DNA of 34,338 nucleotides, taken from positions 1 through 34,338 of IMG/VR virus record IMGVR_UViG_3300025889_000458, one strand, 5' to 3'. The translations under genes were made by a program, and so were the position numbers. This document shows, in pieces, positions 1-34,338 of this stretch (position 1 is the stretch's first letter; every line of letters begins with the position of its first letter). The DNA comes from a virus. The notes beneath the pieces are model-generated. The model worked only from the letters and a program-made list of their open reading frames with translations. It was not told where the DNA came from and ran no database searches.

Positions 1-144
1 GTTCTAACCGTAGCGATCGCCTCGCCACAAGAGCCACAGACGACATCCACGCTATATTCGTACAGTCGTCCGCGCGTCTGCTGGCCACAAAAATCACAGG
101 TAACGTGATTGTCGTAGTACCTGATAAAACGCGGGTTGCCGCCC
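1..144. repeat. Left copy of 144-bp terminal direct repeat (contig closure)
   Basis: Bases 1-144 are repeated at 34195-34338 with one difference, C at 18 against T at 34212. The repeat lies inside a small reading frame that is complete only when the ends are joined. This indicates a circular or circularly permuted molecule, or an assembly overlap, rather than a free intergenic terminal repeat. The mismatch is synonymous (GCG/GCA, Ala) in that frame. Confidence 0.9.
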
Positions 145-167
145 TCGATGACTTCTAGGTCAACCAC
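1..167 (-). CDS. Small zinc-ribbon protein, N-terminal part (gene crosses contig junction)
   Basis: The frame starts at GTG 167 and runs off the left edge; it continues at 34338 and stops at 34176. The joined product is about 62 residues. It carries CDFC and CGSC pairs 16 residues apart (CX2C-X16-CX2C), the pattern of a treble-clef or zinc-ribbon fold. A GGAG lies about 8 bases upstream of the GTG. The start overlaps the stop of the upstream 65-aa gene by 8 bases, and the stop shares one base with the GTG start of the large terminase. Its place between small and large terminase suggests a packaging accessory role. That is inference; I do not recognise the family. Confidence 0.75.
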   Translation of the reverse strand, partial: MVDLEVIEGGNPRFIRYYDNHVTCDFCGQQTRGRLYEYSVDVVCGSCGEAIATVR

Positions 168-357
168 GGGGCCACTCCACCACAGAACTACGCGCACCCT
201 TGGGCAGGCCGTTACACAGGTTCGTGATAATCCGCCCGTTTTGGTCAACGTAGGCGCCAACGTCATAACCGCGCTCACGCCAGTAGTCGCTGATCTGTTG
301 AGCGGCCTTTACCGAACGCTCAAGGTTTTCCTTAAAGTACTTCCAATTATTTTTCAT
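160..357 (-). CDS. Hypothetical 65-aa protein between small and large terminase
   Basis: This short protein starts at ATG 357 with a good GAGGAAG ribosome site just upstream. The N-terminal half is charged and helical (KNNWKYFKENLERSVKAAQQ) and the C-terminal half contains a GAYVDQNGRIITN segment that looks like a short beta hairpin. No catalytic or metal-binding motif is visible and I do not recognise it. It follows the small terminase after a 62-base gap and overlaps the zinc-ribbon gene downstream, so it is probably co-translated with the packaging genes. Confidence 0.7.
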   Translation of the reverse strand: MKNNWKYFKENLERSVKAAQQISDYWRERGYDVGAYVDQNGRIITNLCNGLPKGARSSVVEWPRG

Positions 358-419
358 GGCTTCCTCACAGAAAAAAAATCTCGTATAGCGCCGCTGCGGC
401 TACCGCAAAAAGCACCAAG

Positions 420-830
420 TCAGGAATCATCCTCATCGTCGCCATCCTTGACTTCGTAAGTCGTCGTCCTGGGGCCAGTCACGTTAATCCCGATCATGCT
501 GGGTCGCATCTCATCGCTATTCGGCTCAAGCAGACCACGGTGCTTCGCCAGCAAGCGAAGCGCCGTCAGCTTGTCGTGCATCTCAACCTCAATGTTAGCG
601 CCATCCTGCGTCTGCGTAACCTTAACCTTCTTAATGGTACGCCGCGCTCTCGGGCTTAACTCATTAGATGCACGGATTTGCACCTGACCCATTTCGTCCC
701 AGGACAACACATCCGTGATCTCGCTGGAGGCCAAAGCCTCAAGTTCCTGCACGACCGCCTGCTTGCGGTCCTCATCCTGCGAAGCAAGAGCCGCGCGAGC
801 CTGCCGAACCGTTAGCGGTTTACTCTCCAC
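420..830 (-). CDS. terS: Terminase small subunit
   Basis: Small terminase subunits recognise phage DNA and hand it to the large subunit for packaging. The C-terminal half has the family signature: an ITDVLSWDEMGQV segment, then a Lys/Thr-rich strand, then HDKLTALRLLAKHRGLLEP, as in Terminase_2-type (pfam03592) proteins. The tail is acidic (DGDDEDDS). I chose GTG 830 because GGAGG lies six bases upstream and it overlaps the previous stop by 11 bases. An ATG at 869 would add 13 residues but has no clear ribosome site and a 50-base overlap. Either start leaves the protein short at the N-terminus, where relatives usually carry the DNA-binding helix-turn-helix. It lies three genes upstream of the large terminase in the circular map. 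Confidence 0.85.
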   Translation of the reverse strand: MESKPLTVRQARAALASQDEDRKQAVVQELEALASSEITDVLSWDEMGQVQIRASNELSPRARRTIKKVKVTQTQDGANIEVEMHDKLTALRLLAKHRGLLEPNSDEMRPSMIGINVTGPRTTTYEVKDGDDEDDS

Positions 831-1083
831 CAACAACCTCCGCGCCGTTGGCAGCAAATCCCGCCACATCCACCCAGCTATCCATGTGCGCCGGATCGCA
901 GCACAACCTGGATAGCTTCTGCGCCGCGTTGCACATGCACACCTGAGCCGCCGTTACCTCAACTCCAAGAATGACGCTCCACATGGCAGCCGTGCGGGTG
1001 TGGTTTTCCAGCGGCGTTCCATACTTGCCCTCCCGGTCAGCAACCGCGCCAGCCGCAGCCTCAAGGCATTCCGTCCTATTCAT
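820..1083 (-). CDS. DUF6378-type phage protein
   Basis: The 87-aa sequence matches the remembered DUF6378 pattern: an N-terminal helix, YGTPLENHTRTAAMW, a segment with Val-Thr-Ala-Ala-Gln-Val, then a Lys-Leu-Ser-Arg-Leu stretch and DSWVDVAGFAANGAEV. This small helical family is common in phages and has no proven function; the conserved Glu, His and Asp residues recall MazG-like folds, which is my inference. It starts at ATG 1083, overlaps the upstream zinc-binding gene by 8 bases and the small terminase by 11. Three Cys near the middle (CMCN and RLCC) are unusual for such a short protein. Confidence 0.75.
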   Translation of the reverse strand: MNRTECLEAAAGAVADREGKYGTPLENHTRTAAMWSVILGVEVTAAQVCMCNAAQKLSRLCCDPAHMDSWVDVAGFAANGAEVVGGE

Positions 1084-1303
1084 CGTCTATCATCACCTTC
1101 CCTGCATAAATAAGCCCGCCATGCAACTCGCAATAGCTACCCCGGATGGCCCGCTCGCCACAGCCTTCGCGCCATTGGCATTGACTGTGCGGGCGCAAGC
1201 CCATCCCAAAGCTACTAGTCTCCCACAAAGCAAAGGCTCGCGTGTGCTTGTCGCTCGCCCCACCCTTGTCCACGCTAGAGCGTGGCGATCTAAGCGTCGT
1301 CAT
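1076..1303 (-). CDS. Small zinc-binding protein (C-X5-C-X9-C-X2-H)
   Basis: This 75-aa frame has a C-terminal cluster CQWREGC...SYCELHGG, a C-X5-C-X9-C-X2-H arrangement. It resembles the C-terminal zinc cluster of GcrA-like alphaproteobacterial regulators and many small phage proteins, but the rest of GcrA is absent. The ATG at 1303 lies 14 bases inside the previous gene, which ends at 1290, and has GGAGG nine bases upstream. A start at an internal Met (MGLRPHSQ) would leave only the zinc domain. Function unknown; nucleic-acid binding is plausible. Confidence 0.6.
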   Translation of the reverse strand: MTTLRSPRSSVDKGGASDKHTRAFALWETSSFGMGLRPHSQCQWREGCGERAIRGSYCELHGGLIYAGKVMIDDE

Positions 1304-1454
1304 CTTCCTCTACCTCCATAGCACCAAACCCGTCGCAAGACGCGCAGCCAACGATCTCCTCCTGAACATAGCCACCCTGCGAAAAGCTGCGAACGCTGCG
1401 GTCCAGCCTAAGCACACCCTCACCGGCACAAGCCGGGCATTCTATCTGTTTCAT
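1290..1454 (-). CDS. DnaJ-type zinc-finger small protein
   Basis: This 54-residue frame opens with CPACAGEG and has a second cluster CASCDGFG, so it carries two CXXCXGXG motifs about 30 residues apart, as in the DnaJ cysteine-rich domain. The tail is acidic (EVEEDDDA). An AGGAG lies 6-7 bases before ATG 1454. It is the first gene after the 256-base non-coding gap 1455-1710, so it may open a transcript. Phages often carry such mini zinc modules with no J domain; the role is unknown. The next gene starts inside its last codons. Confidence 0.75.
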   Translation of the reverse strand: MKQIECPACAGEGVLRLDRSVRSFSQGGYVQEEIVGCASCDGFGAMEVEEDDDA

Positions 1455-1571
1455 GAAACTCTCCTGTCTGAGTTACACACTATCGTATATCTGGCGTGTC
1501 ACTGTCACCTAAAAAACGCAACGCTGGTAAATGTCGAAAATCCAGATTTGCAGGAAAATTTTGAGCGACAC

Positions 1572-1594
1572 CCCCCTCAATAGTAGCGAGGGGG
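1572..1594. other. GC-rich hairpin in the 1455-1710 gap
   Basis: Seven base pairs (CCCCCTC with GAGGGGG) close a nine-base loop. There is no T run directly after it on either strand, although AAAATTTT follows about 20 bases on when read leftward. It lies about 115 bases past the stop of the winged-helix gene and may attenuate leftward transcription. Confidence 0.4.
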
Positions 1595-1669
1595 CGGGGG
1601 GCAAGGGGTGCCCTGTTTAAACCAAGCCGGGCATTCCTACGGCCCCAAACACACCAATAGCGGGTGTCG

Positions 1670-1685
1670 CATAATATGTATTATG
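1670..1685. promoter_or_regulatory. 16-bp AT-rich palindrome, possible operator
   Basis: CATAATA-TG-TATTATG is a perfect inverted repeat, partly extended by flanking TGT/ACA. It contains -10-like TATTAT and CATAAT cores and lies 25 bases past the stop of the winged-helix gene. This is typical of a repressor site or overlapping promoter, but no binding protein can be assigned from sequence. Confidence 0.45.
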
Positions 1686-1710
1686 ACAAATGAACGGATT
1701 TCTGCGGTTT

Positions 1711-2403
1711 TTAGGATGGGGTGGTCTCAACTATTAGATGTCGCTCCACGTCGGCCAATGCCGGAACACCGGCCCGTCTTGCCAAGGCGGCACGGGCTAC
1801 TTCTTGCGTGGCTTGCTGTACTTGCTGCGCCGAAAAGCCTTTATTTGCCAATCGGTTAGCCGCGCCCAGTTCTTGGTCGGCACGTTTAAACTGGCCGGTG
1901 GTGCGCTCAACGGCGGTCGCATAGGCCGACGCGAGAGAGAGGGCGAGAGAGCGCGAGAGAGCGAGAGAGGTTTCGTCCTCCCCCAAACCCCCTTTTACTT
2001 CATCTATAGGCTCGGGGTCAGTCGCTAGTCTAATGCGGTCAGCGCTGGCTATATCCTCGCGGCTGGGCTTCGCCTCGTCGCCCAGCCAAAGGACTTGATA
2101 ACGGTTGGTTTTCCAACCTGACGCCGTTTCCTGGTAGTCCTTTGGTCGAAGCTGCCTAACGTAGCCAGCCGCCTTTAGGCGTTGCACCGCGTCAAAGATG
2201 CTTTTCTCGGTCTTATGACCGCTTATCAACCGCATCGTCTCCATAGCGGGCCAGCACACCCCGGCGCGATTAACGAATGCGCACATTGCCCCTAAAACGC
2301 GCCTGTCAGCGTCTTTTAGCCGCTTGTCGCCAAACGCCCTACTCGGGACAATCGACCACGGCCATTTGCCCTCCGGCAGCTTAGAAGGGGATGTCATCGT
2401 CAT
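1711..2403 (-). CDS. Winged-helix replication-initiator-like protein
   Basis: Residues about 16-107 read as a winged-helix domain of the HTH_36/replication-protein-O type: DADRRVLGAMCAF, then GVCWPAMETMRL, KSIFDAVQRLKAAGYV, and a wing ending GWKTNRYQVLW. Such proteins bind iterated origin or operator sites. Residues about 146-159 are a Ser-Leu-Ala-rich linker encoded by a GA/CT-rich repeat, and the C-terminal quarter is Ala/Gln-rich and helical (KGFSAQQVQQATQEVARAA). The start (ATG 2403, or ATG 2397) overlaps the preceding gene by 23 bases, exactly over codons for that protein's DDDIPF tail. I infer an O-like initiator or early regulator; the iteron region lies just upstream of this gene pair. 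Confidence 0.7.
   Translation of the reverse strand: MTMTSPSKLPEGKWPWSIVPSRAFGDKRLKDADRRVLGAMCAFVNRAGVCWPAMETMRLISGHKTEKSIFDAVQRLKAAGYVRQLRPKDYQETASGWKTNRYQVLWLGDEAKPSREDIASADRIRLATDPEPIDEVKGGLGEDETSLALSRSLALSLASAYATAVERTTGQFKRADQELGAANRLANKGFSAQQVQQATQEVARAALARRAGVPALADVERHLIVETTPS
1931..1970. repeat. GAGAGAGCG-type low-complexity repeat inside the winged-helix gene
   Basis: The + strand shows repeated GAGAGAGCG-like units; the coding strand therefore reads CTCTCTCGC repeats that encode Ser-Leu-Ala-Leu-Ser. It sits between the DNA-binding and C-terminal regions, where length changes by slippage would be tolerated in multiples of three. Confidence 0.7.
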
Positions 2404-2965
2404 ATACCTCAGCCTTCCGCGATCCCGTGACAGTCGCGCCGGGAAACGCGGCCTTTACAATGTCCGCCGCCTTCGCGGCTTCATTAGTCGCCAGAAGGTT
2501 GGCGATCTCCTCAACGCTGTACACTAGCACGTTCTCGCCTTTCCGCTGGCGCGCCACCTTCCCGGCTTCGTGGTGATCCGGGCAGACGCAAAGAACGCGC
2601 CCGTCTGCCATTGGGGCGTCCCAGAACCGGCCTTCAAGCGGCTTGTGGCCAGCCGAGAGCGCGGCAGCTTCCAGCGCCGCGTATCCGCGCAGCGTCACGC
2701 TAACTTGATGGGCCACCTCGCGATGGTCAACCGCGCTTATCGCTTCGTTCATTCGATACACTTGCTGATAAAAGCGCTCCCGCAGCGCCGGGCTGGCAAG
2801 ATCGGCCAGCCGGTCGCGCCCCCAGCGCTCCTCATACGCCGTCGCGGCCTTGTCAAACTCCAGAACCGCGCTTTGCGTTTTGTCATATGCCGAGGCCGAG
2901 GCGTATTGCGTGACCCGGCTCATTGACCTGTTGGGCTTCTTCGCCCGGACTTTTTTAAGGCTCAA
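2381..2965 (-). CDS. Unknown 194-aa protein ending in an SSB-type DDDIPF tail
   Basis: The protein starts at TTG 2965, supported by AGGAGG seven bases upstream. Residues 1-16 are basic. Residues 30-105 look helical (YEERWGRDRLADLASPALRERF, REVAHQVSVTLRGYAALEA), and residues 107-165 look mixed alpha/beta. The last six residues, DDDIPF, equal the C-terminal hexapeptide of bacterial SSB, which docks RecO, PriA, DnaG, ExoI and other partners. I see no OB-fold pattern. I recall similar helical segments in alphaproteobacterial phage proteins, without a known function. It is the first gene of the leftward unit and is directly coupled to the initiator-like gene. A role in recruiting host replication proteins is inference. 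Confidence 0.75.
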   Translation of the reverse strand: MSLKKVRAKKPNRSMSRVTQYASASAYDKTQSAVLEFDKAATAYEERWGRDRLADLASPALRERFYQQVYRMNEAISAVDHREVAHQVSVTLRGYAALEAAALSAGHKPLEGRFWDAPMADGRVLCVCPDHHEAGKVARQRKGENVLVYSVEEIANLLATNEAAKAADIVKAAFPGATVTGSRKAEVYDDDIPF

Positions 2966-2980
2966 ATTGACCTCCTATTT

Positions 2981-2989
2981 TCTATAGCA
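2981..2989 (-). promoter_or_regulatory. Possible extended -10 promoter for the leftward unit
   Basis: Read leftward, TGCTATAGA matches an extended -10 (TGnTATAnT) about 16 bases ahead of the TTG start. There is no good -35 at 17 bases; that position carries a GTACGCA iteron. This suits a promoter controlled by a protein bound at the iterons, but is only suggestive. Confidence 0.35.
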
Positions 2990-3006
2990 GATACGTGGTT
3001 CGGTAC

Positions 3007-3037
3007 GCATACGCCCCCCTATAGGGGGGGCGTATGC
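3007..3037. promoter_or_regulatory. 31-bp near-perfect palindrome
   Basis: GCATACG + six C, then TATA, then seven G + CGTATGC: arms of 13 and 14 bases around a four-base TATA centre. It would form a very stable cruciform or hairpin. It carries no T run, so it is more likely a protein site or origin structure than a terminator. Confidence 0.75.
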
Positions 3038-3067
3038 TGCGTACCTGCTAACCGTTTCGGTTCGGAG

Positions 3068-3087
3068 CTGCGTACGCGTTCGCGAAC
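3068..3087. repeat. 20-bp direct repeat, copy 1
   Basis: Bases 3068-3087 are identical to 3132-3151, start to start 64 bp. Each copy contains TGCGTAC fused to the palindrome GTTCGCGAAC. Confidence 0.85.
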
Positions 3088-3131
3088 CACCTCAAAACCC
3101 TAGCATTTCCGCGCCTTTCGCGCCCATAAAA

Positions 3132-3151
3132 CTGCGTACGCGTTCGCGAAC
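3132..3151. repeat. 20-bp direct repeat, copy 2
   Basis: Perfect second copy of 3068-3087 in the same orientation, again followed by a short AT-richer stretch. Confidence 0.85.
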
Positions 3152-3270
3152 GTGCCCACATACGAAAAAACACGTACGCAAAACGGTTCGCACCCTCTGC
3201 GTACCTGCGTACGTGTAACTCATTATATACAGGCTATATCCCGGCGTCATAAAAAAGTGCTCGCTGGGGG

Positions 3271-3299
3271 TTGACTACTGTTTATATCGCTCGTATATC
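3271..3299 (+). promoter_or_regulatory. Sigma70-type promoter for the rightward block
   Basis: TTGACT at 3271-3276 and TATATC at 3294-3299 are 17 bases apart, the ideal spacing. The predicted start, near 3306, leaves a short leader before the AGGAGG-led 22-aa peptide at 3333. Confidence 0.6.
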
Positions 3300-3332
3300 G
3301 TTGGTTACACTGAAACATAGGAGGATCAACAA

Positions 3333-3401
3333 ATGAATTATGCAATGGGTTTCTTTTTAGTTTGCTGCACTACCGTAGCGGCCTTTCAGATGTTCGGCTA
3401 A
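3333..3401 (+). CDS. 22-aa hydrophobic peptide (leader of the rightward block)
   Basis: ATG 3333 follows a strong TAGGAGG site. The peptide begins MNYAMGFFLVCCTTVAAF and is hydrophobic through its length, enough for one membrane pass, with paired Cys at residues 11-12. It is the first frame after the predicted promoter and ends 15 bases before the SprT-like gene, with a new AGGAGG between them. It could be a small membrane protein or simply a translated leader; codon-scale evidence for a real product is limited to the ribosome site. Confidence 0.55.
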   Translation: MNYAMGFFLVCCTTVAAFQMFG

Positions 3402-3416
3402 CAGGAGGAATAGACC

Positions 3417-3995
3417 ATGACCACAAAAGCCGCCACCCGCGAAGACTGGTTGCGCCGCGTAGCACAGGCAATGGAGCCTAAGTTTGCTGCCCTCGACGCG
3501 CCGTTGCCCAAGTATCGCGTTTCTTGCTCTTTTCCCTCGACCGGCGGCTTGGCGCGCAATCGGCGCACCATTGGCCAGTGTTGGTCGCCCGCCGCCAGCG
3601 CGGACGGCACTACTGAAATATTCGTTTCGCCCACCCAAGACGACCCGGTAAACGTCGCCGCCGTTCTGGCGCATGAAATGGTTCACGCTGCCGTATGCAC
3701 CGACGCTGGCCATGGCCCAGCCTTCCGCCGGGTTGCCGTCGCCTTGGGCCTTGAGGGACCAATGACCGCGACCGTTGCGGGCGAAGCGTTTAAACAAATG
3801 ATCGGGCCGATCCTTGCAAAGGCCGGGAATTATCCGCACGCGAAGCTGGACGCCAGCCAGCGCAAAAAACAGACGACGCGCTTGGTCAAATGCCAGTGCT
3901 CGACATGTGGTTACACGGTTAGGACGACCGCCAAATGGCTAGACGCCATGGGCGCGCCGCTTTGCCCGGCGCACGGGGAAATGGACGTTTCCTAA
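3417..3995 (+). CDS. SprT-like zinc metalloprotease
   Basis: This 192-aa protein has the SprT-like active site VLAHEMVHAAVC (HEMVH at residues 86-90) with a third likely zinc ligand His99 in GHGPAFRRVAVALGL. A C-terminal zinc ribbon follows: KCQCSTCGYTVRTT (Cys161 and Cys164) and CPAH (Cys183 and His186). This is the domain order of SprT/Spartan-like proteins; eukaryotic Spartan degrades DNA-protein crosslinks, while bacterial SprT is poorly defined. ATG 3417 has AGGAGG 10 bases upstream. Its place as the first full gene of the probable early block suggests it acts on a host or DNA-bound protein soon after infection. That role is inference. Confidence 0.85.
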   Translation: MTTKAATREDWLRRVAQAMEPKFAALDAPLPKYRVSCSFPSTGGLARNRRTIGQCWSPAASADGTTEIFVSPTQDDPVNVAAVLAHEMVHAAVCTDAGHGPAFRRVAVALGLEGPMTATVAGEAFKQMIGPILAKAGNYPHAKLDASQRKKQTTRLVKCQCSTCGYTVRTTAKWLDAMGAPLCPAHGEMDVS

Positions 3996-4008
3996 GATTG
4001 CCCCGGTT

Positions 4009-4030
4009 CCGGCCCGCTACGGCGGGCCGG
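4009..4030 (+). other. Nine-pair GC hairpin with TACG tetraloop
   Basis: CCGGCCCGC pairs perfectly with its complement around TACG, a C(UNCG)G-type ultrastable loop in RNA. No T run follows, so it is more likely an mRNA-stability or processing element between the SprT-like gene and the next gene than a terminator. Confidence 0.6.
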
Positions 4031-4069
4031 TTCCCGGTCAATCACGACCGACAACAGGAAGGAAAACCA

Positions 4070-4312
4070 ATGTCACACTTTTACGCATCAATCCCAACAT
4101 CATCCCGCAAAACCGTAGCGACCGCACGCGGCCATAAATCGACGGGCCTTGAGGTCCGCGCGGCATCATGGGCGGGCGCAGTTAGCGTAACGCTGCGCCA
4201 TTGCGAGACTACGGGCCGCGACCTTTTCGAGGTGTGGCAGGAACCGCACCACGGTCAGGGCGTTCATGTCCTGATCGCTGAGGGCGTCGTCGGCCAGGAG
4301 GACGCGGCATGA
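4070..4312 (+). CDS. Hypothetical 80-aa early protein
   Basis: I chose ATG 4070 (MSHFYASIPT) because AGGAAGGA precedes it by about 8 bases and it follows the GC hairpin; the open frame continues upstream to 3935 without a ribosome site. The product is predicted beta-rich (TGLEVRAASWAGAVSVTLRH, DLFEVWQEP, GVHVLIAEG), consistent with a small single-domain protein. The stop overlaps the next ATG (ATGA). I do not recognise it. Confidence 0.7.
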   Translation: MSHFYASIPTSSRKTVATARGHKSTGLEVRAASWAGAVSVTLRHCETTGRDLFEVWQEPHHGQGVHVLIAEGVVGQEDAA

Positions 4313-4773
4313 AAATCCCAGTCAAAACCATTGCAACGGAAAAAGTCTACGCCACACCTGAATTCTGGGACGCGGGCTACGCTCAACGGGTCGAGGCTGC
4401 GCTGCTGTCCGTCAATGGCCGCGCGCGTTCGTTCACGCTTGCAACGTATGGCGACGTTCGCGCCGTCGTAGACAAGGTTGAGGAACGCCTGGACCGCCTT
4501 GGTGTTTCTAAGAGTAACCGGCTCGGCGCGGAGATAACCTTCGTGCCTGGCGGCCCGGGGTCTAATAGCTACAGGCACGCCGCGATTTCTACCAAAATCA
4601 CGTTGATCAGGACGAGCGGTGGCTGGTTTCTGGTTGGCGTTGAGCGGGATCTGGTCTACCCAACATCAAGCGAGCGTTTGAAAATCGCGTTATCTCGCGA
4701 CGGCTGCGAACAAATTGTTGCGGTCGCGATGCGCGATATCGTTGAGGTCGAACAAATGCAACAGGTGGCGTAA
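4309..4773 (+). CDS. Hypothetical 154-aa early protein
   Basis: It starts at ATG 4309 in an ATGA overlap with the gene before, and GCCAGGAGGAC serves as ribosome site. An N-terminal helix region (VEAALLSVNGRARS, DVRAVVDKVEERLDRLGVS) is followed by beta strands (AEITFVPGG, TKITLIRTSGGWFLVGVERDLV). There is no nuclease or metal motif. It ends in a TAATG junction with the next gene. Function unknown. Confidence 0.7.
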   Translation: MKIPVKTIATEKVYATPEFWDAGYAQRVEAALLSVNGRARSFTLATYGDVRAVVDKVEERLDRLGVSKSNRLGAEITFVPGGPGSNSYRHAAISTKITLIRTSGGWFLVGVERDLVYPTSSERLKIALSRDGCEQIVAVAMRDIVEVEQMQQVA

Positions 4774-5228
4774 TGGGGCGCGGAATGACTATCCAGGAAC
4801 TAGCAACGGAAGCCCTCGCAACATTCGTTCGTAAAAAATGCGCGAACGGAGAGCCCTATTATCACTCAACCGCCGACGACAACTGGATCACGGGCATGAT
4901 CTACTCGGCCCACGGCGGCATGCCGCCCGACGATCACAAATACGACATGATCCACTCGGCACTACATGCCATCGCATACGACAATGCCGATCCCGACGAT
5001 ATGTTAGAAACCGCAGACAGCATGGTTAGCGTCTACTATAACGCCCGCAGCGCGTGGCTCTCATCACACGGCGAGCGCCGAGACTATGTAAACGATGCCA
5101 CAAGCGAATATGGCCCGCGTGACGATATCTCGGACGCTATCGCGCAAGGTTGGTTCATGGAGGCAATGGAGGTCTGCGCGAGTGTCGTCAAATCCCTGCG
5201 GGATGAACTAGACAACCGCGAAGAGTAA
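4773..5228 (+). CDS. Hypothetical 151-aa acidic protein
   Basis: The ATG at 4773 shares a base with the previous stop (TAATG); a second Met at 4785 (MTIQEL) is an alternative. The protein is acidic and helical with paired motifs PDDHKYDMIHSALHAI and PDDMLETADSMVSVYYNARSAWL. The second of these recalls a widespread but uncharacterised phage and plasmid protein family in which a segment with Tyr-Tyr and Ala-Trp near the C-terminus is conserved. Its small size, acidity and place in the probable early block would also fit a host-takeover protein or DNA mimic. No function can be assigned. Confidence 0.7.
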   Translation: MGRGMTIQELATEALATFVRKKCANGEPYYHSTADDNWITGMIYSAHGGMPPDDHKYDMIHSALHAIAYDNADPDDMLETADSMVSVYYNARSAWLSSHGERRDYVNDATSEYGPRDDISDAIAQGWFMEAMEVCASVVKSLRDELDNREE

Positions 5229-5239
5229 ACCGCCCAGTT

Positions 5240-5280
5240 ACGGGGTCTCTGTGGCCCCGTTTCTCGGCTGTTTATGGCCG
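5240..5280 (+). terminator. Two short hairpins, possible attenuator
   Basis: ACGGGG pairs with CCCCGT (5240-5245 with 5255-5260) and is followed by TTCTC; CGGC pairs with GCCG (5265-5268 with 5277-5280) and is followed by GTTTTG. Both T tails are weak. The next gene lies only 22 bases downstream, so this probably tunes rather than ends transcription. Confidence 0.35.
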
Positions 5281-5301
5281 GTTTTGAGGAGAGGGAGATC
5301 A

Positions 5302-5610
5302 ATGATTATCGGAACGGTTAGAGTCGAAGAGTCCCGTGCCTACGATAGCCACGCGGGTTATCATCAATTCCATGCCGAAGAAACCCAGGAACCGTATGGT
5401 TCGTTTGAGGTGTTTTGGCACCAGGATGAACCGGCCCCAGAACTAGCAACGTGTCGCGGCAAGGCCCCAGGCTGGTATTGGTGGGCATGCTCTCCCGGCT
5501 GTATGCCAGATGGAGAGCCTGTGGGGCCGTTCGCCTATTCACAGCAAGCGCACCAAGATGCCGACGAATGGTCGCCTGAATATGACGACGAATTCGAGAA
5601 GATCGTATGA
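5302..5610 (+). CDS. Hypothetical 102-aa Trp-rich protein
   Basis: ATG 5302 (MIIGTVRVEE) has GGAGAGGGAG upstream and is preferred over the upstream in-frame ATG 5251, which lies inside the hairpin region. Trp and Cys are dense: GSFEVFWHQDEP, GWYWWACSPGCMPDGEPVGPF, then an acidic end (DADEWSPEYDDEFEKIV). The GWYWW-C-PGC-PDGEP-GPF stretch is a signature I recall from small phage proteins of unknown function. Its stop overlaps the next ATG (ATGA). Confidence 0.75.
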   Translation: MIIGTVRVEESRAYDSHAGYHQFHAEETQEPYGSFEVFWHQDEPAPELATCRGKAPGWYWWACSPGCMPDGEPVGPFAYSQQAHQDADEWSPEYDDEFEKIV

Positions 5611-5699
5611 TCCGCGCCGTTGTATTAGACCTAGTCGCACTCGGCTGCATGCTGGGGGCGGTTTACCTTGTGGCCGTGGTTTTATGGGCCGTGCTTTAA
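5607..5699 (+). CDS. 30-aa single-pass membrane peptide
   Basis: ATG 5607 sits in an ATGA overlap with the Trp-rich gene. After MIRAVVLDL the peptide is hydrophobic to the end (CMLGAVYLVAVVLWAVL), enough for one transmembrane helix. It closes the rightward block, and its TAA overlaps the stop of the leftward primase-helicase. The role is unknown; the coupling and clean hydrophobic profile make it likely to be made. Confidence 0.6.
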   Translation: MIRAVVLDLVALGCMLGAVYLVAVVLWAVL

Positions 5700-7549
5700 C
5701 CTAGATAGCATCTTTTCTCAGCGGAAATAAAAACGAATCCCCGATCCACAAGGCGTTGACGCGCAGACGATAGCGTTGACGCCTTGTGGTCTGGGTAGCG
5801 CTCGCGACATGCGGCCACCCATTCCTCAATATGCGGGCGTTGGCCGTGCGCAAATCGTTCATCAAATGCGCCCAGTTCCCGCAGTACGTCCAAAACTAGG
5901 CCCGCCGTACCCTTCGGGTTTTCGCGACCGCCCGGCGTTGCGGCATCGCGCGCCGGGCGCAGTACCAGGGACGAACCGCCGACGATTGCGACCGTCGCCA
6001 ACTCAAACGAAATAGGCTCACCTTGTTCTGCGTCTTTCTGCTTTTCGACCTTCATTGTCAGCAAGTCGCCGTTGCGCTCGGTCTTGATCGATGCATATAC
6101 ACCGGCCAATAGCGACGACGATCCGCGCAGCCCGCGCGCAACGTCTTTCCCGCTGTGGTGGATGCCTAGGACCGCCGCGCGGCAGTGTCGCTTCACGGTT
6201 TCCGCCGCTTCAACGAAAACGCCCATGGCCTTGGCGTCGTTCTCGTCCTCGCCTACGAGCGACCGGGCCACCGTGTCGATTACCACCAACGACAGGGGCG
6301 CGGCGAGACGATCAATTGTCGCGATTAGCTTGGCCAGTTGCTCGCCATCGACCATCGCCACCGCGCGCGGCACTACGAAGAATGGCGGGTTGCCTTTCAC
6401 CGCGTTGGCAAATTGCCACGACTTCACGCGCTGGCCCATCCCGCCGACGCCTTCGCCTGCGATGTACAGCACCGCGCCCTTCTTGGTCGCCTTGCCATGC
6501 CACGCGCGGCCCGCCGCGACGTGCAGCGCGATGTCTAGCGCTGCGAAGGATTTACCCGCCCCCGGCGGGCCGTACAAAACCGAAAACTCTGCATCCGGCA
6601 GCACGCCGTCAACTAGCCACTCGACCGGAGGCTTTGCACGCACAGCGCGAATGTCCAAAACCTCGAACGTGTCGGGCAGCACTTCGCCAGCCTCAGCTTC
6701 GACATGGTCAGGGCTAGGCGCGGCGTCAAAATTCTCTGAATCTCCAAAAACGACAGGGGCGCTGCGAACTATTTCTAACAAGTCCTCCACAGTTTTGCCG
6801 CTTTTTAGAAAATCAACGACATCCTGCTTTTCTTCCAGGTCGGGCAAGTGGGCAATCTTGATCTGGGTCGTTGACTTGTCCAGCGAGGCGATGACGGCGT
6901 TGGCGTATTTGTCTCCCGCCGCGTCATTGTCTGGCAGCACGACGATATTGCGCCCGTTTAAATGCTTTGCGTGGTGTGGCCGCCAACCGTTGCAACCCTG
7001 GCTCGCGGTTGTCGCCAACAGGCCCAGCCTGCTTAACGCATGGACGCACTTCTCTCCCTCAACGACGAAGACAGGATCGTCGGGCCGGGCCAGTAAGTCC
7101 GGCAATTTATACAGCGGCATCTCGATACCATTGATACCCGCCACCCGTCGGCCCGCCTCGTATCGGTATTGCAGGAATCTCTTGCCGCCGTCCCTGTCCA
7201 CGCGGCGCTCGACCTCTGCCACAATCTCGCCAGATTCGTTGACGTAGGGATAGATGGCCTCTCGCCACTCGCGCGGCTCAAGTCTGCCCTGATCCTTTCG
7301 CGCGATGCCGAACTTCTTCTCTAGCAGTTCGGGGATCGACTTCAGCCCTGCCCCCTCGTGGCGGCGCACAAGGTCAACAACGCCGCCGCCTTCCTGATCC
7401 TCGAACGAATACCAAGTCCCGGTGGCAAGGTCGAGCGACATGCTGCCGTTGGTCCCCCAACGCAACTCCCTGGAAGTAGAATACTTGGGATTTGGCTCCC
7501 CAAGGTATGCCGTCGCTACCGTGCGAGCGTGCGCCGCGATGTTAGTCAT
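5696..7549 (-). CDS. Toprim primase / RepA-type helicase fusion
   Basis: This 617-aa protein combines two replication enzymes. Residues about 155-225 form a Toprim domain: FVVEGEKCVHAL (VEGEK at 163-167) and VVLPDNDAAGDKYA (205-217), which bind metal for primer synthesis. Residues about 305-500 form a RepA/AAA_25-like RecA-fold ATPase: Walker A GPPGAGKS (327-334), Walker B LVVIDT (421-426) and a GIHHSGKD loop (462-469). The N-terminus has GTWYSFEDQEGGGVVDLV in place of a classic zinc-binding domain. ATG 7549 has AGGAGG upstream. It is the last gene of block 3 and, with the initiator-like protein, is the only core replisome function visible; DNA polymerase must come from the host. Confidence 0.9.
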   Translation of the reverse strand: MTNIAAHARTVATAYLGEPNPKYSTSRELRWGTNGSMSLDLATGTWYSFEDQEGGGVVDLVRRHEGAGLKSIPELLEKKFGIARKDQGRLEPREWREAIYPYVNESGEIVAEVERRVDRDGGKRFLQYRYEAGRRVAGINGIEMPLYKLPDLLARPDDPVFVVEGEKCVHALSRLGLLATTASQGCNGWRPHHAKHLNGRNIVVLPDNDAAGDKYANAVIASLDKSTTQIKIAHLPDLEEKQDVVDFLKSGKTVEDLLEIVRSAPVVFGDSENFDAAPSPDHVEAEAGEVLPDTFEVLDIRAVRAKPPVEWLVDGVLPDAEFSVLYGPPGAGKSFAALDIALHVAAGRAWHGKATKKGAVLYIAGEGVGGMGQRVKSWQFANAVKGNPPFFVVPRAVAMVDGEQLAKLIATIDRLAAPLSLVVIDTVARSLVGEDENDAKAMGVFVEAAETVKRHCRAAVLGIHHSGKDVARGLRGSSSLLAGVYASIKTERNGDLLTMKVEKQKDAEQGEPISFELATVAIVGGSSLVLRPARDAATPGGRENPKGTAGLVLDVLRELGAFDERFAHGQRPHIEEWVAACRERYPDHKASTLSSARQRLVDRGFVFISAEKRCYLG

Positions 7550-7571
7550 TGTTTTAACCCTCCTGTAGGAA

Positions 7572-7595
7572 CGGGGGCGACCGCAGCCGCCCCCG
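7572..7595 (-). other. Eight-pair GC hairpin between SSB-like and primase genes
   Basis: CGGGGGCG pairs with CGCCCCCG around an eight-base loop. Read leftward it is followed by TTCC only, then by the AGGAGG of the primase, so it is more likely an attenuator or mRNA-stability element than a full terminator. Confidence 0.45.
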
Positions 7596-7601
7596 CAAAA
7601 C

Positions 7602-8222
7602 TTAGAAAATGTCGCCGGTATCCACGGAGACTTCCGCCTTCTTCATTTCTGGCGCGTTGCCTTCGCTGTCGCCATCCATTTGTTTGGGCCGGTCGGTCCA
7701 TCCAACGATAGACCAGTCTGGCACCCGGAAGGACAACTCGCCACCGGGCGTGTTGACCTTAATTTTCTTGCCACCCTTGATCTCGACGACCGGCACCTTT
7801 CCTTCGTTGGCCGGTGCTTCCGCAACGTATTGATCGTGGAGTTCATCCAGCGCACGAACGACAGTTTTTGCAGCAGACGAAAGTTCGCGCAAGCCGAGTT
7901 CGTCGTTGTACAGACGAACGCGGAAGCCCATCTTGTGGTCTTCGGTCGGCTTGGCTGGCATCGCGCCGCCAACCTTAGTCATCACAAAACTCGGCGTGGG
8001 CACATACGCCACCCAGCCAACCTCGAGATTCTCTAGGTCAGCGATAAGTTTGACTGGCATCTGTATATCTACGTCGTCGTTCTCCCACTCGCCCGAAGCC
8101 GTTTGTTCCCTGTGCCGCACGATGAAGTCGCCTGCCTTCGCATCCCACTTCACGATTGGCGGGAAGTTGCCACCACCGCTACCGCCGCCATTGCTACCGT
8201 TGTCTACGATACCTAGTGCCAT
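7602..8222 (-). CDS. Candidate phage ssDNA-binding protein
   Basis: The 206-aa protein has a Gly/Ser-rich start (GSNGGGSGGGNFPP), a beta-rich middle (FIVRHREQT, VGWVAYVPTPSFVM, GFRVRLYN) with a GLRELSSAAKTVVRALDELH helix, then a further beta region ending VPDWSIVGWTDRPKQ. It closes with an acidic, aromatic tail (DTGDIF), as seen in phage and bacterial ssDNA-binding proteins such as T7 gp2.5. I recall this family in alphaproteobacterial phages, usually unnamed. It sits between the nuclease and the primase-helicase. An annealing or SSB role is inference. AAGGAC precedes ATG 8222. Confidence 0.6.
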   Translation of the reverse strand: MALGIVDNGSNGGGSGGGNFPPIVKWDAKAGDFIVRHREQTASGEWENDDVDIQMPVKLIADLENLEVGWVAYVPTPSFVMTKVGGAMPAKPTEDHKMGFRVRLYNDELGLRELSSAAKTVVRALDELHDQYVAEAPANEGKVPVVEIKGGKKIKVNTPGGELSFRVPDWSIVGWTDRPKQMDGDSEGNAPEMKKAEVSVDTGDIF

Positions 8223-8224
8223 AG

Positions 8225-8680
8225 TTAGTTGTCCTTCTTCTGTTTATCCGCCCGCACCATCGCGGGGGATGGGGCTAGAAGTTCGCGGGCAATCATGCAG
8301 AGCGCCGCGAACGTCAATTCACAATAATACTGCCAGTCATATGTCTCTTTGCCGTCAGCCATTCGGACCATCGCCTGCACCGGAACTCGGGCCACAATCG
8401 GTCGCCTGTCGAACTTGTAGATCAAACACGGCATCAGCCCTGCCTTGCTCGCTGCCGTGCAAGCTTGCTCCCACCAGTGCGGCGATGCCACGCCGGTCCC
8501 GGCGTATCGTTTGCACTCAATGAGAAACGGCCAGTTGTCGCAACTCACCGGGATCAGGTCGCCTCGGTCGCGCTCCCTGTACTGATCTAGGTCGCGTTTA
8601 AACTTGATCCCAAGTTCCGCTTCTAGGTCTGAGGCAATGCTGCGCTCGAAGCTCGCGCCCTTTGCGCGACCATTAACCAT
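8225..8680 (-). CDS. PD-(D/E)XK nuclease, Holliday-junction-resolvase-like
   Basis: The 151-aa protein shows an ordered PD-(D/E)XK site: GASFERSIASDLE (Glu12), RGDLIPVS (Asp41) and PFLIECKRYAG (Glu55-X-Lys57), then a helix with ACTAASKAGLMPCLIYKFDR. This pattern fits Hjc-like and other small phage resolvases or recombination endonucleases. ATG 8680 overlaps the ribbon-helix-helix stop by 8 bases. It may resolve replication or recombination intermediates before packaging; an alternative is a nuclease acting on host DNA. Confidence 0.75.
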   Translation of the reverse strand: MVNGRAKGASFERSIASDLEAELGIKFKRDLDQYRERDRGDLIPVSCDNWPFLIECKRYAGTGVASPHWWEQACTAASKAGLMPCLIYKFDRRPIVARVPVQAMVRMADGKETYDWQYYCELTFAALCMIARELLAPSPAMVRADKQKKDN

Positions 8681-8873
8681 TATTTCTGGCGGCGTCGATC
8701 ATCCTGTCGATGCGCGGCTTGCGCTCCTGTAAATAGGCGCTGACTTCTCGCTCCAAGATTTCGTCCACGAAGCTGGATCGGTTCCTATGTGCGGAGGTCG
8801 GCCACGCCTCGTCAATCAAGGCCATAGTTTCGGGTCGAATCGAAAAGAGTGCGCGAGTCATGCGTCGTGTCAT
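8673..8873 (-). CDS. Ribbon-helix-helix (CopG/Arc-like) regulator
   Basis: The 66-aa product has the RHH pattern: a short strand RALFSIRP, helix ETMALIDEAW, turn, then NRSSFVDEILEREVSAYL. Such proteins dimerise and bind short inverted repeats. ATG 8873 has AAGGA upstream; an internal ATG 8858 (MTRALFSI) is also possible. As the first gene beside a divergent promoter region it is a natural candidate to regulate blocks 3 and 4; binding sites cannot be assigned. No partner toxin gene is next to it. Confidence 0.65.
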   Translation of the reverse strand: MTRRMTRALFSIRPETMALIDEAWPTSAHRNRSSFVDEILEREVSAYLQERKPRIDRMIDAARNNG

Positions 8874-8885
8874 GTCACAAAGTCC

Positions 8886-8937
8886 TTGTTTGAGTGCGTC
8901 GATTCAACTATATACGGATGATGACTCGAAGATGCAA
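8886..8937. promoter_or_regulatory. Possible overlapping divergent promoters sharing one -10
   Basis: The self-complementary hexamer TATATA at 8909-8914 has TTGTTT 17 bases to its left (8886-8891, for rightward reading) and TTGCAT 17 bases to its right (8932-8937, for leftward reading). Both -35 elements are weak, but the spacing is ideal on both sides and both blocks need a promoter here. Confidence 0.4.
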
Positions 8938-8971
8938 GCGATATATCAATAAGTTATACAGGAGGTATAGA

Positions 8972-9058
8972 GTGTTTAAATCTTTGCGCTTGGCTCGCCT
9001 GAGCCGCACAGGTCGATTCATCTACATCGCGATCAAGCAGGGAGAAAAGAAATGGTAG
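8972..9058 (+). CDS. 28-aa basic peptide upstream of the exonuclease
   Basis: GTG 8972 follows a strong AGGAGG by six bases. The product (MFKSLRLARLSRTGRFIYIA...) is basic and amphipathic and ends with Lys-Lys-Trp. Its stop lies inside the exonuclease start, ATGGTAG, so it would couple translation to the exonuclease. It may be a leader peptide or a small protein. The ribosome site and exact overlap are the evidence. Confidence 0.5.
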   Translation: MFKSLRLARLSRTGRFIYIAIKQGEKKW

Positions 9059-10008
9059 GAAAACTGACGCCGAGCGACATGGCGACGGCCAGCACGGTCG
9101 CGACGATCATGGGCTACAATCCGTGGTCAACCCCGAACGACGCACTGACAAAGGCCATTGCGGCAGCCGAAGGAAAGCCCGACGACTGGCAGGGCAACGA
9201 GGCAACGGGCTGGGGCGACCGGCTCGAACCGATCATCATCAACCTCGCAGCCGAGCGCCTCGGCCTGACCCATGTTAAAACGGAGTTTAACGAAGCCTTT
9301 TTCCATAAGTCGGCCCCGTTGGCTTGCAGCCTAGATGGCGAGGCGCGTGGGTCTGGCTTCGTTTCGACTGACACGGAGCGCGGCATCTACGCCGTCAACG
9401 CACCGAAGATTGCGATCAATGGATTGGGCATCATTGAGAGCAAGGTCACTTCTGCGCTGCCAGAGATGGAGCCGCCGCCGCATCGCGGGCCGCTGCAACT
9501 ACAGGCGCAGATGGCATGCACTGGCCACGCATGGGGAGTTGTTGCCACTCTATACCGTGGCATTGAATTAAGGCTGTATGTCTACGCCAGCGATCCTGCG
9601 GTTCAGCAACGGATCATTGACGCATCGGTTGAGTTTAAACAGCGTGTCACAGACTGTGACTTCTACCCGCCGATCAGTAGCGCAGACGCCGACACCGCTT
9701 ACAGCCGCGTTGACAATGGTGCGCCATCCATTGACCTATCTGTCACGGAGGGCGGCAATGACTATCTAGCCATGCTGGTGACGGGTAAGCAGCGCAAGCG
9801 TGATGCCGAGGATATGATTGAAGAGGCGGAGCGCAATCTCAAAGAGATCATGGGATGCCATGAACAGGCGCATGGCCTTGCCAACAATGCCGCCTACAAG
9901 GTCATCTGGGGGGAGCGCAAGTATTCAGCGCAGCCGCAGAAGATTGTTGAGGCCAAGCCTGCTCGAACTGTGCGGAGCAAGACCCTCACGCTCAAGCCTT
10001 TAGACTGA
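9052..10008 (+). CDS. YqaJ / lambda-exonuclease-like recombination nuclease
   Basis: The 318-aa protein has the viral recombinase-exonuclease layout: GYNPWSTPNDALTKAI, WGDRLEPIIINLAAERL (Glu59), SLDGEA (Asp95), GIIESKVTS (Glu129-X-Lys131), and QLQAQMACTGHAWGVVATLY with Gln149-Gln153. These make the PD-(D/E)XK core that degrades one strand of duplex DNA from its ends. Residues about 245-285 form a helical arm. GGGAG precedes ATG 9052. It is partnered on the opposite block by a candidate SSB or annealing protein and by a resolvase-like nuclease, so the phage probably has its own recombination route. Confidence 0.85.
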   Translation: MVGKLTPSDMATASTVATIMGYNPWSTPNDALTKAIAAAEGKPDDWQGNEATGWGDRLEPIIINLAAERLGLTHVKTEFNEAFFHKSAPLACSLDGEARGSGFVSTDTERGIYAVNAPKIAINGLGIIESKVTSALPEMEPPPHRGPLQLQAQMACTGHAWGVVATLYRGIELRLYVYASDPAVQQRIIDASVEFKQRVTDCDFYPPISSADADTAYSRVDNGAPSIDLSVTEGGNDYLAMLVTGKQRKRDAEDMIEEAERNLKEIMGCHEQAHGLANNAAYKVIWGERKYSAQPQKIVEAKPARTVRSKTLTLKPLD

Positions 10009-10021
10009 GAGGGCCTTAATC

Positions 10022-10513
10022 GTGAGCAAAATTGACATCGTTGATCTTCTTGAACTCGCGCGAGCCGAGATATTGCGACTCCGCGAGCCGCTCCGCGTGG
10101 AGTATGGGGACGCGCCTCACCCGGTGGAGAAAGACCCAGTGCATCCCGACGTATCGGCAGGCTGGAACAGCCCATTGCGGCTGAGGTTAAACGCCATAAA
10201 AATGAACGCAGTCGGGCTTACTGCTAACCTTAGAGCTAACGGAGTGACAAAATCTTGCGAGCAAGTCCGCCGCTATATCACTGGCGTCTCGGTCCCGTCC
10301 GAGGAAATTAAAAGCCACATAAGCTCTATCGTTGGGGTTGCTGTATACGATATCTGGCCGCCGTACATCCCGCCTCGTATCTGGAGAGAAACGTCAGCCA
10401 AGAGAGAAGAGGTAAAAAGAACTCACATCATGCTTACAAAAACGAGGCGGGATTCTCTTGAAAGCAGGAAAAAAGAAGCCAAACCCGCGCTTGTAAGGGC
10501 GGCGAGCAAATAG
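10022..10513 (+). CDS. Possible Ner-like/HTH DNA-binding protein
   Basis: The 163-aa frame starts at GTG 10022, 13 bases past the exonuclease stop. Residues about 58-115 carry a helical segment with VGLTANLRANGVTKSCEQVRRYITGVSVPSEEIKSHI, then a GVAVYDIWPPYIPPR end. The IWPPY close after a helix-turn-helix resembles Ner/Nlp-type regulators, which end in a similar IWP-R-Y motif. The tail is strongly basic (KTRRDSLESRKKEAKP). The domain call is by pattern only. It ends three bases before the convergent leftward gene. Confidence 0.5.
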   Translation: MSKIDIVDLLELARAEILRLREPLRVEYGDAPHPVEKDPVHPDVSAGWNSPLRLRLNAIKMNAVGLTANLRANGVTKSCEQVRRYITGVSVPSEEIKSHISSIVGVAVYDIWPPYIPPRIWRETSAKREEVKRTHIMLTKTRRDSLESRKKEAKPALVRAASK

Positions 10514-10516
10514 TCA

Positions 10517-10660
10517 CTAACGTCCCTGCCCGCGATACTTCTTGTAGGCGCGGCGTTTCGCCTTGTTTTTGGGACGGGTCAGCGAGCTAGAGCCGATTGA
10601 AGTCACGTGCTTCAGCGGCTCTGGCCTCGCGGCCACGCCAATTATTTTATTTTTTGCCAT
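10517..10660 (-). CDS. 47-aa basic protein (KKYRGQGR tail)
   Basis: ATG 10660 lies inside the end of the upstream 62-aa gene (14-base overlap) and has AAGGA upstream. The product starts MAKNKIIGVAARPEP and ends KAKRRAYKKYRGQGR. I recall similar Tyr-Arg-Gly-Gln-Gly tails in small proteins of marine podophages, so it is likely a conserved minor gene. The charge suggests nucleic-acid or membrane contact. It is the last gene of the leftward unit. Confidence 0.6.
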   Translation of the reverse strand: MAKNKIIGVAARPEPLKHVTSIGSSSLTRPKNKAKRRAYKKYRGQGR

Positions 10661-10835
10661 GGTCCTTGGTCACTTTTGCCAGGATAATGTTTACGAGGGG
10701 TGCGATGATGCGCGCACCATCAACTCGCTCGATGATTAGATAGCCGCTCTCGCTATCGACGGACCAATCTTTGTCGCTCGCGATTGGGATCGCCTCTGAC
10801 GATCCATCGCTGAAGTCGATTTCAAAAATCAGCAT
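10647..10835 (-). CDS. Hypothetical 62-aa beta-rich protein
   Basis: ATG 10835 follows AAGGAG by eight bases, inside the end of the nuclease-like gene. The sequence reads as alternating strands (MLIFEIDFSDGSSEAIP, GYLIIERVDGARIIAPLVNIILAKV), suggesting a small barrel of SH3-like size. The family is not recognised. Confidence 0.6.
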   Translation of the reverse strand: MLIFEIDFSDGSSEAIPIASDKDWSVDSESGYLIIERVDGARIIAPLVNIILAKVTKDHGKK

Positions 10836-11181
10836 CCATCAACTCCTTCAAGTGCTTCGGCAGTCTCGGCGAGAACGCCACATCCCCGCGCCGGGTGACG
10901 TAAGCGATGTGGACGCCGAGTTTTATCTGCGTTTTCGTTCTAACTCTGTTTATCCGCGATGGATTTTTTCGTCCCTTGTTTACTCTCTGTGCGTCTGACT
11001 TGCTGTCCAGGTAGACTACATCCTGCGTGTCGTTGTGGATGCAGATTAAGTCGATTGGCGATGAGGCTCGGAACACAGGCATGTAGACCGTGAAGTGTCT
11101 CTGCATCATGTAAAGCGCCAGAGTCGATTCACTGATCGCGCCCCGCTGATGCCTATCGTCACCCCACGATGCGCTTGGCAT
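10822..11181 (-). CDS. Possible PD-(D/E)XK nuclease-like protein
   Basis: I chose ATG 11181 (MPSASWGDD), which overlaps the lysin gene by 23 bases; the frame stays open to a TTG at 11250. The 119-aa product has GAISESTLALYMMQRHF, then PVFRASSPIDLICIHNDTQDVVYLDSKS. The E...PID...LDSK order matches the PDDEXK_5/group-I-type nuclease pattern (Glu, Asp, Asp-X-Lys). The remainder is basic (RVNKGRKNPSRINRVRTKT). It sits after the lysis genes. A junction resolvase or host-DNA nuclease is possible; the call rests on motif order alone. Confidence 0.5.
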   Translation of the reverse strand: MPSASWGDDRHQRGAISESTLALYMMQRHFTVYMPVFRASSPIDLICIHNDTQDVVYLDSKSDAQRVNKGRKNPSRINRVRTKTQIKLGVHIAYVTRRGDVAFSPRLPKHLKELMDADF

Positions 11182-11584
11182 ATCTTGCCGCTCTCTCTGG
11201 CGTTTGCCCCGCGTACTTGCTGTCCAGTAGCTCTTCCGATGCCTTTTCAAATTGACCGTCCTTCATTGCGGCCAGCATACGTTTAAACTTCAACAAGTTT
11301 GGCAAGCCCATCTGGAACGCAAGTTCCACCAGAACCTCTTTGCGCTGATTGTCCAGCGAGGATGCCCAGGGCAGGGCTTTGCCAAGCTCGTCAATGCACC
11401 GCCGCACATCGTTCATAAGAAGATACTCAGCCTCTTCAAGCGATAGGCCGATGCCGACGCCTTCTTCGATGCACCGGCCAATGCCCACGGTTACATACCC
11501 AAGATGATCTTTGTATGCGTGTGACCGAAAGCCCTCTTCTCTGCGAAGAGACGCGATGATGTTCTCTAGGCGATCCACGATCAT
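11159..11584 (-). CDS. Endolysin, T4-lysozyme type (GH24 muramidase)
   Basis: Glu17, Asp26 and Thr32 in REEGFRSHAYKDHLGYVTVGIG reproduce the Glu-X8-Asp-X5-Thr catalytic spacing of T4 lysozyme (11/20/26). NQRKEVLVELAFQMG and a C-terminal TPERAARYAKRI also fit the family. The length (141 aa) is normal for a single-domain lysozyme. No signal peptide or signal-anchor segment is seen, so release depends on the holin. The start overlaps the holin stop (ATGA). Confidence 0.92.
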   Translation of the reverse strand: MIVDRLENIIASLRREEGFRSHAYKDHLGYVTVGIGRCIEEGVGIGLSLEEAEYLLMNDVRRCIDELGKALPWASSLDNQRKEVLVELAFQMGLPNLLKFKRMLAAMKDGQFEKASEELLDSKYAGQTPERAARYAKRIVG

Positions 11585-11976
11585 TTGTTGACGCCTTTGT
11601 ATTTTTCAAACGTGCGAAGCGACCCAAGCCCAAGAAGCCCGCCAAGCACTGTGAGCAGGCTAGTCATGTCAAATTCGGGCAGCGCCGGGATCGTCCAGCC
11701 CCAAGTCACAACACAGAAAAGAAGCAACGGCTGAATGACGAAGTGATACGCAAAGGCAACGCCACATACCCAGCCGATGAATGGCCGCCATGAAGATTTG
11801 AAGAAACTATCTGAGCCAGCCTCGACCTTGTTTACCTCAATCTGAGCCAGCGCAACTTCATGCGCTTGCTTCTCTGCCATCGTGGCGATCTCATGCGCCA
11901 GCTTGTTTTTGGCGTCCTTATCCTCGATAAACTTATCGAGCAACCCGGCAACCGGGCCGATCAATGCTTGGATCAT
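11581..11976 (-). CDS. Holin, Holin_3TMs type
   Basis: The 131-aa protein has an amphipathic N-terminal helix (IQALIGPVAGLLDKF), a charged helical stretch with EKQAHEVALAQIEVNKVEA, then SSWRPFIGWVCGVAFAYHFV and IQPLLLFCVVTWGW membrane segments and a final LLTVLGGLLGLGSLRTFEK. The SWRPFIGW-C-AFAYHF and LLGLGSLRTFEK blocks are the signature of the Holin_3TMs family (PF11351). It opens the membrane for the lysozyme encoded directly downstream. Both neighbours overlap it in ATGA junctions. Confidence 0.9.
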   Translation of the reverse strand: MIQALIGPVAGLLDKFIEDKDAKNKLAHEIATMAEKQAHEVALAQIEVNKVEAGSDSFFKSSWRPFIGWVCGVAFAYHFVIQPLLLFCVVTWGWTIPALPEFDMTSLLTVLGGLLGLGSLRTFEKYKGVNK

Positions 11977-12335
11977 GTGGCTTTCCTTACGTCTGACACG
12001 GGCGGATGCACGCCGTTGTGAATCTTGTGCAGCCGTTCCGTTTCTTTCTTCAAATAGTCAATGTCAGCCAGCGCAGAGGCAAGCTGCATGTGGTCGCGCC
12101 GCAAGACTTCGGGGGACGACATTGACGATAGTACGTGAAGCCGTTGGTCCTGCTTCTCGGACTTTGTGTCCAGCACGTCAATCCGCCTGTCGATGTCGCG
12201 GATTCGGGACTCAATGTCTTTAAGCTGATACAGAATGGACTTTATCTGCATCTTGCCGACCGCAGATGCGCCAGCCACGCTCACAAGAATGCCCGCCAGA
12301 GTGACAATGAGGCGGATGTCGATTGCGCCGTCCAT
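11973..12335 (-). CDS. Membrane-anchored coiled-coil lysis protein (possible spanin-like)
   Basis: From ATG 12335 the protein has an N-terminal membrane helix (IRLIVTLAGILVSVAGASAVG), then a long heptad region (LKDIESRIRDIDRRIDVLDTKSEKQDQRLHVL) and a second helix (ADIDYLKKETERLHKIHNG). A GTG at 12338 is an alternative start. One membrane segment plus a coiled coil upstream of holin and lysozyme resembles an inner-membrane spanin (Rz-like). No lipobox partner was found, so the call is tentative. Confidence 0.55.
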   Translation of the reverse strand: MDGAIDIRLIVTLAGILVSVAGASAVGKMQIKSILYQLKDIESRIRDIDRRIDVLDTKSEKQDQRLHVLSSMSSPEVLRRDHMQLASALADIDYLKKETERLHKIHNGVHPPVSDVRKAT

Positions 12336-12373
12336 CACGTTTCGCTGTCTGGCGCGTGGGCCAGTTTAAACAT
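12335..12373 (-). CDS. 12-codon mini-ORF linking two genes through TGATG junctions
   Basis: The stop of the upstream chaperone-like gene overlaps ATG 12373 in TGATG. After MFKLAHAPDSET, its own TGA overlaps the next gene's ATG 12335, again in TGATG. The peptide itself may have no role; the arrangement would keep ribosomes moving to the lysis cassette. No ribosome site of its own is seen. Confidence 0.4.
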   Translation of the reverse strand: MFKLAHAPDSET

Positions 12374-12789
12374 CACGCAGGCTTCGTCGGCCAGACAGGG
12401 CTGGCGGGATCAGTGGTGTTGGCAGGCAAGTCCCGAAGCGAGGTGCGGTAGGCTTGCCAAGCGGCAGGCACTGCCTCGCCAGCTTCCTGCGCTTTCACGA
12501 CAACCCAGTCGCAAGCAGCGAGAAGAGCGTCACGCTTTGCTCTCAGCGTCGTCCACTCTTCTGTGTCGTAGCGGGATTTGAGCCACTTATGAGTGCGTAG
12601 ATCGACCTCATCAATGTCTACTTCTTCGTAGACCGTGGCTGCATCTGGGTAAGTCTTAGGTGTTAGTTCAACTCCATCAGCATCATAAGTCGCTGGGGTT
12701 GCCTTGGCTTCCATTAGCTTTGCGATGGTGGCCGATGGGTTGAGAGAGTGAATGACCGCACCCTCTGCGGTGACGATGCGACTACTCAT
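12373..12789 (-). CDS. Tail-assembly-chaperone-like protein (Phage_tail_APC), copy 2
   Basis: The C-terminal half (LRAKRDALLAACDWVV...WQAYRTSLRDLP...PVWPTKP) fits the Phage_tail_APC domain (PF16778), with conserved RD-LLA--DW, YR--LRD-P and WPTKP blocks. The N-terminal half differs from copy 1. ATG 12789 lies inside the stop region of the LamG fibre (8-base overlap). The gene directly follows a fibre, as copy 1 does, which supports a role in folding or attaching that fibre. Confidence 0.75.
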   Translation of the reverse strand: MSSRIVTAEGAVIHSLNPSATIAKLMEAKATPATYDADGVELTPKTYPDAATVYEEVDIDEVDLRTHKWLKSRYDTEEWTTLRAKRDALLAACDWVVVKAQEAGEAVPAAWQAYRTSLRDLPANTTDPASPVWPTKPA

Positions 12790-14977
12790 TTTCTAGTTCT
12801 CCAAAAAATACGACCATTCCTCGGGAATCAACTGCCGCGCCTGACGAATTGTACCAGCGAATATCCGTGCCTCCGGCCACCTTGCCGGTCGTAGCGGCAA
12901 AAGCGATTTCTCCATTACTTATACCGGCTGCGACATAGTCTTTTGTCTTGAATGGAATTTCGAAGGTAATTGTCCAGTCGCCAGTGCCGTTGCGGGCGAT
13001 GCTTTCAATGTTGTACCCAGCCACTAAGTTTGGTGAAAATTTTCCGAAATCTTCGTAGTAAGCCTTCGCCTTGCTCAGATCAACACCAGCCGGAAGTTCC
13101 GCTGCCATTGAACGGACCATCTCGTTGACTTGCCGCTGATCGGTTGCGGGCATCGACGCATAGAGGTTCGCGTCGTTGATCTCGGCAACACCATCGTTCC
13201 ACAACAGGCCGTGTTCAAATGTGGTGCCGCCAGCCGCGATGGTGCGCTCAGTTTCGATTGTCAGACCGTCGAAGATGTCTTGCGTATCGGACTGAGTGAC
13301 GATGTACTTGCCCGTCAGAGGGTCGATCCGGGCGTCGAGAACAGCGTCGCTCGCGCCTTGCAACAGGCACTTCGCGTTAGCGGCGAACATGCCCTTTTCG
13401 GTCTCGTAGGCTTTAAGGATTTGAGCGCCGCTAGGTGCAGATGCGGCTAACCGAACAAGGGAGAGTGTCGTAGTCGTCGCCGGTTCCGTTGAACCATCGT
13501 CCGGGCGCACGCCTATCGCAAACAAGATCGTCCCGGAAATTGAGCCGTAGGCGGTCGCGTCTGTCGCTTCGAGAACGCCGTCGACCCATAACTCTAGTTC
13601 CGTGTTGCTTCGGCGAACAATGTCGAACCGGTGCCACTCGCCATCGTCGAGAACCGAGGTTGAGTTAATACCGCCGCTCGTGGATGCCCCCGCAATCGTG
13701 AAGGAAATAGTACCGCTTGCGGCGAGCCGCGTAGTGAAGCGAATCGTGTTTCCGGCGTTGGCAAGGCCCGTTAGCGTTTCTACGGCAGAATTGCCGGAAC
13801 ACTTTAGCCAGCCGCATTGGTGAACTGCCCCTGTGCCGAGAGAGTTATAGTCGGCGTCATCGCCCCGCGTGAGGTTGACCCCGGACGCAAACCCGCTATA
13901 CCCAAGCAACTCCGCGCCAGTCTCTACCGCTGTCTCTGTGACGGTGCCATTCTCGGTGAGCGTGTTGGAGTTGTAGGAGCGGTCGGCGGTTTTTGAGTTG
14001 GCAAGGGCGGCTAACCTGATGTCCCCAACAAGAAAGCCGGTATTGTAAGTGGTCGTTACAAGCGCGGCCATTGTGTTGTCGAAGTTAGTGCTACTACTCC
14101 GCAAGACTTCGGCGACAGTAAGCCCCGCAGAGCCAAAGCCCAACAAGGCGTCTTTTTTGTCGGTTGCGATCCCTGTCGTAATAGCAAGGCTTGGGGGGAT
14201 GTTGTTCGATCCACCGAGCACATTGCCCGTTGCGAATCCACCGGCGGTTATCTCGGCGACGGGCGATGCAGACAATAGAACACGGTCCCCCGAATTGTTG
14301 TCTGCAATGGCGACAAGATCACCAACAAACGCAACGCCCGGATTGCCAACCGTTCCCGACTTGTCCCACACGTTTCCGTCATATTTTATGAGCGATCCAA
14401 TATCTGAGCCCGTACCGTAGCCAACAATGAATGACGGAACTGTTCCTCCGGTGCGGGGATCATATGGCCCAACGGATTGCACGCTCGCGGCAACGGCGTT
14501 GGTGTTGTCATTGGTCAGGGCGGGCGTCGTCGTAGATGAAAGCGAACGCGGCCAACCATCGGTGCGTTCTGCCCACGACCCACCATGCGGGTCAACAATG
14601 TGAAAGCCTTGGTCGCTGGTGCCAACGATCACATAGCCCATGCTTGCGGCAATGCTTGTCGGCGTTGCGCCGGTCAAGGTGACAGTCGCAAGTGGCGTTG
14701 CGCTCGCAAGCGTACCAGCCGTCAAGTCCCAAATGTTGACTTCGGCGTCAGAGCCACTGGTTTCTACCGTGGCAAGCATCAGGCTTGACCAAACTGATCC
14801 GTTCTCAAACTTACCGGCCCACGCTTTCCCATCTACTGAAGGGCCGACGAGACACGCATCAATGAATGCGTTGGTCTCGACGATGCCGGAAGTCGCTGCG
14901 GTGACTAATTCGCTGAGCGTCGTGATGCCCCCGGTAAGGGACTGGGCGAGGTCTGCTAGATCACGATTGATCGTCAT
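12782..14977 (-). CDS. Tail fibre / receptor-binding protein with LamG-like domain
   Basis: I chose ATG 14977 (MTINRDLADLAQ), which follows AGGAG; the open frame upstream overlaps the chaperone-like gene. The 731-aa protein has a short helical start, a beta-propeller-like repeat region (residues about 60-330, e.g. WDLTAGTLASATPLATVTL, GYVIVGTSDQGFHIVDP), and a LamG/concanavalin-like domain at about 380-515 (DGEWHRFDIVRRSNTELELWVDGVLEA). The C-terminal region ends KTKDYVAAGISNGEIAF...MVVFFGELENE. LamG domains bind sugars, so this is probably a host-surface binder. Ser, Thr, Gly and Ala are abundant, as in fibres. Confidence 0.75.
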   Translation of the reverse strand: MTINRDLADLAQSLTGGITTLSELVTAATSGIVETNAFIDACLVGPSVDGKAWAGKFENGSVWSSLMLATVETSGSDAEVNIWDLTAGTLASATPLATVTLTGATPTSIAASMGYVIVGTSDQGFHIVDPHGGSWAERTDGWPRSLSSTTTPALTNDNTNAVAASVQSVGPYDPRTGGTVPSFIVGYGTGSDIGSLIKYDGNVWDKSGTVGNPGVAFVGDLVAIADNNSGDRVLLSASPVAEITAGGFATGNVLGGSNNIPPSLAITTGIATDKKDALLGFGSAGLTVAEVLRSSSTNFDNTMAALVTTTYNTGFLVGDIRLAALANSKTADRSYNSNTLTENGTVTETAVETGAELLGYSGFASGVNLTRGDDADYNSLGTGAVHQCGWLKCSGNSAVETLTGLANAGNTIRFTTRLAASGTISFTIAGASTSGGINSTSVLDDGEWHRFDIVRRSNTELELWVDGVLEATDATAYGSISGTILFAIGVRPDDGSTEPATTTTLSLVRLAASAPSGAQILKAYETEKGMFAANAKCLLQGASDAVLDARIDPLTGKYIVTQSDTQDIFDGLTIETERTIAAGGTTFEHGLLWNDGVAEINDANLYASMPATDQRQVNEMVRSMAAELPAGVDLSKAKAYYEDFGKFSPNLVAGYNIESIARNGTGDWTITFEIPFKTKDYVAAGISNGEIAFAATTGKVAGGTDIRWYNSSGAAVDSRGMVVFFGELENE

Positions 14978-14979
14978 GG

Positions 14980-15306
14980 TTAAGCTCCTGGCTTGGTAGG
15001 CCAGACCACATCGGCTGGACTTGCAAAATTTTGCGGCACATCGCGCAGCGCCTGCCGATAATTTGTTTCGTCCGCAGACATCGCGCGATCTGAAACTGCC
15101 CACCAGTCTGTCGCCGCAAGCAGACCGTCGCGCTCGCTGCGGACGTCCGCCCACGTGATCGCAGGAGGCGTGTAGGCCGCAATAGCCAACCCTTGTTCTA
15201 CGATCTCGTCGTAATCAGCATTGCCGGGAACGGGTGGGATTGACTCACCTGTGTCCATGTCCTTGACGACACTGCCCATCTTGTCCCATTGAAGGTTTTT
15301 TCTCAT
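14980..15306 (-). CDS. Tail-assembly-chaperone-like protein (Phage_tail_APC), copy 1
   Basis: The 108-aa protein ends with VRSERDGLLAATDWWAV...YRQALRDVP...VVWPTKPG, the same RD-LLA-DW, YR-ALRD-P, WPTKP pattern as the gene at 12373-12789. It starts two bases after the T7-type fibre stop and ends two bases before the LamG fibre start. In some phages such small proteins assist fibre trimerisation. Its N-terminal half (MRKNLQWDKMGSVVKDMDTG) is unlike copy 2. Confidence 0.75.
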   Translation of the reverse strand: MRKNLQWDKMGSVVKDMDTGESIPPVPGNADYDEIVEQGLAIAAYTPPAITWADVRSERDGLLAATDWWAVSDRAMSADETNYRQALRDVPQNFASPADVVWPTKPGA

Positions 15307-15308
15307 TT

Positions 15309-18125
15309 TTACAACTCCGCGGTGAAGTCAAAGTAAAGGGCGTCTGTGACATCTCGGTAAATGTAGCCCCCGCCCGTGGTTCCCGATGCCACCGTGAACA
15401 AGGCCGACCACGCAGTGGCGTTGGGGTAAGCCGTAAAGGCACTGCATGTTTTGTTGGCGTTTGCGCCATCCGCAACTATGACATGGCCAACATCAGAGAT
15501 TGAAATGGTCGGTGACAACCGCATTTCAACGGGGTGCGCTACCGGGCCTAAGAATGCATTTGTCGCCGCATTCATCGTGATAGAGCCAAATATCTGGCTG
15601 CTAGAATCCTGAACAGTCCAGCGACGGAAATACCGCTGACACTTTTCTAGCGTCGTGCCGTAATCCTCATGCTCAAAGTCCGTCCCCACGCTGCCGATTT
15701 CGAGTTGAACGCCTGCAAGTCCAAAAGTTCCGGTGCTAGAAACTACGTTTACTTGATTAGACGTAGCTTCATCATCCGCAGCATTCCATGTATCCGCAGT
15801 GCCTTGGTATGATGAGCCTGCTCCCAACGACCATACTAGGCTTAATCCAATTCCCGTAGTAGTCAGCCAAGTCCCCGACTGATCCAACGCAACGGTCTTG
15901 GTGAAAAACTCCCATGTGTCTGCCGAAGCAATCGTGTATTCAAAAACATAACTACGATTTTCCGCGCTATTTTGCAGCGAGACGCAATGGATGCCAGTAA
16001 TTCTTGACCTAGCCCAAAACTGCAATGTGACAGTTTTGGCGTTAGCCGTCCCAAGCATCAGGTGGGAAACATTGGTCCCTTCTAGCTTGGTCCGAACGTG
16101 GTAATGCTCACCACTGGATATGCTTGCATCCCCTGTGGTTATGTCCACCTTTAGGGATTTCGTAAAACCCTGCCCTGACGGAACATCAGTATCTGCCGTT
16201 AGCGTGTAGGCTGCTGTTGCCCCAGAAAGAGCCTCCCAACGATCCGGCCCGCCATAACCAACCGCACCCGCTGCGATATTCGTAGACCCACGCTGCGCCA
16301 CCGTCATCGCACCGTTGATTATTAAGTTCTTCGCGGTCGTCGGGTTCGAGCCGAAGCGCCAGACCTCAGTCCCACCGACCGCAACGCCAACCGTGTCGGC
16401 GGCGGGGAAAAAGATTCCGGTATTGGTATCGCCTGTGTTAGCGAGCGCTGGCGCGCTGCTCGATCCATCGGCCAGGGTCAGAGACGTGATGTCTGTATTC
16501 GCGCCCAGAAGCGCGTACTTCGCATCGCTCGCAGACTTGCTGTAATAGTCTCCCGGTGCAGCCGCACCGTGGGCGATCACTTCGAGCTTGTCACCCGCAG
16601 TCAGCGCCGCCAGCCCGGTGATTGACGTTCCGCTCGTCGCAGTGTAATCGCCGTCGTTGAGCATCACGCCGTTCAGAAACACCATGATGAACCCAGCGTC
16701 ATAGGCAAGGGTGTTAGCGTTGTCGTCCGCGCCGGTCACTGAAGTCTCGCCGCCGGACGCGGTGTACTCGAACCGCTGGTAAACAGAGCTGATCGTCGAT
16801 CCCGTCGCGACCCAGCCGCTGCCGTTATAAACTTTCATCTCGCCAGCGGTGGAGTCAAAGAACAGGGCCCCGGGAATCAGAGGATCGCCGTCGTTGTCGA
16901 GCGCCGGTGCGCTGGACTTAGCGCCCAAATATCTATCGTCGAAGCTATCAAAGGACGCCGCCGCCGATGCGGCGCTGGACGATGCAGCCGACGCCGAAGT
17001 GCTTGCGTCTGACGCCGATGTGCTGGCAGCCGACGCGCTTGTACTCGCGTTGGACGCCGAGGTGCTGGCCGAGCTGGCCGACGCGCTGGCCTTGGCGCTG
17101 TAGTGCTTCGCGCTATACTCGCCGCCGCCGCCTGGGACTGCGGAGTCCTCGGCTCGCTGCGCCCATTCTTTGGCGCTCCCGCCGGCGCCGGATTGCGTGC
17201 CGCTCGCATACTCTTTTGCAGAGTAGTCGCTCGTGTCGACTGTGCCGGAAGTTTCAGTTGCCCACTCTTTCGCAGCGCCAGCGGCGGCGGTGTCCGTGAC
17301 GCCCGTCCCGCCGACCGCCCAAGCCTTCGAGCTGTAGCCCTCGCCGACCTGTGCCTCGCCGTCAGTCTTTTTCGCCCACGCCTCGGCCTCGTCGGCAAAT
17401 CCGCTGGCACTCGTAGCAGAGGCCGCCGCTGCCGCTGCATCGACGATGAGCGCCCACTTCGCAACGTCGGCATTTGAAGAAATGGGCAAGCTGCCGCTAC
17501 TGGTGTGGGCCGTGGTCGCGATGTAGATGTTATTGTTCGTCGTGTCCTTGACGATATCGCGCAACGCATAGGCAGTAGACGCGGCCCAGTCCCCGCGAAA
17601 TACGCCGACCTCAACGCCGACGGTCGGGTTGCCATCCGTGTCAAATGCGAGGTAGTTACCGGCGCGACTTGCCTTCGTCGGCAACTCCATGTCCACGACG
17701 CCGCCATCCTCGACAAGCGCCGGGTCGTAAACCGGCGCACGCATGGCGCGCTTGCTCTCTTCCGAGATTTGCTGAACCATGATGATCTGGCCGTCAAGCT
17801 GCTCGTTTAAAGCAGCCGCGCGAAGATCACCGGCAGTCACAAAGTCTGTAGTACGCTCGATGTCACGCGCACCGACAATCGTGATCTGGTCGGCGGTAAC
17901 TGGCGTGGACGGCACGTTCGTGCCAGTCACAATGGTTACGCTGCCCGTACCGTTGGCAGCCACGGAAACCGTGTAGTCCGTAGTCAACGTCAGCTTGACT
18001 GCGTTGAAATAGACGGCAAGATCGGTCTGATCCAGAACCTCAAACGTGAAGGCATACGGCCCGGTTCCAGCGGAGCCGCTGAAGACGACCCGGCGCGTTA
18101 CTGCGTTAATGTTGTAATCAGCCAT
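15309..18125 (-). CDS. Tail fibre with T7 gp17-type N-terminus
   Basis: The 938-aa protein starts with the T7-fibre attachment region: RVVFSGSAGTGPYAFTFEV, then VYFNAV...LTTDYTV and VGARDIERTTDF, then LNEQLDGQIIMVQQISEE. Residues about 220-340 hold AKEWA/SAKAWA repeats and about 342-393 an Ala/Ser-rich rod. The distal half has a NLIINGAMTVAQRGS...DRWE receptor-binding module and AGVQLEIGSVGTDFEHEDYGTTLEKCQRYF, common at phage fibre tips. This is the main fibre; its N-terminus should dock to the tail tubular proteins. Confidence 0.88.
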   Translation of the reverse strand: MADYNINAVTRRVVFSGSAGTGPYAFTFEVLDQTDLAVYFNAVKLTLTTDYTVSVAANGTGSVTIVTGTNVPSTPVTADQITIVGARDIERTTDFVTAGDLRAAALNEQLDGQIIMVQQISEESKRAMRAPVYDPALVEDGGVVDMELPTKASRAGNYLAFDTDGNPTVGVEVGVFRGDWAASTAYALRDIVKDTTNNNIYIATTAHTSSGSLPISSNADVAKWALIVDAAAAAASATSASGFADEAEAWAKKTDGEAQVGEGYSSKAWAVGGTGVTDTAAAGAAKEWATETSGTVDTSDYSAKEYASGTQSGAGGSAKEWAQRAEDSAVPGGGGEYSAKHYSAKASASASSASTSASNASTSASAASTSASDASTSASAASSSAASAAASFDSFDDRYLGAKSSAPALDNDGDPLIPGALFFDSTAGEMKVYNGSGWVATGSTISSVYQRFEYTASGGETSVTGADDNANTLAYDAGFIMVFLNGVMLNDGDYTATSGTSITGLAALTAGDKLEVIAHGAAAPGDYYSKSASDAKYALLGANTDITSLTLADGSSSAPALANTGDTNTGIFFPAADTVGVAVGGTEVWRFGSNPTTAKNLIINGAMTVAQRGSTNIAAGAVGYGGPDRWEALSGATAAYTLTADTDVPSGQGFTKSLKVDITTGDASISSGEHYHVRTKLEGTNVSHLMLGTANAKTVTLQFWARSRITGIHCVSLQNSAENRSYVFEYTIASADTWEFFTKTVALDQSGTWLTTTGIGLSLVWSLGAGSSYQGTADTWNAADDEATSNQVNVVSSTGTFGLAGVQLEIGSVGTDFEHEDYGTTLEKCQRYFRRWTVQDSSSQIFGSITMNAATNAFLGPVAHPVEMRLSPTISISDVGHVIVADGANANKTCSAFTAYPNATAWSALFTVASGTTGGGYIYRDVTDALYFDFTAEL
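16945..17100. repeat. Ala/Ser-coding low-complexity repeat in the fibre gene
   Basis: Repeated GCx-AGC/TCx codons encode an Ala/Ser/Thr/Asp rod of about 50 residues. This is a common hinge or coiled-coil-like spacer in phage fibres and a likely site of length variation. Confidence 0.75.
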
Positions 18126-18131
18126 CTCTAA

Positions 18132-21100
18132 CTACTTTCCGAAAGAAGTTATCGTATTTAATCGCTCAACCAAATCGCGGCTTGCTTCAGGGTACTCAAT
18201 ATAATCACCAACCAAGCCGTATTCCGACCCCACAGGGCGGGCCTCGTTGATGTAGCCATCTTCTCTCTTATTCGCTTCCATATCACCAAACATTACCTTG
18301 CGTGCGGCCCCTCTATAGTCGGAAACAATCCTATTAAGCGTTGGGTGGACAGTTCCAAGCGGCAGCTTTTGACCATATTTGCCTTCGTATTCTTCTATAT
18401 ACCGCTCAATTTCATTGGCGAGAGCAGTCTGCATGTCTACGCCGTTAATTTTAATCTCGCGAGCATATAGTTGTTTAAATCTGTTTTCCATTTCTGCGGT
18501 CATGGAGCGGCCCGCTTTGGCGACCATATACGCGGGCGGCTCACCAACAGCGTAATTAAGCTGGGCAAAGTATTCTCTGAGAAGGCTTGGCTTGCCGCCG
18601 GATACAATGCCAAACCCGTGGGCGATGGCCGGATCGCCCCCGATTGGGGTGGCGTCAAGCGGGTCCAGCTTTGGCAAAACGCCTTTGCTAAGGCCGGGGA
18701 CGCGCGATCTAAATCTGTTGTAAGTAACGAGAAACGCGGAAAGCCCCGGCGCTCTGGCAGGGTCGCGGACCCCCATCGCGCGGAGCATTTCTGCCTGGGC
18801 TTCCGTAACTGCGGTTTCGCTCGCAGCCGGGTCTATCATTCTTTCAAATGCTGCGCCTAGAGATGAACTTGGAATACCGGCTGGCGTGCCTTGAAGCGCG
18901 ACATTTGCGTAGGTTTCCATTGCCTTATTGAAAATATCAAGAATGCGCTCCCCGATATCGCTCTCATAGCTGGTAGCGATATCTACAATGTCTGAGAAAG
19001 CAGTCATCACGGGAATGTTCGTGCTGAACTCAGCAAGAGCAGCCGAGCCCGCGCTAAACATTTCTGAAGATAACGACATATCGGGGTCGTATAGCGCGTA
19101 TTTTGTCGTATCGGCATAAGCCGAAGAGAGCATTAGCGGGATATTAAGAGGCTCAAGCCTGTTCAGCGACACAAAGACCTGCCCATCAAACTGGCCTCGC
19201 CCAACAGTGACGCTTCCGGGGACCAATTCGTTAAGCCTTTTAATGCTACCGGCTGTAAATCTATCTGCGCTAAATCTGAGAGAGTTTGGCTGCCAGCCAA
19301 GCTGGCGCAGATTATTTCTTTCGGCGTAATCGGCTGGGCCAGTTCCAGTCAATAAATCGTTTGCAACAAGATGATGACCAGCAAGCATGACACCACCGCC
19401 AAGCGCGACACGCGCGACTGCCATGTCCCTGCTTACCCCGCCCTTTTTCCAATCACTGTAAAAACGGGGCGAAAGAAAATTGAGGAACGGGACCGGAGTG
19501 CGTGCCGCGCCCTCGCTTGCGATCTGGGTAATTGTTCGCGAAAACATCGCAAATGGCTTCATAACAGCCCAGTTGAGTACCTTTTGAGTTCTCCACGCAA
19601 CGCGACCAGACCGAGTGTCTAGATCAAAGTCAGCCTGCATCGTTATCATTTTTCTAAAATCTTGAGCGTCCTGCATTGCATCGGCAGGCACGGTGTCGAG
19701 ATATTTAGCGGCTGTACTCCTCGCAACCTCTTCAGCGCCAGACACATCCCCAGGATTGGCTTGAAGATGGCGGATGTAAGCTGACTGAGCATCCCTTAGA
19801 GCGGCCTGGTGCAACTGCATCTGCATCCCAATGCCGCCGACAAACTCATCTACAGAGGCAATGCCTTTAAACGGAATACTGTAAAGAACGCCAAGAGCAT
19901 CTATGCTTGCGCCAACGCCTCGTTTAAATAGTCCGTCACCGCGAGCCTTAGACACTTCCCTGCCAAACAAATACTCAGAAGTGTATGGGTTACGCCGCAC
20001 CTCGCCTTTAGCGCCTGTTGCTTGTTTCAACGCAGGACCAAGAAGGCGGAAGCCATCAACGATACCGGCGGTTATGGCCGTGGCTCGAATAGAAATATCC
20101 GATAGCTGGGATCGCTCATCAACGAACTCGCGGCCAAGAACTTTAGCCAAGCCCGTCCGCGCCATGCCAACGGGGATTGAGGCTCCGCGAACGATGAAAT
20201 CGTCTAGCAACATGGCGCTAGTCATACCAAAGTTGTATCCGTGCGTAAGAGGATTAGACAGCATAGATGATTGCGCCGCATAGATAACGGCGTCATAAAT
20301 GCGCCCGACAACAGAGCGGGTAAGCAACTTGTTCTGTGCCTTCCTATTTCCTGCGGCTGCCTTCCATTTCTCGGCAAATGCAGTCAAACCATCTCGCGTC
20401 CCAAGCACCCCGAGCGTGTCCTGTATCTCTCCGTGAAGCACATCCGGCATTGCTATGTTTGTGCGTTTAAACACGTTGAGGGCGCGAGCAATATCTGTCT
20501 GTTGACCCTGCAATCTAGTGACGATTGCGTTGTGTTGGGCAACCGCCTCCTGAAGCTCGACCATCCCGGCATCGTCAAGGCCGCCGTTAGTAATGCGCGT
20601 AACCAAATCGTCTACTCGCATGGCGCTTTGATCGTGGAGGTCAACCAGACCCGCAAGTTGGGTGGCCAGTTGGCTGTCGCCAATCGTTACGCTCATGTCG
20701 CCAGAGTAAATCTTTTTAAGGCTTTCTTCTGAGGCTCCGATTGACCGGGCCTTTTCGTATAAAGACTGAATCGTGACTTTTTCTGGGGACTCGACGTTTG
20801 CTGCAAAAGCCTGAACCGTTGCGGAAAGTTCGTCGTCGTCAAAGAATCGAGTGTTGATCCTGCCCTCAACAAGCCCAGCCTGTTTTTGCAACGGCGTCAG
20901 CGACGGCACTTGCCTCGGCGCACCTATCTCTTCTTCCCGTTGCTGGACAATCTTCTGAACTTCAGCCTCAGATGCGGGTTCTGTCGGCGTTATGACAACT
21001 TGTTCATCCGGCGCTGGGGGCGTGGGATCGGGCACATCGGGGGCAACCGGCTCTTGCGCCTGCTCTCTCGGCTTAACTTTAACTTCACGAGTTTTAATTC

Positions 21101-21155
21101 CCTCCTTTAGAGCCTTGCGAACAATTCCTGTTACGCTGCTTGGTGCCTTGGCCAT
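18132..21155 (-). CDS. Large internal virion (ejection) protein, gp16 position
   Basis: This 1007-aa protein occupies the gp16 place, between the other internal proteins and the fibre. Residues 1-90 are basic then Pro/Glu-rich. The body is helical with weakly hydrophobic segments (VALGGGVMLAGHHLVANDLL) and scattered charged helices (EVQKIVQQREEEIG, MENRFKQLYAREIK). T7 gp16 has a lytic transglycosylase at its N-terminus; I see no such motif here. The protein is probably ejected into the cell with DNA and forms part of the envelope channel; this is from position and composition. ATG 21155 overlaps the stop of the previous gene in TAATG. Confidence 0.65.
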   Translation of the reverse strand: MAKAPSSVTGIVRKALKEGIKTREVKVKPREQAQEPVAPDVPDPTPPAPDEQVVITPTEPASEAEVQKIVQQREEEIGAPRQVPSLTPLQKQAGLVEGRINTRFFDDDELSATVQAFAANVESPEKVTIQSLYEKARSIGASEESLKKIYSGDMSVTIGDSQLATQLAGLVDLHDQSAMRVDDLVTRITNGGLDDAGMVELQEAVAQHNAIVTRLQGQQTDIARALNVFKRTNIAMPDVLHGEIQDTLGVLGTRDGLTAFAEKWKAAAGNRKAQNKLLTRSVVGRIYDAVIYAAQSSMLSNPLTHGYNFGMTSAMLLDDFIVRGASIPVGMARTGLAKVLGREFVDERSQLSDISIRATAITAGIVDGFRLLGPALKQATGAKGEVRRNPYTSEYLFGREVSKARGDGLFKRGVGASIDALGVLYSIPFKGIASVDEFVGGIGMQMQLHQAALRDAQSAYIRHLQANPGDVSGAEEVARSTAAKYLDTVPADAMQDAQDFRKMITMQADFDLDTRSGRVAWRTQKVLNWAVMKPFAMFSRTITQIASEGAARTPVPFLNFLSPRFYSDWKKGGVSRDMAVARVALGGGVMLAGHHLVANDLLTGTGPADYAERNNLRQLGWQPNSLRFSADRFTAGSIKRLNELVPGSVTVGRGQFDGQVFVSLNRLEPLNIPLMLSSAYADTTKYALYDPDMSLSSEMFSAGSAALAEFSTNIPVMTAFSDIVDIATSYESDIGERILDIFNKAMETYANVALQGTPAGIPSSSLGAAFERMIDPAASETAVTEAQAEMLRAMGVRDPARAPGLSAFLVTYNRFRSRVPGLSKGVLPKLDPLDATPIGGDPAIAHGFGIVSGGKPSLLREYFAQLNYAVGEPPAYMVAKAGRSMTAEMENRFKQLYAREIKINGVDMQTALANEIERYIEEYEGKYGQKLPLGTVHPTLNRIVSDYRGAARKVMFGDMEANKREDGYINEARPVGSEYGLVGDYIEYPEASRDLVERLNTITSFGK

Positions 21156-21982
21156 TACTCAACCCCACCCTCAAGCCCAATGGTTTGCTGCGGCATAAGC
21201 TCGGCGGTTTCGAGAACATCACTCACCGCCTTAACAGCCTTTGGTGCCAATTCAGACGCGCCCACTAAGAGTGGTCCCGCTACCGCGCCGATTGCCGTTT
21301 CAGCCGCAATCTCAGCGGCGCGTTGCTCTGGCGGCAAAGCAAATCCGGCCTGCTCCTCTACTGCCGCGACAGCGCCCGCCGGTACACCTGTATAAGTCGC
21401 CCCAGCAACACTAGCCGCCTTCTTGGTAGCCATGCTTTTTGCCAGTTCGCGCAACCCAGACTGTACCGCCTTTTGTCCTACAGCCCTTGCCGCAAGCCCA
21501 GCGCCAAATGTTGCAGCCGCGCCCCATGTCGAGGGGTCGGTAAACATCCCGCGAGCCATACGCCATGATCCAGAAAACGTGAAGTCAGGCAGCCTTTCGT
21601 ACTGATCCATCAAGTAAACAAAAGCCTTGGCATTGTCTTTTGAGCCGTTGGAGATTAGCCGGGCCGCCTGCGATACCGCCCCCGGCCTGATCTCGGCCCC
21701 AGCAACTTCGCCAGCAAACGGCTGGGCAAAGTTATAATTAAAGTCAGCAATGATGTTGATCCCATAACGATGCGCGTCGTCGTCGGTGCCATCAAACGGC
21801 TGGCCCTGCATGACCGCGTAAATCTGTTTGGCATAGTTGATGAACTTTGGGTCAAACCGCAACGCCCGCTCGCTAATCTTTTTTTCTTGCGGCTTGTCAG
21901 GCGAAAATCTTTCTGGCGAGAGATTGCCGTAAATCTGGCTTTCAGCCTTTAACTCATACATTTGAGAAAAAGCGTCACTCAT
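21155..21982 (-). CDS. Internal virion protein, hydrophobic Gly/Ala-rich
   Basis: The 275-aa protein has a polar first half (KPQEKKISERALRFDPKFINYAKQIY, DDDAHRYGINIIADFNYNFAQP) and a second half of Gly/Ala-rich segments (GAAATFGAGLAARAVG, AAETAIGAVAGPLLVGASE) able to interact with membranes. It lies between the gp15-position and large gp16-position genes with TAATG junctions on both sides. It may be a split-off part of the ejection machine. No enzyme motif is seen. Confidence 0.6.
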   Translation of the reverse strand: MSDAFSQMYELKAESQIYGNLSPERFSPDKPQEKKISERALRFDPKFINYAKQIYAVMQGQPFDGTDDDAHRYGINIIADFNYNFAQPFAGEVAGAEIRPGAVSQAARLISNGSKDNAKAFVYLMDQYERLPDFTFSGSWRMARGMFTDPSTWGAAATFGAGLAARAVGQKAVQSGLRELAKSMATKKAASVAGATYTGVPAGAVAAVEEQAGFALPPEQRAAEIAAETAIGAVAGPLLVGASELAPKAVKAVSDVLETAELMPQQTIGLEGGVE

Positions 21983-23673
21983 TAGTCCAAACTCCTAACG
22001 CCATGTGCAGCAAGCCGTTTGTAAGACTCAACAACACTGGAAAACGCCCTATTAGCTTGACTCTTGTCGCTCAGTTTTTTGTAGAACTCACTGCTTTTAA
22101 TTTGATTGATTTTTGTTAGCAGCAACTCAACGCTGTCAAAAGAAAGAACCACGTCGGCGGTAAAGTCGATTCCCTGGTCGTTCCAGCCATCAACATCTTG
22201 CGATAGAAGTGCAAATGCGCGGCGCATGTCGTCCTGGGCTCCTTGTATTTCCGCGTCTACGATCACGGTTCCTCTAAGTTCAAATGGCGACACGCCCTGC
22301 CTGAGCGCTTCTTCTGTTAGTTGAATTGCCTCATTAGCAATAGCGAGCGACTGTTTATCTTGAGGAATTTGGCGGCTTGACCGGATGATTGGGGTAACTA
22401 CAGCCACGGCCTGATTGTAAGTATCAGACGTAACAGTCCTGAGTTTATCGTACAGGTCATTCTGATCTTGAACATTGATGCTCATAGCCGTGAAGGCTGC
22501 GTCTAACTCGGATCGCTTTGTTATTTCACCCCTTAGAATGCGTTGCTCGACTTCGTAAAAGTGGTCCTTATTGCTTGGGGTTAAGCGGCCATCGCGAGCG
22601 CCTTCATATACGGATGGATTATATAGACCCAGGGAGTTGAAATAATCCAACTCCCGAAGGAGGGCATCGCGTCCCGGATCACTCGGGTCCATAACGCTTA
22701 ATATTGAAGCCACACTAGTTGCCCTGTTTTTAAATACCTCATCCTGTTCTGCTTCTTGCCGCTGTTCGTCAGTGTGACGGTTGTCTCTAATAGTCCTGAC
22801 GCGCCGTATTACATCTTCCTGTTCAGCGGTTGACAGTTTCTTCCAAATCCATGAAAGCTCCCCGAAGCCGCCGCTTTGCTCATCGGTGCTAGAAAGATTT
22901 TTTAAGGCGTATCCAACTAGAGCGCCCGTAGCCGCCGTTGAATCTGCCGCCTCAAAGTCTGACTGAGCCTTGCCTGCAATGTCCTTATCGCCAGTAGTCA
23001 AGGCAATGTCCAGATGGCTTCTGTTTATCGCCGCCGCAATAACATTATAATCGTTCTCCCCTGCGGTGCTATAAGCAGCCCCCAATACATTTGGTAGGTT
23101 CGACCTGCTAGTGTCGTAGTCTTTTACTAACTCGCGTTGCTGCGCCTTAAACACCTCCTGAGTGGCAAGTTTAAATGTAGACGCCGCAACTGTTGAAATG
23201 GTTGCGCGATACTGCGATGCAAGGCGCGGGTCAATCTCTGCCAAAACAGAAGAGTGACCATCCATGACGCCGTTAATCGTTGTCTTGAGGGAGTCAAGAT
23301 CAACAGGCTGCCCGGCTGCAACAGCGCCGTTAATTACGGCCATCTGGCTTCTTGCCTCGCCCTCTAGCTGGGCTTGCAACTTTTGACCAATCGTTGCGCG
23401 AGAAGCAGCGCCAAAGATAGTCGTCGGATCGCCTACAATCTCGTCAATATCTCTGTCTTGCGCGATTGCATCTTGGATTTGCTCAACCGTAATTGGTTTA
23501 TCAAAGCCATACTGAGCGCCAGCGATCTGCGCCCTTTCCGCAGCTTCCTTAAAGGCAAAGCCGCTCATGCGGTCGAGCGCATTGCTAAGGGAGCCATAGG
23601 CTTGTGCCCTAGCCGCCCCAGCAGACGCATAGTCCGCATTTGGACCAGGAATAAGTGTAGGACGCCTAGCCAT
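21982..23673 (-). CDS. Internal virion protein, gp15 position
   Basis: I chose ATG 23673 (MARRPTLIPG), with AAGGA upstream and an 8-base overlap; a GTG at 23697 is the alternative. The 563-aa protein is helical and polar, with SLSNALDRMSGFAFKEAAERAQIAGAQYGF near the start and long helices (VIRRVRTIRDNRHTDEQRQEAEQDEV). This resembles other podovirus internal core proteins that form the ejection channel. The assignment is from order (14, 15, 16) and composition, not from motifs. Confidence 0.6.
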   Translation of the reverse strand: MARRPTLIPGPNADYASAGAARAQAYGSLSNALDRMSGFAFKEAAERAQIAGAQYGFDKPITVEQIQDAIAQDRDIDEIVGDPTTIFGAASRATIGQKLQAQLEGEARSQMAVINGAVAAGQPVDLDSLKTTINGVMDGHSSVLAEIDPRLASQYRATISTVAASTFKLATQEVFKAQQRELVKDYDTSRSNLPNVLGAAYSTAGENDYNVIAAAINRSHLDIALTTGDKDIAGKAQSDFEAADSTAATGALVGYALKNLSSTDEQSGGFGELSWIWKKLSTAEQEDVIRRVRTIRDNRHTDEQRQEAEQDEVFKNRATSVASILSVMDPSDPGRDALLRELDYFNSLGLYNPSVYEGARDGRLTPSNKDHFYEVEQRILRGEITKRSELDAAFTAMSINVQDQNDLYDKLRTVTSDTYNQAVAVVTPIIRSSRQIPQDKQSLAIANEAIQLTEEALRQGVSPFELRGTVIVDAEIQGAQDDMRRAFALLSQDVDGWNDQGIDFTADVVLSFDSVELLLTKINQIKSSEFYKKLSDKSQANRAFSSVVESYKRLAAHGVRSLD

Positions 23674-24139
23674 TAGCGGTTTCCTTCGGGGGGCCACCTA
23701 TTTTTCTGTATGTTAGGGCAGCCTGTCCAAGCGTTGCGGCAGCGCCAAATATGCCAGACCTTTTGGCTTGAGCGGCGCTGTCAAGCAACAGGCCAGACCG
23801 TAATGAGCCGCCCTCTCTGGCGATGATTTGGTTGTCTTGCAAAATCCTGTAATCAATAGCCGCTTCTCTCTCTGCTATTTCAGATAGCTGCTTGTACGAC
23901 CCACTAAACGGGTCCAGCCCGCCAGCCCCCGCGCGAGCGACTAGAGCGCCTTGTTGAGCGTTGAGAGCTTTAAGCCTATCTACTGCTGCCTGCCTGTATT
24001 GCAATGCCTCACCGCGAGCCTTTACTTCTTCAAGTGCTGACTGTCGCGCCAAGCCCACCGCTTGCGCCCTACCAGCCCGAATCTGGCTGTAGGCGCTGGC
24101 GGCTGAAAGAGCGATTCCAATCGCCGGTAGTGCTGCCAT
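23666..24139 (-). CDS. Internal virion protein, gp14-like
   Basis: The 157-aa protein starts with a hydrophobic helix (MAALPAIGIALSAASAYSQI) and continues with RQSALEEVKARGEALQYRQAAVDRLKALNAQQGALVARAGAGG and DPFSGS, typical of T7 gp14-like core proteins. In T7, gp14 forms the outer-membrane part of the ejection channel. ATG 24139 overlaps the tail tubular B stop (TAATG). Confidence 0.75.
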   Translation of the reverse strand: MAALPAIGIALSAASAYSQIRAGRAQAVGLARQSALEEVKARGEALQYRQAAVDRLKALNAQQGALVARAGAGGLDPFSGSYKQLSEIAEREAAIDYRILQDNQIIAREGGSLRSGLLLDSAAQAKRSGIFGAAATLGQAALTYRKIGGPPKETANG

Positions 24140-26346
24140 TACTGCCCCGCGCTAACTTTGTAGTCGATGCCAAGCAAGTTCATCTTGAGTGGCACCGTCT
24201 GGCCAATAGTGATTTGCCCATTATAGTTGTAACCGAGAATGCCGTTCAGCGTTTTGATCCCGGTGTATTCGGCAACGTCATCGTCAAGAATGCCAGTCCC
24301 GAACCGGCGGAAGGAAACTTCCTTATTGTTAATGGTCATCGCCTGAGTTTCGTAGACCTCGGCATTAACCTCAAAGATGCGCTTCTTGAAGCCCCGCAGC
24401 GAACCACTTGATAGATTCGGCTCAACCGGCAACGTCACAATGGACGGCGTAAAGTTCAATCCAACCTGATAACTGGTCGTTGCGGTCTGTGCGAATGTTA
24501 TGGTGTAGGGCGAAGCAGGAACCGTTTGATCCGGCTCAACGACGCCATCGCGGATGATTTTGACTGACTCAGCTTCAAGGTGAGCCATTGCCACAGACGA
24601 TGCAGCGCCACCAGTTTTGGCGCAATCCAAGAGCGTGTCGCTGTCAAATACCTCAACATAATAGACATCCGCGCTGTTTACGTTTCGCTTAACAACAACA
24701 TAGATGTCAGTCACATCCACGCCAACATTCAAAAACGTCCCGTCCGTAGTCCATTCACTCGGCGCAATGACGTTCTGCGAGCGAAGAAGCGTGTAGCAAG
24801 CGATGCTGCCGTCGTCGTCATTGACGATTAGGAGCCTGTCGCCCTCATCAGTTCGCGTGCTTACCCGCACGGCCATCTCACCAGGAGACTTCAGGAGATG
24901 AGAGGAAAGCAAAGAAATCTTTGCAGACGTATATGCGTTAGAAACGTCTGCATACTCAAAGTCCTGCAACGACCGGCCCTGCCGCTGAATGAACAGGGAT
25001 GCGCCGTCAATGTTTTGGATGCGAATGCCGGGCTTTGCGCCGTAAGAACTTTGCTGCTTGATAATAAGGGTTTCTGGGGTGATCGGCTCGTCTAGCGCCT
25101 GCGGCACATAGAACTCACCTCCCGTAGTAAAAATCTGAAGGTGACGCCCTGAGTAGATGTCTACGATTGCATTGAAGGTGCCGGTATCTAGCGTTGCCTC
25201 GACACCATCATCAGCAAGAGCCTCGCCCTTGGAGAAGTTAAAAAAGTCGCCTACGCGCGATCCCCAAATGGTAGATGGACGAGACTTGCTGCCGCCGAAG
25301 TAAAGTCGCCCCTCGTGAAATACCACGCTGCGCGGCCAGCCCCTTGTCGATGACCACACATCCTCGTAGCCATGCTCAATAAAAAAGTTGCCAGAAGAAA
25401 TGGTTGCAGTGTCAAAAAACGGAGTCTCTGTGTATGCTTTTACGGATGTGTCACTAACGTATTCAACAATGCGAGCGCGACCAAAGCCGTTGCTTTGCAC
25501 GACATACTCACCAACGGCAGCCGCCTTGAATGCCTTTACTTCGTAGTTAGAGGTGTTGTCAGGCGCGGTGTCCCACGCGGGCTCCACTGTGAGAACCTTT
25601 GTTGAGGCAACGTAATCCTCAACGTGTCGCGTCTGCCCCGACCATGTGCCGCTCGTAATCTCGATAAACATTCCATTTGGCTCGTCGTCAGACGTAAAGC
25701 TACTCGCCGCCTTCAGGGTTATCGTATTGCTTGAGCCAGCCTGAGCCGTGCCTGTATCGGTAGTGACCCCAGATGCAGTAAGAGTAATATTTCCTGACGT
25801 GGCGCTTGGGGTGATGTCGTAAGTGGTAAAATGGGTATCAACAGAGAACGCATACTGAGGAAGAAATTCAAAGCTAATCGTTGTGGCTGTCCAGGTGGAG
25901 TCAGACACGCCCCTGACGATCTTTACTGGCTCTAGGTCTTCGTGAGCAATAACGAGCGTATCCGCGCTCTGCACCCAATTCAGTTCAGGCAAGATGCCAG
26001 AAGTAACGGCGGCAATAGTTAGGTAGTCATTGCCTGAGCCATTGATGTTCGTTACTTGCGCCGAGTTCTTAAATACATACATCTTGCCCGGCGTAAAAAC
26101 GAGCATGTAACTATCGTCAACGCTGAACTCAAAAGGAACCATGCGAACAGCGGTCCCAGCCCCACTGTCAAGAGTAGCAATGTATTTAGTGCCATCCCTG
26201 CGCCGTGCGCCACCCTGCGGCTGAATGCTGACATTCGTCGCAGACGAGAGTCCCGAGCGGTATTGCGCGATATCAGTCCTTGCACGCAGTTTTGGGTCAA
26301 GCTCGCCAGACGTAAAATCATTCTGTATTTGAATGATTCGGCTCAT
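24139..26346 (-). CDS. Tail tubular protein B (nozzle, T7 gp12-like)
   Basis: The 735-aa protein opens with the family signature IIQIQNDFTSGELDPKLRARTDIAQYRSGL and GGARRRDGTKYIATL, then a WSSTRGWPRSVVFHEGRLYFGG block found in T7-like nozzle proteins. Much of the rest is beta structure (GNITLTASGV, NTITLKAASSFTSDDEP). It should form the tip of the short tail and contact the fibres. ATGA overlap with tail tubular A. The length fits the family. Confidence 0.92.
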   Translation of the reverse strand: MSRIIQIQNDFTSGELDPKLRARTDIAQYRSGLSSATNVSIQPQGGARRRDGTKYIATLDSGAGTAVRMVPFEFSVDDSYMLVFTPGKMYVFKNSAQVTNINGSGNDYLTIAAVTSGILPELNWVQSADTLVIAHEDLEPVKIVRGVSDSTWTATTISFEFLPQYAFSVDTHFTTYDITPSATSGNITLTASGVTTDTGTAQAGSSNTITLKAASSFTSDDEPNGMFIEITSGTWSGQTRHVEDYVASTKVLTVEPAWDTAPDNTSNYEVKAFKAAAVGEYVVQSNGFGRARIVEYVSDTSVKAYTETPFFDTATISSGNFFIEHGYEDVWSSTRGWPRSVVFHEGRLYFGGSKSRPSTIWGSRVGDFFNFSKGEALADDGVEATLDTGTFNAIVDIYSGRHLQIFTTGGEFYVPQALDEPITPETLIIKQQSSYGAKPGIRIQNIDGASLFIQRQGRSLQDFEYADVSNAYTSAKISLLSSHLLKSPGEMAVRVSTRTDEGDRLLIVNDDDGSIACYTLLRSQNVIAPSEWTTDGTFLNVGVDVTDIYVVVKRNVNSADVYYVEVFDSDTLLDCAKTGGAASSVAMAHLEAESVKIIRDGVVEPDQTVPASPYTITFAQTATTSYQVGLNFTPSIVTLPVEPNLSSGSLRGFKKRIFEVNAEVYETQAMTINNKEVSFRRFGTGILDDDVAEYTGIKTLNGILGYNYNGQITIGQTVPLKMNLLGIDYKVSAGQ

Positions 26347-26957
26347 CCGCGAACATCCGTGAGCGGGAAGTCCATGATGTTCTGCGGCGGGCGATCAACG
26401 CCATCAATGTTCATCGAAACCCTAGCAAGGCCGCCCCGCATGTTTTCGGACGGCAGGCCATAAGCGAGTCTGTGGTAGTAGTCCGCCTTAGTGATCTGAT
26501 CCGTAATCGGCTCCGCAAAAGACGCGGCGAGAGCGTGCTTTAGGTAATTAACAAAATATGCCGGGAACAAGGATGGGTCCACGGTGTACTGATAGTCGAT
26601 CCAAACGCTTTCGTAGTTGGCGTACAGCGCGGTCCCGTAAATATCGAAGTCGTTTACAGGCGTCCCACCGGCTGAACTGGTGATGAACACAGCCTTTGGA
26701 TTTCCAAGGATATCGCCCGGAAGTTGGTACTTGTATCGCCATTCTGTGACAGGCGTGTCTACAAGCCGCGCAAGCTGAACCTTCTTGATCGACCAGCTAT
26801 ACGGGTACTGCATCAACAAAGTGTCCTGAATGTCGTCGTAGAGGCGGTCGGCTACCTGGGCCTCGTCCGTGCCTTCTGAAAAACTTGATAATGCAGAAGC
26901 GCCCAGCATGATGAGCGCGTCAGAACAAATGCTAAGTTTGGTGTCGCCAGCGGCCAT
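26343..26957 (-). CDS. Tail tubular protein A (adaptor, T7 gp11-like)
   Basis: The 204-aa protein has the family start KLSICSDALIMLGASALSSFSEGTDEAQVADRLYDDIQDTLLMQYPYSWSIK, then a W-YKY-LP-D block (EWRYKYQLPGDILG) and VNYLKHALAASFAEPIT. It forms the ring between portal and nozzle. ATG 26957 is 84 bases past the capsid-side small gene, after a strong hairpin terminator, so some transcripts may end just upstream. Confidence 0.9.
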   Translation of the reverse strand: MAAGDTKLSICSDALIMLGASALSSFSEGTDEAQVADRLYDDIQDTLLMQYPYSWSIKKVQLARLVDTPVTEWRYKYQLPGDILGNPKAVFITSSAGGTPVNDFDIYGTALYANYESVWIDYQYTVDPSLFPAYFVNYLKHALAASFAEPITDQITKADYYHRLAYGLPSENMRGGLARVSMNIDGVDRPPQNIMDFPLTDVRG

Positions 26958-27011
26958 CGCGCCTAACCCCGATCATGCCTACGGCAGCGCCGTAACGCGC
27001 CAAAGAAGAAC

Positions 27012-27035
27012 TGGGGCTGGCGAAAGCCAGCCCCA
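27012..27035 (-). terminator. Hairpin between capsid-accessory gene and tail tubular A
   Basis: TGGGGCTGGC pairs over ten bases with GCCAGCCCCA around GAAA (TTTC when read leftward). Read leftward it is followed by AGTTCTTCTTT, a weak T tail. It probably lowers transcription from the abundant capsid genes into the tail genes. Confidence 0.6.
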
Positions 27036-27041
27036 ATCCAA

Positions 27042-27320
27042 TTAGTCACCATCCGTGGCGGCCAGCGTAGTACCGTCCGCAACGTCAACAACTCCACCGC
27101 TGTTCGAGAGAACTTGCGTGAGAGTGCTAACGCGGGTGCCACCAGTCGAGGTTACGCAATAGATCAGATCGCCCACGGCAAGCGTGTCCGAAATGTCATT
27201 GAAGTAGCCAGCGGTGTTGACATCCGCAATGGTGTCCGCCGTCTGATATGTGTAGATCGACGGAGCGTTGCCCTTTTTAGAAGAAGAGACAACGCCAAGT
27301 CCCGAAGCTGAGAAAGCCAT
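27042..27320 (-). CDS. Small virion protein next to capsid (possible decoration protein)
   Basis: The 92-aa protein starts MAFSASGLGVVSSSKKGNAP and continues IYTYQTADTIADVNTAGYFNDISDTLAVGDLIYCV, a pattern I recall in small structural proteins encoded beside podovirus capsid genes. It is beta-rich and followed by a terminator hairpin. GGAG precedes ATG 27320. The role as decoration or head-completion protein is inferred from position. Confidence 0.65.
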   Translation of the reverse strand: MAFSASGLGVVSSSKKGNAPSIYTYQTADTIADVNTAGYFNDISDTLAVGDLIYCVTSTGGTRVSTLTQVLSNSGGVVDVADGTTLAATDGD

Positions 27321-27331
27321 GCTCTTACTCC

Positions 27332-28165
27332 TTATTCGGTGCTGCTGATTTTGACGATGCCTTCATCGTCAATGGCGATGGCCCCAGCGGAGAACATCGA
27401 AGAAACGAGGAACGACGTCTTTTCGGGGACGTAGTTGATCTCGCTCTTCTGGTTCATGCTGATACCAAGGCCAACAGCATCACGGTGGAACGCAAAGCTG
27501 GTGCGGGTGGACGGAAGCGGCAGGCCGCCTTCGTCACGATCACCAAGCATGATGAACTTAAAATTCAGGAACTCATCGAGCTCACCGCGAGATAAGCTCT
27601 TGACAGTAGAGAAATCGCTCGAAGTAAGTTCCGTTTCGTCCAGCAACGCCGAAAGACCATTAGCATGAATAACCATGCAGCGGCCTTCCTGCGGCACGTT
27701 TTTGGCGTCAAGAGCCTTCTTGGCCGCCAACAGCTTCGCGAGGTTGAGGTTCGTGGCCGTACCACCGACGTTGGTGTCAACAGTCGAGGGCGATGAAGCC
27801 GCATTCAGGGCGTCGATAACAAGCTGGTCCATACGACGACCAATAGCATTGCCAACAACCTGAACAAGCTCACGACGCTCGTCGAAGTTCACCTTCGCCT
27901 GATGGAAGATATCGCTGTACTCGGCGGCGATATAATCCGACATGCTCGCCGTAACCTGAGAGTAGGTCACGTTGAGCGGGGTCACGTCCGTTTGGGGGAC
28001 GCGAACCGTAGCGGTGCCCTTCCCGATTTTCGGGAACTTCACCTGATTGCCTTCGACATTTGTCCGTTCGCGGGTCACACCGGCAAGGGCGCGAGAAGCC
28101 TGATAAGCCTGCTTGACCTCGGCATCGAACAACTGAACGTAGGCGGAAGAAATGCCAACAGCCAT
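27332..28165 (-). CDS. Major capsid protein
   Basis: I chose ATG 28165 (MAVGISSAYVQLFDAEVKQAYQ), with GGAG eight bases upstream; a TTG start at 28204 would add 13 unlikely residues. The 277-aa product has capsid-type features: FDAEVKQAYQASRAL, then KFPKIGKGTATVRVPQTDVTP, a DYIAAEYSDIFHQAKVNFDERRELV spine helix, and GLSALLDETELTSSDFSTVKSLSRGELDEFLNFKF near the C-terminal third, as in T7-gp10-like and pelagiphage-type coat proteins (HK97 fold). It lies beside the scaffold gene. The gene is insulated by terminators on both sides. Confidence 0.88.
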   Translation of the reverse strand: MAVGISSAYVQLFDAEVKQAYQASRALAGVTRERTNVEGNQVKFPKIGKGTATVRVPQTDVTPLNVTYSQVTASMSDYIAAEYSDIFHQAKVNFDERRELVQVVGNAIGRRMDQLVIDALNAASSPSTVDTNVGGTATNLNLAKLLAAKKALDAKNVPQEGRCMVIHANGLSALLDETELTSSDFSTVKSLSRGELDEFLNFKFIMLGDRDEGGLPLPSTRTSFAFHRDAVGLGISMNQKSEINYVPEKTSFLVSSMFSAGAIAIDDEGIVKISSTE

Positions 28166-28298
28166 TTCAATCTCCATTTCAGTTAGTTGAAAATTAAATG
28201 CCAATCCGCCTAGCAGTTATCCTCACGGGCTGCGGCTTGGGTGGTTTCGCGCCTCACCCCAGGGCGGTTCTGCGGGCCTTTCGGTTGTCCGCAAATAA

Positions 28299-28327
28299 CA
28301 TATAATAAAAAAGGGAGCGCAAGTAAA
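28299..28327 (-). promoter_or_regulatory. Possible capsid promoter overlapping the terminator
   Basis: Read leftward, TTTACT (28327-28322) and TATATG (28304-28299) are 17 bases apart, each four of six to consensus. It would allow separate capsid transcription after the terminator. The first element falls in the hairpin loop. Weak evidence. Confidence 0.25.
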
Positions 28328-28342
28328 CACCAGGCTCCCTTT
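28304..28342 (-). terminator. Rho-independent terminator after scaffold gene
   Basis: AAAGGGAGC (28310-28318) pairs with GCTCCCTTT (28334-28342) around a 15-base loop. Read leftward the stem runs into TTTTTTATTATA, a good T tail. It ends 22 bases before the scaffold stop. The remaining leader to the capsid start (28166-28303) holds no gene but has GC-rich inverted segments such as TGCGG...CCGCA. Confidence 0.75.
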
Positions 28343-28363
28343 AAGTAAATATGAAGAAAAGGT

Positions 28364-29164
28364 TCAGACCGGGCTGTAGTCCTCTTTCCCGTATACTTGC
28401 TCGAACATACTTTCAACTTTCCTTCTATAAGAAGGATCGCTCTGATACTCGGGCTTCCCGACCATCGCAAAAAGCTCTTCTTTAGACGGGGCGTCGTTTG
28501 TGGGAGACACATCGACCGGAACCGACCTGTCACCGTAGTAGGAACGGATTTTCTGCAAAGCCCTTAGCCCCTGGGCGGTGCCACCCATGATTTTAAACTC
28601 CTCAAAATCGGCCTCACTCCACACGCCCTTGCTAACCAAGCTCTGCCCCCATTGAGACATCGACTTAATTACAGCGTCGGCATTTGGTCCGAGAGCCTTG
28701 TATTCTTCATCGTAGGAAAGCCTAGCCTGTTCCTGCTCTCCCCCAGCAATCTCGATGAACTTAGCCGCAAGCTGATCGAAAGCATCTTGGCTAATGTTGT
28801 TTTCCTTGGCCCAGTCTTTGTAGCTGTTATACAGCGGGTCATCGGCGGGTATCTCAGCTTGTTGAAAAACCGCCTCGTCATAAGCATCCGGGGCTTTGTG
28901 CTTGCCCTGAGATAGCTTTTTTTCAAGATCGCGATATGACTTGGTTAGGCTCTCAACGTCAGGGCCATCTTCGGACCAGAACTTTTCTGGGAACCACTCT
29001 GGACGCTCGGCAGGCTTCGCCTCTTCCGTCGTTTCTGCGTCGGCCTTGGCTTCGTCTAAACGAGGGTCGCTGCCCTCTAGGTGCGTAATCGACTCTTCTT
29101 GCTGCTGGTTATCGTCGTCACCCTGCGGGGCGGCTTCGGCCAACAAACCTTCAGTCTCGCTCAT
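28364..29164 (-). CDS. Capsid scaffolding protein
   Basis: The 266-aa protein is highly acidic with a disordered start (EAAPQGDDDNQQQEESITHLE), then EWFPEKFWSEDGPDVESLTKSYRDLEKKLSQ, a segment common in podovirus scaffolds (PEKF---G---L--SY-ELE). The C-terminal region is helical (EELFAMVGKPEYQSDPSYRRKVESMFEQ). Position between portal-side Bbp19-like gene and capsid also fits. Scaffold guides capsid assembly and leaves before DNA packaging. TAATG overlap with the next gene upstream. Confidence 0.85.
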   Translation of the reverse strand: MSETEGLLAEAAPQGDDDNQQQEESITHLEGSDPRLDEAKADAETTEEAKPAERPEWFPEKFWSEDGPDVESLTKSYRDLEKKLSQGKHKAPDAYDEAVFQQAEIPADDPLYNSYKDWAKENNISQDAFDQLAAKFIEIAGGEQEQARLSYDEEYKALGPNADAVIKSMSQWGQSLVSKGVWSEADFEEFKIMGGTAQGLRALQKIRSYYGDRSVPVDVSPTNDAPSKEELFAMVGKPEYQSDPSYRRKVESMFEQVYGKEDYSPV

Positions 29165-29433
29165 TACTCGCTTGCCTTTTCTATTCGCCGCTCAATTTCG
29201 CGGACTATGGAGTTTTGCCCCTCTCGCGCATAGCCGTGCGAAGCATCTTCGCCGGGATACCAAGTGGGCTGCTCAATCGTCAGCGATCTAAGGTGGGCCA
29301 AAACCTTTTGGCCGTCGTCGCTGCCGAATACACGCAAGTACAGACGATTTGTGTCGTCCTGATCCTGCTTAGTAGTTTTGGTAAGTTCCGGCTGGAATTG
29401 CCGTAGTCCGTCCCATCCTTCGACGGTTTGCAT
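29164..29433 (-). CDS. Bbp19-like phage protein
   Basis: The 89-aa protein has RVFGSDDGQKVLAHLRSLTIEQPTW and EDASHGYAREGQNSIVREIERRIE, which match the Bbp19-like domain first noted in Bordetella phage BPP-1. In that phage it also lies between portal and capsid genes. ATG 29433 is preferred over TTG 29436. Function unknown; head assembly is likely from position. Confidence 0.8.
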   Translation of the reverse strand: MQTVEGWDGLRQFQPELTKTTKQDQDDTNRLYLRVFGSDDGQKVLAHLRSLTIEQPTWYPGEDASHGYAREGQNSIVREIERRIEKASE

Positions 29434-29440
29434 CAATCAC

Positions 29441-30979
29441 CTATTGCTGTGCTGGCTCCATGCCCTGCTGGGCCGCCATCTGCGCCATCTGGGCAGCTTG
29501 CTCCATCATCTGCATCCGCTCTTCCGGCGTAGTCCTGAGATTTGCTGGGATGCCTAGCTTGTCGGCAATGTAGTCAGCAATCCCACCAGTGCGAACCGCC
29601 ATCTGGCCTTCTGGCCCAAGCGACGATGCAATCTGCACCCATTGCGTAATTTTCTCGATGTCGCCCATGTTCTGCGCTTGAGCAATCGGGCTAACAGGTA
29701 TGACCTTTACTTCCAGACCGTTTACACGCAACGGCATTTCAATCAAGCCTTGGTCGTCCATGACGTACATGACACGCGCAATTAGCGGCACCATGGTTTC
29801 AGTAATCAGACGGCCAAAGGCACTTCCAAGGTTCTGCGACAGTTCACGCATACGCTCCGCAATTTCTGTGGCAGAGCGCGCGCTCATATTGTCGGGCGGC
29901 AGCGTGTCGTCCAACAAAATCTTCTTAACATTCATTCGCAAATCGTTAATCACAATTTGCGAAACATTAAAGTCGCCAGAGCGTGGCAGCATTTTCAGGC
30001 TGTCGCCCTGCGGGCCGCCGTTTCTTGCCACGGGGATAATTGCACCGGGCACAATCCGAATGGTCTGCGGGTTTAGGACGCCATCATCGGCAGCCGTGTA
30101 AACACCGGCAATGCTGAGTGATGCATTCTTGAGAAGAAGCTCAAGTGTTTTGTTGAGCGTCTTAATGTCAGGGATGGCCGTGACGAGGGGACCGCGACCG
30201 TAAACCTCCCCCGCCACCTTCATGTAGCGCGCGACGATCCACGGAGAAGATCGCATTGTCCGATGCACAATCTTCTCTTTCCCGTCAGGCCAAATTACAC
30301 AGTAATGATACTCACCTCGACTCGCGTCTAAGATTGTTGATTCGATAAGTTCAATTTCTTCAGTCGGTTTTTCCTCGATTGCGCGAGCAAGGCGAGGCGA
30401 GATTTCCGCATCAAGCCAATGCTGCGTAATGGCCTCTGCCTTCAAGCGCATCCGGCGATACACATTGTCCACCTTGCCGTGCGCGCCTTCCTCAATAGCG
30501 ACAAGATACTGCGGCACAGACGTAAACCTGATTGGCGTTGCCTCATCACCAGGCTGCACAAGCATGACCGCCGTGCCAACAGCAAGGTCCATAAGGAACT
30601 CGCCCATCGCCAAGTCAAAGTTGCTTTGGCGAAGCACGCTGAACATCTTGTCTGAGTAAGTGTCTAGGACGGCCTGAACCTCAATATGCCGGTCCATCGG
30701 GATGTCTGGACCCGGCTCCAACCGGCACCAGCGACCATAAGGCGGGAATAGGCCAGACTGAATGCGGTTCGCAAACCTTTGAGTGGCGTTGATCGCTGTG
30801 CTGTCGAAGACGCGGGCCATCTTGTTCTGGCCCGGAGCGCCGCCACCTTCGTAATAGCCGTCATACAGGTTGCGTTGTGGCAGCGCATACTCGTAGCAAT
30901 CCTCGTAAATCTGACGCCAGTTATCCTTGCGGCGCTGGGCTGCGGCGTGTCTCTTCAGGATTTCTTCGACGCTATACAT
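29441..30979 (-). CDS. Portal / head-to-tail connector protein
   Basis: The 512-aa protein fits the Head-tail_con family (PF12236): WRQIYEDCYEYALPQRNLYDG, then VFDSTAINATQRFANRIQSGLFPPYGRWCRLEPG, and a late SATEIAERMRELSQNLGSAFGRLITE helix. It forms the dodecameric ring that docks the terminase and later the tail. The Gln/Met-rich end (MEQAAQMAQMAAQQGMEPAQQ) is typical of podovirus portals. Length fits the family. Confidence 0.93.
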   Translation of the reverse strand: MYSVEEILKRHAAAQRRKDNWRQIYEDCYEYALPQRNLYDGYYEGGGAPGQNKMARVFDSTAINATQRFANRIQSGLFPPYGRWCRLEPGPDIPMDRHIEVQAVLDTYSDKMFSVLRQSNFDLAMGEFLMDLAVGTAVMLVQPGDEATPIRFTSVPQYLVAIEEGAHGKVDNVYRRMRLKAEAITQHWLDAEISPRLARAIEEKPTEEIELIESTILDASRGEYHYCVIWPDGKEKIVHRTMRSSPWIVARYMKVAGEVYGRGPLVTAIPDIKTLNKTLELLLKNASLSIAGVYTAADDGVLNPQTIRIVPGAIIPVARNGGPQGDSLKMLPRSGDFNVSQIVINDLRMNVKKILLDDTLPPDNMSARSATEIAERMRELSQNLGSAFGRLITETMVPLIARVMYVMDDQGLIEMPLRVNGLEVKVIPVSPIAQAQNMGDIEKITQWVQIASSLGPEGQMAVRTGGIADYIADKLGIPANLRTTPEERMQMMEQAAQMAQMAAQQGMEPAQQ

Positions 30980-30981
30980 GG

Positions 30982-31263
30982 CTATGACTTCTTGTGTCTC
31001 GCCGCAAAATTACGAGCGGCCTGTTTGCTCCCAAAACCCCACGCCCTCAAAGCTAGGCCAAGTCGCGTGGGTTCGCCCTTCTCGTTCTTCTCTGGCCCAT
31101 CCATGCCGCCAAACCTTGCGGCGAAGGAAACTCTGCGCGGATTGGTTCCGGTCTTAACCGGAGACTTTAGATTGCCACCCTCTTTGCGCTCAAAGTAACG
31201 CCGACCTTTTTCGTTCAGCCCACCTTCAGGGTTTTGATAAATCTTCTTAACCACGAGCGGCAC
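30982..31263 (-). CDS. DUF6321-type basic protein
   Basis: The 93-aa sequence contains GLNEKGRRYFERKEGGNLKSPV, then RRVSFAARFGGMDGPEKNEKGEPTRLGLALRAW, the pattern I recall for DUF6321, a phage family of unknown role. The GTG at 31263 lies 17 bases inside the end of the previous gene; GTG 31254 is possible. It is rich in Lys, Arg and Gly and sits just upstream of the portal gene, so DNA or head contact is possible. Confidence 0.7.
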   Translation of the reverse strand: MPLVVKKIYQNPEGGLNEKGRRYFERKEGGNLKSPVKTGTNPRRVSFAARFGGMDGPEKNEKGEPTRLGLALRAWGFGSKQAARNFAARHKKS

Positions 31264-31408
31264 GCATGTTGTCGATCAGATTAGGGTATGGACGACCAGC
31301 CTTACGCGCCGCACGCATTGCGGATCGCTTTTGTGCGGACGACAAAGACTGGGGCTTGCCCGCAGACTTGGGCCGTGGCTTGTCCCAGACTTGCTTCTTG
31401 TCCTTCAT
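31247..31408 (-). CDS. 53-aa basic protein (GRPYPNLIDNMRAARG end)
   Basis: ATG 31408 starts a Lys/Arg-rich product (MKDKKQVWDKPRPKSAGKPQ) that ends with GRPYPNLIDNMRAARG. The Ala-Gly-Arg-Pro-Tyr-Pro-Asn-Asn-Met pattern is one I recall from small podophage genes near the portal. It overlaps the DUF6321 gene by 17 bases and starts two bases after the Pro-rich gene's stop. Function unknown. Confidence 0.7.
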   Translation of the reverse strand: MKDKKQVWDKPRPKSAGKPQSLSSAQKRSAMRAARKAGRPYPNLIDNMRAARG

Positions 31409-31410
31409 CG

Positions 31411-31791
31411 CTAACCCATCAACGGACGGACCTTAGTCCGCGCCCTAATCCTTGCAGCACGTTCGCGCTCCGCACGGCTGCCGTATTTAAGCTCTCTGGC
31501 ACGCGCCGATACGGCAGCGCCCGGTGGCTCAGGCGGCGGCGGCGGCGGAAGCGATGGCGACACCATATCCATCACGGGGTCGAGGAATGGCGGCGAAACA
31601 ATCGAGCCTGAGATTGGCGGCTCTACAGGCGGTGGCGTACGTCCGGTAAGTACAGCGGCGGCTCTTTCCTGCGGGCTAATAACAGACTCTACAGGCGGCT
31701 GTGCGGGTGGCGTACGTCCGGTAAGCGAAGCGGCGGCTCTTTCCTGCGGGCTAATAGAAGACGGAACGGATACGCTGGGTGCGCCAGCCAT
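31411..31791 (-). CDS. Proline-rich protein with duplicated 17-residue motif
   Basis: The 126-aa product holds two near-identical units, ISPQERAAASLTGRTPP (13-29) and ISPQERAAAVLTGRTPP (38-54), followed by a poly-Pro stretch (SLPPPPPPEPP) and a basic helical end (YGSRAERERAARIRARTK). It looks largely disordered, like a linker or scaffold-bound virion peptide. The ATG overlaps the next gene's stop in TAATG. Unrecognised. Confidence 0.65.
   Translation of the reverse strand: MAGAPSVSVPSSISPQERAAASLTGRTPPAQPPVESVISPQERAAAVLTGRTPPPVEPPISGSIVSPPFLDPVMDMVSPSLPPPPPPEPPGAAVSARARELKYGSRAERERAARIRARTKVRPLMG
31621..31758. repeat. Imperfect tandem duplication in the Pro-rich gene
   Basis: Two units of about 66 and 72 bases, from CTCTACAGGCGG to GCGGGCTAATA, share long identical runs, including GCGTACGTCCGGTAAG. 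They encode the duplicated ISPQERAAA-LTGRTPP motif, so the duplication is recent enough to see in DNA. Confidence 0.8.
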
Positions 31792-32021
31792 TAACCCGGC
31801 CCCAAAGTTGAGGTAACGCCCAGTTCTGCGTTTTCACGCTCTTGCGAAAGCAGGGAACGGGTGCCGCCATACCGCATCGCGCGGCGACGGGAAGCGGTCT
31901 GCGCCTGAAGGCGGCGTTCTTCCTCTGCCGCCCGCTCTTCAGCGCGGCGCTGCGCCTCGGTAGTTTCAGGCGCAATCTGTGCCGGGGTCGGAGCCTTTGG
32001 CTTGCTTAGGATGCCACCCAT
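31791..32021 (-). CDS. Small charged helical virion-region protein
   Basis: I chose ATG 32021 (MGGILSKPKAPTP); the frame continues to 32123 but only as overlap with the gp13-like gene. The 76-aa product has a long Glu/Arg helix (EAQRRAEERAAEEERRLQAQ) and ends SRRRAMRYGGTRSLLSQERENAELGV. Similar MGG--S-P start and R-SLL end patterns occur in small podovirus genes near the portal. It overlaps the gp13-like gene by 56 bases. Confidence 0.65.
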   Translation of the reverse strand: MGGILSKPKAPTPAQIAPETTEAQRRAEERAAEEERRLQAQTASRRRAMRYGGTRSLLSQERENAELGVTSTLGPG

Positions 32022-32487
32022 CTGTGATCCTCGCGTACATGTAGTAATCGGCACCATCAGGCCCAAACGACTTGAGTGTACCTTCGCGCACAAAATGTAA
32101 TACTTCGGCCCACCTAATAGCAAGCGTGTTGCGACTATCGACTACTATCTGCAATCTAAATAGACGCATCTGGTCTACTATCGTATCGAAGTAACGCATC
32201 GCTCCGCGCGTTAGCGACACAGGAGCAATACTTACGATATCGCTGGTTAGTAACCACGCCTCGGCCACCCCACCCCAGACGGGGACAACGCCCCAGCAAC
32301 AGGCAACTTTGCCGCGATAAAGGGCGCTATAGCAATGCGGGTATTGGCTATACTGTTGCAATCTCTGCTTGTAGTCAGGCAGGCATCTAAAGTAATTACG
32401 CTCAAACCAGCGCAAATCCATCATAGCCACATGCCCCCAATGGAAGGGCACGACCGTCACCCCGGAATTAGCGGTAATTGGGATCAT
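31966..32487 (-). CDS. T7 gp13-like protein with GNAT-type fold
   Basis: The 173-aa protein follows the acetyltransferase-like pattern of the T7 gp13 family (DUF2833/Phage_T7_Gp13): YSALYRGKVACCWGVVPVWGGVAEAWLLTSD, then RYFDTIVDQMRLFRLQIVVDSRNTLAIRWAEVLHF. T7 gp13 is needed for correct internal-core assembly but is not an established enzyme. Here the gene is far from gp14-16-like genes and next to the large terminase. The ribosome site before ATG 32487 is weak, and the Met pair at residues 21-22 is an alternative start. Confidence 0.7.
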   Translation of the reverse strand: MIPITANSGVTVVPFHWGHVAMMDLRWFERNYFRCLPDYKQRLQQYSQYPHCYSALYRGKVACCWGVVPVWGGVAEAWLLTSDIVSIAPVSLTRGAMRYFDTIVDQMRLFRLQIVVDSRNTLAIRWAEVLHFVREGTLKSFGPDGADYYMYARITDGWHPKQAKGSDPGTDCA

Positions 32488-32495
32488 TGCAGAGC

Positions 32496-32555
32496 CTATA
32501 GGGGTTGTACCCCGTGCGTGAAAGGTGGTATTTTTGGGGGTCTAAGCTCTTCCAC
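32496..32555 (-). CDS. 19-aa Pro-rich peptide with strong ribosome site
   Basis: A GTG at 32555 follows AGGAGGG by about six bases. The product is MEELRPPKIPPFTHGVQPL. It ends eight bases before the gp13-like gene and lies directly after the terminator-like hairpin past the large terminase. The strength of the ribosome site makes translation likely; the product may be a real micro-protein or a ribosome-loading leader for the gp13-like gene. Confidence 0.5.
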   Translation of the reverse strand: MEELRPPKIPPFTHGVQPL

Positions 32556-32572
32556 TTGGACCCTCCTGTAGT

Positions 32573-32609
32573 AACGGGGCGCTTCCCTTCCTGAGCGCCC
32601 CGTTTTTTT
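32573..32609 (+). terminator. Strong terminator hairpin oriented rightward
   Basis: AACGGGGCGCT pairs over 11 bases with AGCGCCCCGTT around a ten-base loop, followed on the + strand by seven T. All genes here run leftward; read that way, the stem is preceded by A run and followed by ACTACAGG, a poor terminator. It would stop rightward (antisense) transcription entering the large terminase gene. Confidence 0.7.
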
Positions 32610-34176
32610 ATGCAAAAATGTCGAAATCCGTGCTGGCCCGAAGTTGCTTAAACAGAGGCTTTCCGTTGGGATTGCGGGTCAAGGCTCGGTGTTCCCCGCC
32701 CCCGAGCATCAGGTATCCGTATGCGTCCCCAACGTGGGAATGCTCGTTCTTGCTTGGCATGTCTCGGAACCGCTCCTGCCCGCCGCCCATGGCGACACGC
32801 TTAAAGTGATAACCGCCGCTCAGAGACTTTCTGATCCGGGCGCAATCCTTGGACACCAGCAATCCCGGCCTCCCGTCGATAAGCCGGTTCATCGGCATCG
32901 CCCCAGCCTCACGGCGCACCATGAAGTCGTTGCTTTGAGTAGGCCGCGCGTTAAAGCCATGCGTCCGCAAGTGGTCGAATGCCGTGACCTCAAAGATTTC
33001 GTCGCGCTTGCCACCAGCCGGATCGCCCCAGATAAAGATATCGTTGCGTTTAAATTGATCGACAAACTTTGTCTCTATGTCGGACTTGAGGTTCAGCGCA
33101 AACCTCTCAAGACCCATGTCGAAGGCGACAAGCTCATGCACGATATGCCAGCGGCCATTTGCCATGCGCTGCCCGAACACCGCTGCCGGGGTCAGACCAA
33201 AGTCCAAGCCAATGTGTAGCGGGCGCTCCTTCTCAATCTCAATGTCAGCCGCCATAAGGCTGTCGCTGTATTCATGCCATACAGGCTTGCCGTCCTGCAC
33301 ATAGACATACTTCGCCCCGGCGTAGCAGTTGATCCAGTCAATCGTCTTACCGGCTAACTGCTGTTCGTAATACCCAACCGGCAAGTTGTTGACGTTCTCC
33401 GCGTCAGGGTTCATGCGCCAGAAATTGTTGGCCGCAAAGATTGCGCCTTCATGCTCCTTGGTCGCGTCCAACACGCCACCCGGCTGCTTGTAGAACTTCC
33501 ACGGGTAGCGACCCCTAATCGGGTTCTTCTCAGCCAACCCATGCCACCAGTGGTCCGAATCCATAGGGTTCGTAGACATCCACACGCCGCGCCACGGGCA
33601 ACCGCCATGCTGCTTTGTGGGATAGCGGCCCACGCGGGAAGTCAGGCCGTCAACAACAGCCTTCGGCAACTCCCGCGCCTCATCGACAAAGCCACCCGTC
33701 AGTTCCAGAGAAAGCAGCTTCCGAACATCCCGTGGCTGGTCAAGCGCCAGAAAGATAACCTCGCAGTCCACACCGGGCGTTTCTCCGCGCGGGGGCAGCT
33801 TGATATGGTGGGTAATCGGCGGCGACCAACGCATCGAACCCCAGACATTCTCGGGAAATATCTCCTGCCAAGTCTTGAGCGTCGTGGTCCGCAATTCCGG
33901 GTAACTGTTACGAATTACTGCAAATCGTGAATAGCGCACATTGTCAATCGGAGAGGGCGGCTGTTTGACGGCCCGCAGCATGACTTCAGCTAGGCAGGCA
34001 TACGTCTTGCCTGATCCAACCGGCCCCATCAGACCGCGCACAAAGCTGTCGTCGTTCAGAAAGCGCCAGACTGTCGGGCTTTCACTAAAGTCAAGATTCA
34101 GACCTGTCAGCGCCGACGCATCCCGCGTCCTGCGCCTTCTGGGACTGCGGTCCTTGGCTCGCTCCGATCTAGCCAC
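32608..34176 (-). CDS. terL: Terminase large subunit
   Basis: The 522-aa protein is the packaging motor. ATPase: Walker A GPVGSGKT (51-58), Walker B GGFVDEA (161-167) and coupling motif STN (201-203). Nuclease: HIGLDFGLT (Asp325), IWGDPAG (Asp385) and HVGDAYGY (Asp484), the RNase-H-like acidic triad. The first 20 residues are basic (RSPRRRRTRD). The start is GTG 34176, sharing one base with the zinc-ribbon stop. It is followed by a rightward-facing terminator and the gp13-like gene. Confidence 0.94.
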   Translation of the reverse strand: MARSERAKDRSPRRRRTRDASALTGLNLDFSESPTVWRFLNDDSFVRGLMGPVGSGKTYACLAEVMLRAVKQPPSPIDNVRYSRFAVIRNSYPELRTTTLKTWQEIFPENVWGSMRWSPPITHHIKLPPRGETPGVDCEVIFLALDQPRDVRKLLSLELTGGFVDEARELPKAVVDGLTSRVGRYPTKQHGGCPWRGVWMSTNPMDSDHWWHGLAEKNPIRGRYPWKFYKQPGGVLDATKEHEGAIFAANNFWRMNPDAENVNNLPVGYYEQQLAGKTIDWINCYAGAKYVYVQDGKPVWHEYSDSLMAADIEIEKERPLHIGLDFGLTPAAVFGQRMANGRWHIVHELVAFDMGLERFALNLKSDIETKFVDQFKRNDIFIWGDPAGGKRDEIFEVTAFDHLRTHGFNARPTQSNDFMVRREAGAMPMNRLIDGRPGLLVSKDCARIRKSLSGGYHFKRVAMGGGQERFRDMPSKNEHSHVGDAYGYLMLGGGEHRALTRNPNGKPLFKQLRASTDFDIFA

Positions 34177-34338
34177 TAGGCAACGTCATCCGGCGTTCTA
34201 ACCGTAGCGATTGCCTCGCCACAAGAGCCACAGACGACATCCACGCTATATTCGTACAGTCGTCCGCGCGTCTGCTGGCCACAAAAATCACAGGTAACGT
34301 GATTGTCGTAGTACCTGATAAAACGCGGGTTGCCGCCC
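34176..34338 (-). CDS. Small zinc-ribbon protein, C-terminal part (gene crosses contig junction)
   Basis: This is the remainder of the gene starting at 167. Bases 34195-34338 duplicate the left end; the unique part 34176-34194 supplies the last codons (TPDDVA, stop). Both cysteine pairs can be read in this copy. See the entry at 1-167 for function. Confidence 0.75.
   Translation of the reverse strand, partial: GGNPRFIRYYDNHVTCDFCGQQTRGRLYEYSVDVVCGSCGEAIATVRTPDDVA
34195..34338. repeat. Right copy of 144-bp terminal direct repeat
   Basis: Matches bases 1-144 except T at 34212 for C at 18. See the left copy. Confidence 0.9.

Follow-up and report, generated by a model that had tools for sequence, protein, structure and literature searches.

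The C-terminal domain of SaPI Rep recognises iterons that lie directly downstream of its own gene (PMC7581432), and the winged helix of the P4 alpha protein binds the repeats of the P4 origin (PMC4234260). In phage lambda, the iterons are found inside the O gene (PMC7466680). The locus compared here with these systems is an iteron array in a viral genome. The DNA analysed, hereafter the window, is 34,338 bp long and corresponds to positions 1-34,338 of the IMG/VR virus record IMGVR_UViG_3300025889_000458. The candidate origin proposed in a first-pass annotation of this DNA is well supported by comparison, through its conservation, the presence of equivalent arrays 3' of helicase genes in other phages, and co-variation between array and protein. 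By these sequence comparisons, the array is quite probably a replication origin read by the C-terminal domain (CTD) of a primase-helicase, of the same working type as SaPI Rep and P4 alpha.

The proposed initiator is encoded at 5696..7549 (minus strand) and combines the Pfam domains TOPRIM and AAA_25, the latter a RepA-type helicase, with the CTD. Initiators of self-recognising helicase origins carry the replicative helicase, often along with the primase, and the 5696-7549 product does so as well. RSF1010 RepA (1g8y, E = 0.0034) is the only solved relative found for the helicase. RSF1010, with RepA, RepB', RepC and oriV, is alike in its RepA-type ring helicase and in having iterons and hairpins at the origin, but its iteron recognition (RepC), helicase and primase reside in separate proteins, which here are apparently fused. 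Compared with SaPI Rep and SCCmec Cch2, the window helicase is RepA/AAA_25 (RecA-like), whereas Cch and Cch2 are of the DUF927 or D5/Primase_Cterm types; the Pfam assignment is AAA_25 (RepA-like), and neither a D5/SF3-type nor a DUF927 domain was found. Further differences from SaPI Rep are that the gene is here a core gene of free phages and that in the window a gene cassette has displaced the array. P4 alpha has a TOPRIM primase, a helicase and a C-terminal winged helix that binds the origin repeats in one protein; the window protein would share this plan, with a putative winged-helix-like CTD as the proposed reader of the array. The P4 alpha helicase is SF3-type and thus of another family than the window protein. 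Because the helicase domain lies outside the SaPI Rep and P4 alpha families, the system is filed as working like them and not as a member. A second site like P4 crr was looked for in the window and not found. A possible one, recalling crr, is present in MW202711 as a cluster of five GGGACA copies at L024:7233-7329, about 1.4 kb from its main array. Lambda O/ori is alike in having iterons beside a low-GC region and a recognition domain that is exchangeable with the iterons as one module, but O is a loader adaptor, and the O-like gene of the window does not track the array.

No description of this arrangement was found in the open-licence literature, and the terms iteron, repeat and origin of replication are all absent from the CRP phage paper. 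The first-pass annotation had held that no named family has this motif set. That stands for the exact word and fails for the arrangement of iterons and a palindrome 3' of a helicase gene, which resembles the origins used by SaPI Rep and P4 alpha.

The Iteron Array and Its Surroundings

The two ends of the record (1-144 and 34195-34338) share 144 bp, apart from one mismatch, and a contig of a relative (L005) reads across this junction; the genome is therefore circular, circularly permuted or terminally redundant. A head-tail adaptor together with internal virion and tail proteins suggests a podovirus-like phage. Genome contigs were scanned for the 194-aa protein encoded beside the array as an indication of host or prophage, with zero matches.

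The iteron array (2995..3216, unstranded) consists of GGTWCGCA copies in both orientations, some of which overlap as palindromes (TGCGTACGCR and GTTCGCGAAC). The inventory drawn up in the first-pass annotation was recovered in full. Seven copies of TGCGTAC occur in the entire 34,338-bp window, all within 3003-3212, five on the plus strand (3038, 3069, 3133, 3198 and 3206) and two on the minus strand (3003 and 3174). The perfect 20-bp repeat (CTGCGTACGCGTTCGCGAAC) is present at 3068..3087 and again, 64 bp away, at 3132..3151, and the two GTTCGCGAAC palindromes lie at 3078 and 3142, with no other copy in the window. The two motifs earlier listed separately, TGCGTAC and GTTCGCGAAC, both resolve into a single 8-bp iteron, GGTWCGCA, present in direct and inverted orientation. 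Reverse-complementing GGTACGCA gives TGCGTACC; the GTTCGCGAAC palindrome consists of two inverted, overlapping copies of GGTTCGC, and TGCGTACGCR of two inverted, overlapping copies of GTACGCA. One 7-mer is found seven times in the 370-bp gap, compared with at most four when the gap is dinucleotide-shuffled 300 times, and 11 matches to GGTWCGCA with up to one mismatch fall within 220 bp (at most four in 30 whole-window shuffles). In an agnostic 7-mer test over the whole window the margin is small (7 vs 4-6, mostly CG-runs), so conservation is the stronger evidence for the array. Both the array and its word are kept in the close relatives L003/L007 and L004, with array DNA 86% (L003/L007) and 89% (L004) identical to the window. 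The repeats are genuine, exceed chance expectation and are conserved.

Between the array and the 3' end of the primase-helicase gene lies a rightward accessory cassette (3417..5610, plus strand) with a SprT-like gene and genes of unknown function, and the content of this cassette differs in L004. A 282-aa gene (start MTTLNAKKGAMLRVLSLGAGVQS) beside the O-like gene in L004 (4827-5675) and L006 (1729-2577) is absent from the window.

A GC hairpin, GGTACGCATACGCCCCCC-TATAG-GGGGGGCGTATGCTGCGTACC (3002..3045), is bounded by inverted iterons; the leftward ribosome-binding site follows immediately on its 3' side. The 31-bp GC palindrome noted previously is found at 3007-3037, with perfect 13-bp arms and a 5-nt centre. 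Folded as single-stranded DNA the hairpin has an energy of -22.3 kcal/mol (z = -7.5), and in L003 its arms are altered on both sides, together. The contigs L005 and L006 stop inside it, at window positions 3007 and 3043, suggesting that the hairpin breaks their assembly.

Adjoining the array is a low-GC stretch (3217..3335; 41% GC, compared with 56% for the genome), a candidate for the unwinding region and for the divergent promoters. The leftward sigma-70-like promoter, ATGACG-17-TATAAT (3222..3250, minus strand), is a consensus match only, and the rightward promoter-like sequence, TTGACT-17-TATATC (3271..3299, plus strand), was read by eye; its TTGAC and TATATC are kept in L003/L004. Array motifs had been thought to overlap the leftward -35, but the best leftward site (3250-3222) falls outside the array. 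The array would therefore be in the 5' leader of the leftward transcript, where iteron binding could still impede transcription, and the same binding might, as in the master switch proposed in the first-pass annotation, autoregulate the leftward operon. The expected GC-skew inflection did not materialise: there is no origin-like switch at the array, and the skew follows the coding strand.

Equivalent Arrays in Other Phages

Arrays with other words occur before genes of the 194-aa family in several phages. In the Roseobacter phages the word is TTTGTAGT for CRP-811/823 and TTTATAC for CRP-821/831, and in L020/L021 it is TTCGGATC; each of these arrays has a CCCTTTAGGG or CCCTATAGGG palindrome in the same place. 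The palindromes of the equivalent arrays are of CCCTWTAGGG or CTATATAG type, and MW202711 has GGGACA words and the CTATATAG palindrome before its 194-aa homologue. Like the window, MW202711 has an opposite-strand cassette between the RepA-type gene and the array, so that in neither does the array directly follow the helicase gene (the distance in the window is 2.2 kb). Directly 3' of the helicase gene is where the array is found in the CRP phages and L020, as well as in Idiomarinaceae phage 1N2-2 (CGGTACA) and Rhizobium phage RHph_Y3_1 (TGGGAACG). Since the arrays of 1N2-2 and RHph_Y3_1 follow the primase-helicase gene though other genes come next, the stable association of the array is with the helicase gene. 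Repeats were looked for 3' of the primase gene in Mae-JY30, and none were found. In two more distant AAA_25 loci (L112 and L113), CCGGACA or CGGGACA, words near the GGGACA of MW202711, is repeated 11-13 times 3' of the gene.

With the helicase region of CRP-823 as the query, a scan of IMG/VR recovered 80 loci with 50 distinct 3' regions. The count of a repeated 7-mer exceeded that in all 100 shuffles in 44 of these 50 regions, with a median of 8.5 copies and 24 top words, some being phase variants of others. Among the CRP-type loci the word differs between lineages, with about 20 words, on a layout that is largely constant. In one example the sites lie at positions 1, 11, 57, 66, 76, 88, 108, 117, 136 and 144 after the stop codon, and the CRP-type orientation is ++ ---- ++ hairpin --. 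The layout of the window array is less regular than this.

The Primase-Helicase C-Terminal Domain and the Iteron Word

The proposed iteron reader is the CTD of the primase-helicase (5699..5956, minus strand; aa 532-617), whose sequence co-varies with the word in relatives. It is predicted to be winged-helix-like: the model of the window CTD has three helices and a two-strand hairpin (H-H-H-S-S) at a pLDDT of 70, and the folds listed for it are mostly winged-helix (Zur/Fur, DtxR, KAT6A WH and SSV F-93), all with E above 0.5 and none significant. Within the window lineage the CTD is 94-100% identical and the word is the same, consistent with a link between CTD and word.

In the CRP phages the helicase domain is 98-100% identical throughout, the last ~120 residues come in two types, and the division of the array words matches that of the CTD types. 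A gene-by-gene comparison of four complete CRP genomes showed that no proteins follow the word except the CTD and one 74-aa accessory protein; CTD identity is 98-99% within a motif group and 70-71% between groups. The 74-aa protein is gp19 of CRP-823 (L033, 9534-9758). DNA identity between CRP-823 and CRP-831 stays at 93-98% as far as the domain boundary, falls to 50-78% across exactly the CTD and array, and is 98% afterwards: within replication genes that are nearly identical elsewhere, domain and array were exchanged as one block of ~590 bp.

Over all 1,128 locus pairs, which are phylogenetically non-independent, the AUC for shared words is 0.92 for helicase identity and 0.91 for CTD identity. 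Given that helicase identity predicts sharing equally over all pairs, only the comparison among pairs with similar helicases is decisive, and there the AUC is 0.88 for the CTD vs 0.75 for the helicase. Where helicases are at least 75% identical, words are shared in none of 43 pairs with CTD identity below 50% and in 37 of the 42 with CTD identity of at least 80%. The partial rank correlation between CTD and word, controlling for helicase, is weak (0.15; 3 of 1,000 permutations were as high), the corresponding correlation with word is stronger for helicase than for CTD, and some pairs at 66-83% CTD identity differ in word. This co-variation, seen in CRP-type relatives that are only distantly related to the window protein, indicates that the CTD sets iteron specificity in those phages.

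Alternative Readings of the Array

Two other proteins encoded near the array have been considered as its reader. The O-like winged-helix protein (1711..2403, minus strand; HTH_36), whose binding to the array had been proposed in the first-pass annotation, carries the annotation replication initiation O-like (phrog_391, E = 8e-7), and its gene, in the same operon, is two genes away from the array. In a lambda-like origin this protein would bind the iterons and load the helicase. In L007, however, the N-terminal winged-helix half of the O-like gene (L007:6560-7219) has been replaced and is 43% identical to the window, compared with 91% for the C half, and the array word is unchanged. The DNA-binding domain thus does not co-vary with the iterons as it does in lambda, the O-like protein is unlikely to be the reader, and the earlier proposal is probably wrong. 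Moreover, the arrays of the CRP phages have no annotated O-like gene beside them, none is present in L020, and, unlike the lambda arrangement, no repeat family inside the O-like gene is conserved between relatives. The lambda-type reading was rejected on the strength of the replaced N-domain. Tandem purine repeats (GCGAGAGA) lie inside the O-like gene at 1931-1970; as a candidate origin they were discarded, being absent in L004/L007. A palindrome, CATAATAYATATTATG, at about 1670-1690 just 3' of the O-like gene, is conserved in four contigs. The 194-aa companion protein (2381..2965, minus strand; TTG start, ribosome-binding site AGGAGG, fold unknown) was favoured as reader at first, as it always follows the array. 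In all members of the family that were found (the window group, L020, the CRP phages and MW202711), its gene comes next to the array, and its N-terminus is basic. Recognition of the origin by this protein is nevertheless very unlikely: it is about 90% identical across differing words (88-93% among most CRP phages whatever the word, 96% for 821/831), has no variable segment among the CRP phages, and gave zero matches in a fold search with its model, so that no DNA-binding fold was found, and the arrays of 1N2-2 and RHph_Y3_1 precede genes outside its family. The protein ends in DDDIPF, which resembles the tip of bacterial SSB, and it may recruit host replication proteins. The L020 homologue ends in NDEIPF, and the MW202711 primase-helicase in DDIPFD.

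The array might also serve some purpose other than replication. As a transcriptional operator, it would be bound by a repressor or autoregulator that controls the divergent promoters, with replication starting elsewhere; the divergent promoters do adjoin it, and some of its sites are palindromic. This is improbable, since the best leftward promoter lies upstream of the array and not under it, the CRP phages, 1N2-2 and RHph_Y3_1 have similar arrays 3' of the helicase gene where the genes on either side run in one direction, and the domain that the word tracks is part of a replicative helicase protein. That the element is a structured RNA leader of the leftward operon (an attenuator or regulatory RNA) and not a DNA element is extremely unlikely. 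The array would be transcribed, and the hairpin is strong, with arms that change together in L003, but an Rfam search of 2700-3600 gave zero matches to curated RNA families, the iterons of relatives occur in both orientations at about 10-bp spacing, and the whole iteron set switches word together with the protein domain.

Proposed Mechanism and Implications

For the preferred reading, an origin recognised by the CTD of the primase-helicase, we infer physical binding, origin firing, replication direction, the role of the hairpin and the site of unwinding. Several CTD copies of the primase-helicase (5696-7549) would bind the GGTWCGCA iterons and thereby bring the RepA-type ring helicase and primase to the array. 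The low-GC stretch beside it would then open, and the GC hairpin may aid loading, priming or strand exposure. SaPI Rep (PMC7581432) and P4 alpha (PMC4234260) are described as working in this way. In the window lineage this origin, normally 3' of the helicase gene, would have been displaced by the 2.2-kb accessory cassette.

Whether these loci form a widespread class of marine-phage origin is an evenly balanced question. Such a class would have a largely fixed layout in which the word is swapped wholesale with the CTD of a RepA-type primase-helicase. The pairs of domain and word would form a natural code of specificity, and swapping may allow relatives that co-infect to avoid replication interference. 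If true, this would provide a sequence rule for locating the replication origins of many uncultivated marine phages and would name the protein domain that reads them. It would also supply some 20 naturally paired recognition domains and DNA words in a largely constant layout, and so open two questions to testing: how a winged-helix domain changes its specificity, and whether origin identity serves phages to interfere with, or to tolerate, one another.
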